Assembly (NCBI GenBank): GCA_018268835.1
Contig: JAFDVU010000010.1
Location: 1 to 64,000, forward strand
Reading direction: 5' to 3'
Origin: Acidobacteriota bacterium
Lineage (GTDB): Bacteria > Acidobacteriota > Terriglobia > Bryobacterales > Bryobacteraceae
DNA: 64,000 bases
This document shows, piece by piece, positions 1 through 64,000 of this stretch (position 1 is its first letter; every line of letters starts with the position of its first letter). The position numbers and the translations under genes were made by a program. Below the pieces are notes generated by a model. That model saw nothing but the letters and a program-made list of their open reading frames with translations. It was not told the DNA's origin and searched no databases.

Positions 1-197
1 GGCTTGTCGCGCGCATCCGTCACCACCACGGGAATCTGCACCAGGCGGACGTTGTAGCGCAGGTTTACCGTGTTGGGGGAGGACCGCGAGGGCGCCGTGT
101 GAGCACGCGGCGTGATGGAAACCCTTTCCTGGGCGGACAGCACCGCGCAGGGCGCGGCGGCGAGCAGAAAAACGGCTACGGGGCCGAACCTGGACAT
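1..197 (-). CDS. N-terminus of a secreted VWFA-related acidobacterial protein (runs off the window)
   Basis: The visible 65 residues start at an ATG (complement of 195-197) and begin with a signal peptide, MSRFGPVAVFLLAAAPCAVL followed by SAQ. After a short linker comes NLRYNVRLVQIPVVVTDARDKP. That stretch matches the opening strand of the VWFA-related domain family that is expanded in Acidobacteria, whose members read roughly 'v.VPVvVtD.rG.pV' before a von Willebrand A fold. The rest of the gene, including the MIDAS metal site, lies left of base 1. The family call rests on this short stretch only, so another secreted beta-rich protein is possible. It is transcribed leftwards, in the same direction as the acyl-CoA synthetase operon but probably separately. 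Confidence 0.5.
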   Translation of the reverse strand, partial: MSRFGPVAVFLLAAAPCAVLSAQERVSITPRAHTAPSRSSPNTVNLRYNVRLVQIPVVVTDARDK

Positions 198-264
198 GAC
201 CGGATCTCCGGACTGCGGGATCAGTATATACCGTTTCGCCGGCTGTATATACCCTTTCCAACGG

Positions 265-1644
265 TTATGGAACGTCCGGCAGCAGGTGCTTCTGAATCTT
301 GCCCATGGCGTTGCGCGGCAGCTTCTCCACGACGTGAAATTCGCGCGGGATTTTGAAGCTGGCGAGCTTCGCGCGGCAGCGCGCTTCGAGTTCCTCGCGC
401 GTGACCTCCGCGCGCAGCACCACGTAGGCCACCGGGACCTCGCCGCGCACCGCGTCGGGACGCGCCTTGACGGCGGCTTCGGCGACTTCCTCCTGCTCGG
501 CGAGGAATTCCTCGATCTCGCGCGGGTAGATGTTGAAGCCGCCCGAAATAATCAGGTCGCTCTTGCGCCCGCTGAGCGTGTAATAGCCGTCTTCCGAGCA
601 CGTGGCCAGGTCGCCGGTGCGGAACCAGCCGTCGCGGAAGGCGTCGCGCGTGGCCTCGGGACGCCGCCAGTAGCCGGCGAAGACGTTCGGCCCCTTGAGA
701 TGGATCTCACCCTCGATCAGCTTCACGCTCACGCCCGGCAGGGGCAGCCCCACGCTGCCCGGGCGCCGCTCGCCGATGTACGGGTTGCCGATGTTCATGA
801 GCGTCTCGCTCATCCCGTAGCGCTCCAGGATGGTGTGGCCGAAGCGCGCGCGGAACTCCTCCAGCACCTGCGCCGGCAGCGGCGCCGACCCGGAGACGAA
901 CAGCCGCATGCCGCCGCCGATCTCGCGCGCGGTCTCCGCGGGCAGGTCGAGCAGGCGCACGTAGACCGTCGGGACGCCGAAGAAGAGCGTCGGGCGGAAG
1001 TCCAGGAACTCGGCCGCGGCCTTTTGATGTTCGAAGCGTTCCAGCAGGCGCATGCGGCAGCCGCTCGCCAGCCAGCAGTGGATGCCGTTGCCGAGCCCGT
1101 GAACGTGGAACAGCGGCAGCGCGAGCAGGAAGCGGTCGGCGGCGGTGATCTGCCAGGCGGTGAGCAGGTTGACCGCGTTGGCCGCGAAGTTGTTGTGGGT
1201 GAGCACCGCGCCTTTCGAAGCGCCGGTGGTGCCGGAGGTATAGATGATGCCGGCCGGCGCGTCGCCGTCGAGCGCCGCCGCGGGGCGCGTATCCGGCATG
1301 GCCGCGGCTTGGGCGGTGAGGCCGCTCGCGTCGCGGATCACGTCAGCCGGTTCGGCGTCGCGCAGGATGTGGTCGATCTCGCGGTCGCGGTAGAGGATGT
1401 TGATGGGGACGAAGATCACCCCCAGCTTCACGCAGGCGAGGAAGAGATCGATCATCTCGACCGAGTTGGCCAGGTAGACGCAGAGCCGGTCGCCGGTCTT
1501 CAGTCCGCGGCTCGCCAGCAGATGCGCCACGCGATTGCTGCGCGCGTCGATCTCGCCGAACGTGAAGGCGCGGCCGGCGAATTCCAGGGCCGGCGCGTCG
1601 CGCCGTCCGATGAGCGATAGGTCGAACAGATGAGAAAGGTTCAT
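265..1644 (-). CDS. Acyl-CoA synthetase of the malonyl-CoA synthetase (MatB) type
   Basis: This 459-residue AMP-forming ligase should activate a small carboxylic acid to its CoA thioester in the cytoplasm through an acyl-adenylate. The P-loop-like signature reads YTSGTTGASKGAVLTHNN. Further on are the A5 region LERYGMSETLMNIGNPY, the hinge/A8 region GWFRTGDLA and GRKSDLIISGGFNIYPREIEE, and the terminal LPRNAMGKIQK lysine motif. The MSET(L)MN.(N)PY stretch and overall length resemble MatB malonyl-CoA synthetases more than long-chain ligases, so malonate or a methylmalonate-like acid is the best substrate guess. The ATG at 1644 overlaps the TGA of the upstream MFS gene (ATGA), which marks translational coupling. 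A longer open frame fused to upstream codons is an artefact of high GC. Substrate is not proven. Confidence 0.85.
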   Translation of the reverse strand: MNLSHLFDLSLIGRRDAPALEFAGRAFTFGEIDARSNRVAHLLASRGLKTGDRLCVYLANSVEMIDLFLACVKLGVIFVPINILYRDREIDHILRDAEPADVIRDASGLTAQAAAMPDTRPAAALDGDAPAGIIYTSGTTGASKGAVLTHNNFAANAVNLLTAWQITAADRFLLALPLFHVHGLGNGIHCWLASGCRMRLLERFEHQKAAAEFLDFRPTLFFGVPTVYVRLLDLPAETAREIGGGMRLFVSGSAPLPAQVLEEFRARFGHTILERYGMSETLMNIGNPYIGERRPGSVGLPLPGVSVKLIEGEIHLKGPNVFAGYWRRPEATRDAFRDGWFRTGDLATCSEDGYYTLSGRKSDLIISGGFNIYPREIEEFLAEQEEVAEAAVKARPDAVRGEVPVAYVVLRAEVTREELEARCRAKLASFKIPREFHVVEKLPRNAMGKIQKHLLPDVP

Positions 1645-2918
1645 TCCGGTAGCTCCCTGCCGCGCGTCTCCTCGGCCAGCGGCAGCAGCGCGAGTCCCGC
1701 CAGGAAGGCGATCGCGGTGATCGCCACCGGCGTCCCGATGGTGTGCATGCGCGCCACGCCCGCGCCCACGAGGAAGGTGACGCCCGCCGCCAGGAAGCGG
1801 CCGCTGGAGGTGGCGAAGGCGAACGCGCTGGCGCGGCATTCGGTGCGGTACTGCTCCGGCAGCCACAGCGTGTAGACCGCGAAATTCGCGCCGCCCACGC
1901 CCAGCAGCAGGAGGCACCCGAGGAACCAGGGCAGCGCGCCGTGCGGCAGGTAGAAGACGTAGCCGAAGCCGGCGGCGATGCAGACGAACATGAGCGCGAA
2001 GTAGAAGGCGAGCGCGCCGCGCCGTCCCCAGCGCGAAGCCAGCAGGGGCACCGCGAGGCATCCCGCGATGGTGCCCGCGCTGAGCAGCATCGCGCCCCAG
2101 GAGGCGATGCGCGCGGCATCGGCGGCGGCTCCGTCGCGCATCGCCAGGTACGTGATGGAGGAAGGCACGTACACCGATCCCGCCCACAGCCCCACCATGC
2201 TGACGAACAGCAGCGCCGCGTTCACCAGGGTGCGCCGCCGGTACTCGCCGCCGAAGAGGGCGAAGAACGCCGCCCGCGCCGTGGTCCGCGCCTTCGCCGC
2301 GCGGTGCTCCCAGCGCGCCGATTCGCGCACGCCGTAGCGGATGAAGGCGATCAGCAGCGCCGGAGTCCCGCCCACCGCGAACACCGCGCGCCAGCCGTAG
2401 CGCGCGCCGATCCAGTAGTTGATGAGGGCCGCCAGGAACGTGCCCACGTAGTAGCCGGTGTGCATCCACGAAGCGCCCTGTTGACGCCGCGCCTCCGGCC
2501 ACTCCTCGGCCACGAACACGCCGCCGATGGTCCACTCGCCGCCGATCCCCGCGCCGGCCAGGAAGCGGAACGCGGCCAGTTGCCACACGCTCGCGGCGAG
2601 GCATCCCAGGAAGGTGAACAGCGAATAGCAGAGGATGGTGAGCACCAGAGTGCGGACCCTGCCGAAGCGGTCCGCGATCGGCCCCCAGAGAAACGCGCAG
2701 CCCCAGCCCAGCAGGAACACGGCGAAGAGCACGCCGCCCCAGTAGCCGACGTTGGCCTCGGTGGCGGGGACGCCCGAGCGCGGCAGCAGGTCGCGCAGCG
2801 CGGGCACCATCACCAGCGCGTAGAGGAAGCTGTCCATGCCGTCCAGCGCCCAGCCTCCCCAGGCGGCCCAGAAGCCGCGCACCTGGTTGGGCGTGAGCTT
2901 CGCCGTCGCGGTGGCCAC
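1641..2918 (-). CDS. MFS transporter (sugar/organic-acid proton symporter type)
   Basis: The 425-residue product has about twelve hydrophobic segments. It carries the MFS loop motif WGPIADRFGRVRTLV after TM2 and the sequence AGAGIGGEWTIGGVFVAEEWP, typical of the aromatic-acid/sialate-lactate proton symporter branch. The start is GTG at 2918, sharing one base with the TAG of the upstream gene; the stop overlaps the synthetase ATG. Coupling to a MatB-like ligase suggests import of a carboxylate that is then CoA-activated. That link is inference from operon order. The start at 2918 is preferred because upstream codons in this frame belong to the neighbour read in another frame. Confidence 0.85.
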   Translation of the reverse strand: MATATAKLTPNQVRGFWAAWGGWALDGMDSFLYALVMVPALRDLLPRSGVPATEANVGYWGGVLFAVFLLGWGCAFLWGPIADRFGRVRTLVLTILCYSLFTFLGCLAASVWQLAAFRFLAGAGIGGEWTIGGVFVAEEWPEARRQQGASWMHTGYYVGTFLAALINYWIGARYGWRAVFAVGGTPALLIAFIRYGVRESARWEHRAAKARTTARAAFFALFGGEYRRRTLVNAALLFVSMVGLWAGSVYVPSSITYLAMRDGAAADAARIASWGAMLLSAGTIAGCLAVPLLASRWGRRGALAFYFALMFVCIAAGFGYVFYLPHGALPWFLGCLLLLGVGGANFAVYTLWLPEQYRTECRASAFAFATSSGRFLAAGVTFLVGAGVARMHTIGTPVAITAIAFLAGLALLPLAEETRGRELPE

Positions 2919-3421
2919 TACTCCACCGCCGCCGCGCGCAGCAGCGCGAACTTCGCGCCGTCCCAGAGGTAGTAGCGGCGCGCGCAATCGGGCGTATCGC
3001 GCGATTCGCCGTCGAAGCAGCCCTCGGCCACCAGCAGGCGGCTGGCCGCGCGGAAGCTGAGTCCGCCGTAGCGGTGCTGCTCGGTTTCGCGGTTGTAGCC
3101 GATGTCCAGGGTGGCGAAGGGCATGTCGCGGAAAATGCGTCCGGTGGGCGCGTCGATCACCACGATGCGGAAGCAACCGGTGCCGCAGGCCCAGTGGGAA
3201 AGCGTGAAGCGTCCGGCGAAGTTGGGCCCGTCCGCGGCGCGCACCTCCACGCTTTCGCGGGCGCGCGGATCGCTGTCCGGCAGGCCCGTGCCGTCGAAGC
3301 GCGGCGGCGCCGCTTTGCCGCGCCAGCGCGCGGCGGGGTAATCGTCGAACGCGAGCGGGCGCGTGCTCTGCGCGGAAAGCGTGGTGAGAATGACAAGTGC
3401 GGCGAGACTTCGCGGGCGCAT
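2918..3421 (-). CDS. Small secreted protein of unknown function with CGTGC motif
   Basis: The 167-residue protein opens with a likely signal peptide (MRPRSLAALVILTTLSAQS). Its central part reads GPNFAGRFTLSHWACGTGCFRIVVIDAPTGRIF. This matches a widespread but uncharacterised periplasmic family in which the two cysteines of a W-G-C-G-T-x-C motif precede a strand-turn 'vvD..tG.v'. Four further cysteines could form disulfides. It is the first gene of the three-gene leftward operon (this gene, MFS, acyl-CoA synthetase), with a one-base overlap to the MFS start. I do not know its function. It starts only 28 bp from the divergent kinase gene, so the two share a promoter region. Confidence 0.7.
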   Translation of the reverse strand: MRPRSLAALVILTTLSAQSTRPLAFDDYPAARWRGKAAPPRFDGTGLPDSDPRARESVEVRAADGPNFAGRFTLSHWACGTGCFRIVVIDAPTGRIFRDMPFATLDIGYNRETEQHRYGGLSFRAASRLLVAEGCFDGESRDTPDCARRYYLWDGAKFALLRAAAVE

Positions 3422-3449
3422 CCGGGTACCTCAAGTTATCCTAAACCTG

Positions 3450-3887
3450 ATGCGCATCGTCTTGCTGAGCGGCTTGCCCGGGTCGGGCAAGTCCACGTGG
3501 CTGGAGCGGCAGGGCGTCTCCGCAATCTCGTCGGACGCCATCCGCAAACTGCTGGCCGATGACGAGACCGATCAATCCATCCACCCGCAGGTCTTCCAGA
3601 CCGTGCGCTACCTGCTGGAACTGCGGCTCTCCATCGGGCGGCCCGTGACTTACATCGACGCGACCAATCTGACCAGGGACGAACGCCGCCCCTATATCGA
3701 GATCGGGCGCGCGCGGGGGTGCGAGATCGAGGCCGTATTCTTCGACGTGCCCCTCTCGGTCTGCCTGGAGCGAAACGCGCGCCGCTCGCGCGTGGTCCCG
3801 GTGGATGCGATGGAGAAAATGGCGGCGAAACTGGTTCCGCCGGACGCGGCCGAAGGCTTCTCACGGGTGGAAATCGTGCGTCCCTGA
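3450..3887 (+). CDS. AAA_33-type P-loop kinase
   Basis: This 145-residue protein begins MRIVLLSGLPGSGKSTW, a Walker A motif right at the N terminus. A DAT segment in YIDATNLTRDERRPY and a C-terminal arginine-rich lid (CLERNARRSRVVPVDAMEKMAAKL) follow. This layout is that of the small ATP-binding kinases related to polynucleotide kinase 5'-kinase domains and gluconate-kinase-like proteins. The lid motif R..R.vp...l..m is typical of the PNK-like branch. A longer open frame begins 87 bp upstream, but homology starts at the ATG at 3450. The substrate cannot be told from sequence; a nucleic-acid end or small metabolite kinase role is inference. Confidence 0.75.
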   Translation: MRIVLLSGLPGSGKSTWLERQGVSAISSDAIRKLLADDETDQSIHPQVFQTVRYLLELRLSIGRPVTYIDATNLTRDERRPYIEIGRARGCEIEAVFFDVPLSVCLERNARRSRVVPVDAMEKMAAKLVPPDAAEGFSRVEIVRP

Positions 3888-4001
3888 GCCAGGCCGGTCC
3901 GGCGGTTCCCACTGTATTGTTCCTCACACTGGAGCCGTAAAACCGCCACCTTCGGCCCCCTCTCCTATTGACGCCGGTGCAAGATGCCGTACAATCCTGG
4001 G

Positions 4002-7000
4002 ATGCGCCGCCTGGGTACGGTACTTCTTCTGCTGTCTGCGTATGCGCCCGCTCAGAGCAATTTCGCGACGGTCGAGGGCAGGATCGAGGACGCATCGCAC
4101 GCTCCGGTCTCGGGAGTGCGCGTCGAGGTCCGGGCTACCGCCACGGGAGCCGTTCGCAGCACCATTACGAACGAAGCCGGGCTGTTCGAGGTTGCGAGCC
4201 TGTCGCCCGCGCCGTACTCGGTGACGGCCAGCGCGCCGGGATTCTCGCCCCTGGTCCGCGAGATCACGGTCGAAGTGGGCCAGCACATGACGCTGGACTT
4301 CACACTGTCGGTGAGCGAGAAGCGCGAAACGATTGCCGTGATGGCCGCCACGGAAACGCTGAAGACCCAGGACGCGAGCCTCGGCGAGGTGGTCGAACCG
4401 AAATCGATTCAGCAACTGCCGCTCAACGGCCGCATGCTGCTGGACCTGGTTCTCACCGTTCCGGGAGCGCACATCGGCCACGGCGCGCAGTCCGGCGACA
4501 TGAACGCGCTCTACTGGCGCCCCGGACAGCGCTCGGCGATCACGATCGGCGGCAACCGGCCCAACGCAAACTATTTCCTGCTCGACGGCGCCACGAATAC
4601 CGATCCCACATTTAATACGATGAACCTGAGTCCTTCGCCGGACGCGGTGCAGGAGTTCCAGGTGCAGACCGGCAGTTACTCGGCCGAAATGGGCGGCGCC
4701 GGCGGCGGACAGATCAACATCATCACCCGGCAGGGGACGAGCGCATTTCACGGCACGGCCTACGAGTATCTCCGGAACAATGCGCTGGACGCACGCACCT
4801 GGAACGAAATGCCGGGCTCGACGCACCTGGTACAGAACAACTTCGGCGCGGCGCTGGGAGGCCCACTGCCCGGCAGGAAGACGTTCTTCTTCGCCAATTA
4901 TGAAGGCTTCCGCGAAACCATGGCCCAGACGATGGCAGACACGGTTCCCACGGCCGGCGAAGCCACGGGCGATTTCAGCGACAGCGGCGCGGCGATCTTC
5001 GATCCGATGAGCGCCCATGCGAACCCGAACTACGATCCCAGCCGGCCGGCCGGTCCCGCGAATCCGCAGGTGCTGCGCGACGCATTCCCCGGCAACATCA
5101 TCCCCGCCAACCGCCTCAATCCCGCGGCGGCGCGCATGGTGGGGCGGTACGTCCCGCAGCCCAACACGATGGGCGATATGGGCATGGGGATGACGATGAT
5201 GGGCACTCCGACGGTCTTCGGCACCAACCAGGACTCCAACAACTTCCTGGATGTGCGGGACATGCGGCACCGCAACAACCAGGGTACCGTCCGGGTGGAC
5301 CGCACGTTCGACGAGGCCAACACCTTGAACATCCGGTACTCGGTCAGTAAGGAAGACGGGTACATGCCGCAGAATCTGCCGGGCTTCGGATTCAATCACG
5401 ACAATGAATCCCAGAACGGATCCCTGATCTACACGCGGGTGCTTTCGCCGCGGCTGGTGAACACGGCGTCGGTTTCGGTGTCGCGGCTGTCCATGTCCCA
5501 CTTTGCGGAGAACAACAACCGCAACGACATCGTGGGGCAACTGGGAATCGCCGGCGTGGGGTTCGGAGGCAGTGCCGGATGGGGCGCGCCGTACTTCAAT
5601 GTGCAGGGCTACTCGCCATTCGGCGACTCGTGGCTGGCCACGCCGATGCAGTCGTGGGACACGATTCTTGAGGGCCGCGATGCGTTGAGCTGGCAGAAGG
5701 GACGGCACGCCTTGAAGTTCGGCGCGAGCTACCGCCGCTTCATCTGGCCGATGTGGGCGCTGGTGCAGAGCCGTGGGTTTTACTCTTTCACTCCCGGGTT
5801 TACCACGCAGACCGCGACCAATGACGGCACCGGATCCGCGCTGGCGAGCTTCTTGCTGGGACTCCCCGCGGTGCGGCAGCTGCAGGTCGGCCTGCCGAGC
5901 ATGAATCTGCGGCAGTGGTACGCGGATGCCTTCGCCCAGGACACCTGGCGCGTCACGTCGCACACCACCATCGATGTGGGCATCCGCTACGAGTTCATGT
6001 CGCCGCTGGTGGATATCTCGCGGAACTGGAGCAACCTGTTGCAGCAGGACGGCAAGCTGATGGCCTTCATCGGCGGGCAGAGCGGCATGCCGCGCGGCCT
6101 GATGTATCCGAACAAGCTGCGCTTCGCGCCGCGCCTGGGAGTAGCGCACAGTTTCGACAAGGCGGGCCTGGTGTTCCGCGCGGCCTACGGCATCTTCTAC
6201 ACGCCGGTGGATATGAACACCTGGTGCAACCAACTGCACAACGCGCCGATCGTTTTTCCCATCACGCAGCAGAGCGACAACTTTACCCCCGGCATCAACG
6301 GGTTCAATTTCCCGCAACCGGTGCTGGGGCAGACCGTGACGAGCTTCGCCGCGTTCGACCCGTATCCGCCGGCGCAGTACATCCAGCAGTGGAGCGCGTC
6401 TCTACAGAAGAGCCTCGGCGGCGATACGACGCTGGAGGTGGGGTATCAGGGCGAGCATGGCCTGCACCTGCAACGTTCGCATCTCATCAACAATGCGCTG
6501 CCCGGACCGGGCGCGTTACAGCCGCGCCGTCCTTACCAGGTCGCGACCTTTCTGCCGGGAACGGTTTTCCCCGCCGCGACCGTGGTGGCAAGCACGTCGT
6601 TCCCGGTGAGCACGGTGAACATGCTCGAGAACACGGCGCGCAGCTGGTACGACGCGGGCTACGTCAATCTCCGGCGGCGTTTTTCGAAAGGGCTGAGCCT
6701 GCTGGCGAATTACACCTTTGCCAAGAACCTGAGCGACGCTCCGGATTTCCGGTCGCCTATGTTCGAGGCGGCGATTCCGCAGGACAACACCAACCTCGCC
6801 GCCGAAAAGGGGCCTGCCTGCGACATCCGGCACCGCCTGGCTGTGAGTGCGGTCTACGAAGTGCCTGCGCTGAACAACAGCACCTGGGTCCGGGCGCTGA
6901 CGCGCAATTGGAGCGTCTCCACGCTCTACCAGGTGCAAAGCGGCTTCCCGTTCACGATCTCGGTGTTTGGCGACACCGCCAACGCGGGCACCGCGCTCGG

Positions 7001-7358
7001 AGAGAATCCGGTCCGGGCCAACTATACGGGACAACCGGTGTTCGGAGCGGACACCCACAACACGATGCAATGGTTCAACCCGGCCGCGTTTGCCGCGCCG
7101 GTGGCGTTCAGCTACGGCAATGCCGGACGCAACACGGTCTACGGGCCGGGCCTGCAGACGCTCGACCTGGCGCTGGTCAGGTCGTTCGCGATGCGCGAAT
7201 CGGTGCACCTGGAAGTCCGGGCCGAAGGCTTCAACGCGCTGAACCACTCGAATCTGGGTACACCCAACCGGTTCGTGAACACGCCGCAATTCGGCACGAT
7301 TACGGAAGCGTCGACGCCGGGCAGGGAGTTCCAGTTGAGCGCGCGAGTCTCGTTCTGA
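4002..7358 (+). CDS. Oar-like TonB-dependent outer-membrane receptor
   Basis: The 1,118-residue product starts with a signal peptide (MRRLGTVLLLLSAYAPAQS). Next comes a carboxypeptidase-regulatory-like Ig domain (about residues 25-105, VEGRIEDASHAPVSGVRVEV). A plug domain follows with QQLPLNGRMLLDLVLTVPGA and the typical FLLDGATNTDP and SPSPDAVQEFQVQTGSYSAEMGGAGGGQINIITRQGT-type stretch. The remainder is a long beta-barrel ending LSARVSF with a C-terminal phenylalanine, as expected for Bam-assembled proteins. Size and architecture match the Oar-like receptors that are strongly expanded in Acidobacteria. The ATG at 4002 is preferred over the in-frame one 18 bp upstream because it sits directly before the signal peptide. 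A methionine-rich patch (MGDMGMGMTMMG, near residue 395) is unusual. Ligand unknown. Confidence 0.9.
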   Translation: MRRLGTVLLLLSAYAPAQSNFATVEGRIEDASHAPVSGVRVEVRATATGAVRSTITNEAGLFEVASLSPAPYSVTASAPGFSPLVREITVEVGQHMTLDFTLSVSEKRETIAVMAATETLKTQDASLGEVVEPKSIQQLPLNGRMLLDLVLTVPGAHIGHGAQSGDMNALYWRPGQRSAITIGGNRPNANYFLLDGATNTDPTFNTMNLSPSPDAVQEFQVQTGSYSAEMGGAGGGQINIITRQGTSAFHGTAYEYLRNNALDARTWNEMPGSTHLVQNNFGAALGGPLPGRKTFFFANYEGFRETMAQTMADTVPTAGEATGDFSDSGAAIFDPMSAHANPNYDPSRPAGPANPQVLRDAFPGNIIPANRLNPAAARMVGRYVPQPNTMGDMGMGMTMMGTPTVFGTNQDSNNFLDVRDMRHRNNQGTVRVDRTFDEANTLNIRYSVSKEDGYMPQNLPGFGFNHDNESQNGSLIYTRVLSPRLVNTASVSVSRLSMSHFAENNNRNDIVGQLGIAGVGFGGSAGWGAPYFNVQGYSPFGDSWLATPMQSWDTILEGRDALSWQKGRHALKFGASYRRFIWPMWALVQSRGFYSFTPGFTTQTATNDGTGSALASFLLGLPAVRQLQVGLPSMNLRQWYADAFAQDTWRVTSHTTIDVGIRYEFMSPLVDISRNWSNLLQQDGKLMAFIGGQSGMPRGLMYPNKLRFAPRLGVAHSFDKAGLVFRAAYGIFYTPVDMNTWCNQLHNAPIVFPITQQSDNFTPGINGFNFPQPVLGQTVTSFAAFDPYPPAQYIQQWSASLQKSLGGDTTLEVGYQGEHGLHLQRSHLINNALPGPGALQPRRPYQVATFLPGTVFPAATVVASTSFPVSTVNMLENTARSWYDAGYVNLRRRFSKGLSLLANYTFAKNLSDAPDFRSPMFEAAIPQDNTNLAAEKGPACDIRHRLAVSAVYEVPALNNSTWVRALTRNWSVSTLYQVQSGFPFTISVFGDTANAGTALGENPVRANYTGQPVFGADTHNTMQWFNPAAFAAPVAFSYGNAGRNTVYGPGLQTLDLALVRSFAMRESVHLEVRAEGFNALNHSNLGTPNRFVNTPQFGTITEASTPGREFQLSARVSF

Positions 7359-7498
7359 CGGCGGCGAGACTGCCGGTTGTACGGCTCCCAAAAATATTTT
7401 TTGAAAGTCTACTTAGTTGATTTCAGATCCTTTACTCCGATAGCGGTCTCCGCGGAGGGGCGGAATGCGGGGTCGCGGATGGTAGTGTAATTTCCGTA

Positions 7499-9667
7499 GT
7501 GTTCGTCCGCGAGGGGATTCCCCAGGAACTCAAAAACCTCCGCCAATGGGTGACGTGGTGGAGTGTGCCCGGGCAAGGCAAGCCCGTAGAGATGCCGAAC
7601 GGCCGTATGACGCGTGTGCTCGAGCCGCGTCCAAAACCTCACAAACTGCCGGTCAATCCGGCCACCGGTGGACTGGCGATGGCCAACCAGCCGGACACCT
7701 GGAACACCTTTGAACAAGCCTGCCGCGCGGTGGAGCAATACGGGCTCACCGGAGTGGGCTTCGTCTTCGCGCCCGGCGGGGCGTACACCGGGATCGATCT
7801 GGACGATTGCCGCGATCCCGAAACCGGCGCGCTGGCGCCGTGGGCCCGCGAGATTGTGGAGAGCCTGGCCACTTACACCGAGGTATCGCCCTCGGGCAAG
7901 GGCGTGAAGCTCGTGGTGCGCGCGCAACTGCCGGGCGGACGCGGGCGGCGCCGCAAACTCGCCTCCGGCGAGATCGAGATGTATTCGCGCGACCGCTATT
8001 TCACGCTCACCGGCGATCGCGTCCCCGGCACCCCCGCCGGCATCGAGGAGCGCGCCGCCCAGGTGAACGCGCTCTTCGACCGCTACTTCACCGACCGCCC
8101 CAAGCCCGCCGGACGCTTCGACCGCCTCTGGGCGGGCGATACCGGCGCGTACGGCGGCGACGATTCGCGCGCCGACCTGGCGCTCTGCCGCATGCTCGCG
8201 CGGCAGACCGGCAACGACCCGGCGCAGATCGACGCGCGCTTCCGCGAGTCCGGACTTTATCGCGAAAAGTGGGAGCGCGCCGATTACCGCGAACGCACCA
8301 TCGCGCTGGCCCTCGAAGCGCCCCCGGCCGGGACCCGGCGCAGGCTCACCGACCTGGGCAACGTCGATCGACTGATCGCGCGTCACGGAGGTGAGCTGCG
8401 CTACTGCGCGGAAATGCACGACTGGCTGGCGTGGGACGGCGTGCGCTGGCGCCTCAATGCTTCCGGAGCCGCCGAAGAGTGCGCCAAGCGGACCGTGCTC
8501 GCCATGGATGACGAAGCCGCCGCGAGCGGCGATCGCGCCGCGCGCGAGGAGCTCGACCGCTGGGCGCATCGCAGTTCCACGCTGAACCGCATCCTGGCCA
8601 TGGTCCGGCTGGCGCAAAGCGATCCGCGCCTGCGCGTGGCGCAAGCCGACCTGGACCGCGATCCCTTCCTGCTCAACTGTCCCAACGGCGTGGTGGACCT
8701 GCGCACCGGAGAGTTGCAGGCGCACGACCCCAGCTACCTGATCACGCGGCTGTGTCCGGTGCCCTACGATCCGGCCGCGCGCTCGGAACGCTGGCAGAAT
8801 TTCCTGGCCGGAATCTTCGCGCCGCATCCGGACCTGCTGCCCTTCGTGCAGCGCGCCGCCGGCTACTCGCTCTCCGGAGATACGCGGGAAGAGTGCCTGT
8901 TCCTGCTCTACGGCACCGGGCGCAACGGCAAGGGCGTGTTCATCCGCACCCTCATGGAGGCGCTGGGCGATTACGCGGTGACCGCGGATTTCAGCACCTT
9001 CACCGCGCAGTGCGACCGCGGCGGTCCGCGCGACGACCTGGCGAACATGCGCGGACGCCACTTCGTCAGCGCGCAGGAGGGCAGGGAAGGCGCGTCGCTG
9101 GCCGAGGGCCTGATCAAGTGGCTGACCGGCGGCGACCTCATCCGCGCCCGGCGCCTCTATGAAAACTCCTACGAGTTCCGTCCCACGCACAAGATCTGGC
9201 TGGTCACGAATCACAAGCCCGTGATCCGCGGCACCGAACCGGCAATCTGGAGCCGCATCAAGATGGTGCCGTTCGACGTCAGCTTCGAGGGCCGCGAGGA
9301 CCGTACCCTCAAGGAAGCCATGCTGCGCGAACTGCCAGGCGTGCTGGCCTGGGCGGTGGAGGGCTGCCTGCGCTGGCAGGAGGACGGCCTGCTCTTCCCC
9401 GAAACCGTCTGCCAGGCGACCGCGGAGTGGCGCGGCGAGAGCGACCGTGTGGCCCGCTTCCTGGACGAGCGCTGCGCGCGCGGCGAGTTCCTCGGAGTGC
9501 GCGCCCGCGCGCTCTATTCCGAGTACCGGCGCTGGGCCGGGGAAGCCGGCGAGGAGCCCATGTCGGAACGCAGCTTCTGCCAGCGGATCGCCGCCATGGG
9601 GTTCGAGCGGAAGAGGCGCGGCGACGGCAGTTGGTATTGCGGCGTGGGGTTGAAGAGTGACGGATGA
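7499..9667 (+). CDS. P4-type phage/plasmid primase-helicase
   Basis: The 722-residue protein starts at GTG. Residues about 1-200 resemble archaeo-eukaryotic-type primase/NrS-1-like polymerase N-domains (FVFAPGGAYTGIDLDDC, YTEVSPSGKGVKLVVRA, EIEMYSRDRYFTLTG). A D5_N-like middle region follows (GELRYCAEMHDWLAWDGVRW). The superfamily 3 helicase core has Walker A LYGTGRNGKGVF near residue 470 and later THKIWLVTNHKPVIRGTEPAIWSRIKMVPF. The C-terminal end looks like a primase C-terminal winged helix. Such proteins initiate replication of phages, satellites and plasmids. Here the gene stands alone between a receptor and a metabolic gene with no integrase, capsid or rep neighbours, so it may be a relic of a lost satellite. 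Codon use is as GC-rich as its neighbours. Confidence 0.85.
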   Translation: MFVREGIPQELKNLRQWVTWWSVPGQGKPVEMPNGRMTRVLEPRPKPHKLPVNPATGGLAMANQPDTWNTFEQACRAVEQYGLTGVGFVFAPGGAYTGIDLDDCRDPETGALAPWAREIVESLATYTEVSPSGKGVKLVVRAQLPGGRGRRRKLASGEIEMYSRDRYFTLTGDRVPGTPAGIEERAAQVNALFDRYFTDRPKPAGRFDRLWAGDTGAYGGDDSRADLALCRMLARQTGNDPAQIDARFRESGLYREKWERADYRERTIALALEAPPAGTRRRLTDLGNVDRLIARHGGELRYCAEMHDWLAWDGVRWRLNASGAAEECAKRTVLAMDDEAAASGDRAAREELDRWAHRSSTLNRILAMVRLAQSDPRLRVAQADLDRDPFLLNCPNGVVDLRTGELQAHDPSYLITRLCPVPYDPAARSERWQNFLAGIFAPHPDLLPFVQRAAGYSLSGDTREECLFLLYGTGRNGKGVFIRTLMEALGDYAVTADFSTFTAQCDRGGPRDDLANMRGRHFVSAQEGREGASLAEGLIKWLTGGDLIRARRLYENSYEFRPTHKIWLVTNHKPVIRGTEPAIWSRIKMVPFDVSFEGREDRTLKEAMLRELPGVLAWAVEGCLRWQEDGLLFPETVCQATAEWRGESDRVARFLDERCARGEFLGVRARALYSEYRRWAGEAGEEPMSERSFCQRIAAMGFERKRRGDGSWYCGVGLKSDG

Positions 9668-9828
9668 CGCTTCGTGCAGGGTCCCCCGTTCTGTTCCGCA
9701 TTCGCGAGTGCGCATGGAGGAATTAACGGGAGAAGCGTCATGATGGTGCACAACCTCATCCGCCCGGTACCCGGCCGGATTTTAACGCTAAATACGCCAG
9801 TGGACGCGGCAGCCCCCGCAGTGTAAAA

Positions 9829-11436
9829 ATGTGGTTTATGCCGGAAACCATCGTTCTGATCGCCAACGGGGACCTGCGCCTCTCCGCCAACCAGCGCTGC
9901 TGGGAGGCCCAGGAGCAGGCCGAGCAAGCCGTCATGGAGGCCATCCGCCGCGAAGGCCGTGACGTACGGCGCGGACACGCCGTGGATCCGGCCAAGGGCC
10001 ACGGGTTCATCGATAGCCAGAAGCGCGGCATGGAGGTCTTCCGCGACATCCCGCCCACGGCGCCGCTGGTGGTGGTGGAAGCCGTCTGGCAGTACAGCCA
10101 TCATCTTCTGCACGGTCTTTATACGCATCAGGGTCCGATCCTCACCGTGGCCAACTGGAGCGGGCAGTGGCCCGGACTGGTGGGCATGCTGAACCTCAAC
10201 GCGTCCATGACCAAGGCCGGGGTGGTCTACAGCACGCTGTGGAGCGAGGATTTCAGCGACGAGTTCTTTCTCTCCGGCCTGCGCAAGTGGCTGGCGGGCG
10301 AAGTGGTGCGCCACGATCTTTCGCACGTCACGCCGCTCGATTCGCTGCGGCTGCCCGCCGCGGCGGAGGATCTGGGCACGCGCCTGGCCGGCCAACTGCG
10401 CCGCGACAAGGCCATCATGGGCATCTTCGACGAGGGCTGCATGGGCATGTACAACGCCATCATCCCCGACGAACTGCTGCACCCGACCGGCGTGTTCAAG
10501 GAGCGGCTCAGCCAGAGCGCGCTCTACGCCGAGATGCGGCAGGTGGCGCCCGGGGAAGCGCGCGCGGTGAAGCAGTGGCTGGACGCGCGCGGCATGCAGT
10601 TCGTCACCGGTCCGAATCCCGAGACGGATCTCACCGAGGACCAGATCCTGGGCCAGTGCGCCATGTACATCGCCGCGCTGCGCATCGCCGACGATTTCGG
10701 CTGCGACACCATCGGCATCCAGTATCAGCAGGGGCTCAAGGACCTGGCTCCGGCCAGCGACCTGGCCGAGGGCCTGCTCAACAACGTGGACCGTCCGCCG
10801 GTGAAGGCGCGCGGCAACGGGCGCGTGCTCTACGAGGGCAAGGCGCTGCCGCACTTCAACGAAGTGGACGAATGCGCCGGGCTCGACGGCTTGGTGACCA
10901 ATCGCATCTGGAGCGCGCTCGGCTACTCGCCGGAGACCACGCTGCACGACGTCCGCTACGGCGAAGCGTACGGCGGCGAGTTCGTCTGGGTGTTCGAGAT
11001 TTCCGGCGCCGTGCCTCCGGCCCACCTGGTGGGCGGCTACGCGGGATCGGTCAGCGAACGCCAGCCCGCGATGTATTTCCGGCTCGGCGGCGGCAGCCTA
11101 AAGGGCGTCAGCAAGGCCGGCGAGATCGTGTGGAGCCGCATCTTCGTGGACAACGGCAAGCTCAAGGTGGACCTCGGCCGCGGCAAGGCCATCGACCTGC
11201 CGAAGGAAGAGACCGAGCGCCGCTGGCGGATCACCACGCCGCAATGGCCCATCATGCACGCCGTGCTCTACGGCGTGACGCGCGATCAATTGATGGCGCG
11301 CCACAAGAGCAACCACGTGCAGGTGGCCTATGCGCCGGATGCCGCGGCGGCGAACCACGCGCTGGCCGCGAAGGCGGCGATGTTCCGCGCGATGGGTCTG
11401 GAAGTGGCCGTCTGCGGCACCGGTCACGGCCTGTAG
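9829..11436 (+). CDS. L-fucose/L-arabinose isomerase-like protein
   Basis: The 535-residue product shows features of the fucose/arabinose isomerase superfamily. These include an N-terminal Rossmann-like half with [26 protein letters not shown], a central [11 protein letters not shown] (the metal-binding region of FucI carries a similar G.MGMYN), and a C-terminal [32 protein letters not shown]. Known members interconvert aldoses and ketoses using Mn2+. The match is moderate and no sugar pathway genes are adjacent, so this may be a divergent isomerase or an unrelated Rossmann protein. Either ATG at 9829 or the one at 9838 could be the start; no ribosome site decides it. The preceding 161 bp hold no gene. 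Confidence 0.5.
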
Positions 11437-11813
11437 ACGGTGTGGCCCGCGGCGGTGAGCGCGCGCAGGGCTTCGGCGAGCGAGTCTTCCTTCACCAGCA
11501 CGTAGTCGGTATCGAACGTGGACACCGCGAAGATGCCGACGCGGGCATCGGCCAGCGGGACGGCGATCGAGGCCAGGATTCCGGTGAGCGCGAAGTCGAG
11601 CGGTCCCTCGACCTTGAGCGCGCGCCAGCCGCGTTCGCACCGCGCATCGCCGGGCGCGGCGGATTCGGCGCACACCACCGAGAGCTCGTCCGCGGTGCGG
11701 GTGATGGAAAGGAACGCGCCGCCGGCGGCCCAGGGCGGAATCGCCGCGGAGGGCGGCAGCCGGCAGATCGCGAGACGCTCTTCGAGCAGGTGCAGGGTCA
11801 GCCGCGCGGACAT
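11424..11813 (-). CDS. ACT-domain protein
   Basis: The 129-residue protein ends [40 protein letters not shown]. That is the closing beta-alpha-beta of a tandem ACT domain of the type found in small stand-alone amino-acid sensors. The N-terminal half ([25 protein letters not shown]...[15 protein letters not shown]) is the matching first part with its typical 'W' and 'sit.T.dElSivc' strand. Function is presumably binding of a small ligand; no partner enzyme is next door. The ATG at 11813 is preferred over upstream codons because homology starts there. The gene converges with the isomerase and overlaps its end by 13 bp. Confidence 0.75.
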
Positions 11814-11909
11814 GCCCTCCAGTCTACGGGCGCGGCGTCGCGGCGGGCAACCGCCCCTTGTGGCGTACTTCGCGCGCTTCGTGGCAGACACTGCCGGCAT
11901 GACGCCGAA
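11811..11909. repeat. Left copy of a duplicated intergenic/start region
   Basis: This stretch holds the start of the ACT gene and an ATG-ACG-CCG-AA translation-start-like sequence. It shares exact blocks in the same order with 12649-12716: CATGCCCTCCAGT, CCGCCCCTTGTG, a C-A/G-GACACTG-like block, and ATGACGCCGAA. The right copy is shorter because about 30 bp are missing after the first block. The left copy continues into a reading frame that begins MTPNQR like the URO-D protein's MTPKRR but then diverges. Confidence 0.6.
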
Positions 11910-12080
11910 CCAGCGTTCTCGAGGCCCGTGGGTGATTTTCCAGGGGAGTTGGCCGGTCTACGGCAACGCCGTTTCAGAACCGGAATCGCACGCAAGGGCG
12001 TTCTGATCTGGCAGTTGGACCTGATTGGAACGGTTCCACGCCGAAGGGCCCCGCTTCGTCTTAGATGCAGAAGGATGCCG

Positions 12081-12551
12081 ATGCGAGTGCGAACGACTAC
12101 TCTACTCGCGATGTTCGCGAGCGCAGCCGCCTTGCTGGCCGCTGACAATTCGCTTGGAACCTGGAAACTCAACGTGGGCAAATCAGACTATAGCCCCGCG
12201 CCATTGCCCTACAGAAGTCTCACTATGGTTCGGACAGCTGTGGACAGCGGCGTCAAGACGACGGTCACGTCGGAACGACTGGATGGCACTCGGATGGATG
12301 TTGGCTACACGGCGAAATACGACGGTGCGCCATACCCGATCCCTGGCACGGGATACCCTAACGACACGATTTCCTGGAGGCAAATCGACGCAAATACCTT
12401 TACGTCTGACCGCCAAAAACCGGGTGGGAAGTATCATGTCATTGGTCGATTCGTGGTCTCAAAAGATCGAAAGACCATGACCAACACGCTCTCGGGAACG
12501 GATCCCGATGGTAAACCGACGAAGGCGACGATTGTGTACGAACGGCAGTAG
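12081..12551 (+). CDS. Small secreted protein of unknown function
   Basis: The product is 156 residues with a signal peptide (MRVRTTTLLAMFASAAALLAAD). A compact domain follows (NSLGTWKLNVGKSDYSPAPLPYRSLTMV...KYDGAPYPIPGTGYPNDTISWRQIDANTFTSDRQKPGGKYHVIGRFVVSKDRKTMTNTLSGTDPDGKPTKATIVYERQ). It reads like the lipocalin-like 'LGTWKLN..KS' family common as paralogues in Acidobacteria. An AAGGA ribosome site sits 5-10 bp before the ATG at 12081, which is why I prefer it to the ATG at 12075. The gene is clearly less GC-rich than its neighbours and sits between two copies of a short intergenic sequence, which suggests it was inserted. Function unknown. Confidence 0.7.
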   Translation: MRVRTTTLLAMFASAAALLAADNSLGTWKLNVGKSDYSPAPLPYRSLTMVRTAVDSGVKTTVTSERLDGTRMDVGYTAKYDGAPYPIPGTGYPNDTISWRQIDANTFTSDRQKPGGKYHVIGRFVVSKDRKTMTNTLSGTDPDGKPTKATIVYERQ

Positions 12552-12648
12552 ATGAATCGGCCTTAGCGGGCCGTATCAAACCAGAAACGAGGGATCGCGG
12601 CACTGGTCCTGGTATGTGGGGCTGTCGGAAACTGGGTGGTGCCCCGGT

Positions 12649-12716
12649 CATGCCCTCCAGTCCGCCCCTTGTGCGCACGGGTTCGCGTGACGGACACTGC
12701 GGGTATGACGCCGAAA
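12649..12716. repeat. Right copy of the duplicated intergenic/start region
   Basis: This copy runs straight into the functional URO-D-family gene at 12705. It begins with CATGCCCTCCAG, the complement of an ACT-gene-type start, but no ACT coding frame continues to its left. This suggests a duplicated junction rather than a conserved promoter. Confidence 0.6.
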
Positions 12717-13763
12717 CGGCGGTGGGCCGCGATGTTCCGCGGGGAACCGCTCGACCGCGCGCCCTGCGACTACTGGGGCACCGCGGAGATCACGCGACGC
12801 CTGCTCGCCGAACTCGGGTGCCGGGACGAACGCGCGCTCTGGCAGGCGCTGGGCGTCGATAAGTGCATCTACCTCGCGCCGCGCCATCCGCGAGCGAAGG
12901 AAGATACGTGGCACACGCCGTCGCTGTTCAGCGTATGGGGCGTCGAGACCGCGGAGATTCCGTACCTGGACGGGCAGGGCGTCTACGAAGAGGCGGTGCA
13001 TCCGCCGCTGGCGGACGCTGCCGGCGCGCGCGAGATCGACGCGTATCCGTGGCCGTCGCCGGAGGACTGGGACTACTCGGACTTCCGCGCGCGGTGCCTG
13101 GAGTGGCGCGACCACCCGATCGTCGGCGCGTCCTACGAGCCCTTCTACCTCTACTGCCGGCTGCGCGGCATGGAACGGGCGCTGGAAGACGTGGTCGCCA
13201 ATCAGCCGCTGGTGCATGCGGCGATGGAGCGCATCTACGAGATCCACGCGGGCATCGTGCGGCGCGCGCTGGATGCGGCCGGCGACCTGATCGACTTCGT
13301 CTACGTGGCGGAAGACCTGGGCACGCAGAACTCGCTCCTGATGAGCCCGGCGGCGTTCCGCGCCTGCATCAAGCCGTGGCTGGCGAAGATGATCGCGCTC
13401 GCGCACGAACGCGGCAAACTCGCGTTCCACCACGACGACGGGGCGATCCGCGCGCTCCTGCCCGACCTGATCGGGATCGGGATCGACGTGCTGAATCCGG
13501 TGCAGTGGCGCTGCCGCGGGATGGATCGCGAGCGCCTGGCGGCGGACTTCGGGCGCGACGTGGTGTTCCACGGCGGCGTGGACAATCAGCGGACGCTGCC
13601 GTTCGGCACGCCCCAGGACGTGCGCCGCGAGGTGCGCGAGAACCTCGCCATCTTCCGCCGAGGGCGGGGGTATGTGGTGAGCCCGTGCCACAACCTCCAG
13701 ATCAACACGCCGGCGGCGAACGTAGTGGCGATGTACGAGGCGGTGCGGGAAGGCGGAGCCTGA
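12705..13763 (+). CDS. Uroporphyrinogen decarboxylase (URO-D) family protein, methyltransferase-like branch
   Basis: The 352-residue protein opens with MTPKRRWAAMFRGEPLDRAPCDYWG, a typical 'r.r....~rGe.~DR.P' URO-D family start. It continues with the TIM-barrel strands DFVYVAEDLGTQNSLLMSP, KLAFHHDDGAIRALLPDLIGIGIDVLNPVQ and VVFHGGVDNQRTLPFGTPQDVRREV. These end in the family's SPCHNLQINTPAANVVAMYEAV. Members of this branch are usually corrinoid-linked methyltransferases or of unknown function rather than haem-pathway decarboxylases. The FHHDDG segment matches the 'H.cG' zinc-site region of MtaA-like enzymes, with Asp-Gly in place of Cys-Gly. No corrinoid protein is adjacent. Confidence 0.8.
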   Translation: MTPKRRWAAMFRGEPLDRAPCDYWGTAEITRRLLAELGCRDERALWQALGVDKCIYLAPRHPRAKEDTWHTPSLFSVWGVETAEIPYLDGQGVYEEAVHPPLADAAGAREIDAYPWPSPEDWDYSDFRARCLEWRDHPIVGASYEPFYLYCRLRGMERALEDVVANQPLVHAAMERIYEIHAGIVRRALDAAGDLIDFVYVAEDLGTQNSLLMSPAAFRACIKPWLAKMIALAHERGKLAFHHDDGAIRALLPDLIGIGIDVLNPVQWRCRGMDRERLAADFGRDVVFHGGVDNQRTLPFGTPQDVRREVRENLAIFRRGRGYVVSPCHNLQINTPAANVVAMYEAVREGGA

Positions 13764-13869
13764 CGGTTCCGTCCCACGGTGGACCCGCGGTTGACCCGCT
13801 TGAAGCCAGGCTGAATTCGTGCGACTATAGCGGATCAAAGTATCGGATAAACAGGTCTTTTATTCATAA

Positions 13870-13879
13870 ATTGCGCAAT
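13870..13879. promoter_or_regulatory. 10-bp palindrome upstream of the molybdoenzyme operon
   Basis: ATTGCGCAAT is a perfect palindrome about 37 bp before the start of the Fe-S subunit, in an AT-richer leader of about 80 bp. It is followed by a second TTGCAA half-like sequence. It could be an operator, but I do not recognise the regulator. No FNR-type box is visible. Confidence 0.3.
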
Positions 13880-13915
13880 CTTGCAATCGAGAGCGCGGAG
13901 GCCGGGGATTACGAT

Positions 13916-14464
13916 ATGGCTCAATACGGTTGGTTGTTGGATCCCAAGCGCTGCATTGAATGCCGGGCGTGCGAGACGGCATGCAAGCAGTGGAACAACG
14001 TTGCCACTGGCGTGAACGTCCGCTACCGCCAGGTGAATGTCCGCGAGGCCGGGCAGTATCCGGCGGTCAGCACGACGGCATTGTCGCTGGCCTGCAACCA
14101 CTGCGAGAACGCGTGGTGCGTGAAGGTCTGCACGGTGCATGCGATCACGCGGCGGGCCGACGGCATCGTGCTGATCGACGAGTCGAAGTGCTTCGGCTGC
14201 CGGATGTGCGAGAAATTCTGCCCGTACCAGGTGCCGAAGTTCAACTCGCTTACCAATAAGGTCGAGAAGTGCACCATGTGCGCCGACCGGATCGACCAGA
14301 ACCTGCAGCCGGCGTGCGCCACGGTGTGTCCCACCGGCGCGTTGCAATGGGGCGATTGGAGCCAGTTGCAGACGCAGGGAGCGGGACAGGTGCCGTCCTT
14401 CACCGATCCACAGTACACGAAGCCGCACATCCGTTTCATCACGGACGGATGGAGCGCGCGGTAG
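13916..14464 (+). CDS. Four-cluster [4Fe-4S] electron-transfer subunit of a DMSO-reductase-family enzyme
   Basis: The 182-residue protein contains four cysteine groups typical of DmsB/PsrB/PhsB-type subunits. They are CIECRACETACKQW, CNHCENAWCVKVC, CFGCRMCEKFCPYQVP, and CTMCADRI plus CATVCPTGAL. Each set coordinates part of a chain of four cubane clusters that carries electrons to the molybdenum subunit encoded next. It has no signal peptide, so it would be exported as a hitchhiker with the Tat-tagged catalytic subunit. The ATG at 13916 has a GGAGG-like site about 17 bp upstream, which is far, but homology starts here. The next gene begins 10 bp downstream. Confidence 0.9.
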   Translation: MAQYGWLLDPKRCIECRACETACKQWNNVATGVNVRYRQVNVREAGQYPAVSTTALSLACNHCENAWCVKVCTVHAITRRADGIVLIDESKCFGCRMCEKFCPYQVPKFNSLTNKVEKCTMCADRIDQNLQPACATVCPTGALQWGDWSQLQTQGAGQVPSFTDPQYTKPHIRFITDGWSAR

Positions 14465-14474
14465 GAGCAAAGCC

Positions 14475-16709
14475 ATGAGCATGACACGACGCGATCTCTT
14501 CCATCTGGCGGGTACCGGCGCCGGACTCGCCGCCGGGAAAAAGCTCTTCGGTTTCACGGACTACTTCGCCCCCGCCGCGGCGGCGTCCGGCACGGCGAAC
14601 ACGCTCATCACCGCGTGCGGCATCTGCAGCCCTTCCTGCGGGATACAGGCCACCGTGCAGGACAGCGCGATCCGCTTCCTGCAGGGCCTGCCGGGCGATC
14701 AGTCCGGCCGCGGGAAATTGTGCGGCAAAGGGGCTTCGGGCGCGCAGTTCGCCTACGACCCCGACCGCCTCAAATACCCGATGAAGCGGACCAATCCGCT
14801 GAAGGGACTGGACCTGGATCCGGGCTGGGTGCGGATCTCCTGGCAGGAGGCGCTGGACACCATCGCCGCCAACCTGAAGGGCGCGCTCGACAAGAACGGG
14901 CCGGAGTCGTTGCTGTTTGTCACCGGAGCGGCGCCGGACATCTGGGCGCGCTTCATGAACTCGATCGGAGTGGTGAACCGCATCGATCATCTGGACGAGT
15001 GCTTCCTGAGCGACCGCATCGTCCAGAAGTACACCACCGGCGGCAAGACGTGGTGCAACGATTTCGCCAACTCGAAGTACATCCTGCTGTTCGGGTGGGA
15101 TATCCTGGCCAAGACGAAGTTGACCTATTCGCAGGGCATCGTGGATGCGCGCGACAACGGCGCGAAGATCGTGGTATTCAACCCGCAGTACTCGGCCACC
15201 GCGAAATTCGCCGACGAATGGTATCCCATCAAGCCCGGGTCGGATCTGGCGGTGGCGCTGGCGATGATCAACGTGATCGTCTCGGAGAACCTCTTCAACC
15301 TGGACTTCGTCAACAACTACACGAACTTCACCGATTTCGCGCCGGCGATCCGGGCGCACTTCGCGCAGTACACGCCGGAGTGGGCCGAACAGCAGAGCGA
15401 AGTGCCCGCGGACGCCATCCGCCGCATCGCCCGCGAGTTCTCCTCACGCGGGCCGGGAATCGTTCCTGCGCACAAGAAAACGCTGTGCGCCAACTACCAG
15501 AACGGCACGCAACTGGTGCATGCGATTTCGATCCTGAACATTCTGGCGGGCACGATCGACCGTCCGGGCGGGCGCTATTTCCCGCGCTCCGTGACCATTC
15601 CCGGCGTGGACGCCGTCTATCCGCCGCCGGCTTATCCGCCGAAGACCGGCCGCCGCGTCGACGGGAAGGACAAACTGCCTTTCGTGCTCGAGGACGGCAG
15701 CGGGCTGTTCAGCACGCTTTCCGACGGTATGCTGAAGCAGTATCCCGGCATGATCAAAGCCTGCTTCATCAACGCCTACACGGCGCTCGGCTTCCCCAGG
15801 CCGGCGCGAGTGTTCGACGCGCTCTCCACGGTGCCGTTTGTGGCGGTGATGGACACGCTGCCCACCGACACCGTCTCCTACGCCGACATCGTGCTGCCGT
15901 CGGCCACGTACCTGGAGTCGAACGACCTGGTGACCAGGGATTACAAGGCCCTGTTCCCGCAGGTGGTGGTGCGCCAGGCGCTGATTCCGCCGATGTTCGA
16001 GACCAAATCGATCGGCTACGTCGCTCTGGAGTTGGGCAAACGGCTGGCCCCCGGCTATTTTAAGGACGCCAACGGCGACTACATCAACCTGAATACGCTG
16101 CTGGACGAGAAAACCAAACGGGCGGGCCTCGGCAATACGTTCGACGAGTTCCGGCAGAAGGGCATCTACTCCAAGGACCAGACCTTCGTTCCGCGCACCA
16201 CCTTCTCCGTGCCGGGAACGACCAAGTGCCAGATCTACGTTCCGCAGTTCACCAAGGGCGCCGAGCCGTTGCCCTCGTGGCGTCCCAAACGCGACCTGCC
16301 AAGCGTGGACTACCCCTACTATTACCTGACCTTCATCCCGGCCGTCCACCGGCGCAACAGCACGGAGAACAACCCCTTCCTGCACGAGATCTTTCCCACC
16401 AACGCGGCCATGCTGAACACCGCGCTGGCGGCCAAACTCAAGGTGAAGGAGGGGCAGTCGGTCCGCATCACATCGCGCGCCGGATCGATCGTGCTGCCGG
16501 CGCATCTCACGGAGACCCTGCGCCCCGACGCGGTCATGGTGGCCCACGGCTTCGGGCACCGTTCCAAAATGCTCTCGCTGGCCGGCGGACAGGGCGCCCG
16601 CGACGGCGACATCATTCCGGACCAGAGCGCGGACGACATGGTGCAGGCTCTGAACTACGGCGGCGCCGCGTGCATCATGGACGCGGTGGTGCAGATCGAG
16701 GCCCTATGA
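14475..16709 (+). CDS. Tat-exported molybdopterin oxidoreductase catalytic subunit (Psr/Phs/Arr-like)
   Basis: The 744-residue protein begins MSMTRRDLFHLAGTGAGLAAG, a twin-arginine signal. A [4Fe-4S] site CGICSPSCGIQ with its fourth cysteine in GKLCGKG follows. The DMSO-reductase fold includes WVRISWQEALDTIA, KYILLFGWDILAKTK, and a C-terminal MGD-binding domain (LVKEGQSVRITSRAGSI-type, then VMVAHGFGHRSKML). Cys176 in HLDECFLSD sits where polysulfide/thiosulfate and arsenate reductases place the Mo-ligating cysteine, so that branch is favoured. The natural substrate (polysulfide, thiosulfate, arsenate, tetrathionate or other) cannot be assigned. It forms an operon with the Fe-S subunit and, through an ATGA overlap, with the TorD chaperone. 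No NrfD/PsrC membrane anchor is encoded nearby, which is unusual. Confidence 0.85.
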   Translation: MSMTRRDLFHLAGTGAGLAAGKKLFGFTDYFAPAAAASGTANTLITACGICSPSCGIQATVQDSAIRFLQGLPGDQSGRGKLCGKGASGAQFAYDPDRLKYPMKRTNPLKGLDLDPGWVRISWQEALDTIAANLKGALDKNGPESLLFVTGAAPDIWARFMNSIGVVNRIDHLDECFLSDRIVQKYTTGGKTWCNDFANSKYILLFGWDILAKTKLTYSQGIVDARDNGAKIVVFNPQYSATAKFADEWYPIKPGSDLAVALAMINVIVSENLFNLDFVNNYTNFTDFAPAIRAHFAQYTPEWAEQQSEVPADAIRRIAREFSSRGPGIVPAHKKTLCANYQNGTQLVHAISILNILAGTIDRPGGRYFPRSVTIPGVDAVYPPPAYPPKTGRRVDGKDKLPFVLEDGSGLFSTLSDGMLKQYPGMIKACFINAYTALGFPRPARVFDALSTVPFVAVMDTLPTDTVSYADIVLPSATYLESNDLVTRDYKALFPQVVVRQALIPPMFETKSIGYVALELGKRLAPGYFKDANGDYINLNTLLDEKTKRAGLGNTFDEFRQKGIYSKDQTFVPRTTFSVPGTTKCQIYVPQFTKGAEPLPSWRPKRDLPSVDYPYYYLTFIPAVHRRNSTENNPFLHEIFPTNAAMLNTALAAKLKVKEGQSVRITSRAGSIVLPAHLTETLRPDAVMVAHGFGHRSKMLSLAGGQGARDGDIIPDQSADDMVQALNYGGAACIMDAVVQIEAL

Positions 16710-17251
16710 GCGGCGAGGCCGCGACGTTCTCGTTCCTCGGCAATGCATTCCTGTCTCCGGACGCGGTAAGGCTCGCGGACCCGCTGTGCGAATCGGGCGA
16801 GAGCGAGTTCGTCGCGGCAATCACGGCGGCTCCGCTCGAGCCCGAGTTCTACCGGCTGTTTCTGAACCCGGCGGGTACGCCCTGCCCGCCGTGGCAGTCG
16901 GCCCACGGTCCGGAGCGGCACCTGATGGGCGAGCCGCATCTGGGCGCGCTGGCGTGGTACCGGCGCTTCGGCGTCGAGCCGGTGACCCGGAACGATCCGG
17001 CCGATCACATCGGGCTGCTGCTGATGTTCTACGCGCGCCTGCTCGAGGTGGACGCGGCCGAAGAGGTGCGGTCAAGATTCGCCGCCGAACACCTGGCCTG
17101 GATCCCGGCCTTCTGCGACGCCATCGAGAAGGAAACCCGCCACCCCTTCTACCGCCTGCTGGCGGCGAGGACCCGGCAACTGGCAACCGGCATCCTGGAA
17201 CATTCGCCCGGCCCGGGCGGAATCACACAAGAGCAACCTGCTCTTCGGTAG
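16706..17251 (+). CDS. TorD/DmsD-family molybdoenzyme chaperone
   Basis: The 181-residue helical protein carries the family's signature region EHLAWIPAFCDAIEKETRHPFYRLLAARTRQL near the C terminus. Upstream is the acidic/aromatic segment HIGLLLMFYARLLEVDAAEE. TorD-type chaperones bind the Tat signal of a specific molybdoenzyme and hold it until cofactor insertion. Its ATG overlaps the stop of the catalytic subunit gene (ATGA), so the partner is almost certainly that subunit. Its last 29 bp overlap, on the opposite strand, the read-through extension and SECIS-like hairpin of the radical SAM selenoprotein gene. Confidence 0.85.
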   Translation: MSGEAATFSFLGNAFLSPDAVRLADPLCESGESEFVAAITAAPLEPEFYRLFLNPAGTPCPPWQSAHGPERHLMGEPHLGALAWYRRFGVEPVTRNDPADHIGLLLMFYARLLEVDAAEEVRSRFAAEHLAWIPAFCDAIEKETRHPFYRLLAARTRQLATGILEHSPGPGGITQEQPALR

Positions 17252-18614
17252 GCTCCGCTCAACAGTACCAGGGCTCGGTGAGATACGGGATCGTCGCGCG
17301 GGATTCCAGGGGCAGGTCCGGTAACTCGCCCGCGCCGGCCAGGTCGTAAATCGCGCGGAAGATCTCCGTCCGCGGCGTCCGGCGTTTCTCCTCGCGCTTG
17401 ATCAGTTCCTGGATATCGAGGCAGAGGCGGTCGATCTCCGGGTCGGGATTCTTCCACGGGTAGCACAGCGAGCGCGGGTCGAACAGACCGATGTGCGCGC
17501 GAGTTTCGGGCAGGTCGAGCAGCAGCGAGCCCTCGGGGATCAGCAGCCGGATCGCCAGTTGAATCGGCGCGACCTGCGCCGCCAGGCCGAGCGCCGCGAT
17601 CTCGCGCAGGAAGGCGCGGTAGCTCTCGCGCGTGGTCCACGGGGTGAACGGGAGGAAGGTCGGACACAACGGCAGTCCCGCCGCGCGCATCGCCGCGAGC
17701 GCTTCCAGGAAGTCCGCGCGCGTGTGGCCCTTGGCCAGGCGCGTCAGCATCGCGTCCTCGAAGGATTCCACCGCGCTGGTGACGAACGCGCAGTTGGTCC
17801 GCCGCAGCACGCCGGCCAGGTCGCGATGCTTCAGCAGGTGCTCCACCTTGATGGTGACGTCGTAGGTCAGCCACGGCCACTCGCGATGCAGCGCCTCCAC
17901 GATCGCGGCGGCGTGTCCGGGTCCGTTGAGAAAATCCGGATCGCCGAACGTGATGTGCTGCGCGCCGGCGGCCACCTGGCGCCGTACGTCCTCCAGCACC
18001 ACGTCCTGCTGCACCACGCGAAACGCGCCGCGATATACGGGGACGATCGGGCAGTGGCGGCACAGGTGCTTGCACCCGCGCGACGCCTCCGTGTAGCCGA
18101 CGCGCCGCGTTCCGTCCGGCACCACGAGCTGCGCGTACGCGCCCAGCGGCGGCAGACCCTTGCGGTCCGGCACGAGGAAGGTCTGGCGCGCGATTCCGTC
18201 CGTCGCGGGTTGCGGAGACGGCGGCGGAGTCGACTGTCCCGCGTCGAGACGGCGCGCCAGTTCGGCCAGCGCGGCTTCGAATTCGCCGCCGAGGATGCTG
18301 CCCACGCCCGCGCCGCGCAGCAGGCGCGCATTCAGCGGCGCGTAGAGTCCGTAAGCGCACAGATGCGCCCGCGGATTCACGTGGCGCACGCGCTCCATCA
18401 GGCGCAGCGCCAGGCGGGTGGCCGTGTGCATCGGCAGGTAGAACGCGATCAGGTCGGCCGCTTCGGTGGCGGCGCGCGGCATGGGCGAGCAGGAGACGTC
18501 GGCCATCGTCACCTCGTGCCCGTCCGCCCGCAGCCACGCCGCCGGCGATGCCAGGCCGAACGGCTGCCGCCCGAGTTCGTAAGTGGAGACCAGCAGGACC
18601 TTCACTCGAACCAT
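17223..18614 (-). CDS. B12-binding radical SAM selenoprotein with CUAEP tail
   Basis: The N-terminal about 150 residues form a cobalamin-binding-like domain (VKVLLVSTYELGRQPFGLASPAAWLRADGHEVTMADV). A radical SAM domain with CKHLCRHC (CxxxCxxC) follows. The open frame appears to end with ...TEPWYC at a UGA (complement of 17259-17261). Reading that UGA as selenocysteine gives C-U-A-E-P-T-E-E-Q-V-A-L-V and a real UGA stop at 17223-17225. The CUAEP tail is the hallmark of a known family of radical SAM proteins that occur as selenoproteins or as CCAEP cysteine forms. A perfect hairpin follows the internal UGA. The full product is then 463 residues including Sec. Start MVRVKV at 18614 is preferred over upstream codons because the domain begins there. 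Reaction unknown. Conventional annotation would stop 12 codons short. Confidence 0.85.
17229..17245 (-). promoter_or_regulatory. SECIS-like hairpin after the in-frame UGA
   Basis: Read on the minus strand, a perfect 7-bp stem AAGAGCA / TGCTCTT closes a GGT loop. It starts 13 nt after the UGA codon, so the apical loop lies about 20 nt downstream. Bacterial SECIS elements recognised by SelB have a stem-loop at about this distance with G residues at the start of the apical loop, which this matches. It overlaps the 3' end of the torD-like gene on the other strand. Confidence 0.8.
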
Positions 18615-18723
18615 TATCGCGCGCCGTTCGTCGAGGCCCCCGGAGCCGGGTGGCGAAGTGACGGAAGTCACAATTGCGGGTCCGCTTTTCCTGTCAAACT
18701 AGATCTTCAGGAGGGCTTCGGCT

Positions 18724-20964
18724 GTGACTGTGGACAAGGCTGCTGCGAACCGGAATCTGACTCTGGGAACGATCTCTTTCGCCCTCTGCTTCGCCATCTG
18801 GGGATTGATCAGCGCCTTCGCCCCGGCGTTTCGCGCGGAACTCCACCTCACCGCGCGCAGTACCGGATTCCTGGTGGCGGTGCCGGTGCTGCTCGGCGCG
18901 CTCGCCCGCATCCCGATGGGCATGCTGACGGATCGCTACGGCGCGCGCACGGTCTTCACAGCGCTGATCGTTTTCTCCGCCGCTGCCGCTGCGATCGTTC
19001 CGCTGGCCGCCGGATTCAACGAACTGGTGGTTTTCGCGTTCCTGCTGGGCATGGCGGGTTCGTCGTTCGCCATCGGCGTGGGCTACGTGTCGCGCTGGTT
19101 CCCGCCGGAGCGGCAGGGCACGGCGCTGGGAATTTATGGCATCGGCAACATCGGGCAGTCGGCGGCAGTGTTCCTGGGACCGGTGATCGCCGCGATGATC
19201 GGCCGCCCCGCCGTGTACTTCGGAATCGCCGGGCTCTCGCTGGTGTGGGCGCTGGTGTTCGTGCTGCTGGCGCGCGATGCGCCGCGCACGCGGCCGCCCG
19301 CGGGACTGGGCCCGATGATCCACGTGCTCACCACGGAACGGCTGTCCTGGGCGCTGAGCGCGTTCTACTTCCTCACCTTCGGCGGATTTGTCGCGTTCTC
19401 GATCTACCTGCCTTCGCTGTTGAAGGACCAGTTCCGCCTCGCGGCGGCCGACGCCGGACTGCGCACAGCGGGCTTCGTCGTGCTGGCCACGTTGATGCGT
19501 CCGGTGGGCGGCATCCTGGCCGACCGCATCGGCGGCGCGCGCGTGTTGAGCGGCGTCTTCCTCGGGATCATCCCGTTCGCCATGCTGCTGGCGTGGCTCT
19601 CCATGGTGCCGTTCACGGTGGGCGCGCTGGGATGCGCGGCGCTGCTCGGGCTCGGCAACGGCGCGGTCTTCAAACTGGTGCCGCAATTCTTCCCGGGCAA
19701 CACCGCGACCGTCACCGGGCTGGTGGGCGCGATGGGCGGGCTGGGCGGATTCTTCCCGCCGCTGCTGCTGGGGACGTTCCGCGACGCCACCGGCAGCGTC
19801 GCGCCCGGCTTCTTTCTGCTGGCGGCGACCAGCGCGATCATGTGGGGCCTGAACCAGCGCATCTTCGTGCCGCGCCAGCGCGCGCTCGAAGCCGCGGGGC
19901 CGTCCGTGACCGGAGGATTCGCGGCGGACCGCATTCGCGCCGGAGCCATCGCCACCATGGCCACGGCGCTGTTGATCGCCGCCATCGTGGTGGGCTCGCG
20001 GAACCTGGAGAACTTCGATGCCGCGCTGGTGATCTACACCTTCGCCGTGATCTTCGCCACGTGGGGCATCGTGTACCACTACTCGGTGTGGCTCAACAAG
20101 CCGCCCACCCGGCGATTCTTCGAGCGCACCTTCGACCTCATCCGGCGTCACGGCATCGCGACCTCGATCGCGGTGGTGGCGCGCGCCGGCGCGACTCACA
20201 TCGTGGCGCAGAACTTCATCCGGCGCCGTTCGCGGCTGCGCTGGTGGATGCACCAGTGCCTCTTCTGGGGATGCCTGCTGGCGGTGGCGATCACGTTCCC
20301 GCTGGTCTTCGGCTGGATCTACTTCCGCAGCGCGCCGGGCGACCAGATGACTTACGTCACTTACCTGTTCGGCTTCCCGGTGGGCGCGTTTCCGCTGGGC
20401 GGCGTGCAGGCGTGGCTGCTGTTCCACGGACTCGATATCGCGGCGATCCTGGTGCTGGCCGGAATCTCTCTCGCGCTGTGGCGGCGCATGCGCGACGAGG
20501 GCGCGCTCACGCTGCAGGATTTCAGCATGGACTTCCTGCCGCTGATCCTGCTGTTCGCGATCTCGATCAGCGGTCTCGCGCTCACCGCCTCCACGCTCTG
20601 GCTGCGCGGGGCGTTCTACGGCTTCCTCGCCATCCTGCACGCGATCACGGTGGTGGGCGCGCTGCTCTTCCTGCCCTTCGGAAAATTCTTCCACATCTTC
20701 CAGCGGCCCGCACAACTCGGGGTCAAGCTCTACCAGTATTCCGGCGAGCAGGGGGAAGGCGCCTGCTGCGCCCGCTGCGGGCAGCGTTACGCCTCGCAAA
20801 TGCAGATCGAGGACCTGCAGCGCGTGCTGCCCGAACTCGGCTTCGATTACCGCGTCCCCGGACCGGCGGGGCACTGGACCGCGCTGTGTCCCGCGTGCAA
20901 GCGCGCCACTTACGCCGTAGCTCAACTGCGCACCAAGGAGGAATACCATGGCCAAAAGGCCTGA
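18724..20964 (+). CDS. NarK-type nitrate/nitrite transporter fused to a NarI/HdrE-like membrane cytochrome b domain
   Basis: The 746-residue protein joins three parts. Residues about 10-390 are an MFS nitrate/nitrite porter (GMLTDRYGARTVFTALIVF; LGMAGSSFAIGVGYVSRWFPPERQGTALGIYG-type nitrate signature; a second LGNGAVFKLVPQFFPG copy). Residues about 400-670 are an integral membrane domain with histidines in WWMHQCLFWG, LLFHGLDI, FLAILHAITVV and GKFFHIFQRP, spaced like the haem b ligands of NarI/HdrE-type subunits. Residues about 680-740 are a zinc-ribbon-like tail (CCARCGQRY...CPACKRATY). This would couple nitrate uptake to quinol oxidation in one polypeptide. The start is GTG with an AGGAGG site 9 bp upstream. 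It overlaps the next gene by 17 bp. Confidence 0.8.
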   Translation: MTVDKAAANRNLTLGTISFALCFAIWGLISAFAPAFRAELHLTARSTGFLVAVPVLLGALARIPMGMLTDRYGARTVFTALIVFSAAAAAIVPLAAGFNELVVFAFLLGMAGSSFAIGVGYVSRWFPPERQGTALGIYGIGNIGQSAAVFLGPVIAAMIGRPAVYFGIAGLSLVWALVFVLLARDAPRTRPPAGLGPMIHVLTTERLSWALSAFYFLTFGGFVAFSIYLPSLLKDQFRLAAADAGLRTAGFVVLATLMRPVGGILADRIGGARVLSGVFLGIIPFAMLLAWLSMVPFTVGALGCAALLGLGNGAVFKLVPQFFPGNTATVTGLVGAMGGLGGFFPPLLLGTFRDATGSVAPGFFLLAATSAIMWGLNQRIFVPRQRALEAAGPSVTGGFAADRIRAGAIATMATALLIAAIVVGSRNLENFDAALVIYTFAVIFATWGIVYHYSVWLNKPPTRRFFERTFDLIRRHGIATSIAVVARAGATHIVAQNFIRRRSRLRWWMHQCLFWGCLLAVAITFPLVFGWIYFRSAPGDQMTYVTYLFGFPVGAFPLGGVQAWLLFHGLDIAAILVLAGISLALWRRMRDEGALTLQDFSMDFLPLILLFAISISGLALTASTLWLRGAFYGFLAILHAITVVGALLFLPFGKFFHIFQRPAQLGVKLYQYSGEQGEGACCARCGQRYASQMQIEDLQRVLPELGFDYRVPGPAGHWTALCPACKRATYAVAQLRTKEEYHGQKA

Positions 20965-23197
20965 CGCCGCCGCACCCATCCTGGAGCGCTACGGACCGCA
21001 CGGCAACTACGTTCCGCCGGGAGGGTGGGACCGCGCCGCCCGCGGCGATTACCGGCTCGTGAAGACGCACTGCTGCTTCTGCGGGCAGCAATGCGGCATC
21101 CAGCTCAAGGTGCAGGAGAACCAGGTGGTCGGCTTCGAGCCGTGGGAGGACTTTCCGTACAACCGCGGGATGCTCTGCCCCAAGGGCGTGAAGCGCTACC
21201 TGCAAGGCCCGCATCCGGACCGCCTGCTGCGATCGCTGGAGCGCACGCCCGAGGGCTTCCAGGAGATCTCCTATGAAGAGGCGCTGCGCATCGCGACGGA
21301 GAAACTCACGGCGATCCGCGAGAAGTACGGCCCGGACGCGATCGCGATCTACGGCGGCGCGTCCATGGTGACGGAGAAGGCGTACCTGCTGGGCAAGTTC
21401 GCGCGCGTGGCCGTGGGCACCCGCAACATCGATTACAACGGCCGCCTCTGCATGGTGTCGGCGGGCACCGCGTACAAGCTCGCGCTCGGCGTGGACCGCG
21501 CGCCCAACCCGATGTCCGACGTTCCGGAGACCGAGGTGTTGCTCGTCCTCGGCGCCAACGTGGCGGAGTGCGCGCCCATCGCCACCAGCTACATCTGGCG
21601 CATGCGCGACAACGGCGGACGCCTGATCGTGGTCGATCCGCGGATGACTCCGATCTCGCGCAACGCCGATCTCTATCTGCCGGTGCGGCCGGGCACGGAC
21701 CTGGCGCTGCTGCTCGGCATGCTGCACGTGATCGTGCGCGAAGGCCTGGTGGATACCGAATACCTGAAGAGCCACACCACGGGATGGGAGGCGGTGCGCG
21801 AATCCGCCGCGAAGTGGGACCCGGAGACCGCCGCCCGTGTCTGCGGCGTGCCGCCGGACAACATCGTCAAGGCCGCGCTCATGTTCGGACGCGCGAAGAA
21901 GGCGATGGCGATTCACGCGCGCGGCATCGAGCATCACTCCAAGGGCGTCGAGAATTGTCTCGCGGTGATCAATCTCTGCCTCGCCACCGGCAACATGGGG
22001 GCGCCGGGACGCGGCTGCTTCATGATCACCGGGCAGGGAAACGGGCAGGGCGGGCGCGAGCACGGGCAGAAGTGCGATCAGCTTCCCGGCGCGCGATCCA
22101 TCACCGACCCTGAAGCGCGCCGCCACATCGCCGGCGTGTGGGGCATCCCGGAAGAATCGTTGCCCGGTCCGGGGCTGACCGCGCAGGAGATCATGAACGC
22201 GATCCACGCGGGCGAGATCAAGGCGCTGTTCTCGATGTGCTTCAACCCGCTGGTCTCACTGCCGGATGCGCGGCACACGCGCGAGGCGCTGGAGAAGCTG
22301 GAGTTCTTCGGGGTGATCGATTTCTTCCTCTCCGAGACGGCGCAGCACGCCGATCTCGTCTTCGCCGGCAGCACGCAGGAAGAGGACGAGGGCGTCATCG
22401 CCAGCTCCGAAGGCCGCGTGCAGAAGATCAACAAAGCGGTGGATCCGCCCGGCGAAGCCAGGTCGGATGCGAAGATCGTGACCGATCTCGCGCACCGGCT
22501 CGGCAAGGGACAGCATTTCCCATACACCTCCACGCGCGAGATCTTCGAGGAGTTGCGCGTGGCTTCGCGCGGCGGCATCGCCGACTACTACGGCATCACC
22601 TGGGAGCGCGTCGAAAAGGAGTACGGCGTGTTCTGGCCCTGTCCCAGCCTGGATCATCCCGGGACGCTGCGCCTGTTCGAAGACGGCCGCTTCTATCACG
22701 GCGACGGCAAGGCGCACATGCAGGTCACCGAGTATCGCCAGAGCGGAGACCCGCCATCCAGCGACTTCCCCATCTACCTCACCACCGGACGCGTGGTCAG
22801 CCAGTTCCTTTCCGGCACGCAGACGCGCCGCATCGGGCCGCTGGTGGATCTGTATCCCGAACCGCGCTGCGAAATTCATCCGCGGCTGGCCGGGCAGTTG
22901 GGCATCGCTGATGGCGATTGGGTGAAGGTCACCACGCGGCGCAACTCGGTTACGGTGCAGGCGCAGGTGGTCCGCACCATCCGCCCGGACACGGTGTTCA
23001 TTCCGTATCACTGGCCCGGTCCGCGCAGCGCGAATAACCTGACGCACCGCACGCTGGATCCGCGGAGCAAGATCCCGGAGTTCAAGGTGTCCGCCTGCCG
23101 CGTGGAGAAGACGCAGCCGCCGGCCGATCTGTCAGGCATCCGCAAGGCAGAGACCGGGATCGCGGGCGCCGTGCCGGCGGTGGAAGGGAGGCTGTAG
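20948..23197 (+). CDS. Cytoplasmic nitrate-reductase-like molybdopterin oxidoreductase (NarB/NasC type)
   Basis: The 749-residue protein has the [4Fe-4S] motif [13 protein letters not shown] with the fourth cysteine in [11 protein letters not shown]. The molybdenum ligand region is [14 protein letters not shown] with Cys168 in the NapA/NarB position. The stretch [22 protein letters not shown] is typical of assimilatory-type nitrate reductases. The C-terminal MGD-binding domain includes [21 protein letters not shown] and [23 protein letters not shown]. No Tat signal is present, so it should work in the cytoplasm. Its AAGGAGG ribosome site lies inside the upstream NarK fusion gene, which shows translational coupling. 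With NarK-NarI upstream and Fe-S and Rieske proteins downstream, a quinol-fed nitrate reductase is the best reading. Nitrate as substrate is inferred. Confidence 0.85.
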
Positions 23198-23201
23198 CGA
23201 G

Positions 23202-23816
23202 ATGTTCGGAAGCGAGTTCTTCGTCGACCCCTCGCGCTGCATCGGCTGCCGCTCCTGCATGACCGCCTGCGCCGAGTGCGACAGCCACCGCGGCGTCAGC
23301 ATGATCCACGTCGATTACCTGGACCGGCCGGACATGATCGCGACCGTCCCCATGGTTTGCATGCACTGCGAGGAGCCCACCTGCGCCATGGTGTGTCCCG
23401 CGGACGCCATCAAGCGCGGCGAGGACGGCGTGGTGCGCAGCGCGCTCAAGCCGCGCTGCATCGCCTGCTCCAACTGCGTGCTGGCGTGCCCGTTCGGCGT
23501 CCCCAAGGTGCACGTGGATCTGGAACTCATGATGAAGTGCGACATGTGCTACGACCGCACCAGCGTGGGACTGCGGCCCATGTGCGCGACCGTCTGTCCC
23601 AGCCAGGCGCTGACCTTCGTGCCGCCCGAACAGGTGGCGCGCGAGCGGCGCGAGCAGCCGGTGAACGTGTTCCAGTTCGGCAACCAGACCGTTCGAACCA
23701 AGGTGAGTATCATGCTGCCGCCCGGAGCGCCCGCGCTTTCGGTGGATGCGGCGGACTACATGTGGGAGGAGGAGCATGCCCGAGGAGACCAATCTCAAGA
23801 AGCATTTGTGGACTGA
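23202..23816 (+). CDS. Four-cluster [4Fe-4S] ferredoxin subunit of the nitrate-reductase-like complex
   Basis: The 204-residue protein carries cysteine groups [44 protein letters not shown], and CDMCYDRT plus [10 protein letters not shown], the NarH/DmsB-like arrangement for four clusters. It begins five bases after the catalytic gene ends and overlaps the Rieske gene by 41 bp, so it is firmly part of the operon. A C-terminal extension ([20 protein letters not shown]...YMWEEE) is unlike DmsB and may dock to the Rieske protein or membrane subunit; that is inference. No export signal is visible, consistent with a cytoplasmic complex. Confidence 0.9.
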
Positions 23817-24294
23817 GGAATTCAGCGTTCAGGCGTCCGAGGACAAATACGTCCTGCGCCGCCAGTTTTCGAAGTTCCTCGTGCTGACCAGCTTCGGCAT
23901 GCTGGCCGGCAACGTCTGGATCTGGGCGAAGTCGCTGATGGGCCGCGCCCGCCCGAAATATCCCGCGATGCCGGTCGCCGCCGAGGAGGAGATTTCAGTG
24001 GGCGGCGTGAAGCTCTTCCAGTATCCCGGGCCCAACGATAACTGCATTCTGGTGCGGCCGTCCGACGACCGCTACGTGGCCTACAGCCAGAAGTGCACGC
24101 ACCTTTCCTGCGCGGTCTATTACTCGCGCGAGCACAACCGCCTGGAGTGCCCCTGCCACCAGGGCTTCTTCGGCGTGGAGGACGGCCGCGTGCTGCAAGG
24201 GCCGCCGCCGCGTCCGCTGGCGCGCGTCGTGCTGGAGCGGCAGGGCGGGCAACTGATCGCCACCGGAATGCTGACCGGCGGGGAGGAGTCATGA
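23776..24294 (+). CDS. Membrane-anchored Rieske [2Fe-2S] protein
   Basis: The 172-residue protein has the Rieske cluster motifs CTHLSC and CPCHQGFF at residues about 105-130. The single N-terminal hydrophobic segment ([22 protein letters not shown]) is preceded by a twin-arginine-like RRQFSKF. That combination is how bc1-type Rieske proteins are exported, placing the cluster outside the cytoplasmic membrane. The other soluble subunits of this operon lack export signals, so the topology is puzzling. The start at 23776 lies within the ferredoxin gene, preceded by a GGAGGAGG run. It ends in an ATGA overlap with the next small gene. It probably relays electrons between quinol and the reductase. 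Confidence 0.85.
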
Positions 24295-24509
24295 TCCGCT
24301 CGGCGAATCGCAGACGCAGCCGCACCGTGGTGGACGCGGCCATCGTCTTCCTGGTGCTGGTGCTGATGATCCAGATGTGGCTGCTCACGGCGACGCTGGA
24401 GGGCTACCTCGCCGGACACACCGGCGTCGCCCTCCCCGGTGTGCTGGTTTCCGCGGTGCTCGCCGGGGTCAGCTTCGCGATCTATCGATTCATCGGGCGG
24501 CTGGGCTGA
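24291..24509 (+). CDS. Small membrane protein closing the nitrate-reductase-like operon
   Basis: This 72-residue protein has two hydrophobic helices (VVDAAIVFLVLVLMIQMWLLTATLEGYL and VALPGVLVSAVLAGVSFAIYRFI) joined by a short loop, after an arginine-rich N terminus. The ATG overlaps the Rieske stop (ATGA), so co-translation with the Rieske protein is very likely. It is probably a small subunit of the membrane complex. I do not recognise a named family with certainty. A GC-rich hairpin follows the stop. Confidence 0.75.
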   Translation: MIRSANRRRSRTVVDAAIVFLVLVLMIQMWLLTATLEGYLAGHTGVALPGVLVSAVLAGVSFAIYRFIGRLG

Positions 24510-24517
24510 ACGCGTCC

Positions 24518-24543
24518 TCCGCGGCGCCCGCGCGCGGATTATT
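24518..24543 (+). terminator. Possible intrinsic terminator after the nitrate-reductase-like operon
   Basis: TCCGCG and CGCGGA form a 6-bp stem with a 9-nt GC-rich loop, followed by TTATT. It lies between convergent genes (end of the operon and end of the HtrA gene). The T tract is short, so this is only a candidate. Confidence 0.35.
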
Positions 24544-25942
24544 CGAGCGTGGCCGTCACGTAGATGAGCTGTCCCTGGCGCTCCACGAAGAAGACGATCG
24601 GGTCGCCGGACTTCTTGGCGGTCAGGGCGGCGCGCAGTTCGTCCACCGATGCCACCGGCTTGTTGTTCAGCGAGTAGATCACATCGCCCGAGACCAGACC
24701 GGGGTTCAGGCCGGCGAATTCCGCCGGGACGGCGGCCACCGCGACCCCGGAAGAATGGCGCAGGTCGGGCAGGATGGCGCGCACCTTGTCATCCACCGTC
24801 ACCGCCAGAATTCCCAGGCTGCGAATCAGCCCGGCATCGTTGGCGAGGTCCGCCAGTTGGCCCGGCTCGTGGGGCCGCTCCAGAATCACCACCGTCATGG
24901 ACAGGGGCTGCGTGCCGCGCAGGATATCCATGTGCAGTTCGTCGCCGGGCGCCCGCTGGAAGACGGCCAGTCCGAGATCGCGCGCCTCACGCATGGGCTT
25001 TCCGCCGATCGCCACGATGATGTCGCCCGGCTGAAGGCCGGCCGCCGCCGCCGGACCGGAAGGCGCCACGTCGGAGAGAATGACGCCCGAATCGCGGCTC
25101 AAGCCCAGGCCCACCGCCATCGTCGGCGTGATGGTATCGGGAATCACTCCGATGATGCCGCGGTGAATGTGCCCGTCCTTGCGCAGTCTCAGGTACGTGT
25201 CTTTGGCGAGGTTCGCGGGGATGGCGAAGCCGATCCCTTCATTCCCGCCGGACTGCGAGAAGATCATGGTGTTGATGCCGGCGATCTGGCCGCCGGCATC
25301 CAGCAGCGGCCCACCGCTGTTGCCCGGATTGATCGGCGCGTCGGTCTGGACGTAGACCATCGGACTCTCCGAATCCAGTTGCCGCATGGTCGCGCTGATC
25401 ACGCCGTGAGTCAGCGAGTTCTGCAATCCCAGCGGACTGCCCACGGCCAGTACGAACTGCCCCTGCCGCAGCGTATCGGAATCGCGGAAGGAAAGCGTCG
25501 GCAGATTCTGCTTTTCGATCTTCACCACCGCGATATCCACCTGGCTGTCCAGCCCGACCAGTTTCGCCGGCAGCAGATGCCCGTGCGGCTCTTCGCCCTG
25601 GGTGTCGCTGAACAGGATCTTGACGTTGATGTGGCTGGCGTTCTGCACCACGTGGGCATTGGTGACGATGTAACCGGAGGGGTCGACGATCACGCCGGAG
25701 CCGGTCGCTTCCTCTTCGGATACGAAGCCCAGACGTTCCGAGTCCCCCTTCTTCAACGGGGCCAGGGCCTGCACCCGAATCTGGACCACGGCCGGACTGG
25801 CGGAGCGCGCCAGGTCCTCCATGGCCGCGCTGTAGTCGGAGAGTATTCTGGTCCGCGCCGAAGCCGGCGCCGCCGTCTGCGCGGGCGCGTCCGCTGCCGC
25901 CATTGCGAGCAATACCATCCCGAGAGTCACCGTTCTGTTCAT
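24539..25942 (-). CDS. HtrA/DegQ-type periplasmic serine protease with two PDZ domains
   Basis: The product is 467 residues from the ATG at 25942. An N-terminal signal peptide (MNRTVTLGMVLLAMAAADAPAQ) leads into a trypsin-like domain with the catalytic triad. The histidine is in IVTNAHVV, the aspartate in VDIAVVKI and the serine in INPGNSGGPLL. A first PDZ domain (RGIIGVIPDTITPTMAVGLGL...GLQPGDIIVAIGGKPM) and a second, C-terminal one (AVAAVPAEFAGLNPGLVSGDVIYSLNNKPVAS) follow. HtrA proteases degrade or refold misfolded envelope proteins. A TTG 12 bp upstream is a weaker start. The gene is not in an obvious operon and converges with the nitrate-reductase-like operon. Confidence 0.9.
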   Translation of the reverse strand: MNRTVTLGMVLLAMAAADAPAQTAAPASARTRILSDYSAAMEDLARSASPAVVQIRVQALAPLKKGDSERLGFVSEEEATGSGVIVDPSGYIVTNAHVVQNASHINVKILFSDTQGEEPHGHLLPAKLVGLDSQVDIAVVKIEKQNLPTLSFRDSDTLRQGQFVLAVGSPLGLQNSLTHGVISATMRQLDSESPMVYVQTDAPINPGNSGGPLLDAGGQIAGINTMIFSQSGGNEGIGFAIPANLAKDTYLRLRKDGHIHRGIIGVIPDTITPTMAVGLGLSRDSGVILSDVAPSGPAAAAGLQPGDIIVAIGGKPMREARDLGLAVFQRAPGDELHMDILRGTQPLSMTVVILERPHEPGQLADLANDAGLIRSLGILAVTVDDKVRAILPDLRHSSGVAVAAVPAEFAGLNPGLVSGDVIYSLNNKPVASVDELRAALTAKKSGDPIVFFVERQGQLIYVTATLE

Positions 25943-25997
25943 TGAGGGCCTCAACCAAACAGACTAGCGGCTTTTGCTCGGGATGTGGGAACCGCTG

Positions 25998-26882
25998 TCA
26001 GGCCAGCGCGAGATTCAGGTTCTCGATCGCCTCGTCGATTTCCGCGGTGTTCTTGTAGCCCACGGTGACGCTATCCACGCCGGCGTTGCGGAACGCGAAG
26101 CGCATGGCCGCCTGCCGGTCCTCGCGAGTCGTGAAGCTGCCTTCGCCGACCAATTTCATGCTGATCACACCCATGCCCTGGGAGTGGACCTGCCTGGTGT
26201 GCGCCACCACTTCGTTCACGTCGCCGGGACCGCGCGTGTTGAAGTCCTCGCCGTCCATATGCGCGCCCTTGTGGTTCATGCGGATCATGGCGATCTCCAG
26301 CCATTTGTTGCCAGGGAACCGGCGCAGCGCGGGCAGTCCGTGCACGGAAGCGCCCTTGGAGAGCACGATCTTGTCGTCCTTGGCCCGGGAGAGCCCGTCC
26401 TGCCACTGGACGGTATCGGTGGGCCACGAAGCGACGTGCTGGTAGTGCAGCAGCAGGATGTCGAAGTAGTCGGTGTTGGCGAGTTTGCGCAGCTCGTCGA
26501 TCTTCTGGCGCGGGTCGGTGTCCGGGCGCGTGGTCACCTTGGACATGAGCCGGTAACTGTCGCGCGGGATGCCTTTCAACGCCACGCCGAGCATGCGGTG
26601 CATGTCGCCGTAGCTTTCGGCGGTTTCGAAGAAGCGGATGCCGTGGTCGTAGGCGTAGCGCACCAGGCTGGTGAAACCTTCCTGGCCGAGGTCGCGCTGT
26701 ACGCGTCCGCTGAAGGTGCCGGTGCCGAATGCGAGCCGCGTCACCTTCACGCCGGACTTGCCCAGCGTCACCCAATCGGTCGCCGTGCCGCGCGCCGCGC
26801 GCAAGGGAAGCGAACCGGTGCCCGCGAGAAACCCCGCGGCAAGGCCGGTCTTCAAGAATCTGCGTCGGGAACAGTCAGCCAT
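25998..26882 (-). CDS. Tat-exported aldo/keto reductase
   Basis: The 294-residue protein starts MADCSRRRFLKTGLAAGFLAGTG, a clear twin-arginine signal. It then shows the aldo/keto reductase barrel: LGKSGVKVTRLAFGTGTF, FFETAESYGD (the usual catalytic Asp is Glu, the Tyr is kept), LMSKVTT (Lys) and ILLLHYQH (His). A C-terminal GVDSVTVGYKNTAEIDEAIENL follows. Exported AKRs of this Solibacter-like type are common in Acidobacteria; how they obtain NADPH outside the cytoplasm is not clear. Substrate unknown. It sits between an HtrA gene and an SDR gene in the same direction but with 45-bp spacings, so co-transcription is possible. Confidence 0.8.
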   Translation of the reverse strand: MADCSRRRFLKTGLAAGFLAGTGSLPLRAARGTATDWVTLGKSGVKVTRLAFGTGTFSGRVQRDLGQEGFTSLVRYAYDHGIRFFETAESYGDMHRMLGVALKGIPRDSYRLMSKVTTRPDTDPRQKIDELRKLANTDYFDILLLHYQHVASWPTDTVQWQDGLSRAKDDKIVLSKGASVHGLPALRRFPGNKWLEIAMIRMNHKGAHMDGEDFNTRGPGDVNEVVAHTRQVHSQGMGVISMKLVGEGSFTTREDRQAAMRFAFRNAGVDSVTVGYKNTAEIDEAIENLNLALA

Positions 26883-26927
26883 GAATCGCCCTCCAGTTGG
26901 GCCTATGCTATCACGAACGCCGCGGCG

Positions 26928-27698
26928 CTATCGCGCGGTCCAGCCGCCGTCGATCAGCAGGGTCTGTCCGGTAATCAGGGATGCCGCCGGGGACGCCAGG
27001 AACACCACGGCGCCGGCCACCTCCATCGGTTCGCCGATGCGGTGCAGCGCGGCGATGCGCTCCACCACGTCCGCGCGAAAGGCCGGATCGCCGAGGCACT
27101 CCTCCGTGCCGGGCGTGTGAATGAAGGTCGGGGCGACTGCGTTCACCGTGATGTTGTGCGTGCCCCATTCCACCGCGAGGCATCGGGTGAGGTGCGCGAT
27201 GGCCGCCTTGGTCATGCAGTAGACGGATTCGGTGGGCAGCGCGGCGAAGCCCGCCTGGGAACTGAGGTTGACGATGCGGCCGTACCGCTGCGCGATCATG
27301 ATCCGCCCGGCGGCCTGGCTGGCGAAGAACGTGCCCTTCAGGTTCACCGCCATGGTCAGATCGTAATCCTCCTCCCGGACGTTCTCGGCGAGGTTGCCGG
27401 GCGCGATTCCGGCGTTATTCACGAGGATATCGAGGCGGCCGAAGTGGGCGGCGGCGCCGGCGACCGCGCGGCGTACCTGATCGAGATCCGCCATGTCCAT
27501 CTGTAGCGGCAGGGCGCGGCGGCCGAGCGCTTCGATCTCCGCGGCGAGTCCGGCATCGGCATTCACGTCGCGCAGTCCGAGCGCCACGTCCGCGCCGGCG
27601 TGGGCGAGCGCGAGCGAGATGGCCCGGCCGAGTCCGCGGGCGGCGCCGGTGACGAGAGCGATCCGGCCGGTGAGGGCGAAGCTGGGAAAGGGTTCCAT
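26928..27698 (-). CDS. Short-chain dehydrogenase/reductase (SDR)
   Basis: The 256-residue classical SDR has the cofactor motif TGAARGLGRAI and NNAGIAPG. Catalytic Ser and YxxxK appear in VNLSSQAGFAALPTESVYCMTKAA, and the family's C-terminal LASPAASLITGQTLLIDGGWTAR completes it. The acidic residue after strand 2 lies in LGLRDVNADAG, so cofactor preference (NADH or NADPH) is open. It is likely an oxidoreductase of a hydroxy/keto acid or sugar acid. It is followed on the same strand by the aldo/keto reductase and diverges from the UbiD-family gene with a gap of about 170 bp. Confidence 0.88.
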   Translation of the reverse strand: MEPFPSFALTGRIALVTGAARGLGRAISLALAHAGADVALGLRDVNADAGLAAEIEALGRRALPLQMDMADLDQVRRAVAGAAAHFGRLDILVNNAGIAPGNLAENVREEDYDLTMAVNLKGTFFASQAAGRIMIAQRYGRIVNLSSQAGFAALPTESVYCMTKAAIAHLTRCLAVEWGTHNITVNAVAPTFIHTPGTEECLGDPAFRADVVERIAALHRIGEPMEVAGAVVFLASPAASLITGQTLLIDGGWTAR

Positions 27699-27869
27699 CC
27701 AGACCAGGATACGCCTGTGCTCTCCTGGGAACCTTGATGAATGTTCCTGGAATCGGTGATGTGCGGCTCCCGCGCCGGAGGCGTCCGGCCGCGCGGTTAG
27801 CGCTCAGGATTCGCCTTCGATCATGGTCACCTGCGAGACGGCGATTTCCATGGCGCTGTAGCATGAAGC

Positions 27870-29345
27870 ATGACGGTTCACGATCTTCGCTCGGCGCTGC
27901 GCGCGCTCGAGGAAACTCCCGGCCAGTTGCTGCGCACCCAGACGCCCGTGGATCCCAAGGCCGAGCTTGCCGGCGTGTACCGCCACGTGGGCGCGGGCGG
28001 CACCGTGCAGCGTCCCACGAAGACCGGGCCCGCCATGCTTTTCGAAAATGTGAAGGGCTACCCGGGCGTGCGCATCCTGGCCGGCATGCTGGCCACGCGC
28101 GAGCGGACCGCCCTGCTGGTGGGATCGCGGCCGGAGCGCATCGGACGCGATCTGCTCCGGGCACTGGATTCGCCGGTGGAACCCGAACCTCTGGCGGCGG
28201 GAGAGCCGGCGCCCTGTCAGGAGGTGGTGCATCGTCCGCCGCTGGATGTGCTGCGGCTGGTTCCGGCGCCGACCAACACCCCCGAGGACGCCGGACCTTA
28301 CTTCACGCTCGGCGTGCTGCGCGCGACCGACCCGGAGACCGGGTGCCACGACGTGACCATCCACCGGCTGTGCGTTCAGGGTCCGGACAGGCTCTCGGTA
28401 TTCTTCGCGCCGGGCCGCCACATCGATGTCTTCCGCAGGAAAGCCGAAGCCGTCGGAAAGCCGCTGCCGGTTTCGATCTCCATCGGACTCGACCCGGCTA
28501 TCTACCTTTCGATCAGCTTTGAACCGCCGACGACGCCGCTGGGCTTCGACGAGCTTGCGGTTGCCGGCGGTCTGCGCGGAAGGCCGGTAGAACTGGTGCG
28601 ATGCGTGACGCAGCCGGAATTCGCGATCGCGCGCGCGGAGTTCGTGATCGAAGGCGAGATTCTGCCGGGGGAGCGGATCCGCGAGGATGTTCTCACCTCC
28701 ACCGGCCACGCCATGCCGGAATTCCCGGGTTACAACGGACCGGCCAACCCCTCGCTGCCCGTGATCCGCGTCACGGGCGTCACGCATCGCCGGAACCCGA
28801 TCATGCAAACCATCGTCGGTCCCGGCGAGGAGCACGTATCGCTCGCCGGGATTCCCACCGAAGCCAGTATCCTGCGCATGACCGAAGCGGCCATGCCCGG
28901 CCGCGTGCTGAACTGTTACGCGCACTCCGCCGGCGGCGGCAAGTTCCTGGCGATCCTGCAGTTCAGAAAGACCGGGCCGCTCGACGACGGACGCGCGCGC
29001 CAGGCCGCGCTCATCGCGCTGGCCGCCTTCCACGAGTTGAAGAATGTGGTGGTGGTGGACGACGACGTGGACCTGTTCGATACCAACGACGTGCTCTGGG
29101 CCATGACCTCGCGTTACCAGGGCGCGCGCAGCACCATCTTCATTCCCGGCGTCATTGGGCATCCGCTCGATCCGTCGCAGGATCCGGATTACAGCCCGGA
29201 CATCCCGGTGCACGGTATCTCGACGAAGACCATCTTCGACTGCACCGCGCCCTTCGCGATGAAGGACCGCTTCGCCCGCGCGCAATTTCTGGACGTGGAT
29301 CCGGGACCTTTCCTCATCCCTTCGACCCGGCCGTTTACGGATTGA
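27870..29345 (+). CDS. UbiD-family decarboxylase (prenylated-FMN type)
   Basis: The 491-residue protein matches the UbiD/Fdc1 family over its full length. It contains HDVTIHRLCVQGPDRLSVFFAPGRHI and PLPVSISIGLDPAIYLS, then the conserved AEFVIEGEILPGERIREDV.. EFPGYNG (the segment with the conserved Glu residues near the prenyl-FMN). TGVTHRRNPIMQTIVGPGEEHV and a C-terminal KNVVVVDDDVDLFDTNDVLWAMTSR follow. Such enzymes reversibly decarboxylate aromatic or alpha,beta-unsaturated acids and need the UbiX flavin prenyltransferase, which is not in this window. The substrate is unknown. The ATG at 27870 gives the full family N terminus. Confidence 0.9.
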   Translation: MTVHDLRSALRALEETPGQLLRTQTPVDPKAELAGVYRHVGAGGTVQRPTKTGPAMLFENVKGYPGVRILAGMLATRERTALLVGSRPERIGRDLLRALDSPVEPEPLAAGEPAPCQEVVHRPPLDVLRLVPAPTNTPEDAGPYFTLGVLRATDPETGCHDVTIHRLCVQGPDRLSVFFAPGRHIDVFRRKAEAVGKPLPVSISIGLDPAIYLSISFEPPTTPLGFDELAVAGGLRGRPVELVRCVTQPEFAIARAEFVIEGEILPGERIREDVLTSTGHAMPEFPGYNGPANPSLPVIRVTGVTHRRNPIMQTIVGPGEEHVSLAGIPTEASILRMTEAAMPGRVLNCYAHSAGGGKFLAILQFRKTGPLDDGRARQAALIALAAFHELKNVVVVDDDVDLFDTNDVLWAMTSRYQGARSTIFIPGVIGHPLDPSQDPDYSPDIPVHGISTKTIFDCTAPFAMKDRFARAQFLDVDPGPFLIPSTRPFTD

Positions 29346-29373
29346 CCGGGGACTGCCGCCGGTCCGCCGCGTC

Positions 29374-30024
29374 TCACACCAGGGGCGTAAAGAACCGTGC
29401 CCCGAGTTCCACGGCATCGCCAAGTGGCAGGACGGTGTGGTTCTCCGTGTCTCCGTGGTGCCACTCGCGCGCGGCGGCCTCGTCGCGCAGGTAGACCATT
29501 TCCATGCAGAGCGAGTGGGCGGCGTGTCCGCGGGTGGTGTGCTCCCAGCGCACTCCCACCAGCACGCCGGCGGGTTCGGCGGAGAGGATCTGGCAGCCCT
29601 GCTGTCGGATGGTGACGGGCGTCTTCGTGATCCGGCAGCGCGACCGGATCGCGACCGCGCCGCCGAACATGGGGGAGATGGCGAGGGCATCGACGGCGCA
29701 CATGGCGTGAACCGCGCGATCGCCGGTCTCAACCAGGTGCGGCGTCGGCTCGCTGGTCATGGGGTACGCGCCGAGCACGCGCGTTCGATCGGGCGAGAGT
29801 ACGGCCAGGTCGTCGGCGTCGAGCCGGTCGAGCGCTCGTTCGAGGGTGAAGGTGGAGAGCATGGCGGCGATTTGGTCGGGCGCCGGCGGGCTTCCGGTAT
29901 CGTAGAGGGAGCGCAGGATGGCCCTGTGCACGCGGACGAGTTCGGGAGGGAGCGCGGCTAGCCGCGCGGCCAGCGGCAAGCGGAGGTTGAGCCGTTCCAG
30001 GGCACTGTCCACCAGGGAGGTCAT
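29374..30024 (-). CDS. MerB-like alkylmercury lyase family protein
   Basis: The 216-residue protein reproduces the active-site layout of organomercurial lyase. Cys109 and Asp112 lie in MCAVDAL, Cys130 in IRSRC and Cys173 in HSLCMEMVYL. The spacing Cys-3-Asp, Cys-21-Cys, Cys-64-Cys compares with 3, 21 and 63 for MerB residues C96, D99, C117 and C159. MerB cleaves the carbon-mercury bond and releases Hg(II). The N-terminal winged-helix part (LPPELVRVHRAILRSLYDTGSPPAPDQIAAML) is also MerB-like. No merA, merR or merT is near, so the physiological role may differ from mercury resistance. It converges with the UbiD-family gene. Confidence 0.75.
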   Translation of the reverse strand: MTSLVDSALERLNLRLPLAARLAALPPELVRVHRAILRSLYDTGSPPAPDQIAAMLSTFTLERALDRLDADDLAVLSPDRTRVLGAYPMTSEPTPHLVETGDRAVHAMCAVDALAISPMFGGAVAIRSRCRITKTPVTIRQQGCQILSAEPAGVLVGVRWEHTTRGHAAHSLCMEMVYLRDEAAAREWHHGDTENHTVLPLGDAVELGARFFTPLV

Positions 30025-30100
30025 GAATCCAGATTACCGGGATTCGCCGATAATGCTACGATTGACAGTGATACGGTGAACCGATCGAAACCGATCCTGT

Positions 30101-30177
30101 CGGGGCGTAGCGCAGCCTGGTAGCGCACCTGCCTTGGGCGCAGGGGGTCGGGCGTTCAAATCGCCCCGCCCCGACCA
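30101..30177 (+). tRNA. tRNA-Pro (anticodon UGG)
   Basis: The 77-nt cloverleaf has the acceptor pair CGGGGCG / CGCCCCG, an anticodon stem CCTGC / GCAGG around the loop CTTGGGC (anticodon TGG) and a TTCAAAT T-loop. The discriminator base and an encoded ACCA end follow. Its 3' end is directly followed by the tail of a tyrosine integrase gene, the classic layout of a tRNA used as attachment site by an integrative element. Confidence 0.95.
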
Positions 30178-30244
30178 AATCTTCACTGATTCTAAAAGAC
30201 TTGATCTAGTCGCTACCATCGCTCCCACCCGTTTTCAGCCCTTA

Positions 30245-30299
30245 CTGTGTCAGAACTGTGTCAAAACCCCTCTAGTTTGGGCGGCCTGTGTCAAAACCC
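30245..30299. repeat. CTGTGTCA-type direct repeats at the integrase end (candidate arm-type sites)
   Basis: CTGTGTCAGAA (30245), CTGTGTCAAAACCC (30256-30269) and CTGTGTCAAAACCC (30286-30299) lie in direct orientation between the tRNA and the last codons of the integrase gene. Short direct repeats in this place are typical integrase arm-binding sites of attL. Function is inferred from position. Confidence 0.5.
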
Positions 30300-31414
30300 T
30301 TCCCGCCTTCGTTGGCGTTCCGGTTCAACTTGCCCAGAGCCTCCCGCTTCATTTGCAGTTTCATCTGAGAGTACTTCTTGAAGACCTTCGCGTCCCCCTG
30401 CCGGAGGAGCTGCGTTACGAATTCGTCGGCAACTCCACCCGCGCTCAAGCGGGTGGCGTAGGTTGATCGCAGGTCGTAGATCCGAAAGTACGGAACCCCG
30501 GCCCGACGCAAGGTGGCACGCCAGGTTGTCTTGAAAGTCTTCTGATGCTTTTCCGGGTCTTCCTCACTCGGGAACAAGAACGGCCCGGAGCCCGAGATCG
30601 CCAGTTGCCGCCGGAACGCCTCAACGGCAATGTCGGTTAGCGGCACCTCCGCGACACCGTTAACCGTCTTGGAGTCCGGAATCCAAACCGTGCCGTTCAT
30701 CAGGTCGACATGCTCCTTACGCAGCGGCGCGAGCTCTTTGTAAATCCGGAGCCCCGTTTCCGTGACGATCTGGATCAGGTTCTTGAGGTACTCGGGAGCG
30801 GCGAACTCGATCTTCTGTTGTTCGGACCACCCCATGTAATGCGGCCGAAAGAGGCCATCGACCCGCGTTGGAAACTCGACGCCGGAGCACGGGTTTGCAG
30901 CGATGTACTTCTTCCGAACCGCCACGTTCAATGCGCGACGAAGTACACGGTACTCCTGGTGCACCGTCGTCGCCTTCAGCAGCTCCTTCTGAATAACCCC
31001 CTTCCCGGTCCTAACCTCAACGCGCTTCTTCAAGCGCTCGCGCAGATACGCCTCAATGTCGTCGGCGGTGAGATCACCCAATCGTGTTTCTTCGAATGAA
31101 GCTCTCAGATGACGCATCGCACGCTCGTTGACCTCGTGAGTCTTCGGCGCGCGAAACGGAGGTGTGGAGAAGTTCTTCAAGTAGAACTCCGCCCATTCCC
31201 CGAAGGTGAGCCCTTGCCCTCTGCGCACAGCGGGAAGGGTGTTGTTGTCCCTGGCTTGCAAGCGTTCTCTGAGGATCTGTTGCGCTTGGTCCCAATCCTC
31301 AGTTCCGGTCGACTCCCGCTGGCGTTGTCCGGACTTGTCCCGGTACTGCATCCACCAGACTGCCGATTCAGGTCGTCTAAACAAGCTGCCATCATGCTTT
31401 ATCGGTCGTGCCAT
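30272..31414 (-). CDS. int: Tyrosine recombinase/integrase
   Basis: The 380-residue protein has an N-terminal arm-binding region (MARPIKHDGSLFRRPESAVWWMQYRD) and a SAM-like core-binding domain (LTFGEWAEFYLKNF...YLRERL). The catalytic domain has Arg in ETGLRIYKEL, the second box YDLRSTYATRLSAGG (usual His is Tyr, Arg kept), and the nucleophile Tyr in VFKKYSQMK. It should integrate and excise the element at the adjacent tRNA-Pro. The ATG at 31414 has an AGGAG site seven bases upstream, which decides the start against a longer frame. It overlaps the end of the upstream HTH gene by 23 bp. Confidence 0.92.
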   Translation of the reverse strand: MARPIKHDGSLFRRPESAVWWMQYRDKSGQRQRESTGTEDWDQAQQILRERLQARDNNTLPAVRRGQGLTFGEWAEFYLKNFSTPPFRAPKTHEVNERAMRHLRASFEETRLGDLTADDIEAYLRERLKKRVEVRTGKGVIQKELLKATTVHQEYRVLRRALNVAVRKKYIAANPCSGVEFPTRVDGLFRPHYMGWSEQQKIEFAAPEYLKNLIQIVTETGLRIYKELAPLRKEHVDLMNGTVWIPDSKTVNGVAEVPLTDIAVEAFRRQLAISGSGPFLFPSEEDPEKHQKTFKTTWRATLRRAGVPYFRIYDLRSTYATRLSAGGVADEFVTQLLRQGDAKVFKKYSQMKLQMKREALGKLNRNANEGGKGFDTGRPN

Positions 31415-31661
31415 ATCCCATCTCCTGTTTGAAAGTTGCGCGGAAGGGCTCAAGATCCGATTTCAAGAACCGGATGTTGCGGCCCATCACGCGGAGATGG
31501 GGAATCTGCTTTCGCTCAACCCAAAGATACACCGTTTGCGCGCTCACCCCGAGATAATGGGCGGCTTGCCGGACTGTGAGCGGGTGCTCTTCGGTCTGGA
31601 GTTCCGTCCGCGCCGGTGCCGCACCGCCGGTCGCCGCGACTGGAGTGTGGATTGCGTTCAT
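31392..31661 (-). CDS. Excisionase-like HTH protein
   Basis: The 89-residue protein contains a MerR/Xis-type winged helix of the HTH_17 kind: HPLTVRQAAHYLGVSAQTVYLWVERKQIPHLRVMGRNIRFLKSDLEPF. It overlaps the start of the integrase gene and is probably the recombination directionality factor or a regulator of int. The ATG at 31661 has GGAG eight bases upstream, so I prefer it to the GTG at 31670. Confidence 0.8.
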   Translation of the reverse strand: MNAIHTPVAATGGAAPARTELQTEEHPLTVRQAAHYLGVSAQTVYLWVERKQIPHLRVMGRNIRFLKSDLEPFRATFKQEMGYGTTDKA

Positions 31662-31688
31662 GTTGATCACTCCGAACGTGACCCGACG

Positions 31689-31883
31689 CTAGCGGGTCTT
31701 GTTCTCCTCCATCCATGCGGCAAGCCATTCCTTACGTACGACCTTTCGGCGGCCGAATGTCAGATGGGGCAATTTCGGCAGTCCGCGCACTCGCCCTTCG
31801 ATCACATTCAAGGCGTGCGTCTTCGAGCAGCGCAGAATGCCGGCGACCTCCTTAACTGTCAGGCTGTCCAGTGTGTTCTCCAT
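31689..31883 (-). CDS. Second small excisionase-like HTH protein
   Basis: The 64-residue protein reads LTVKEVAGILRCSKTHALNVIEGRVRGLPKLPHLTFGRRKVVRKEWLAAWMEENK, again an HTH_17-type DNA-binding fold with a C-terminal wing. It precedes the other HTH gene by 27 bp in the same direction, so the two HTH genes and int form one operon. The ATG at 31883 is preceded by GGAGG. It may bind the repeat array just upstream (32,028-32,291); that is inference. Confidence 0.75.
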   Translation of the reverse strand: MENTLDSLTVKEVAGILRCSKTHALNVIEGRVRGLPKLPHLTFGRRKVVRKEWLAAWMEENKTR

Positions 31884-32027
31884 GCGTCCCTCCACTCTGT
31901 ACGGCGTGAGGACCGCTCCGCGTGACCGCCAATCGTGCGGGGTGACCGTACTTGGCGTGGCGGACCGTCGCGAGCGAGTCCGCAGTAAGCGAGATCCGGT
32001 GGGTTCACCTCGACAGAGTCACCGCGG

Positions 32028-32291
32028 TCGGCATTCTAGGGGCGCTGTGTTCCTGTCGGTGGTCGCCGTGTCGGCATTCTAGGGGCGGCCAGCCCGGCTT
32101 TGCCGATCGCTGACCCAGTCTTCGGCGTTACGGAGCCCCGCTCGAGGAGGGCATTCGGCATTCTAGGGGCGCGCTGCCGAGAACAGCGGAAACGCGCCTG
32201 TGGGAAAATGAGTTTTCCTCGGTTTTGTCGGGGCGCTTTAGGCGCGCTTTCTCGGCATTGAAGGGGCGGTGTGTTCGGCAAAGTAGGGGCG
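32028..32291. repeat. Iteron-like array of 17-bp direct repeats
   Basis: TCGGCATTCTAGGGGCG occurs exactly at 32028-32044, 32071-32087 and 32155-32171. Variants follow at 32252-32268 (TCGGCATTGAAGGGGCG) and 32275-32291 (TCGGCAAAGTAGGGGCG). All are in the same orientation, at intervals of 43, 84, 97 and 23 bp. The gene-free stretch 31,884-32,677 otherwise holds only two tandem TTTGTGGA units at 32341-32356, which resemble DnaA boxes. Repeats of this size near a replication/maintenance module are typical of plasmid iterons, but operators for the HTH proteins are also possible. Confidence 0.65.
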
Positions 32292-32340
32292 CATAATCCT
32301 ATAGTGTTCCTGTACACAACCAGTAGTAGGCAGCGACCTG

Positions 32341-32356
32341 TTTGTGGATTTGTGGA
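32341..32356. repeat. Tandem TTTGTGGA pair, DnaA-box-like
   Basis: Two back-to-back copies of TTTGTGGA lie 50 bp after the last iteron-like repeat. TGTGGATTT matches the complement of the DnaA consensus at seven of nine positions. Together with the iterons this is a possible replication origin of the excised element. Confidence 0.35.
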
Positions 32357-32677
32357 AAGCTAGCGACGATAGCCGCGCCGCCTACGGCAGGAAAAACGGA
32401 CTCTCACGCTCCGGCTGGGAAGCGATCAAGAGGCCCCGGTTTGCCGGACCGCCACCAAGCCTGCGTTCGGAGAGAAGCTCGATCAAATCGGTGAAGGCGA
32501 GGAGTTCCGGTTTCGAACCGAGAATACGTCGCGCAGGTGAATCTTCTGCGTTCCGGTGAAGATGAGGCCTCCTCTGAGGAACTGCCGATTACCAAATATC
32601 CTCGGTCGTCTGCCGTGACAAAGCCACTGTTCAGATGGCGTCCTTTCGACGCTCGTCATGAGCCCTCGTTGATGAGA

Positions 32678-33946
32678 CTAGGGATGTCCGACCGTTTGGA
32701 GCGCGTCGTTGATGAAGGCTGTCGCGAACTGATCGAAGGTCGGACTGAGAAGAGTGCCTGCCGCTCTCGCGAGGTCGTTGGTTATGCTCGCGAGTGTTTG
32801 GCGGATGGGCTCGGCAGGTGCGGGGTGGAGCGTGACGCGCATCTCTGTTCCCATGTTGACCCTGATGCTCGCAAGACTTGGTTCAAAGAGCGCTCCGGTG
32901 ACAAACCGTCCACGGAATGAGCCTGGGCGCAGCATTTGTGCTTCTGGTATGAGGATGTTCGCGCTGAGACGATGCTCGCCGAAGTAACGTGCCCGGCATG
33001 AATACATGGTCGTGATACCAAGGATGCTGATCAGGTCTTCGCAGAATTCGAAGGGTGAGAAGAATGGGCCGTCGTTTGTGTTCGTGACCGCGTGCGTTGC
33101 GTATCCGATTGCGCCGTCGCTGGTCAGCGCGAGGACTAGATCGTTTCCTGAGTCCTTTCGCAGCCGGTACGTGGTGACGTGCTGCTCGCGCGCGCTGGGC
33201 GGCTGGACGAAGCCACCCGTGAAGCGGTGGAAGCATTCTTCGAACTCGTCTTCGACTGCCGCTGTGAGCCGCCGTGCTGCGCCGTGGCTCTCCGGCGTCA
33301 TGATGAACCGGTACCAGGCCTCGCTCGGCTTCGTCTTGTCAGCTGGGTCATTGACGCGAAGCCGTTGGTGCAAGTCAGCGACTGGTAGGCTGATTGGCGG
33401 GCTCGGGTGCACCCGTTTCTCAAGGAGTGCGCTGAGCTGGAGGTAGTCTGCCTCGACTTTTTGCGCGCCGGAGCGGAGATAGACACGGTGCTCGTCACCT
33501 TTGTTGTACAGGTAGGGCGGGTGGGTTCCTTCGGCGACGCGCACCAGCGCCACTTCTTTGCCGGCGTCAGTGTCGAGCGTGAGGACGCGGATCTGGATAT
33601 TCGGCCGCGGCTGGATCCGTGAGAGGAGGGTGCTGCCGAGTCGCGTCTTCATCTCGACGCCTTTGGGGTCGTAACCTATCAATCGGCGTGGCTGGTCTCC
33701 TTGTCCTTCGACCCCGAAAATGATGATGCCCCCGAAGGTGTTCGCGAACGCGGCGATGGTCTCGGGCCAGCTGTCTTTGGGCGAGATGTCGGCCTTGTAG
33801 TCCAAGAGTGGTCCTTCGCGCTGGCCGGTGGCAATCAGTGCACGGATATCGTGCAGCACCGCGGCGGCGGGGTAACGCTGCTCGCTCGTGATGTCGTCGG
33901 AGTACAAGTCGCCCATACGCTTCGCGATTGTAGCAGGGCGAACCAT
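32678..33946 (-). CDS. AlbA_2/Schlafen-type putative DNA/RNA-binding protein
   Basis: The 422-residue protein has an N-terminal AlbA_2 domain: EGPLLDYKADISPKDSWPETIAAFANTFGGIIIFGVEG, followed by YLYNKGDEHRVYLRSGAQKVEAD. This is the domain shared by Schlafen proteins and many bacterial regulators and defence proteins. The remaining 250 residues, with ITNDLARAAGTLLSPTFDQFATAFINDAL at the end, are not recognised. It starts 18 bp after the stop of the ATPase-methyltransferase gene and is probably translated from the same message. A second in-frame ATG at 33916 is also possible; neither has a good ribosome site. A role in phage or plasmid defence is inferred from domain and context. Confidence 0.75.
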   Translation of the reverse strand: MVRPATIAKRMGDLYSDDITSEQRYPAAAVLHDIRALIATGQREGPLLDYKADISPKDSWPETIAAFANTFGGIIIFGVEGQGDQPRRLIGYDPKGVEMKTRLGSTLLSRIQPRPNIQIRVLTLDTDAGKEVALVRVAEGTHPPYLYNKGDEHRVYLRSGAQKVEADYLQLSALLEKRVHPSPPISLPVADLHQRLRVNDPADKTKPSEAWYRFIMTPESHGAARRLTAAVEDEFEECFHRFTGGFVQPPSAREQHVTTYRLRKDSGNDLVLALTSDGAIGYATHAVTNTNDGPFFSPFEFCEDLISILGITTMYSCRARYFGEHRLSANILIPEAQMLRPGSFRGRFVTGALFEPSLASIRVNMGTEMRVTLHPAPAEPIRQTLASITNDLARAAGTLLSPTFDQFATAFINDALQTVGHP

Positions 33947-33964
33947 TGCTGGGAGAGGTGTTTT

Positions 33965-35788
33965 CTAGGTGTTCCAGAGTCCTTCGTCATGGGCGCTGAT
34001 GCTTGCGATCGTGGTCATATGCTGCAGCACGTCTTTGTACTCGGCAAAGGTGCGTACACCCCGTTTGTTCGCCCACGATCCGAGGGATCTGCGCTTCATG
34101 GTGCGCCAGTGCTCGCGCACGCGCGTCGTGACTTCATCGCGATTGATGGACCGCACTGGCGTAGCGATGATGCACGCAGCGGTCGTGAGCTTCCCGCGGA
34201 GAGGGTAGGTTTGCTCGTCGTAGGTGAACCCGCTTGCGCTTAAAATGTCGGTGAGGTCCGCACACTGGTACGGCACAGCGTAGTACTCGACTGCCAGCAA
34301 AGGATAGAGTTCTAGGATGACCACGCGTCCATTGTCGGGGAGGATCTTTCGCGCCGCTATTTCGAGGAGTGCACCCATGCTTGGTGGCGTGAGCTCGTGC
34401 AGGACGTTCGTGATGAGTGCGACATTGACGCTTCGGTCCGGGATCTCGTTGAGGTCATCGATGACGTGATGGCGGATGCTCGTTATCGCGAGTTCCTCGC
34501 GGAGTGCTTCTCGGGTTTTCGGATTTGGCTCCCATGCTTCCCACATCACGTGCTGATAGTGCGGCAGCTTGTGCAGTTCTTTGGCCACCCGCCCCAGACC
34601 GCTGCCGAGGTCGAGGATGATCGCTGGGCGCTCGGTGGTGTGCCTGATCGCGGTTAATGCTTTGGCGAGTTGGCTCGTCTGCAAATCCGGCCGTGCTTGC
34701 GCGGATGCGCGAACCGCGTCGTGCGTGAAGGCGCGCGAGAGTTCTTGGTAGAGGCCGAGGTCAACTTCTGCCTGCAGTCGCGTGCTCAGGCGCAGGAGTT
34801 CTTGGTCGTGATGGTCGAACAGGCGATAAAGGTGCTCGATGCGCTCGAAGTCGTCTCGGAGTTCTGTAAATCGTCGTATGGGGATGACGGTGTCTGATGG
34901 CTTATCGCGCCGCATTTCTTTTGGCGGGTCGTTGAGCGGCTTGCAGATTTGTTCGACAAAGTAGACCCGGCTTGCGTGTTCGCTGAAGAGCACATGGGGG
35001 TGGTGCGTGGTGATTATGCCCTGCACGCGAGCGCTTTTGAGGAGTTGGAGGAAGTTTGTGATGCGTTCGGGGTGGAGGTGGTTTTCTATCTCGTCCACGA
35101 GCACGACATCCGTTGTTCGGTGCTGGAGGAGCATGCTGGCAAGAAAGATCATTTTTTGCCCGTCGCTCCACTGCCCGAAGGGTACTGGGCCGGCGTCCTC
35201 ATACGTGAGTAGGAATTCGAAGAGGATTTGGTTTCCGGCGTTCGCGCGGCGAAAGTAGAGGGTGCCCCCCAGGAGTTCTTGGAGGGCGTTAATGACGCGG
35301 TGGTCTTGCTTGCACAAAAAGAGGGGGTTGACCGCGGTGAACGGGTCGAGCAAGCGTCGTCGCTCGTCGGCGTGCGATTGCTCCCAGCGCGCGCGCAGAC
35401 CCGGCATGTGTTCTTCCATCATGTCGAAGAGGAGTGCCTGTGCCGGGGGGCGGTAGTTTGGGATATCGCGCGGATGGCCGATCCTTTCCGGCCTCACGAA
35501 CGGATCGATACCTTGGCCGACTTTGCCCATGTGCTGGCTATTATTCCCGAGGTACACGAAGCTCGGCTTCGCGCTGCCCGTGAATTCAAGATTAATGATG
35601 CGTTCGGCCTTATTCACGTGCGTTGTGTCGAGCGCGTGACGCAAGCTTTCCAGTGTGTACGTCTTGCCAGCGTTGTTTGACCCGATGAGCACGGTGATCG
35701 CACCCTCATGCTCGTCGGGCAGTGCACAGTAGACGATGCTGTCCTTCGTCGTGCGGTGCAGGCGAAAGTGGCGGATGAAGGAAGACAT
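33965..35788 (-). CDS. AAA ATPase fused to a SAM-dependent methyltransferase
   Basis: The 607-residue protein joins two domains. Residues 1-280 are an ABC/AAA_21-type ATPase (OLD/RecF-like) with Walker A GSNNAGKT (36-43), signature-like WSDGQKMIFL (207-216), Walker B VVLVDEIENHLHP (Asp232, Glu233) and switch TTHHPHVLFSE. Residues about 385-560 are a class I methyltransferase with motif I IILDLGSGLGRVAKEL (391-406), VNVALITNVLHEL and RVVILELYPLLAVEYYAVPY. ATPases of this branch sense DNA or act as switches in OLD- and Septu-like defence. Fusion to a methyltransferase is unusual; the methyl acceptor is unknown. It is the first gene of a two-gene leftward operon with the AlbA_2 protein. Confidence 0.8.
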   Translation of the reverse strand: MSSFIRHFRLHRTTKDSIVYCALPDEHEGAITVLIGSNNAGKTYTLESLRHALDTTHVNKAERIINLEFTGSAKPSFVYLGNNSQHMGKVGQGIDPFVRPERIGHPRDIPNYRPPAQALLFDMMEEHMPGLRARWEQSHADERRRLLDPFTAVNPLFLCKQDHRVINALQELLGGTLYFRRANAGNQILFEFLLTYEDAGPVPFGQWSDGQKMIFLASMLLQHRTTDVVLVDEIENHLHPERITNFLQLLKSARVQGIITTHHPHVLFSEHASRVYFVEQICKPLNDPPKEMRRDKPSDTVIPIRRFTELRDDFERIEHLYRLFDHHDQELLRLSTRLQAEVDLGLYQELSRAFTHDAVRASAQARPDLQTSQLAKALTAIRHTTERPAIILDLGSGLGRVAKELHKLPHYQHVMWEAWEPNPKTREALREELAITSIRHHVIDDLNEIPDRSVNVALITNVLHELTPPSMGALLEIAARKILPDNGRVVILELYPLLAVEYYAVPYQCADLTDILSASGFTYDEQTYPLRGKLTTAACIIATPVRSINRDEVTTRVREHWRTMKRRSLGSWANKRGVRTFAEYKDVLQHMTTIASISAHDEGLWNT

Positions 35789-36280
35789 TCCTGTTTGGAC
35801 CTTTCAGCATAGTACGAGGCGGGCGGGACTGCGGCCGCAGCTTGGCTAACGTGTCGGTAGCGGAATTCACGGCATGTCTGTTACCCAGTGGGTGCGGCGG
35901 CCCTAGTGGCTCGCTTCAACATTATGAGTCGGGCGTACCTGTCGACGGGTGTTGCTTCGCCATCATCGCGGCGGCAGGACGCGGCCACGCTCTCTGCTAC
36001 GCGGCATGTTGACTTCCACATGCCGCATCCCGTGCAGAGGAAGCCCGATCTAACAAAGCATCATTAACTGCGGCCGGCCTTCATACCGTCTCCGCCCTAG
36101 GCAAGCCAGCGTCGGAGGAGTGGACGGGAATTCCTGCATCTGGCAGGCATTATTCCGATTCATCCCATCCTCGGCATCGCGCGCTCCCTTTACCGCCGCC
36201 TCAGCACTCGCAGCCTGTCGTGCCGTGACGGGCTGTCCAGGCGGTTTACAGGGCGGGCGGCGTGCGATAAGACTGTTGGG
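35789..36280. other. Gene-free stretch with one perfect hairpin
   Basis: No convincing open frame lies between the divergent ATPase-methyltransferase and HEPN-motif genes. The only structure I see is a perfect 9-bp inverted repeat at 36001-36026. Promoters for both flanking genes should lie here. Confidence 0.5.
36001..36026. repeat. Perfect 9-bp inverted repeat (hairpin)
   Basis: GCGGCATGT and ACATGCCGC flank an 8-base loop. There is no T tract, so an intrinsic terminator is unlikely. An operator or a structured RNA leader are alternatives. Confidence 0.5.
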
Positions 36281-37141
36281 ATGCCCGAAAAGATGAAGAT
36301 GACAGCGGACATCTGCGACATGCTCGTACGGGATGCAGGCCTTGGCCACGTTGAGATGAGCGACCGGGACAGTGCTTGCGGCATCCTGCCGGACCTCGAC
36401 TACGAGGCGCAGCTCATCGCTATTTCAGCTTTGCTTCGTCGCAATGATCAAGCCGACGCCGAGACTGAACGCCAGATCGGGGAAGTGGACGAATACGCGA
36501 GAAGAACTTGCGGCTTGAGAAATCAGCGGGCCGTGGCTGAATGGGTCGATCTCCTTCACGGCTCGACGTACCAGGGCGCGGCGCACAGTATGGCGGCGTT
36601 GGGGATGCTGGCGCCCTTCTACGAATCCATGTTCTTCCAGGCGTTTCAGGGCATCCGACAGCAGTATCTTGGGATTGGCGTAATTCCGCCGGGCCATGCG
36701 CGCTCAGATATTGGAAGCGCCGAAGCCTTCTGGGATTGCCACTTTCTTTACAACGCCAATACCGGGAAGAAAGAAAAGAAACTGGTCCCCGGAATAGAGC
36801 AACTGGCCGATGCGGTTGGCCTGACAGCGAATCTTCCGGACGGACTGCATAACACGTTAGAGGCGCTTTTCAGCTACCGCAACAAGATGTTCCACGGAGG
36901 ATTCGAGTGGCCGCTAAAGGAATGCGCTAAGTTCACGAAGCACATTGAAGAAGAAGGGTGGCAGCACTGGTTTTCCTACGCCTCACACGGTGACGATCCG
37001 TTTATCGTATACATGACGGAGGTCTTCATTAACCACTGCCTCGATCTCGTGCACAAGGTCCTTGACGCCTTCGGCGCCTACTGCAAAGCGCACGTCTCGA
37101 TCAATAACGTGATCAACATCGAGATCATTCCTTCTACGTGA
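36281..37141 (+). CDS. Protein with a HEPN-type RNxxxH motif
   Basis: The 286-residue, mostly helical protein is not a named family I recognise. Near residue 200 it reads LEALFSYRNKMFHGGFEWP, that is Arg200-Asn201-x3-His205. This fits the R(N/D)-x(3-5)-H signature of HEPN ribonucleases found in toxin-antitoxin, CRISPR and abortive-infection proteins. A hydrophobic helix pair (SMAALGMLAPFYESMFFQAFQGI) precedes it. It may start at 36281 or at the ATG 12 bp downstream. The next gene, a GHKL-nuclease, follows on the same strand after about 240 bp, so the two could act together. RNase activity is inferred from the motif only. Confidence 0.6.
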   Translation: MPEKMKMTADICDMLVRDAGLGHVEMSDRDSACGILPDLDYEAQLIAISALLRRNDQADAETERQIGEVDEYARRTCGLRNQRAVAEWVDLLHGSTYQGAAHSMAALGMLAPFYESMFFQAFQGIRQQYLGIGVIPPGHARSDIGSAEAFWDCHFLYNANTGKKEKKLVPGIEQLADAVGLTANLPDGLHNTLEALFSYRNKMFHGGFEWPLKECAKFTKHIEEEGWQHWFSYASHGDDPFIVYMTEVFINHCLDLVHKVLDAFGAYCKAHVSINNVINIEIIPST

Positions 37142-37383
37142 AGGACCGGGACGCGCGCAACAGATATCGACGCGGGCGGCTACAGGAATTCTCATCGGTC
37201 GGGAGCTTGCGGCCGGTCGATGTGCAAAGCGAAACTCGCTAAAGGATCAGTAACAGCCGCAGTGCCAAACTGCCCCCCGGAAGGTCTTTGCCGTTTGTTC
37301 GCCTTCGCGGTTATACTGGCCGGTGTGAATACTCGCCCGCTGCGCCGGCACCGCCGGATATACTGGAGGGCTTCCGGAACTCC

Positions 37384-39390
37384 ATGAGCAAAGTCAACAT
37401 CAGGCGCACCGTCGAGAACATACGCGCCAATACGACCGTGTACTCGCCCATCGTTGAGGTAGTGGTGAACGCGATCGAGGCAATTGAAAACGCTGGCCGA
37501 CCAGACGGTAAGATTCTCGTCCGAATCGAGCGGTCCGGACAGGCGGAAATGGACAGCGATGCGCTCCCGGAGATCAGGAATTTCGAAGTTGAAGACAACG
37601 GTATTGGCTTTACACCTGCTAATCGGGAGTCTTTCGACACGCTGTATTCCGATTTCAAAATGGCGGAAGGTGGCAAGGGGTTCGGGCGGTTCATCTGCCT
37701 GAAGTATTTTGACAACGTGCATGTCGATAGCGTCTACGCGGAGGCGAAGACTTTTAAGCGCCGCACCTTCTCCATGGGCAAGGACAGTGACATTATCATC
37801 AACGAGAAGACTACCGACGCCACTCAGAACTCGTCTGGCACCGTCGTCAAACTGAGCGGCCTGAAAGACGGCAAGGCAATCGACAAAAAGCTGAATACGA
37901 TCGCGCGGAACCTCGTGGAGAAACTCCTGCCCCGCTTTCTCGTGAAAGCGCCAGTATGCCCGCAAATAACTCTCGCCGAGGCCAATGGTGGCGAATCCAT
38001 TTGCCTGAACGACTGGTTCAGCAATGAGCTTTCCGGGCTTATCAAAGAAGTAGATGTCGACAACGGCAATTTCACGCTTCCGGCCAAGGATTCCGAAGAG
38101 CCGTTTGCGGTCCGAGTCTTCAAGCTCTATTTCCCGAAAAACCAGAAGAGCCGCATTAGTCTTGTGGCGCACCGCCGCGAAGTGTCGGGCTCGCCCATCC
38201 ATGACTATGTGCCGGAATTCGTTGATGACTTCTATGACAAGGACGGGAACGACGGCCCTATTCAGGGCCGGAACTATATTGTAAAAGCATATGTGTTTGC
38301 GGATTACCTTGATCGTCACGTCTCCCTTGAGCGTGGTGGTTTCGAGTTCAAAATGGAGAACGACCTATTCCTCGGGATTTCGCAGGTCGATATAGAGAAG
38401 CAGTCTGCGATGATTGCCAAAGAAGCGATGGGGACAGACATCGTGGGGCGGCAGCAGAAGAAGAAGGAGCGCGTTCACACTTATGTGGCGGACGAAGCGC
38501 CGTGGCACAGGGTGCTCCTCGATAAGCTAGACCTGAGCCGAATGCCGCTCAACCCGAGCAAGGAGGAGATCGAAGCCCGCCTGCAGCAAGAGAAATTCGT
38601 TCAAGAAGCCCAAATCAAGCGCGAAGTCTCCAAGATCTTGGCAAGTGGCAACCTAGAGGGCTTGGAGCAAAGCGTTAAAGAGATCGTCGAAAGAATCTCC
38701 GGCACTAGCCGAAACGATCTGATCCATTACATCGCGATGCGCCGCAATATCCTCGACCTGTTCGGGAAGAGCCTCCAATGGGACGAGAATCAGAAGTACT
38801 CCTCAGAGGGTTTCGTCCACGACATCATTTTCCCGCGAAGAGGCGACATCTTCAAGACGCCATTCCATGAACACAACCTGTGGATCGTAGACGAGCGTCT
38901 GAACTTCACTAGCTACCTATCGTCCGACATTCCTCTCGATGGTGGAAAATCGGAGCGGCCGGACCTTATAGCCTACAATCGGCGTGTGGTTTTTCGTGGC
39001 GACAATGAACCAAGCAATCCGGTAACGATCTTCGAATTCAAAAAACCTCAGCGTGACGACTTCGTCAACAAATCCTCGAACGAAGATCCGGTTGAGCAGA
39101 TCGTGCGTTATGTCAACAACATAATGGATGGGAAGTTCAAAACGCCTGAGGGCATGAAGATTCTCGTCGCGCCAAACACGCCGTTTTACGGCTTTGTGGT
39201 TTGCGACCTGACGGCGAAAGTTGAACGCTGGCTCGAACGTGAAAAGGATTTCAAGCCGATGCCCGATCGGCAGGGATGGTTTGATTGGAAGCAGAATATT
39301 AACCTGTACATCGAAGTTGTGTCCTGGGAAAAGATTCTGAAAGACGCCCAGATGCGCAATAAAGTCTTCTTCCACAAACTCGGCATTTAG
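37384..39390 (+). CDS. GHKL (MORC-like) ATPase with C-terminal PD-(D/E)xK nuclease domain
   Basis: The 668-residue protein opens with a GHKL ATPase domain. The N-box is EVVVNAIEAIENA (Glu25, Asn29), the G1 box is VEDNGIGF (Asp71) and the glycine lid is GGKGFGRFICLKYFD. A transducer-like middle part and a charged coiled-coil-like stretch (residues about 395-440, KEEIEARLQQEKFVQEAQIKREVSKIL) follow. The C-terminal domain has SERPDLIAYN...VTIFEFKKPQ. Asp527, Glu551 and Lys553 fit the PD-(D/E)xK nuclease core. ATP-driven clamp closure coupled to DNA or RNA cleavage is the natural model, and MORC-type proteins with nuclease domains are known from conflict systems. The start at 37384 is the first ATG before the domain. 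A defence role is inference. Confidence 0.8.
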   Translation: MSKVNIRRTVENIRANTTVYSPIVEVVVNAIEAIENAGRPDGKILVRIERSGQAEMDSDALPEIRNFEVEDNGIGFTPANRESFDTLYSDFKMAEGGKGFGRFICLKYFDNVHVDSVYAEAKTFKRRTFSMGKDSDIIINEKTTDATQNSSGTVVKLSGLKDGKAIDKKLNTIARNLVEKLLPRFLVKAPVCPQITLAEANGGESICLNDWFSNELSGLIKEVDVDNGNFTLPAKDSEEPFAVRVFKLYFPKNQKSRISLVAHRREVSGSPIHDYVPEFVDDFYDKDGNDGPIQGRNYIVKAYVFADYLDRHVSLERGGFEFKMENDLFLGISQVDIEKQSAMIAKEAMGTDIVGRQQKKKERVHTYVADEAPWHRVLLDKLDLSRMPLNPSKEEIEARLQQEKFVQEAQIKREVSKILASGNLEGLEQSVKEIVERISGTSRNDLIHYIAMRRNILDLFGKSLQWDENQKYSSEGFVHDIIFPRRGDIFKTPFHEHNLWIVDERLNFTSYLSSDIPLDGGKSERPDLIAYNRRVVFRGDNEPSNPVTIFEFKKPQRDDFVNKSSNEDPVEQIVRYVNNIMDGKFKTPEGMKILVAPNTPFYGFVVCDLTAKVERWLEREKDFKPMPDRQGWFDWKQNINLYIEVVSWEKILKDAQMRNKVFFHKLGI

Positions 39391-39453
39391 TGACGTTCCG
39401 CTAAATCTTGCACTGATTAAACGGGCGAGGCCTGAGACCTCCCCAAGGTCGTT

Positions 39454-39471
39454 GAGCATCTTATGCTCTTT
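39454..39471 (+). terminator. Candidate intrinsic terminator between GHKL-nuclease and trb operon
   Basis: GAGCAT and ATGCTC form a perfect 6-bp stem with a CTT loop, followed by TTT. It lies between convergent genes, 63 bp after the GHKL-nuclease stop. The stem is short and the T tract brief, so it is a moderate candidate. Confidence 0.4.
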
Positions 39472-39567
39472 AGCTCATCAGTGACGGAGTACAAGGGCAA
39501 ACATATCCTGGCTCGATGCCGAGTTCGCACAAAGATCGCGTCCCACGATCTGGAACGTCAGCGGACG

Positions 39568-41031
39568 CTATCGGGCGGTCAAATCGCTTGGGGCGTAAGG
39601 GCCGTCGAAGATGATGTCCCGATTCACGCGGACGTTAAAGCGGTACCCAACGGGGATCTTGATTGTCGGTTGAACGCTTAGATTTCGCCGGGTGATTTGC
39701 GCTCCAAGATCAGCCGCTTGTTGTCCCGCCGCGCTGCCGGCAACCTGGGCCGGACTGGGGTACGTCAGCAGCGAACGGTTCTGATTCTGGGCGATCTCCG
39801 AAGCCGCTGCGAAGAGGCTGGTGAGTACGGCGAAGCCGACCAGGCGCTTATAGTGGCGGTCGACCTTGTCGCGGAATCCGGAATAGCCATGAGCGTCCTG
39901 GCCGATCATCCCGGAGAGGTCGAGCGAGGAGCCATCCGGGTAGATGACGCGATCCCAGATCACCTGGACGCCGTCCTGGCCGTAGCCGATCCTCGAGTTG
40001 TACACTCCGACCAGGCGCGCACCTTGCGGGATCAGCAGGAACCGTCCTGTAGCGGTGTCGTACACGTTGGACGAGACGAGCGCCTTCAGTTCGCCCGGAA
40101 GGTCTGAGTTCAGCGCCTGTTCGAGGATCGCCGGAATCTCCCACCCGGCTTTGATCTCATACCGCGATAGGGGTGCGGTGCGAGTGGACTTCAGGTAGTC
40201 GTCCATCTGTCCCGCTCGTGCTTTCGCCAGGAACGCCTCTTTGCGGCCCTGCATATTCTGATCGCTTTCGTCTCCGGCTTCACTTCCGGAACGTCCGCGA
40301 GAAACACCCAGGGAACGCAACGCATCGGGGCTGATCTGGGATCCGCCGCCGCTCTGCCGTGAAAGGGCCTGGATCATCGACGCGAGTTGGGCGGCATCGT
40401 CACCATTACTGCGGCTTACTTGACCCGCCTGCTGCGACGTGGCGAAACCTGCAGTTCCGAAACTGTCCCTGAGCGTCGTCGGCGCGGCGATCGCCTGCTG
40501 CTCTCTTTCGTAAGCGGCGAGAAGACGGCGCTCCTCGGGAGTTGGCTCGCGAGGCTGAGGGATCTGGGCGGCAACCGGCTGTGCCGGCATCGGTGCCTGC
40601 CGCACGAAGACCTGTCCGCCCGCTCCCGGACTTCCGGGTATTTGTTGCCCGGCCTGTCCTGCCTGGAGTTCGCCCGGCGGGACCAGTGTTCCTGACTCAG
40701 AAGGTGCACCGCGGAGGGTCGAGGCGTTCGGCAGATTGCCCGTCGGTATGTCCTTCGCGATGTCCACGCCGGCGGCGGTAGCGGGTGCGACGTTCCTGGG
40801 CGTGTTGCCCTCGGCCAGAGCCGCCACTTGACGTTGCTGGCGCTTGTACCCGCCGTAAGCGAACAATCCGAGGATGATCGCGGCGATTGCCATGAGCGCT
40901 CCAGCTGCTCGTTTGCTGACGCGAACGGGCCTGGGCGGGCGCGGGTGCAGATCAAGGCCATCCGGTGCCTCTCCGAACCGCGCAGCCTTATGATTTGAGG
41001 TATCGGACAAAGTATCAGCCTTTTCGTTCAC
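39568..41031 (-). CDS. trbI: Conjugal transfer protein TrbI (VirB10 family)
   Basis: The 487-residue inner-membrane protein of the type IV secretion core spans from the inner to the outer membrane. One N-terminal TM helix (RAAGALMAIAAIILGLFAYGGYK) is followed by a proline-rich periplasmic stretch. The VirB10 beta-barrel domain comes next (YEIKAGWEIPAILEQALNSDLPGELKALVSSNVYDTATGRFLLIPQGARLVGVYN, then VQVIWDRVIYPDGSSLDLSGMIGQDAHGYSGFRDKVDRHY). The GTG at 41031 has GGAG eight bases upstream and overlaps the trbG end by 17 bp, so I prefer it to a longer frame. It is the last gene of the trb operon. Confidence 0.92.
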   Translation of the reverse strand: MNEKADTLSDTSNHKAARFGEAPDGLDLHPRPPRPVRVSKRAAGALMAIAAIILGLFAYGGYKRQQRQVAALAEGNTPRNVAPATAAGVDIAKDIPTGNLPNASTLRGAPSESGTLVPPGELQAGQAGQQIPGSPGAGGQVFVRQAPMPAQPVAAQIPQPREPTPEERRLLAAYEREQQAIAAPTTLRDSFGTAGFATSQQAGQVSRSNGDDAAQLASMIQALSRQSGGGSQISPDALRSLGVSRGRSGSEAGDESDQNMQGRKEAFLAKARAGQMDDYLKSTRTAPLSRYEIKAGWEIPAILEQALNSDLPGELKALVSSNVYDTATGRFLLIPQGARLVGVYNSRIGYGQDGVQVIWDRVIYPDGSSLDLSGMIGQDAHGYSGFRDKVDRHYKRLVGFAVLTSLFAAASEIAQNQNRSLLTYPSPAQVAGSAAGQQAADLGAQITRRNLSVQPTIKIPVGYRFNVRVNRDIIFDGPYAPSDLTAR

Positions 41032-42085
41032 GGTCGATCTCCACTTTGCGTGCCTTCTTGCCACTGCCCAGAATCAGTTCTGCGCGTTCGAAGAGCCGAT
41101 CCACGATGTACATGTCGTCCTTGACGCGGTAGTTCACCATCTCTTGCTTGCCGTCCGGTCCGATGACGACCAGCACTGGCGCTTCGCGATTCCGGGCCGC
41201 CTGACTGATCTGGATATATGTCTTCTTGCCGTCGTCGAAGACACGAACCGGACGGACGGTGTCGTCCCCGCCCTTGAGCCGGTAATTGAAGTACATCGAG
41301 TCAACCGCGTTCGGCGGAAGTTCCGCGATTCGCGTGGCCTTTGTCTCTTGCGCCTTCTGTTCCGCCAGGTGCTGCTGCCACTTCTTCTCGTTCTCTTCTT
41401 CATCCGGATAGGCGAACGCCACGCGAGCAACGTAGTCGTCGGACTTGGAGAGCAGGCGAAGATAGTAGGCGCGTCGATCGGTTGTGATTAGTAGATTCGT
41501 GTCGAGTCCAGGGCCTTGAGGCTTCAGAACGATGACCGAGGTTGCCGAAGTTCCGTTGCCATACATTGCCGGCGACAAGTTCCAACGAACGGAGTCGCCG
41601 ATATGCGGCTCACCGACGAGCTTCTCGCCGGATTGCAGCTCGATCATGCAAACCCGCAGGGGCGCGCAGACCACGGTCGGGAGTCCGGCACCATAGGAGT
41701 ACAGCACGCGGCCGTCACGGCCTACTGCAGGCTGGTTATGCTCCGACATCCACTTCTCGCTGATCTGGACCGCGTCCTGAGCTGTCTTCGTGAGCTGAAC
41801 ATCGGTCTTCGGTTTGAATCCCGGCGGCACGCCAGAATCGGTTGACGCCGGCATGGGATTCACCGGCCCAGCATTCGACTTCGATCCATCGGCGTCCTGG
41901 AGCGCCGAGAGCTGCGCCCCGAAGTCGTACCGGTCGAGGTAAGCGTCGTTGGTCGACGCTGCTTTCCGCGGCGATTTGTCCGGCGGGAGCCGCTTGGCTT
42001 GGACCGGCGGCGGGCCGCTTTGCTGCCCGGAGAGCGCAAACGACGCAGTGATTGCGAAAGTGGCGGTGACGAAGAGTGTTCGCAT
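41015..42085 (-). CDS. trbG: Conjugal transfer protein TrbG (VirB9 family)
   Basis: The 356-residue protein has a signal peptide (MRTLFVTATFAITASFALSGQ). Its VirB9 domain includes RVLYSYGAGLPTVVCAPLRVCMIELQSGEKLVGEPHIGDSVRW and DTNLLITTDRRAYYLRLLSK. The C-terminal domain has VDSMYFNYRLKGGDDTVRPVRVFDDGKKTYIQ and the ending VDRLFERAELILG. It forms part of the outer-membrane ring with TrbI. Cysteines in VVCAPLRVC may form a disulfide. Start at 42085 is chosen by the signal peptide. It lies 17 bp after trbF. Confidence 0.92.
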   Translation of the reverse strand: MRTLFVTATFAITASFALSGQQSGPPPVQAKRLPPDKSPRKAASTNDAYLDRYDFGAQLSALQDADGSKSNAGPVNPMPASTDSGVPPGFKPKTDVQLTKTAQDAVQISEKWMSEHNQPAVGRDGRVLYSYGAGLPTVVCAPLRVCMIELQSGEKLVGEPHIGDSVRWNLSPAMYGNGTSATSVIVLKPQGPGLDTNLLITTDRRAYYLRLLSKSDDYVARVAFAYPDEEENEKKWQQHLAEQKAQETKATRIAELPPNAVDSMYFNYRLKGGDDTVRPVRVFDDGKKTYIQISQAARNREAPVLVVIGPDGKQEMVNYRVKDDMYIVDRLFERAELILGSGKKARKVEIDRERKG

Positions 42086-42102
42086 TGTTATTCCTTTCCG
42101 TT

Positions 42103-42834
42103 CTAGAGAACCTTGCCCCAACTCGCGTTCGTGACGTAAATCCCGAGGGGGTTGATGCGGGCCATGCGTTCGTCGAGGGGCGGGTTGATGGCGATCGTGA
42201 AGGCCGCTTTCCAGTGATCCTGCCCCTTCACCGCGCCGTACAGATCGCGGGTGGTCTCCATCCATTCGACTTCGAAGGTCCGCTCGCTGGTTGGCAGCAC
42301 GGACCGAACTTCCACGCTCACGGTTTCACTTGAGGCGCGTTTCTGAGGCGGCGCGGACCGATAGAACTCGCTGATAAAGGCTTGCGATTGGGCACCACTG
42401 GCGATATGGGCGTAGACCCGGTCAATGGCTTTGCGCTGGGCGATTCCGTCGGTTGTTACGGTCCGCAGATCCTCAACCCAGGTGAAGAGTGTCGCTCGCT
42501 TCAGTCGGTCGTCTGCGGTGGATGCCTCCTCCGCCGGACCGGCTGCCATGGTGCGTCCGAGGGAATCCATTGCCACGACGAACGGAACGATGTGCGTCTT
42601 CGTGGATAAGCGAATCACTCCGCCGATCGCCACAAGCGCGATGACAGCGCAGATCAACGCCATGATGCGCCAGTTGCGCTCGCGCGTGATCAGATTCCCA
42701 TACCGCTCATCCCATTCCCGCCGAGCTGCCAAGTATGGGTTGTACGGAATGGCTGGCGACCCTTCATGAGGTCGGGCTTCCTTGACGGCGTGCGGTACGG
42801 ATACGGACTCTTCAAAGCTTACGGCGCTGGTCAC
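42103..42834 (-). CDS. trbF: Conjugal transfer protein TrbF (VirB8 family)
   Basis: The 243-residue bitopic inner-membrane protein shows the TrbF signature NPYLAARREWDERYGNLITRERNWRI. A TM helix (MALICAVIALVAIGGVIRL) and the periplasmic VirB8 fold (TKTHIVPFVVAMDSLGRTMAAGPAEEA ... YGAVKGQDHWKAAFTIAINPP) follow. It ends ERMARINPLGIYVTNASWGKVL. It nucleates assembly of the secretion channel. It lies 15 bp after trbL and 17 bp before trbG. Confidence 0.93.
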   Translation of the reverse strand: MTSAVSFEESVSVPHAVKEARPHEGSPAIPYNPYLAARREWDERYGNLITRERNWRIMALICAVIALVAIGGVIRLSTKTHIVPFVVAMDSLGRTMAAGPAEEASTADDRLKRATLFTWVEDLRTVTTDGIAQRKAIDRVYAHIASGAQSQAFISEFYRSAPPQKRASSETVSVEVRSVLPTSERTFEVEWMETTRDLYGAVKGQDHWKAAFTIAINPPLDERMARINPLGIYVTNASWGKVL

Positions 42835-42849
42835 AATGAGGACCCTCCT

Positions 42850-44163
42850 TTACTCGTGATGGTCAATGTTCAACTTCGGCGGCGTTGCGTGCGGGCCTGA
42901 ATCCGGCGGCACTTGGGACGAGATCCGCCGCGGCATGCCGGTCAAACTTCTTGTCGCGTCCGATAGTGGCGCAGAAGGCTGCGACGGTCGAGTGGACGGA
43001 CTTGGGCTGGGCGCACTCGGGGGCGGTGGCGTTCCGGCGCTAGCACCGCTCGAACCTGCGGAAGCGAGCATTGCCGGTGATGCGGAGCCGCCAGCAGATC
43101 CGGCGGCACCACTCGAACCGGCTGCGCCTCCAGCGGACAGGGCGCCTGTGGCACCGGCAGCCGCGCCGAGGGCACTGAGGCCGAGTGATCCGACGGCAAT
43201 GGCGCCTCCAGCAACAAAAGCACCGGTAGAGACCAGGTCACCTCCGGACAGCGCCGGCGATCCACCCAACACAGCCGCGAACAACTTGGGGATTTGCCAG
43301 CAAAGCATCATGAAGATGATCGACGCGCCCATGATTTCGAGGGCCGACATCGCGGGACTCGAACTCGCTGCGATCTTTTGGGCATCGGTCATCCAATCAA
43401 CGGACAAATTCATCCCCGTACCGATCAAGAGGTAAAGCAGCATAATCTTGACGCCGGTCGCCACACCGAGACCGATGTAGCGTTCCACGTAGGGAGCGGT
43501 CCAGCGCGAGCCGCCGAAACCGACGAAGATGAAGCCGGCCGCGACGATGATGTAGCTCTCCACCATGGCAACGACGAACTGGACGGTGATCGCGATGAAC
43601 GCCAGAGCGGTGATGATGCCGGTGAAGATCATCGCGAGAGAGGTGCCGAGGTTGGTGAAGAACGCGGCTGTGCTGGACGTGGCCATCAGCGCTCCGGCGA
43701 TATCGATGCCCCTGGTGAATACGTCACTGGGAGCCATCGGTCCGGTGCCGGAGGCCGTCTGCCCGATCAGTTCAAAGCTGTCCGTAATGGCGGGAATCCA
43801 GTAGCGGCCGTAGATCAGCAGCGCGTAGAAGGCGCCGAGCCACATGAACTTTCGCACCAGCGCCGAAGTCCACGACTGCATATCCGACTTTTCCAGCAGC
43901 ATGACCGCAGCACTCCACGCGAATTCGATAGTCGCGAGGAGACCGAAAAGGGTGTTGGCAAACGGCCACACGGCCGTGAACCAAGTCGTCCGCTGATTTC
44001 GGTATTGGTTGAGGATTGCGCTTGGGGCCTTGGCCTGCGCCTCGGCAAGAGGGCATAGGAGGACGAACAGTATCGCCAATCCTGCGGCGATGTGAATGAT
44101 TCTTCGATAGTTCGGATTTCTCAGTGCCAGCACACACGTATCCTCTAAGCGGGAACTGCCCAT
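42850..44163 (-). CDS. trbL: Conjugal transfer protein TrbL (VirB6 family)
   Basis: The 437-residue polytopic membrane protein has a signal-like first helix and about six more TM helices (for example SLAMIFTGIITALAFIAITVQFVVAMVESYIIVAAGFIFVGFGG). The 110-residue low-complexity tail is rich in Gly, Ala, Ser and Pro (AGSSGAAGSAGGSASPAMLASAG, TPPPPSAPSPSPS). TrbL lines the inner-membrane pore of the mating apparatus. A GTG at 44133 with GAGG eight bases upstream is an alternative start that would remove ten residues ahead of the first helix. Confidence 0.9.
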   Translation of the reverse strand: MGSSRLEDTCVLALRNPNYRRIIHIAAGLAILFVLLCPLAEAQAKAPSAILNQYRNQRTTWFTAVWPFANTLFGLLATIEFAWSAAVMLLEKSDMQSWTSALVRKFMWLGAFYALLIYGRYWIPAITDSFELIGQTASGTGPMAPSDVFTRGIDIAGALMATSSTAAFFTNLGTSLAMIFTGIITALAFIAITVQFVVAMVESYIIVAAGFIFVGFGGSRWTAPYVERYIGLGVATGVKIMLLYLLIGTGMNLSVDWMTDAQKIAASSSPAMSALEIMGASIIFMMLCWQIPKLFAAVLGGSPALSGGDLVSTGAFVAGGAIAVGSLGLSALGAAAGATGALSAGGAAGSSGAAGSAGGSASPAMLASAGSSGASAGTPPPPSAPSPSPSTRPSQPSAPLSDATRSLTGMPRRISSQVPPDSGPHATPPKLNIDHHE

Positions 44164-44203
44164 TTGATCCGCCCACCTGGAGAGCGGCGGTCAGGCTACC
44201 CGA

Positions 44204-44530
44204 CTACTTCCAACCCGATTGGAACGTCTCGTGGTCGTTCGACGGTTTACGAATCCACTGCGCGACGTTGCGAGCTGCGGTGCACACGCGCCCTTCTGTC
44301 GAATCGGTCCATTGAGCCGTTGCTTTCTCGCGGACGGGCTTGCACATGGTGTCCACCGCCACGGCGCAGTCCCGGTGTTTGCCAAACCAGTCCTGAACCG
44401 CAACCGACGATGTTCCCGACAAGTTCCCCGCTCCGCACGCCTCTGCCTTTTGCACGATGGGACTCGGCGGTTCCTTTAACCCCGAGCACCCGACCATGAT
44501 GGCGGCGGCGCATATCAAAAGAAGCTTCAT
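44204..44530 (-). CDS. trbK: TrbK-like entry-exclusion lipoprotein
   Basis: The 108-residue protein starts MKLLLICAAAIMVGCSG, a lipobox with the acylated cysteine at residue 15. Several more cysteines (CGAGNL, RDCAVAVDTMCK, VCTAAR) can form disulfides. Position between trbJ and trbL, lipoprotein signal and size match TrbK, which in related systems blocks entry of the same element into a cell that already has it. The last six residues, FQSGWK, are identical to those of the preceding TrbJ. Homology beyond the lipobox is weak, so the name rests on synteny. Confidence 0.75.
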   Translation of the reverse strand: MKLLLICAAAIMVGCSGLKEPPSPIVQKAEACGAGNLSGTSSVAVQDWFGKHRDCAVAVDTMCKPVREKATAQWTDSTEGRVCTAARNVAQWIRKPSNDHETFQSGWK

Positions 44531-44535
44531 ACACC

Positions 44536-45252
44536 TCACTTCCAGCCGGATTGGAACTTCGTCCCATCGGAAACCTCCGGCGTCCAATTGAAAAACTTCT
44601 CGGTGGCAGCTTCGCTTGCGGCCTGTTTTTGAATGACCGCAGCCTGATAGCTTTGCTTGCTCGACATGTCGGCCATCATGAGCTCGCGAAGCTTCATGAA
44701 CTGCTGCACCTGCTGTTCGGAGATCTGGCCCATGACCTGGAGGGCTTCCATTCGCCCGTTCGTGGACTGAGCCATTGATCGCAGTGAGTTCAACACGGAC
44801 TGTTCACTCTGCAGTTGCTGCCCCTGTAAACCGGCCGCCCGCAGCGCACCCAGCGTTGTATCTAGTGACGTCTGCGACCAATTTCGATAGCGGACATAGT
44901 AGCCGGTGCTCGAATATCCGTAGCCTGGGAACCGCGTCCGGAACAGCGAATCGAGATTCGCGAGTGAGTAGGAGAGCGCCTGGCCACCTTGCACGATTGC
45001 CGCGAGTGCGTTCAGGTCGTTGGAGATTGGGCCGAAGATCTGACCAGGCAAAAGCTTGCTGTTCTTGATCATGTCGGTGGTTTGCTTGATCGCTTCCGCG
45101 AGCTGCTCCGCCTGCCGAAGGTACTGCATGATGAGCTGGGCGTGGTTGAGCAACTGGGTGTACTCCGTAGCGAACGCGCCAGCCTCGGCGCGAGGCGGTT
45201 CCTGCAAGGTCACAGCGAATAGGGTGAGGACGGCTATCAGGCTCTTGCGCAT
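44536..45252 (-). CDS. trbJ: Conjugal transfer protein TrbJ (VirB5 family)
   Basis: The 238-residue periplasmic protein has a signal peptide (MRKSLIAVLTLFAVTLQEPPRAEA). Long helices typical of TrbJ follow (EYTQLLNHAQLIMQYLRQAEQLAEAIKQTTDMI; LRSMAQSTNGRMEALQVMGQISEQQVQQFMKLRELMMADM). It is thought to sit at the pilus tip or to help its assembly. The start at 45252 overlaps the trbE end by 16 bp. Its C terminus FQSGWK is repeated at the end of trbK. Confidence 0.9.
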   Translation of the reverse strand: MRKSLIAVLTLFAVTLQEPPRAEAGAFATEYTQLLNHAQLIMQYLRQAEQLAEAIKQTTDMIKNSKLLPGQIFGPISNDLNALAAIVQGGQALSYSLANLDSLFRTRFPGYGYSSTGYYVRYRNWSQTSLDTTLGALRAAGLQGQQLQSEQSVLNSLRSMAQSTNGRMEALQVMGQISEQQVQQFMKLRELMMADMSSKQSYQAAVIQKQAASEAATEKFFNWTPEVSDGTKFQSGWK

Positions 45253-47732
45253 TGGTAGCTCCCTTCGAACTCCTTCTGCAGCTTCACGTAGTAATCGGCC
45301 CAGCCATCGAGCCGCTCGTCTTTCAGGGCATTCGCACGAACCCGGAGCCACTCGCTCTGCCAGGTATCGGGGAACTCGTTCAGAAGATCCTCGACCGCCT
45401 GACGCTCTTCTCTGCCGTTCACGCCGACGAAGGAGAGGGCGACGTTGTGAATGCCGAGCGAGATCAACCGCCGCCCCAGTGGGGAGATCACGTAATAGTG
45501 CTGCTTCGGAATGCTCGTCTGCAAAATGTCCAGCTCACGCGAGTTCAGGCCGACCCGATCATAGAACTCCTTCGATGCCGGGTTCTTCGCTTCACCGTTC
45601 GGCAGGAGGATCTTCGTCGGGCACATTTCGAGGATCACGTCGCTGATCTCGGAATTGCAGATGTCGCTGAGGTTCTGTGTCGAGAGCAGGACGATTCCGT
45701 TCATCCGGCGCAGCGTCTTTAGCCAATCGCGGAGACGCTCACGAAACACGGCGTTGCGCAGGTATGCCCAAGCTTCGTCGAGCGACACCAAGGTGGGCGA
45801 GCCGTCCAGACGCTTCTCGATTCTGCGGAAGAGGTAGAGGAGGACGGGAATGACCGCCTTGTCGTCCAGTTGAAGAAGATTCTCGGTTTCGAACGTCAGG
45901 AAGCGACCCGAACTGAGCACGTCTTCATCGGCGTCGAGAAGTTGTCCAAGAGGACCGGAGAGCGTATAGAACTGAAGCGCTTCGCGCACTTCGAGGTCCT
46001 GCACATTCGCGCTCAGTTCCGTCAGCGTCCGGGACGGCGAGAGGCGGAGCTGCAAAAGCGCCTGCGTGAGCGCGTTTCGATGCTTGGGCGTCACGGTGAG
46101 GCCATTCAAACTGCAAAGATCGTCCAGCCATGTGACTGCCCAGGTCAGGTCCGCATCGGAGTCGATCTCGCGCAAGGGACAGAACGCCAATTCGGTCTTT
46201 TCTCCCGCCAGATCGTAAAACTCGCCGCCTGCTGCCTTCGTGAGGACGAACAACGAGTAGCCCTTGTCGAAGGCAAAGACCTGGGCACGCGGATATCGGA
46301 ACCATTGGGCGGCGATCAGCCCGAGTGCCGTAGATTTGCCGGCACCGGACGGTCCGCACATTAGAGTGTGGCCGAGGTCCGAAACGTGGAGGTTGACCCG
46401 GAACGGGGTTGCACCAGTGGTCGCCGCGAACAGCAGCGGCGGGCTCTTCTTCGGCATCAGTCGAGATGGATTTTCGCGGAGACCGGCCCAGACGGAGGTG
46501 ATCGGAAGTAGGTCCGCGAGATTGAGCGTGTGAAGAAGAACGCGTCGAACGTTTCGGTAGCCGTCACCAGGCAGCGTTCCCCGCCAGGCATCGACGGCGT
46601 TGATTGTTTCGAGCCGGCATGCGAACCCGAGGTTCTGAATCTTCTTCATCACCAAGCGGGTGTTCTCGTGAAGCCTGTCCAGATCTTCGTCGAGGCAGAT
46701 GATGTTGCTGGAATACTGGGCGAACTGCACGTCGCCGGACGCGGCCACGCCCATCGCCTGTTCGGCGTCTTCCGCCATGGATTGGGCGTAGATGTTAATC
46801 GCACCGTTGTGCGTCTTGAAGACCTGGTCCTTGAAGCCGCGGATTCGAGAGCGCCACTTCTTACGCGTTTTGTCTAGAAGCCCGCGCGCCTCCTCGGGAT
46901 CAAGGAGGATGGCTCTCGTACTCCACCGGTACTCCATTGGCAGAGAATCGATCTCGCCGAGGATGCCGGGAAAGCTGGATTTCGGGAAGCCATCGAGAGC
47001 GATTACCCGAACGTGTTTGAGTCCGACCCGCGGCTCGATACCAGCACAGAAATCCTGTGTTGCGAGAAGCTCGTTTAGATAGACCGGGACCTCGGGCAGC
47101 GCGAACGGGTGATCCTCGCCGGCAACGCATCGACGCAGGTATCGCAAGAGGCGATCTTGGACCTGCGGGAATCCGTGATCGTCGGTGAATTCAAACCTCT
47201 TGAGACGCTCGATCCGGAAGAGCGCGGAGAAGACGTTCTCAAACATTTCGACTCGGGCCTTGAAGCGTTCAAGAATCTGATGCGCAGCGCCGGAGCCTTT
47301 TCCGTTCTGCCCTTCGAACATCCAGCCCTTGATCTTCTCTTCTGTCTCGATGGGCGGCAGGTACGTCAGCGTGAGGAAGTAATCGCTCTCATAGTGCGAC
47401 CCTTCGTCCATGAACTGCTGGCGTCGTTCGTCATCAATTACGCGCGTTACCGTGTGAGGGAAAGCGCCCTCTTCGGGGTAACCCGGTGCGCGCGAACGAA
47501 TGAGGTCCGCGTTCAGCATCCAGCCGCTGCCCAGGCGGAGAATTGAATTCAGCCGCATCGTGAGAGCGTGCATCTCCGCGTGCGTGGCGGAATGCATGTC
47601 CGGGCCGCGATAAGACCAGCCGGCAAGCAATGAACCGTCCTGCTGGAGGAGGATGCCGTCCTCAATTAGAGCGAACGGCAGAAGAAGATCGGCCAAGCCC
47701 CGCGCTTTCGATCGATGTTGGGTTATCTGCAT
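45237..47732 (-). CDS. trbE: Conjugal transfer ATPase TrbE (VirB4 family)
   Basis: The 831-residue cytoplasmic ATPase powers pilus biogenesis and substrate transport. The N-terminal CagE/VirB4 domain (GSLLAGWSYRGPDMHSATHAEMHALTMRLNSILRLGSGWMLNAD) leads to the RecA-like motor. Walker A is MCGPSGAGKSTALGLIAAQW and the Walker B region is PTLVSLDEAWAYLRN, followed by IVLLSTQNLSDI. Length and motifs are complete. It lies 6 bp after trbD and overlaps trbJ. Confidence 0.95.
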   Translation of the reverse strand: MQITQHRSKARGLADLLLPFALIEDGILLQQDGSLLAGWSYRGPDMHSATHAEMHALTMRLNSILRLGSGWMLNADLIRSRAPGYPEEGAFPHTVTRVIDDERRQQFMDEGSHYESDYFLTLTYLPPIETEEKIKGWMFEGQNGKGSGAAHQILERFKARVEMFENVFSALFRIERLKRFEFTDDHGFPQVQDRLLRYLRRCVAGEDHPFALPEVPVYLNELLATQDFCAGIEPRVGLKHVRVIALDGFPKSSFPGILGEIDSLPMEYRWSTRAILLDPEEARGLLDKTRKKWRSRIRGFKDQVFKTHNGAINIYAQSMAEDAEQAMGVAASGDVQFAQYSSNIICLDEDLDRLHENTRLVMKKIQNLGFACRLETINAVDAWRGTLPGDGYRNVRRVLLHTLNLADLLPITSVWAGLRENPSRLMPKKSPPLLFAATTGATPFRVNLHVSDLGHTLMCGPSGAGKSTALGLIAAQWFRYPRAQVFAFDKGYSLFVLTKAAGGEFYDLAGEKTELAFCPLREIDSDADLTWAVTWLDDLCSLNGLTVTPKHRNALTQALLQLRLSPSRTLTELSANVQDLEVREALQFYTLSGPLGQLLDADEDVLSSGRFLTFETENLLQLDDKAVIPVLLYLFRRIEKRLDGSPTLVSLDEAWAYLRNAVFRERLRDWLKTLRRMNGIVLLSTQNLSDICNSEISDVILEMCPTKILLPNGEAKNPASKEFYDRVGLNSRELDILQTSIPKQHYYVISPLGRRLISLGIHNVALSFVGVNGREERQAVEDLLNEFPDTWQSEWLRVRANALKDERLDGWADYYVKLQKEFEGSYQCARA

Positions 47733-47738
47733 TCGGCG

Positions 47739-48059
47739 TTACCTCCAATGGGCGGGTGTTTCGGTGGTCTGGCCGTGAAGTCCACTCTTGGCGGGATAGT
47801 ACGCGCTGTAGCGGATGTGCCGTAGGTAAACAGGCCGTAGAAGAGGGTCGGCCTTGCCCATTCGCTGCAAGGCCGCCATCGAGCCGATCCACAACGCCAC
47901 TGCCAGGCCGATTCCCCACCACGAGGCCAAACTGAATGCCAGTCCGCCGGCAATCATGACCATCACCAGGACCAGTTCCCGGTCGCCACCGAGGAGGAGG
48001 TTGGGCCGGTTTGCGGACTGGTGGATCGCCGTTTCTCTGGGTGCGTCGGCCGTATTCAT
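47739..48059 (-). CDS. trbD: Conjugal transfer protein TrbD (VirB3 family)
   Basis: The 106-residue protein has the VirB3-like pattern. An N-terminal [32 protein letters not shown] helix and a second TM segment (WWGIGLAVALWIGSMAALQRM) come before ADPLLRPVYLRHIRYSAYYPAKSG. It works with TrbE in pilus assembly. It lies three bases after trbC. Confidence 0.92.
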   Translation of the reverse strand: MNTADAPRETAIHQSANRPNLLLGGDRELVLVMVMIAGGLAFSLASWWGIGLAVALWIGSMAALQRMGKADPLLRPVYLRHIRYSAYYPAKSGLHGQTTETPAHWR

Positions 48060-48062
48060 GGT

Positions 48063-48416
48063 CTAGATCACCGCCGCCGTTACGCCGAAGGCGCTCGACA
48101 ACATCGGAGCCGCGAAGACGAGCACCGAGACGACCAGGCCGATCATGCACGCCCGACGCCCGAATTCCGTCAACTCGCCGCCCCATAGCATCGCACCGCC
48201 GGCAATCGCGATGCCGATCAGGCCAATCGCATACGCCACCGGACCGGTCAACGACGTTGCGATGGCCGTCATCGGTCGCTCCCACGGCAAAGTACCCGCC
48301 GCCGCCGCGTTCGCCCGAGTGGCGAAGGCATAGGCAAGCGCAAGAAGGGCCGCCCCGCGCATTTTGAGGCTGCGCGCGGAGGGTCCGCTGAACCATTCGA
48401 TATTCCGGTTGTTCAC
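48063..48416 (-). CDS. trbC: Conjugal pilin TrbC (VirB2 family)
   Basis: The 117-residue prepilin has a long leader (MNNRNIEWFSGPSARSLKMRGAALLALAYAFATRANAAAAG). The two hydrophobic helices of the mature pilin follow (IATSLTGPVAYAIGLIGIAIAGGAMLWGGELTEFGRRACMIGLVVSVLVFAAPML). The hinge GGELTEFGRR is typical of TrbC. The mature protein would be the pilus subunit. Confidence 0.92.
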   Translation of the reverse strand: MNNRNIEWFSGPSARSLKMRGAALLALAYAFATRANAAAAGTLPWERPMTAIATSLTGPVAYAIGLIGIAIAGGAMLWGGELTEFGRRACMIGLVVSVLVFAAPMLSSAFGVTAAVI

Positions 48417-48437
48417 TGAAAGACCTCCCAGTTGTGT

Positions 48438-49460
48438 TCAGACATACTCGACCTCGTATCGGCCATCTCGATAGCCGGTAACGAGTGCCACTTCCCTGAC
48501 CTTGCGCCCAGCCAGAAGTTCGGGCTCTTGGTCAACGAAAACCACAAGATCCACCGCCTCCGCGATTAGCGTCTGCTGCGGGGCGTTTGTTGCTTCAGCA
48601 ACAAGACTCTCCAGGCGGATCAGTCCACTGAGGGCGTCGTTCGCATGCACCGTCGCGGCGCCCCCAGGGTGCCCGGTGTTCCAGGCCTTCAACATCGTGT
48701 GCGCCTCGGCTCCGCGGACCTCCCCGACTACGATTCGAGTGGGCTTTAGCCGCATACAGGCTCGCAGGCAATCCAGCATCGAAACGTTCCCGACCGCCAG
48801 CAGGTCGACGTGGTTCTTGACGGAGCACTGAAGCTCCGTCGTGTCTTCAATGGAGATGACGCGGTCATGAGGCGCGACCTGGGCCATCACATCCAGAACG
48901 GCGTTGACGAACGTCGTCTTACCCGACCCTGTCGCACCCACCGTGAGGATGTTCCTTTTCCCGGCCACTGCGGCGCGGATGATCTCGGCGTGGCTCAGGC
49001 CGCGGACGTCCTCAATGAAGGTGTCGCGCTTCCGTAGACGGTTGCGGGGATCATCCTTCCGAGTAAGAATTCCCGATCGTTCATACTCTTCGAGTGAAAA
49101 GATTCGCTTGGGACGGAGACGAATTGCGAAGACAGGTTTTCGAACTACGGGCGAAACAATACCTTCAAAGCGGCTGCCATCCAGCGGGAGCTCGGTTTCC
49201 AGGACGGGTCGCTCATGATTCATGACCGTCCCCTTCCAAGCGGCTATCGTGTTGAGCGCGCTCGCGGCTTGCGCCGACGGCATCTCGCCAACTTGTTGAA
49301 AACCCTCACCCATCCGTTTGACCCACAACGCAGAATCGGGATTCAGGACGATGTCTTCAGTCCGATCATCTGCCAGAAGGTCAAGGACTGTCTCCCCGAG
49401 TTCCCGCTTCAACTTAGCTTCGAGGCGGGTATGTTGTTCGTCGTGCGCCAATCCGTTCAT
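48438..49460 (-). CDS. trbB: Conjugal transfer ATPase TrbB (VirB11 family)
   Basis: The 340-residue hexameric ATPase has the family N terminus LKRELGETVLDLLADDRTEDIVLNPDSALWVKRMG. Walker A is VGATGSGKTTFVNAVLDVM, and the Asp box ISIEDTTELQC, the Walker B region LRACMRLKPTRIVVGEVRG and the His box GGAATVHANDA follow. It switches the secretion system between pilus assembly and DNA transfer. It is the first gene of the trb operon. The ATG at 49460 is chosen because the homology begins there; a start at 49502 would add 14 residues and neither has a good ribosome site. The HTH regulator gene diverges 131 bp away. Confidence 0.93.
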   Translation of the reverse strand: MNGLAHDEQHTRLEAKLKRELGETVLDLLADDRTEDIVLNPDSALWVKRMGEGFQQVGEMPSAQAASALNTIAAWKGTVMNHERPVLETELPLDGSRFEGIVSPVVRKPVFAIRLRPKRIFSLEEYERSGILTRKDDPRNRLRKRDTFIEDVRGLSHAEIIRAAVAGKRNILTVGATGSGKTTFVNAVLDVMAQVAPHDRVISIEDTTELQCSVKNHVDLLAVGNVSMLDCLRACMRLKPTRIVVGEVRGAEAHTMLKAWNTGHPGGAATVHANDALSGLIRLESLVAEATNAPQQTLIAEAVDLVVFVDQEPELLAGRKVREVALVTGYRDGRYEVEYV

Positions 49461-49591
49461 GCCTCTTGATTGGCCCTCGATTTGTGTGGTATTTTTCTGC
49501 ATTAAGGGGGATTTGCCCTCTATTCTGTAGGCCGCCAATCCTCGCGGCCGTGACAGAACCTTCAGAACTTCTTCAGGCGCGAGGGACGGCA
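49461..49591. promoter_or_regulatory. Divergent promoter region between trbB and the HTH regulator
   Basis: This 131-bp, AT-richer stretch separates the divergent trb operon and regulator/anti-sigma genes. It contains an imperfect inverted repeat, AGGG-GGATTTG-CCCT, around 49505-49520 that may be an operator. The exact promoters are not defined. Confidence 0.4.
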
Positions 49592-50200
49592 ATGGCAGTA
49601 ATCACTATTCCCTTCGACTACGACGAACGAACCCACCCCACTATCGTTCCGATCTGTATTGCGGACACCGACTCCGAAGGTAACGCCGTCCACCGCGGAT
49701 GGATCGACTTGGGTGTGGCGCCCGTAGTAGATCGGTTCTTTAAGATTGCGGAACGGTTACTGGCGGACAAGTTCCGAGCGTCAGAAATCGCCGAGTATGC
49801 AGTCCACTCCCTTTCGCGGACGCATGGCGACAACTTCGGCGACCGGCCCACAGTCAAGGTGCTCAATAGCGCGCGGCTGTACGCCGTCGACCAGCGGGTG
49901 GGCGGCCGACGGTACCGTCGCAGTCTCGATGTTGAGCTTTTCCAGGAAACGCTGGAGGCCCTCGAAGATCAATACGACTTGGCGTCGGACATTGCGGCGT
50001 GCGAAACCCTCGACAAGATCCTCGAACAGGTCGAACGGCTCGAACTCAATCGAGTGAAAGAAGTTCTCCCGTACATGCTCAGGAACGCCGACGGCGCTGA
50101 GCTGACCCAGATGTTCGGCCAAAAGCGCAACACGATCACGAAGCAGTTCTATCGCGGGATGCGGAAAGCTGCCGAAGCGGCAGGCATCAGGTGGTACTAA
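49592..50200 (+). CDS. HTH regulator, sigma-factor-like
   Basis: The 202-residue protein ends with a helix-turn-helix resembling sigma region 4: VLPYMLRNADGAELTQMFGQKRNTITKQFYRGMRKAAEAAG. Its centre is helical (RRSLDVELFQETLEALEDQYDLASDIAACETLDKILEQVERL). A classical sigma-70 region 2 is not obvious, so it could be a divergent ECF sigma factor or an HTH activator. The gene downstream encodes a membrane protein with an anti-sigma zinc motif, which supports a sigma/anti-sigma pair. It diverges from trbB and could control the transfer operon. Confidence 0.6.
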   Translation: MAVITIPFDYDERTHPTIVPICIADTDSEGNAVHRGWIDLGVAPVVDRFFKIAERLLADKFRASEIAEYAVHSLSRTHGDNFGDRPTVKVLNSARLYAVDQRVGGRRYRRSLDVELFQETLEALEDQYDLASDIAACETLDKILEQVERLELNRVKEVLPYMLRNADGAELTQMFGQKRNTITKQFYRGMRKAAEAAGIRWY

Positions 50201-50202
50201 AA

Positions 50203-50220
50203 ACACGTCGGAGGACGTGT
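50203..50220 (+). promoter_or_regulatory. Perfect hairpin with GGAG loop between regulator and anti-sigma-like gene
   Basis: ACACGTC and GACGTGT pair perfectly around a GGAG tetraloop, three bases after the regulator's stop codon and about 38 bp before the next ATG. There is no T tract. It might attenuate or process the bicistronic message. Confidence 0.5.
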
Positions 50221-50257
50221 AACCCTAGTGCAATCAGTGCCATAATGTCATGGACTG

Positions 50258-50959
50258 ATGCCTCCTGAAGAGTCGCCCGAAGCAAAGTTCGACAGACTCA
50301 AGAAGCAGCTTCAGGACTCGATCCTCAGAGACTACCCTAATCCGGAGCGGAAGGGTTGTCCCGATGACGCTGTCCTCAAGGAGCTCGCTGAACGGCCATT
50401 GGACCAGGCCGTTGAGGACGATCCGCATTGGCATCACGTGACGCACTGCTCCGAGTGCTACCGGGAATTCCTGACGTTCAATAACGCGTTCCGTCGGGAG
50501 GTGAAGGCCAAGCGGGCGCGGGCTGGATGGACACTGGCTGCCGGCTTGGTTGTCGTTGCGTTAGGACTAATATTCGCCGTTCGCCAAGGATGGTTCTCAT
50601 CGCAGCGCCCCCAGAATGCCGAACTGGCCTACGTTAAGCAGACGGTGGACATCCCGTCGATGACCCGATCAGCGGAGGCCGGCGGCGACAGCAAGCCGCC
50701 GATCGTCATTCCCCGCAAACCCGTCGATCTGACGCTTCAGCTTCCGATCGCCAGCCCTGTCGGCCCTTACGAGTTTCAGTTGTTGCGGGAGAAACAGCCG
50801 GTGGTTTCTGCATCGGGTACCGCCGTCCTTCAGAATGGCACCACATCGTTCTCCGTCCGCGTTGACCTTTCAAACCTTGCGCCAGGGATGTATGAGATGT
50901 CGGTGCGGAAAGTTGGGTGGGATTGGGGCTACTATCCGGTTGAAGTTCGGGCCGACTGA
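50258..50959 (+). CDS. Membrane anti-sigma-like protein with ZAS-type zinc motif
   Basis: The 233-residue protein has a cytoplasmic N terminus with HHVTHCSECYREFL, an H-x3-C-x2-C motif of zinc-binding anti-sigma domains. One TM helix follows (GWTLAAGLVVVALGLIFAVRQGWF). The extracytoplasmic beta-rich domain reads VDLTLQLPIASPVGPYEFQLLREKQPVVSASG...SVRVDLSNLAPGMYEMSVRKVG. It lies 57 bp after the sigma-like regulator gene. It should bind that regulator and release it on an envelope signal. Such pairs frequently accompany CHAT or KAP proteins in Acidobacteria, and both kinds follow here. Confidence 0.65.
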   Translation: MPPEESPEAKFDRLKKQLQDSILRDYPNPERKGCPDDAVLKELAERPLDQAVEDDPHWHHVTHCSECYREFLTFNNAFRREVKAKRARAGWTLAAGLVVVALGLIFAVRQGWFSSQRPQNAELAYVKQTVDIPSMTRSAEAGGDSKPPIVIPRKPVDLTLQLPIASPVGPYEFQLLREKQPVVSASGTAVLQNGTTSFSVRVDLSNLAPGMYEMSVRKVGWDWGYYPVEVRAD

Positions 50960-51371
50960 GTGCGGTTCGGCTATCTTGTGGCTCGCTGGATTGCCGAGGC
51001 CAGCCCCGATGGAACCGAACGCGATCCGGATAGCCAATTCTCATGGTCCTCGTCAACTTGAACGCCGTGCAGCCAGCATTTGCACATAGTCCAACCCCGA
51101 TCGTTCGTCGTGGTCGCTGTCACTACCTGTCCGACTCGGCACCAAGGCTCCGAGGTGGGACGGCATCGCTGGCCTCATCCTAACAGCGGCTTGGCACAGT
51201 ACTGCACTTCCGGCTGAAGTGGCTTGATCTCTTCATGTGGACTATAGCGATGTTGCTTCATCGGCAATTCGCCCGCGTCGCCATCTTCCCAGATAACGAG
51301 TGATTGAACCGAGATGCAGCGCTTGGTAGGTTAGTCGTTGGAAATAGAAAGCAAACACTGGAAAACCGCCT
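50960..51371. other. Gene-free stretch before the KAP-type NTPase
   Basis: No supported coding frame and no strong repeat or hairpin was found in these 412 bp. A promoter for the NTPase gene is expected near the right end. Confidence 0.4.
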
Positions 51372-53750
51372 ATGCCCTATTCTCGTTCTACGGAGAGAAT
51401 CACCGCCATACTACCGGAGGTTCTGGCAATACCCGAGATTGCGGACGAGCTTGAGGAAAAGGGTATTCGGCGAGACATTATCGAGAAAGAGACATTGGCG
51501 CGCTCACAGAGGATTTGGGAGGTTGTTGCTGCACGGACGGATGCGTATGACGCCACCGAGAAGACCATTGAGTCGGTGCAAACTCGCGCCCGTATCCCGG
51601 TGGTCCCGCAATATCTGAAGTGGATTCACACGACAGCCTGGACCCTGGTCAGTTTAGTGCTCGTGGCCGGATTGGCGACGATCGTGTTCGGAATAATGAA
51701 GGGATGGGGGGCGGTCCCACCGGTCCTGACGCGGTTCCTCAGTTGGCGGAACTGGGCTTGGATCCTAGGCAACGTGATTACGATCTCCGCCGTGCTGTTG
51801 GCCTGGCATCGCCATCGGAGTCGATTCTTCGCAGCGGTGATTGAGTCGGCCAACGATACATTGAAAGCACAACTTGCCCCCTTGAATCAGCAACTTGAGG
51901 CAGACCGAAAAATAGCCGATCAATCCCTGGAACAGGCCGTCAAATCCGAAGTTCGGGAGATCATCTCGCAAACAGTGGTGAGCTGGTTCGGCACCGCGTT
52001 GCCGGATAGTAATGCCGAGGGCCTGTCGCAAGTGCAGAATCCTGAATTCGAAATTACTACAGCGGCGGGTGAGCGGCTACGGCGGATTATCGGCGGGGTG
52101 AGCGGCGCCAGTATCGGGATTTCCGGGCCGCGCGGCGCCGGCAAGACGACGCTGCTCTGGGCGAACTATCAGATCGGCAACACAAAACCGGACGTTCTAT
52201 CCGTGTTTACTTCGGCCCCCGTCGAGTATGACGCGCGCGAATTCGTCCTCCATCTCTTTGGCAGCGTGTGTTCGCGGGTCATCGCGAAAGCGGTCGGACG
52301 GCGTGAACCCTCCACAAGAAGGCGATCTTATGAAAGCGAACGGCCTTTGGACCGACTGCACCTCATGTTTGGCGGCACGCGGTCATTTTTGATGCTAGGA
52401 ACGATGTTGGCGTATGCCGGTCTAATACTCGCGTACGTCAAGGCCCAGGCGGCGCAAGCCACCTCCGCAGCGCAAGCGGCGAAGACACCGGTGCCGTTTT
52501 GGTCCGGCTTGGTGGCGGCCATGGACGTCAACCCCGGCATGCTCATCGTCTGGGGGCTGGTGCTGGTTGTGCTTTCCTTCGTTGCGCGCCCGTATCTCCG
52601 CTCATGGTTGAGGATGAGAGACCGGCGTCTGGCAGAGAGCAGCGAGAATCCGGAAGACGTCGAGTATGAGAGGTCGCTCGAAGAGAAGGGGCCGCTCGTC
52701 ATCGGCGCTCATCGTCAGCTTTCGAATATTCAGTTTCAGCAGAGCTTTACCTCCGGTTGGTCGGGGTCCCTCAAGCTTCCCATCGCGCTCGAAGGGTCCA
52801 TGAAGTCGGACCGCTCGTGGGCGGAGCGACAAAGGACATTACCCGATATCGTCGATGACTACAGACGATTCCTCGAGCGCATAGTCGGGAGCGAGGACAC
52901 GCCTTACAAGCAGGTTCTGATCTGCATTGACGAACTTGACAAGCTGGAATCGGACGAAGCCGCCCAGCGGTTTCTGAATGGCATTAAATCCGTATTCAAT
53001 CAGGCGCGCTGCTATTACCTCGTGTCCGTGTCTGAAAACGCTATGAGCAGTTTCGAGCGTCGCGGGCTGCCGATCCGAGACGCCTTTGACAGTTCCTTTG
53101 ATGAAGTGATTCAGGTGGATTATCAGTCGCTCGCTTCGTCGAAACGGCTTTTGTCCCGGCGGGTTCTGAACGTTCCCGATCCCTACCTGTGCTTTTGTCA
53201 CATCCTTGCAGGCGGGTTGCCGCGCGACCTCATTCGTGTCTGCCGCGCGCTGTTCGACGCGCGGGCGGTCGCCCGCCGCAACAGCCTGACGGATATTTGT
53301 GCAAAGGTGATTTATGAAGACATCCGCACTAAGCTGCGCGCCATTGCAGTAGCGGCTGAGCAGCAACCGGATCTGTCACGGAATTTTGTCAGCCACCTCC
53401 TTGCAGATCCGCCTGACAGTGGAACAGGGATATGGAAGTTGATTGACGTGCTGGAGTACGACCAGTCCGCAGGCAATGCGCACAACGGTGGAGCGGCCCA
53501 AAAGACTCCGCTGCCGACCGAAGCGCTTCTCTACATGTACTTCTCGGTAACGGTCCTGGAGTTGTTCGAGAGTATGGACGAAGCGAGGTGGCGAAAGGGG
53601 GAGGAACATGGCCTCTTCGAACAACTCGCCATCGTACGTCGTTCGATTTCTCAGAATCCCCACCTAGTGGCGGAGACTATTGCGCGCACCAGGTCTGCCT
53701 TCGGTCTCCCAGTGCGGTCCGGCAGCGCCGCCCGAGCATCTTCGGGATAG
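51372..53750 (+). CDS. Membrane KAP-type P-loop NTPase
   Basis: The 792-residue protein has two N-terminal TM helices (residues about 90-150). An NTPase domain with Walker A ISGPRGAGKTTLLW (near 252) follows, with a second pair of TM helices inserted (FLMLGTMLAYAGLILAYV; MLIVWGLVLVVLSFVA). Walker B is VLICIDELDKLESDEAAQRFLNGIKSVF (near 515), then YYLVSVSENAMSSFERRGLPIRDAFDSSFDEVIQV, and a helical C terminus. TM helices inserted in the NTPase domain are the hallmark of the KAP family. These large NTPases occur in mobile elements and conflict loci, where they are thought to assemble complexes at the membrane. Precise role unknown. Confidence 0.75.
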   Translation: MPYSRSTERITAILPEVLAIPEIADELEEKGIRRDIIEKETLARSQRIWEVVAARTDAYDATEKTIESVQTRARIPVVPQYLKWIHTTAWTLVSLVLVAGLATIVFGIMKGWGAVPPVLTRFLSWRNWAWILGNVITISAVLLAWHRHRSRFFAAVIESANDTLKAQLAPLNQQLEADRKIADQSLEQAVKSEVREIISQTVVSWFGTALPDSNAEGLSQVQNPEFEITTAAGERLRRIIGGVSGASIGISGPRGAGKTTLLWANYQIGNTKPDVLSVFTSAPVEYDAREFVLHLFGSVCSRVIAKAVGRREPSTRRRSYESERPLDRLHLMFGGTRSFLMLGTMLAYAGLILAYVKAQAAQATSAAQAAKTPVPFWSGLVAAMDVNPGMLIVWGLVLVVLSFVARPYLRSWLRMRDRRLAESSENPEDVEYERSLEEKGPLVIGAHRQLSNIQFQQSFTSGWSGSLKLPIALEGSMKSDRSWAERQRTLPDIVDDYRRFLERIVGSEDTPYKQVLICIDELDKLESDEAAQRFLNGIKSVFNQARCYYLVSVSENAMSSFERRGLPIRDAFDSSFDEVIQVDYQSLASSKRLLSRRVLNVPDPYLCFCHILAGGLPRDLIRVCRALFDARAVARRNSLTDICAKVIYEDIRTKLRAIAVAAEQQPDLSRNFVSHLLADPPDSGTGIWKLIDVLEYDQSAGNAHNGGAAQKTPLPTEALLYMYFSVTVLELFESMDEARWRKGEEHGLFEQLAIVRRSISQNPHLVAETIARTRSAFGLPVRSGSAARASSG

Positions 53751-53973
53751 GTCTTCATGCCCGCCGGATGGGACGCCCTTTGCAAGAGAGGTAAGCCTCG
53801 GCTCCCGCAGATCGTCGACTCGGAAGCAAATTCAAGTTGACGCGTCGTGGTCGACGCACCGAAGTGGACGTGCGACGGACTCCCCACCGGTAGTCGTCAG
53901 TGCACAATCCCGAGCGAGTCACGATTGATTTCTTTCCAAGCCATGTCCCTGCGGTGATGGAAGCACGCCGAAT

Positions 53974-55239
53974 CTACGAGTGAGTCAGCAATTCGAGAGC
54001 TGTCGAGAGCTGGGCGGACGGATTATTCCGGTCGCCCTCGATCCATGGAACATGCACATCTGGCTTGATGCCGCTGCCCTCAAAACAGTGACCGTTCCAA
54101 GTTCGATACTCCGCTTTCGGCATGACAACCATGTATCCAGCACCCACCTTTGCTCCTGAGCCCGGAATCAATCTGCCCGCGGTTTCTGCCCCTACGATTT
54201 TGGCGAGTCGATTCTCGGAAGCGAACGCGGCGACCATTTCGCCAGCGCTTATGGTGTGCTCGTTCACCAGGATCGCGGCACGACCGTGCCATCTTTTTGG
54301 ACCCAACCCTTCCGACATGAGGGCTACTGACATATCACGGCCCACGAACTTAAGCGCCATGCTCGCGATCGCCAAGGGATTGGGCAAGTTCGTTGGCAAT
54401 CGGTTCAATTTCGGGAGCGTCGTTTTGTCGTATCCGCGCTCCGCGCGCTTCCGCGTCACCGTGTAGCCGATTGGGATTCGGTCCGGCGTCAGGTGGCTCA
54501 TCAGCCGAAGGACACCGAGACCGCCGCCGACGTGGCCGCGAAGATCGAGAATGAGCCGATCGCAGGATGCAAGTGCGGCCATGGCTTCGTCGATCGTGCG
54601 AGCCACATCCAGGCCGAGCATCCCTGGGAGAATCGGAACCTTGATGTGGCCGGTGTTCCCGTCGAGAATCGACCAGTCGACCGGCTTTAGCGTGGCGGTT
54701 GGCTGCTTCCGCGACCGGGGCGCCGGGATCGCAACGGGCACCGTCATCTCTTTACCACTGCGGCTGATCGCGAGACTAACGTCCGTTCCCATTGCGAACA
54801 TCGGTGGTTCGTTCGACGGAGGAACGACACCATCGATCGTGCGCACCACATCGCCGGGTTTCAGCCCGGAATCGTGCGCGGGTCCGCCTTCGTGAACATC
54901 CTGCACTATCCAATGTGTGTCCCCGTTGCTTCCAGCTTTATGGAACGTGGCCCCAATAGCGAGGCGCGCCGGAACGCGTTTCACCGATTGATGGAAGAAC
55001 CCGGTGTGGCTGGTCCCGAGGCGGCGAACGAGCTCGTGCATTCTACGCTCGAATGCTTCGGCGTCGTCAATTGCGAGAATCTCTTGCCGGCTGTCCCGCG
55101 CGAGCTCCGGCCACCTGGTGCCATTGAAATTTGGGTCGAAGTATTCCTTCGTCACCTTGGCGACGGTCTTATCGAAAATTTGCGCCCGTTGATCGAAGGT
55201 CAGCATTGTTGGTCTCGATTTTGAGTCTTCTCGTGCCAT
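53974..55239 (-). CDS. S41-family (tail-specific-protease-like) peptidase without signal peptide
   Basis: The 421-residue protein has an N-terminal helical domain (FDKTVAKVTKEYFDPNFNGTRW..RMHELVRRLGTSHTGF) and a PDZ domain (VQDVHEGGPAHDSGLKPGDVVRTIDGVVP). The S41 core includes LILDLRGHVGGGLGVLRLMSHL and ILVNEHTISAGEMVAAFASENRLAKIVGAETAGRL. The Ser in TISAGE fits the nucleophile; the usual catalytic Lys in the GeKT.Gk region reads AETAGR, so the general base is uncertain. No export signal is seen, which places it in the cytoplasm unless processed otherwise. Its start overlaps the end of the CHAT gene by 71 bp (38 bp if the ATG at 55206 is used), so the two are translationally coupled. Confidence 0.8.
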   Translation of the reverse strand: MAREDSKSRPTMLTFDQRAQIFDKTVAKVTKEYFDPNFNGTRWPELARDSRQEILAIDDAEAFERRMHELVRRLGTSHTGFFHQSVKRVPARLAIGATFHKAGSNGDTHWIVQDVHEGGPAHDSGLKPGDVVRTIDGVVPPSNEPPMFAMGTDVSLAISRSGKEMTVPVAIPAPRSRKQPTATLKPVDWSILDGNTGHIKVPILPGMLGLDVARTIDEAMAALASCDRLILDLRGHVGGGLGVLRLMSHLTPDRIPIGYTVTRKRAERGYDKTTLPKLNRLPTNLPNPLAIASMALKFVGRDMSVALMSEGLGPKRWHGRAAILVNEHTISAGEMVAAFASENRLAKIVGAETAGRLIPGSGAKVGAGYMVVMPKAEYRTWNGHCFEGSGIKPDVHVPWIEGDRNNPSAQLSTALELLTHS

Positions 55240-57832
55240 CGCCGATTACCTCAAAGCCAGCCCACAGGTATGGCTTTGCCTTTTCTCCGTAGGTCTTGAT
55301 GAAGTCGAGCTGAGCCTGGCGTAGGGCATCCGATACCGTGGAGCCTTTTGCCAAGTGAGTATAGAAAGATTCCATGAGTGTTGCCGTCGAGCGGTCATCG
55401 ACGGACCAGAGGCTCGCTACGACGCTCTTTGCGCCCGCCGTGAGAAATGACCGTGCCAGGTTCATGACGCCTTCCTGGCCCTGAAGGCGACCGCTGCCCG
55501 TCTCGCATGCAGACAGCACCACAACGTCCGCATTCAGCCTGGTTCGTTGAATCTCGCGGGCCTGCCAGAGCCCGTCCTCTGTATCGCGACCGGGCAACAG
55601 CACAAGAGCTGCCCGGTCGGGCTCCGATTCGCTACTGACACCGTGCGCCGCAAAGTGCAGAACCTTGAAATCGCCGAGCGGCTGCGATTTCAAGGCAGCC
55701 TCAGACGATCCGCCGCCGTCAAGCGTGACGCTTCCCGGCCCCATGGCCTTGGCCGCCTCGCTGATCTCCTCTCGCCCGAATTGAAGAGGCTTCAAGTTGG
55801 CTGCCCGGAGATCCGCCATATCGCGTTTCGTTGCGGTCGGCTGTCCGGCTCCAGTCGCGCTGTATGCGACACCCAAGAACGGTTTCGAAGGAGTCGCGCG
55901 TTTCGCGGCCGTTCTCAGCGTGTAATAGATCGTAGCCGAAGGTGCTGCTGAAACAGTCAGCCGCGATTCAACATACGAGCCTTGCTCGTCCATCAGCGCG
56001 CCGAATGGAACCAGGTGCAGCGATCCATCAGGGATGACAACAAGCGAGGATGACGCGTCGGGTGCCAACGGCTTCAGCACCTGTTGATACAAAGCGGTCG
56101 CACTCGCTCGTGAGTCGGATTGACTGCGGATGGCCGTCACGAAGGCCTTAGCTGCTTTTCCGATTTCCGCGCGGCCCGGAAGTGCATGTACGCGCAAGCC
56201 GGATTGGGTGATCTGGAGGGCGTAGCACGCGTCCTTATCGAAGACGTATTCCACGAGGCTCTCGCGAGGGCCTAACAGTCGACGCACGGCGGCAACTGAC
56301 ACCGGCGGCGTTCGGCGCAGAGCCATCTCCTTCCGGACCCTCCCGTACTCGACGGGGATGAGCCGGTAGTATGCATCATCCAACTGAGCCAGAATGCGGC
56401 GGGTTTGCGCGGCCGTGAGTTGCTGATGCAGGAGTGCCTTCTGCAGACGGACGATCTCGAGTTCCTGCGGCGACTGCTGCGCGGTCGGCGCCGTCAGCCG
56501 CGCGTACCGAATGGAGTCGTATAGCGTTCGGCCACGAACGTTCTCGATGATGTGAAACGCTTTAGGGCCGTTGTGAAGACGATTCCACGCAAGCCGGAAG
56601 TGCGCCACGTAGATTTCGCTCAGAGCGGCAATCATCGAGCTCTTCACCAAGGAGCTGGGGGCGTTCACCAGAAGCCCTTCGATCAAGCTGGAAGCGCGAT
56701 CGTATAGCGCGTCCGCCGCTCTCACATTCCCGAGCTCGATCTCGACTTGCGCCTTCTCCGCGACGAACCGGGGCAGGTCGTATGCTTCCTCCACACGCTG
56801 GACCACGACAATCGAGCGATCGATTGCCGTCAGCGCCTTCGCCGGTTGGTGCGTCTTCCGGTATAGCGCCGACAATCGCCGAAGCGCTTCCGCCTCTTCT
56901 CGCGGGAGACTTGCCTTCCTCGCGATTTCCAAGGCCTTCGTGATCGCCGACTCTGCAGCCGCAGTGTTGCCCGCGTCCAACTCCAACTGGCCAGCCTGAT
57001 TCAACAGCGCGCCTTCCGCGACAACAATGCCGGTCGACCGTGCCTGGGCTAGTGCGGTCGACAGGACTTCGCGTGCCGTTTCTCGTCCCTTGGCGAGCTG
57101 ATCCTCCGGCAGGGAGGTCAGCGCGTTTATCCTCGCCGTGTACAGATCCAGCGGCATCTCATGCCCGGACTTCTCCGCGAGGGCGGTCACCCGATCCAGA
57201 AGGCGCAGGGCAGAATCGGGACGGCCATTGTGGGCCATGCCGTTAGCGAGCCAGATCGTGAAGTGAAGTTGGCCGGCCACATCACCCAGAGACTCGGCCT
57301 TGCCAATGGCTTGTTGTAGGGCCAGTGCGGCGGAGCCGAGGTCGCCGTTGACGCCAGCGAGTAGCCCCAATTCCCCGCGAGCCCGATTCTGCCACTTCGC
57401 ATCAGAAATTGAAGTCGCAGTTGCGAGGACTTCCTGCCAGTCCTCGATTCCCGCTCTCGTATCGATGTTCAGGTCAATGTTGCCCAGCAGCGACAGCGCC
57501 CGAATTTTCAATAGGGGATCTGCGGCGACGGCGGGATTGACCAGGTCGCGGGAAACCTCGTCATGCACTGCCCGGTAGGCGCCGGATTCCACGTCCCGGT
57601 GTAACCGTCCGAACTTCGCGTATAGAGCATTGCGGGTGTCCCCGGATTTGCGGAAAGCGGCCTCCGCCTCGGCATAGAGGGGTGCTGCTTTGTACCAATT
57701 CCCTTGGTTTGCGAACCCATCAGCCTTGGCCAATAGATCGGCTGCGTTTTGGGCGAATACCGTGGTGACGACTGATAACAGGAGTGCAGTTGGCCTCAGG
57801 ACGCCCATGATGATTTTTATTAGGAAGCGCAT
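55169..57832 (-). CDS. TPR-CHAT domain protein (caspase-like peptidase)
   Basis: The 887-residue protein starts with a signal-like hydrophobic segment (MGVLRPTALLLSVVTTVFAQ). About ten TPR-type helical repeats up to residue 440 follow (for example NWYKAAPLYAEAEAAFRKSGDT, NTAAAESAITKALEIARKAS). The C-terminal CHAT domain has the catalytic dyad His730 in VLHFAAHGV and Cys776 in VVLSACETGSG, and ends in the typical SVVASLWSVDDRSTATLMESFYTHL. CHAT proteases act in conflict and cell-death systems, often cleaving a neighbour-encoded target. The overlapping S41 peptidase gene is the likely partner. Signal-like start versus a cytoplasmic role remains open. Confidence 0.88.
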   Translation of the reverse strand: MRFLIKIIMGVLRPTALLLSVVTTVFAQNAADLLAKADGFANQGNWYKAAPLYAEAEAAFRKSGDTRNALYAKFGRLHRDVESGAYRAVHDEVSRDLVNPAVAADPLLKIRALSLLGNIDLNIDTRAGIEDWQEVLATATSISDAKWQNRARGELGLLAGVNGDLGSAALALQQAIGKAESLGDVAGQLHFTIWLANGMAHNGRPDSALRLLDRVTALAEKSGHEMPLDLYTARINALTSLPEDQLAKGRETAREVLSTALAQARSTGIVVAEGALLNQAGQLELDAGNTAAAESAITKALEIARKASLPREEAEALRRLSALYRKTHQPAKALTAIDRSIVVVQRVEEAYDLPRFVAEKAQVEIELGNVRAADALYDRASSLIEGLLVNAPSSLVKSSMIAALSEIYVAHFRLAWNRLHNGPKAFHIIENVRGRTLYDSIRYARLTAPTAQQSPQELEIVRLQKALLHQQLTAAQTRRILAQLDDAYYRLIPVEYGRVRKEMALRRTPPVSVAAVRRLLGPRESLVEYVFDKDACYALQITQSGLRVHALPGRAEIGKAAKAFVTAIRSQSDSRASATALYQQVLKPLAPDASSSLVVIPDGSLHLVPFGALMDEQGSYVESRLTVSAAPSATIYYTLRTAAKRATPSKPFLGVAYSATGAGQPTATKRDMADLRAANLKPLQFGREEISEAAKAMGPGSVTLDGGGSSEAALKSQPLGDFKVLHFAAHGVSSESEPDRAALVLLPGRDTEDGLWQAREIQRTRLNADVVVLSACETGSGRLQGQEGVMNLARSFLTAGAKSVVASLWSVDDRSTATLMESFYTHLAKGSTVSDALRQAQLDFIKTYGEKAKPYLWAGFEVIGDGTRRLKIETNNADLRSTGANFR

Positions 57833-57879
57833 TCACACAGTAAGCCGCGGCGGCGCGGCTTCGGGACAGAGAATTTCAA

Positions 57880-57912
57880 AAAGTTCTCGGAAAGTTGCCG
57901 GAAGGTTTCAGC
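57880..57912. repeat. Three imperfect 11-bp tandem units upstream of the CHAT gene
   Basis: AAAGTTCTCGG, AAAGTTGCCGG and AAGGTTTCAGC follow each other without gap about 50 bp upstream of the CHAT start. They may be a regulator-binding array for the CHAT/S41 operon or the divergent primase gene. The 240-bp gap contains no gene. Confidence 0.4.
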
Positions 57913-58072
57913 CTAAGAATGTAGGAGCGCGCGGAACGGGATCTTGTTTCAGAAGTTTGCCAAAAACTTTCGCTACTACAAGCCTACCGGCGCGCCAGGC
58001 ATCTGTCACGGTGGCTCCGTGTCGCGACGTACGGAATAGGGCAGATTCCTATGCCCGACGGAGCGGCCCCGA

Positions 58073-58945
58073 ATGGATAGAACTTCACATGCCGTCAAGT
58101 CCCAGATCGCGGCGATGGGTGCTCAGATCTTCGAAGTCGGACTGTTCAAGCCGGCAGCCCAGGAGCAAGGACAAGCGGTAATGATTCCGCGAACGTGGGA
58201 TCGGGATACAGTGCTGCGGTCCATCCCCTGGCTCCGGCTACAGAACGCGGACGGACGCAATGTCTACATCCGACCTAAGGGCGAGCACGACTTGAGCCTG
58301 GTGGATGACCTCACGGCGGAAGCCGTCAAGCGGATGAAGGCGACCGGCTTCTCGCCGGCTGTTGTCGTTGAGACGTCGCCGGGAAACTTCCAGGCGTGGC
58401 TTAAGCATCCCCGACAGCTTCCTCGCGAGCTGAGCACGATGGCTGCGCGGAGGTTGGCGGAGGACTTCGGCGGAGATCGCGGTGCTGCGGACTGGCGTCA
58501 TTTCGGTCGCCTCTCGGGCCTGACGAACCGAAAACCTAAATATCTTTCGGAAACGGGCCTCTTCCCGTACGTTCGCCTGATCGAGGCCTCAGGTGCACCG
58601 TACCCCGCGGGTGAGCGCTTCGTGGCGGCGATCGCTGCCCGGCATGAGATGGATCAGAACGAAAAGCGGCACAGCCGGCCCACACACTCCGCGACTACCA
58701 ACAGAACCAGATTGAAGAGCGTGGACGACTTCCGATTAAATCCACGGTACGGTGGCGACGCTACACGCGAAGATCTCGCATTCGCGGTTTATGCCCTCGC
58801 AAGGGGCGTGGATATAACCCAAATCGCAGCCGCCCTCAGCAGACGTGATCTATCCCATAAAGGTAACGATCAGCGCCAAAGCCAGTATGTTGCTCGGACG
58901 ATCTCGAAGGCGATTAGCATTGTCGGAGACAAGAGTCGCTGCTGA
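58073..58945 (+). CDS. RepB-type DNA primase
   Basis: The 290-residue protein matches the RepB primase family of mobilisable plasmids and ICEs. It reads NVYIRPKGEHDLSLVDDLTAEAVKRMKATGFSPAVVVETSPGNFQAWLKHP, then GDRGAADWRHFGRLSGLTNRKPKY, with the conserved acidic pair in VDDL and the GRLSG.TNRKP stretch. The C-terminal 80 residues contain a helical domain (ATREDLAFAVYALARGVDITQIAAALSRRDL) typical of conjugation-linked primases. It could prime replication of the excised or transferred strand, consistent with the iteron-like array at the other side of the element. Confidence 0.85.
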   Translation: MDRTSHAVKSQIAAMGAQIFEVGLFKPAAQEQGQAVMIPRTWDRDTVLRSIPWLRLQNADGRNVYIRPKGEHDLSLVDDLTAEAVKRMKATGFSPAVVVETSPGNFQAWLKHPRQLPRELSTMAARRLAEDFGGDRGAADWRHFGRLSGLTNRKPKYLSETGLFPYVRLIEASGAPYPAGERFVAAIAARHEMDQNEKRHSRPTHSATTNRTRLKSVDDFRLNPRYGGDATREDLAFAVYALARGVDITQIAAALSRRDLSHKGNDQRQSQYVARTISKAISIVGDKSRC

Positions 58946-59283
58946 CTGTATTGGCCGTGCGAAATGCTGTGAAGTGCCGTCGGACGCCGACAAGCAGCGG
59001 AAAACCCAGGCGGGCAGAAGAGAGATCCTCATCTCGCTTACGCCTTCGCTTTGGGTAGTAGTTTGCCCCATTCAGCCCGCGTCATGTACAAAAGCGCACA
59101 AGGCTAAGCTGAGCGGTGCTATAATTCGCTGCAAATACAGCAAACGGTGACGCTTAGCTGCTCGGACCGTTGATCGCGAGGTCGCCCATCTAGACCGGCA
59201 GATACGGTCACAGCTCGACTCGAATTCGTACTCGGTACGCCAGCGCAGAGCGATGGCCTAGAAGGATGGTTTGCGCTTAAGAG
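58946..59283. other. Gene-free stretch before the giant GHKL-PRTase gene
   Basis: No supported gene was found. An in-frame TAA at 59278-59280 bounds the large downstream frame. A -10-like TATAAT occurs around 59109-59114, within GCTATAATTCGC, and may be the promoter of the large gene. Confidence 0.35.
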
Positions 59284-62200
59284 ATGGTCCACTTCATACC
59301 GCCCTACTTTCACTACAGACGCACTTCATTGTTTTACGCGTCATTAGCTGCGGATTCCGGTGCTGATTTGACCGTCAGCTTCGAACGTTGTCTTTGGACT
59401 GACCACTTCGAGCTTCAAAAGCTGGCGACAGTACTCGCTGGATTGGATCAATCTCGGCATTTGATCATTCGAACGATACCGCCACCGGACCGAGCCAGCG
59501 ATCCAGCTTTTAAGAGCCTCGTCGCAGTAAGCGCCTACGCCAACCGAGTTCAGTTCTTCGCCTTTCTCGCCCGAGCATTGGAAGGCAGGTTTACAGTCCT
59601 GGTCGGGTCGGAGGTCGTTGTCGCTAAAACGCCCGAAGAAGTCGCTTCCGAAATCGATCGGCGTCTTCCCCTTGAATTGCTTGGGACGCAAACTCGTCTA
59701 TCATTTATTCCCTTCACTCCTATAAGCGATCTGATTTCAGTCGACAAAATCACTTCACGATTTTCGGCGGGAGATAAAATTCAAAGCCTTCTCGCGCACT
59801 ATTCGACTTTGGATTTTGTTGAATCCGGAGAGCTTGCGACTCTTGTTGTGAACGAGTTAGCCCATAACATAGTAGAACACGCTTGGCCGAGCACATGTGG
59901 ACGTACACCCTCGGCCTGCATATCGCTAACGTCAGTTGATTTTGGGGCACGGCTAAAACCAACAAGTAGATACAACACCAGGCTACGATGGGCGCCACCA
60001 TATGAGCGGGAGTTCCTGCATACCACCACCAGTCCAGGTTACCTCGAACTCTGCGTTACCGATAACGGCTGCGGGGTGCCATCTTCGTTGCGATCCTCGA
60101 ATCACTTCAATACGATAGCCGAGCGCCTGCACAGTGCAGAACCCACAGACGCAGCCCTGTTGGCGGCGGCATTCTGGGACACCATCACTCGCGATCCAGG
60201 GCCACATCGCCCAGGGCTAAGGGGGCTGTTCTATGTCTTCGAAAGTGTCCGCGAGAACCAAGGTGCAATAGCCTGTCAGTCGGGCTCAAGTGAGATGGTG
60301 GTTGTTTCCGCTGGCAATGGCTGGGCCGAGGCATATGCGAAGCGAGATCCTCTTGCGCCAACCACAGAGGCGGACACGCGACCCGTTCTGCCCGCCGTAT
60401 TGGGAACGCACCTCAGAATACTTCTCCCCCTTGTCCCCAAAAAGAGTCGCCGACACCATTGGCAACTTAGAACAATCTCCCATCCTGGGGAGTGGGCCGA
60501 CCAGTCCGCGCCAACGGCCGTGCCTGTTCTGGCCGCGCCGCCTGCGCCCAGTCCAGGGATTGGGGTCCAGGAAGCGATGTCGTCGTTTCGCGCCGAATGC
60601 AAGAGCTTAGTTGCGAGCGGCCGAAGACTCTGGGTCTCCGCATGCGCGACGCGCGCTTGGCGCAAACAGCACATGCAGATGCTTCTCGAGGCGTTTTTAG
60701 ACAATCCGGTGGTCTGCAGTCTGTGCATGGTCAACGTGCCTGCCTCGCAGTTCGTAACGCTTTTGTTGGTTGCCCGACACTTCGATCCGCTCGCACGGGG
60801 AAAGGTCTTCGTGCTTCTGGACGAGCAAGGGCGCGTGGCCATTGTCTTCAAGGACCAGATAGAGTTGGGTCAGCGGTTCATGAAATGGGCCACTGGAGGT
60901 GAACGTGTCCTCACCTTCGGAGAGTCGTTAGAAGCCAAGGCCCTTGAGGAGTTTTGTTACGAGTTCGAGCAGGCCCACTCAGCGATAACTCTTTCTGTTG
61001 GCCTTGTAATGCTCATGCGAGCTGGCATTGAGGCTGAATTCACCTATGTCTTGAATGAGTATAGAAACACGGATTATGCCGTGCGTCTAAGCCCCGAGAC
61101 GTATGTGCAGGATTGGATCGAGTTTGATGAAGCACTTCGCGAGACTGCCTACCTGCGGTGGATCTCATCGTACCTATCTGTATTGTTCAAGTACTCTCTC
61201 CGCCCTGACGGAATCATTGTCCTCAGGAGGGCGGCGGACCGAATCGTTGCCTTTCAACAGTCACTTCACGGCCAGTTCGTCTGGGCAATGCCCACTCCCG
61301 CGCCGGAATATCTGCCTACAGCAGACTGGCTGGCAGGTCGCGAAGCACTCTGCCTTATAACGGACATCGTCTGCCGAGGAGATACGGTCCGGAGCCTCTT
61401 ACAGCAAATCCTTCGGCGATACCCGCCGAAGAACACGCGCCCGATCGTCACTGTGTTCGCGCCCTTACTGATCGATCTGGCACCTCCGCCTCTCGATTCC
61501 TGTGTCGCGGACACACAGTGGCCCGGATTGTCGCTCCTCGACGCCGGAGAGATTGGACGGTTCCCGCTGCTGTGGATGCAGCGAACCTGCACCAGCCGAA
61601 TTGAGACACGGCCGGACGATAGAGACATCGCGGTGCCAGATCGAGGCAGCAACATCCTCGTAGATCCTACTGAACCGCCGGACGAGGTTGCCTTCACTCC
61701 TGATATACCCGCGTCGCAGTTCATTCGCCTTGCAGAGCGCCTTCAGGCCATTGCAATCGGTCATTTGGCCGTCACCGGCGAGCATTTTGACCTCGAGTTC
61801 GATATGAACCGACTCCTTCGGGAAGGGTCCCCCGTCGCTGCCGCATTTGCGGAGCGCGTTGCGCAGTCCTGTGTCGCGAACCGACTAGACACCCTGGTCT
61901 TCCCAGATGAATCTCGAATCTCTCAAGTAATTCCTTTGATTGAAGACGAATTGCAAAGCCGCATGTCTCCCATCCCGACCTGGGTTCGGTTCAGACGGGA
62001 CGCGGATGGTCGAATTAGGGTGCGAGCAAGAGATCGAAGCGCCCTCCTCACATCCACTGGCGTTTTGATCATTGATGACGCGGTCAACTCGGGGAACACT
62101 ACTCGGCAGATGCTTGGGAAGGTTATTGCCTTGTGCAAGGACCTTAAGGTTCTCGTCCACTACGTGGTCATTTCGAGGCGTTCTAGCGAGCAGGAGGCCA

Positions 62201-64000
62201 TTTGGCGAGAAGTTACGTCGCTCCGCGATGTCAAATTCGAGGCCAAATGCTTAACTCATATCCCAGTCGGCTTCTTTCAATCGGATAACTGCCCGGCATG
62301 TCGCAAGAGAAGGCTCGCCGCGGCATACTCGAGATCGATCACGCGACCAGATATCGCGCCGGTGATGCAAGACCTCGCACGACGCTTGGTCCCGGTTCCT
62401 TTGTACAGCCAGACTGTCGGCCTCAGCGCGGCGGAACCGCCGAGCCGTTACGCTGCCCCGGTACTCAATGCCGGGGAACCGGCAGTAGAGATGTTTACTA
62501 CGCTTTCCGGCGCCAAGGCAATGGCGGCCACCACAATCGGAGCCCAACGAGTCGTCACGGGTGATTTCTGCAACCGCATCTTGGAACTGTGTGCCCAATC
62601 ACCATATGTCGCCGCCTATGCATTTCTCAGGCTCGCGAGTAAAGGTGTTGGTCTTACCGAGATCTGGGAGTGGCCGGGCATATACGACAGATTTAGCCAG
62701 CTAGCTCACGTCCTCGGTCAAGAGTACGCGGACAGTCGCGATAGCGTCAACGCAGAATATGCAATTCGTGCAATTGTTGATTTGGCAAATGCAGTGGGTC
62801 TCGGACGCGCTGGTGTAGCGGTCTCTGCGCTCGGGCAATTGATCCGCGAGTGCAGCATGATGCTGAACAGCAGGCGAGTCTACCAAGAATTCATTTTCCT
62901 TGCCTACCGAAGCCCGGGTAGTGCGAAGAACGATGCTTCACTTCAGAAATGTTTCGACGATGCGTGGGCGGTCGAGAAGCGACCGCAACCCGTCGTATCG
63001 GTTACCGGAGCCACTGAACGACGGGGCCGTCTGCAGACCCTTTCCGGTATCCTCTTTGGACAACGTCCCGCGGATGGTTGGCGTGACGGTCTAATTGCGC
63101 TGTTGGAACGCCTGTCATACATCGCTGGTCACGAACCAATTGCCTATCTGAATAGGAACGATAGGTTTATGACACAACATCTCCGAAACAGAGTGTCTGC
63201 CTTCGTATCAACTTCTGCCTCGGGATCACAGGTTCCTACGAGTGAAGCCAGCGCACTCTTAGCTCAGGCTCAGCGTACGTATGCAGCACCAGTGACGGAT
63301 CTCGAGCACTTGGCGGATGGGTTCGATGCCTCAGTTGGATCATGGTTGCGTCTATTGGCAGCGTCCAAACTGCTTCCTGCATCTCAATTGGCAGATTGTG
63401 AACATGACCTGTTGACCGCACAGGCGGATGCAACCGAGCTTATTCGGGCGATTGAGCGTGTGCGTGCTCTCGGTGCTCGGGGTGATCTGCTAGGCCTTGG
63501 AGAAGCTCTCCGACTCGCGTGCGAGAGCCAAGCGAGGCTTTGGCGCATCGTCTACGGCATGCTCGACGAGGGCGCCCCATCGCTCCTTAGGCGCGTCGTC
63601 GAGGGCAATCTGAGCCCGGTCCACGCGATCGCGCGACGGTTCTCGGTCGACGCCGTCGAATTTGCGTTGAATCGTGATCCCAATAAAGAACGTACAATCA
63701 GCGTCTCCGGATCGTTCTTTGAGTATGCACGTAGAGTGGAAATGCGCTTGGCGAAAGGTGAGGCAGGCGCGCGTAGCGGCGTCGTCCTAGGGGGTATGAC
63801 TTTTGTCGAAGAAGTCCTGACCAACGTTATCATTCGGAATCCCTTTGAACATGTAATCAGCAAGGTGTCCGCCAAGCGGATCGAACTGGTCGTCGATGTA
63901 GACGGGCTCGATTCGATCGACCACAAGATACAACTGTTGACGGAAGTCATTGTTGACGATCGACCTGTCGCTCTGCCAGAGCAGATGTGGGAAGGAACGC
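59284..64000 (+). CDS. Giant GHKL ATPase-phosphoribosyltransferase protein (3' end outside the window)
   Basis: One frame is open from the ATG at 59284 to base 64000 (1,572 codons, no stop). The N-terminal 180 residues are not recognised. Residues about 180-390 form a GHKL/HATPase domain: N-box LVVNELAHNIVEHAW (Asn190, Glu191), G1 box CVTDNGCGVPS, a RGLFYVFESVRENQGAIACQS stretch and G2 box GTHLRILLPL. A phosphoribosyltransferase-like motif ALCLITDIVCRGDTVRSLL follows at about 692. A clear PRPP-binding loop GVLIIDDAVNSGNTTRQML is at about 927-944, then a CxxC in DNCPACRKR. The last 500 visible residues are mostly helical; near 1,500 GMTFVEEVLTNVIIRN might open a second GHKL domain. Histidine-kinase-like ATPases fused to PRTases are unusual. 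No ribosome site confirms the start. Confidence 0.75.
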   Translation, partial: MVHFIPPYFHYRRTSLFYASLAADSGADLTVSFERCLWTDHFELQKLATVLAGLDQSRHLIIRTIPPPDRASDPAFKSLVAVSAYANRVQFFAFLARALEGRFTVLVGSEVVVAKTPEEVASEIDRRLPLELLGTQTRLSFIPFTPISDLISVDKITSRFSAGDKIQSLLAHYSTLDFVESGELATLVVNELAHNIVEHAWPSTCGRTPSACISLTSVDFGARLKPTSRYNTRLRWAPPYEREFLHTTTSPGYLELCVTDNGCGVPSSLRSSNHFNTIAERLHSAEPTDAALLAAAFWDTITRDPGPHRPGLRGLFYVFESVRENQGAIACQSGSSEMVVVSAGNGWAEAYAKRDPLAPTTEADTRPVLPAVLGTHLRILLPLVPKKSRRHHWQLRTISHPGEWADQSAPTAVPVLAAPPAPSPGIGVQEAMSSFRAECKSLVASGRRLWVSACATRAWRKQHMQMLLEAFLDNPVVCSLCMVNVPASQFVTLLLVARHFDPLARGKVFVLLDEQGRVAIVFKDQIELGQRFMKWATGGERVLTFGESLEAKALEEFCYEFEQAHSAITLSVGLVMLMRAGIEAEFTYVLNEYRNTDYAVRLSPETYVQDWIEFDEALRETAYLRWISSYLSVLFKYSLRPDGIIVLRRAADRIVAFQQSLHGQFVWAMPTPAPEYLPTADWLAGREALCLITDIVCRGDTVRSLLQQILRRYPPKNTRPIVTVFAPLLIDLAPPPLDSCVADTQWPGLSLLDAGEIGRFPLLWMQRTCTSRIETRPDDRDIAVPDRGSNILVDPTEPPDEVAFTPDIPASQFIRLAERLQAIAIGHLAVTGEHFDLEFDMNRLLREGSPVAAAFAERVAQSCVANRLDTLVFPDESRISQVIPLIEDELQSRMSPIPTWVRFRRDADGRIRVRARDRSALLTSTGVLIIDDAVNSGNTTRQMLGKVIALCKDLKVLVHYVVISRRSSEQEAIWREVTSLRDVKFEAKCLTHIPVGFFQSDNCPACRKRRLAAAYSRSITRPDIAPVMQDLARRLVPVPLYSQTVGLSAAEPPSRYAAPVLNAGEPAVEMFTTLSGAKAMAATTIGAQRVVTGDFCNRILELCAQSPYVAAYAFLRLASKGVGLTEIWEWPGIYDRFSQLAHVLGQEYADSRDSVNAEYAIRAIVDLANAVGLGRAGVAVSALGQLIRECSMMLNSRRVYQEFIFLAYRSPGSAKNDASLQKCFDDAWAVEKRPQPVVSVTGATERRGRLQTLSGILFGQRPADGWRDGLIALLERLSYIAGHEPIAYLNRNDRFMTQHLRNRVSAFVSTSASGSQVPTSEASALLAQAQRTYAAPVTDLEHLADGFDASVGSWLRLLAASKLLPASQLADCEHDLLTAQADATELIRAIERVRALGARGDLLGLGEALRLACESQARLWRIVYGMLDEGAPSLLRRVVEGNLSPVHAIARRFSVDAVEFALNRDPNKERTISVSGSFFEYARRVEMRLAKGEAGARSGVVLGGMTFVEEVLTNVIIRNPFEHVISKVSAKRIELVVDVDGLDSIDHKIQLLTEVIVDDRPVALPEQMWEGT

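Follow-up and report, generated by a model that had tools for sequence, protein, structure and literature searches.

A CUAEP-tail radical SAM selenoprotein gene in an acidobacterium and its co-occurring ATP-grasp ligase

A window of 64,000 nucleotides, the whole stretch of DNA analysed here, carries on its minus strand (17226..18614) a radical SAM gene that is almost certainly, as judged from sequence comparison, a member of the NCBIfam family NF040546, 'CUAEP/CCAEP-tail radical SAM (seleno)protein', with an in-frame UGA decoded as selenocysteine (Sec). The original prediction had read this UGA as a Sec codon, and it is now supported by the family score, the sel genes of the genome, the exchange of Sec and Cys among relatives and the covariation of a hairpin behind the codon. 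The prediction had, however, over-rated the novelty of the finding. NCBIfam already catalogues this family together with its Sec, and the Sec assignment is ordinary for this named family. What seems not to have been described before, so far as we could establish, is the partnership of the enzyme with an ATP-grasp ligase, and their co-occurrence is the new result here.

Reading frame, selenocysteine machinery and hairpin

We examined the reading frame around the UGA (17259..17261, minus strand). The minus-strand codons CTC ACC GAG CCC TGG TAC TGT are followed by TGA (17261-17259), by GCG GAG CCT ACC GAA GAG CAG GTT GCT CTT GTG and by a further TGA (17225-17223). Translation of the frame through 17261-17259 gives TEPWYC-U-AEPTEEQVALV-stop, and the CUAEP tail predicted behind ...TEPWYC, together with its UGA stop, was confirmed base by base. 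This second UGA (17223..17225, minus strand) is the true stop of the gene, and the scan of TGA triplets in the window found no hairpin of the SECIS kind at SECIS distance behind it. Counted from the ATG at 18614, which is likely the start in preference to the upstream GTG at 18671, the predicted protein has 463 residues including Sec, which is residue 452. Without readthrough of the UGA, the product would miss both Sec and the tail.

The read-through protein scored 628.7 bits with the NF040546 model (cut-off 500) and covered positions 1-467 of the 468 of the profile; the family named in the original prediction was the correct one. Pfam recognises a Radical_SAM domain (49.9 bits) and, slightly above the cut-off, a B12-binding domain (32.3 bits). 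The N-terminal domain is a B12-binding-like Rossmann domain which, combined with the radical SAM core, makes the enzyme class-B-like. Across 44 aligned members, the cysteines of the radical SAM CxxxCxxC motif (C181, C185 and C188, within SRGCKHLCRHC) are invariant, and the C-(U/C)-A-E-P tail motif, here WYC-UGA-AEP, is invariant or nearly so. The AlphaFold2 model computed from 44 relatives has a mean pLDDT of 92.6 and a pTM of 0.92, with lower pLDDT values of 69-79 for the tail residues 451-463.

Judged by the radical SAM protein, the genome is nearest to Bryobacterales/Solibacter MAGs (Acidobacteriota). The host genome (7.46 Mb, 367 contigs, 99.99% complete) was searched for selA, selB, selC and selD, a check suggested with the original prediction, and all four genes are present. 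The tRNA-Sec, with anticodon UCA, scored 71.5 bits (gathering threshold 47), selA 492.6 bits, selB 355.5 bits and selD 355 bits. The selD gene (L018:1501-2424) has its own in-frame UGA, in AAG-U-ASKLSP, and is a second selenoprotein gene of this genome. SelB and tRNA-Sec almost certainly decode the UGA at 17261-17259 as Sec at the hairpin at 17245-17229, which places a vicinal Cys-Sec pair (C451-U452) near the C-terminus, ahead of AEP and a short tail.

This bacterial SECIS hairpin (17229..17245, minus strand) is recognised by its fold, its covariation and the G of its loop. The hairpin, AAGAGCA-GGU-UGCUCUU, starts 13 nt 3' of the UGA, and its stem (AAGAGCA/UGCUCUU) consists of 7 perfect Watson-Crick pairs around a GGU loop, in the geometry that had been predicted. 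The fold of 50 nt reached −19.2 kcal/mol, compared with −11.6 ± 2.6 kcal/mol in shuffles (z = −2.9), and 1 of 200 shuffles equalled it. Both strands of the window, with 1632 TGA triplets in all, were scanned for a stem of at least 7 Watson-Crick pairs with a 3-nt loop beginning with G at SECIS distance behind a TGA; two triplets have such a hairpin, the selenoprotein UGA and a TGA at 3448 on the plus strand. The 7-bp hairpin of the latter, also with a G-starting 3-nt loop, overlaps a P-loop kinase-like ORF at its start. This TGA ends no gene in frame, was rejected as a second Sec codon and is taken as chance.

In 44 distinct Sec forms, paired cells of the hairpin amounted to 80.5%, compared with 66.2% in shuffled and at most 59.4% in slid controls, and two-sided changes numbered 55 where shuffles gave 21.7; in 500 shuffles neither value was reached, and related rows may inflate these figures, although the slid controls are without the signal. 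All 83 distinct Sec forms begin the loop with G, as do 7 of 15 Cys forms. In the Cys forms the hairpin decays to a mean of 3.47 pairs of 7, compared with 5.66 in the Sec forms. Shuffling of synonymous codons gave a modest signal (mean z = −1.1 for the Sec forms and −0.1 for the Cys forms); the cause is that the hairpin places limits on the peptide too, and covariation is the better test.

The whole hairpin lies inside the ORF of a TorD/DmsD-like chaperone gene (16706..17251, plus strand; Pfam Nitrate_red_del 65.6 bits; 62.7 bits with the DmsD model, whose cut-off is 162). The 3' end of this ORF overlaps the extended selenoprotein gene in antisense by 29 bp, in agreement with the overlap first noticed in the sequence.

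The family and its exchange of selenocysteine and cysteine

The gene is a Sec-form member of NF040546 from an acidobacterium, and nothing essential differs from the family: the whole length, the tail and the Sec position are shared, while the family model does not mention a ligase partner. A 2026 review of prokaryotic selenoproteins (PMC13188914) includes other radical SAM selenoproteins, rSAM_SeCys (TIGR04167) and TrsS (NF045646), but not the CUAEP family. Those two are likewise radical SAM proteins with Sec, but form separate families with other Sec contexts, and neither model is among the NCBIfam matches of this protein. A literature search, whose coverage was without the new-selenoprotein papers of Haft and colleagues, found no paper on the CUAEP/CCAEP motif or on NF040546.

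The tail could be read in 104 relatives; 88 of them have TGA at the Sec position and 16 have TGC or TGT, always within C-x-A/S-E-P. Alignment of homologues, another check proposed at the outset, found the C-U/C-AEP tail conserved in all 104, none of which ends at WYC. On a tree of 106 rows the Sec/Cys label needs 8 changes, of which at least 7 are forced by well-supported branches, and Sec and Cys have therefore been exchanged repeatedly. In the 61 genomes with an assignable tail, selB was found above the cut-off in 49 of 51 Sec-form genomes compared with 5 of 10 Cys-form genomes (Fisher p = 8e-4). The five Cys-form genomes without selB spell CCAEP with TGC, and in two of them the remaining tail is shortened to MEQF or MEIV. 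In the Sec-form genomes G110 and G287 no selB was detected; both are MAGs in many pieces (about 260 and 300 contigs), and G287 is 75% complete.

A short tail was observed at locus L159 (genome G327), in which the UGA is followed by SEPL and TAG; any SECIS hairpin would therefore sit outside the translated part. This genome does contain selB. The same stop pattern, one TGA and one TAG, was seen in G263 and G295 in the family search.

The expectation that standard gene callers truncate such genes ahead of Sec is borne out by the homologue of Thermomicrobium roseum DSM 5159, WP_012643191.1, located on the megaplasmid NC_011961.1 (L137 5935-7371). Its annotated end is ...RLTESWFC, while the DNA runs on as UGA-AEPLEDPSGPVASQ... 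(U-AEP), with a SECIS-like hairpin of 6 bp and a GUC loop at the same distance from the UGA. As this annotation stops ahead of Sec, public gene calls do truncate such genes.

A probable ATP-grasp ligase partner

Within 6-kb flanks, 45 of 80 named loci contain one further protein cluster near the CUAEP gene, that of an ATP-grasp protein of about 420 aa with the L-amino-acid ligase C-terminal domain LAL_C2. The homologue tested matched no NCBIfam model over its cut-off. Across 396 Acidobacteriota genomes, the enzyme is present in 65 (61 over the cut-off and 4 fragments), the ligase in 68 and both in 63 (Fisher p = 1.7e-64, a value too small owing to shared descent, with genomes that span many families). 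Of these 63 enzyme and ligase pairs, 42 lie within about 1 kb of each other, with a median gap of 72 bp and 32 on one strand; the non-adjacent pairs comprise 20 on different contigs and one far apart. The linkage is observed in Sec and Cys forms alike, and also in Latescibacterota, Methylomirabilota and Gemmatimonadota MAGs.

The host genome has its own LAL_C2 ATP-grasp L-amino-acid ligase (L133:1492-2715, equal to G000:C210:50422-51618, plus strand), 63% identical to the ligase of locus L067 and unlinked to the CUAEP gene. From their co-occurrence, the CUAEP enzyme and the ligase very likely work in one pathway, which may lead to a modified peptide.

Possible chemistry and alternative readings

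The nearest solved folds to the model are AprD4, TsrM, MgmA and OxsB. The radical SAM 1,2-diol dehydratase AprD4 (PDB 6fd2), the B12-binding radical SAM protein TsrM and OxsB present the same overall fold (TM 0.65-0.69) but differ in being 14-19% identical, in having no Cys-Sec tail and in acting on other substrates. A sequence search of the PDB gave remote relatives only (9ccb and 6fd2).

The second-best NCBIfam match of the protein is ArsL (NF040542), which belongs to arsinothricin biosynthesis, with 264.7 bits compared with a cut-off of 450. The two are about 30% identical along 85% of the length and share the domain order and a Cys-rich extreme C-terminus. The ArsL tail, however, is RCCLKC (its relatives end in KRCCLKC) and its genes are located inside ars operons, whereas the CUAEP tail is C(U/C)AEP and its genes lie outside them. 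Identity as ArsL was rejected, given the score below cut-off, the C-U-AEP tail instead of RCCLKC and the absence of an ars operon context. Around 79 CUAEP loci we found zero ArsR, ArsM, ArsN1, ArsB and ArsQ genes and one ArsC gene; with ars genes virtually absent, a role of arsenic itself is not supported. Some ArsL clusters also hold an ATP-grasp gene, as CUAEP loci do, and distant ATP-grasp genes were present in three clusters with an RCCLKC tail. Since these are 25-28% identical to the CUAEP-partner ligase and their superfamily is common (731 plasmid records), they provide a weak analogy at most.

ArsL is a radical SAM enzyme needed for hydroxyarsinothricin, and transfer of an ACP group is predicted for it (PMC8552651). 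By analogy, the Cys-Sec pair of the CUAEP enzyme may keep a thiophilic substrate or intermediate in place at the radical site for the attachment of a SAM-derived group (perhaps 3-amino-3-carboxypropyl); the ligase would then couple the amino acid so made to a second one. We regard such an ArsL-like group transfer as a tentative reading. A broader conjecture, which we put forward with considerable reserve, is that the CUAEP enzyme and the LAL_C2 ligase form an undescribed two-enzyme biosynthesis, found in many acidobacterial families and other phyla, in which the Cys-Sec pair would serve a radical transfer from SAM making an unusual amino acid, perhaps with a metalloid or a chalcogen, that the ligase would build into a small peptide.

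The main rival concerns the role of the tail. The C-terminal Gly-Cys-Sec-Gly of mammalian thioredoxin reductase forms a selenenylsulfide, and the Cys-Sec pair could, instead of binding a substrate, be a redox arm whose selenenylsulfide passes electrons to the iron-sulphur site or to the substrate. The vicinal position of Cys and Sec near the C-terminus, on the lower-confidence tail of the model, is consistent with such an arm, and redox selenoproteins typically show repeated exchange of Sec and Cys. However, in the closest named relative, ArsL, the C-terminal Cys triad belongs to an enzyme that handles a metalloid, and CUAEP loci have no conserved oxidoreductase partner nearby. We consider the redox arm doubtful, though it deserves weight.

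The surroundings of the gene in the window raise the question of whether the radical SAM enzyme is a functional part of a molybdoenzyme locus, for example as a maturase. It is flanked by two molybdopterin oxidoreductase modules on the plus strand, one (12636-17251) with a URO-D-like protein, a 4Fe-4S subunit, a PhsA-like catalytic subunit and the TorD-like chaperone, and the other (20948-24294) with a NasC/FdhA-like catalytic subunit, a 4Fe-4S protein and a Rieske protein; a NarK-like transporter is a further neighbour. The catalytic subunits of both modules score under the curated NCBIfam cut-offs. This neighbourhood is not conserved, however: the close relatives at L053-L055 have moaA and/or nadA beside the gene and elsewhere it is the ligase, and in the window the radical SAM gene is on the opposite strand. 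A tie to the flanking molybdenum oxidoreductases was rejected, as the linkage is not conserved in relatives, and a role in the locus is very improbable.

The NarK-like MFS transporter makes up the first about 345 residues of a 746-aa fusion protein (18724-20964, plus strand). The remaining about 350 residues have no Pfam match; they resemble membrane segments, with a CxxC...CxxC zinc-ribbon-like end.

The weakest alternative, that translation really ends at the UGA and that the 11 codons behind it are an untranslated relic or chance extension, has in its favour the standard bacterial code, in which UGA means stop, and the radical SAM core, which the protein would keep, but its probability is close to nil given the tail conserved in 104 relatives with UGA or a Cys codon at the same position, the covarying hairpin, the complete set of sel genes and the Cys of the genomes without selB (with the two Sec-form exceptions).

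Decoding of the UGA as Sec is retained, and the T. roseum example indicates that public annotation still cuts CUAEP-tail genes at this codon. The repeated exchanges of Sec and Cys offer naturally occurring variants with which the contribution of Sec to a radical SAM enzyme can be studied. The near-perfect co-occurrence with the ligase places a former orphan selenoenzyme in a two-gene pathway that can be tested, and gives a new clue to its product.
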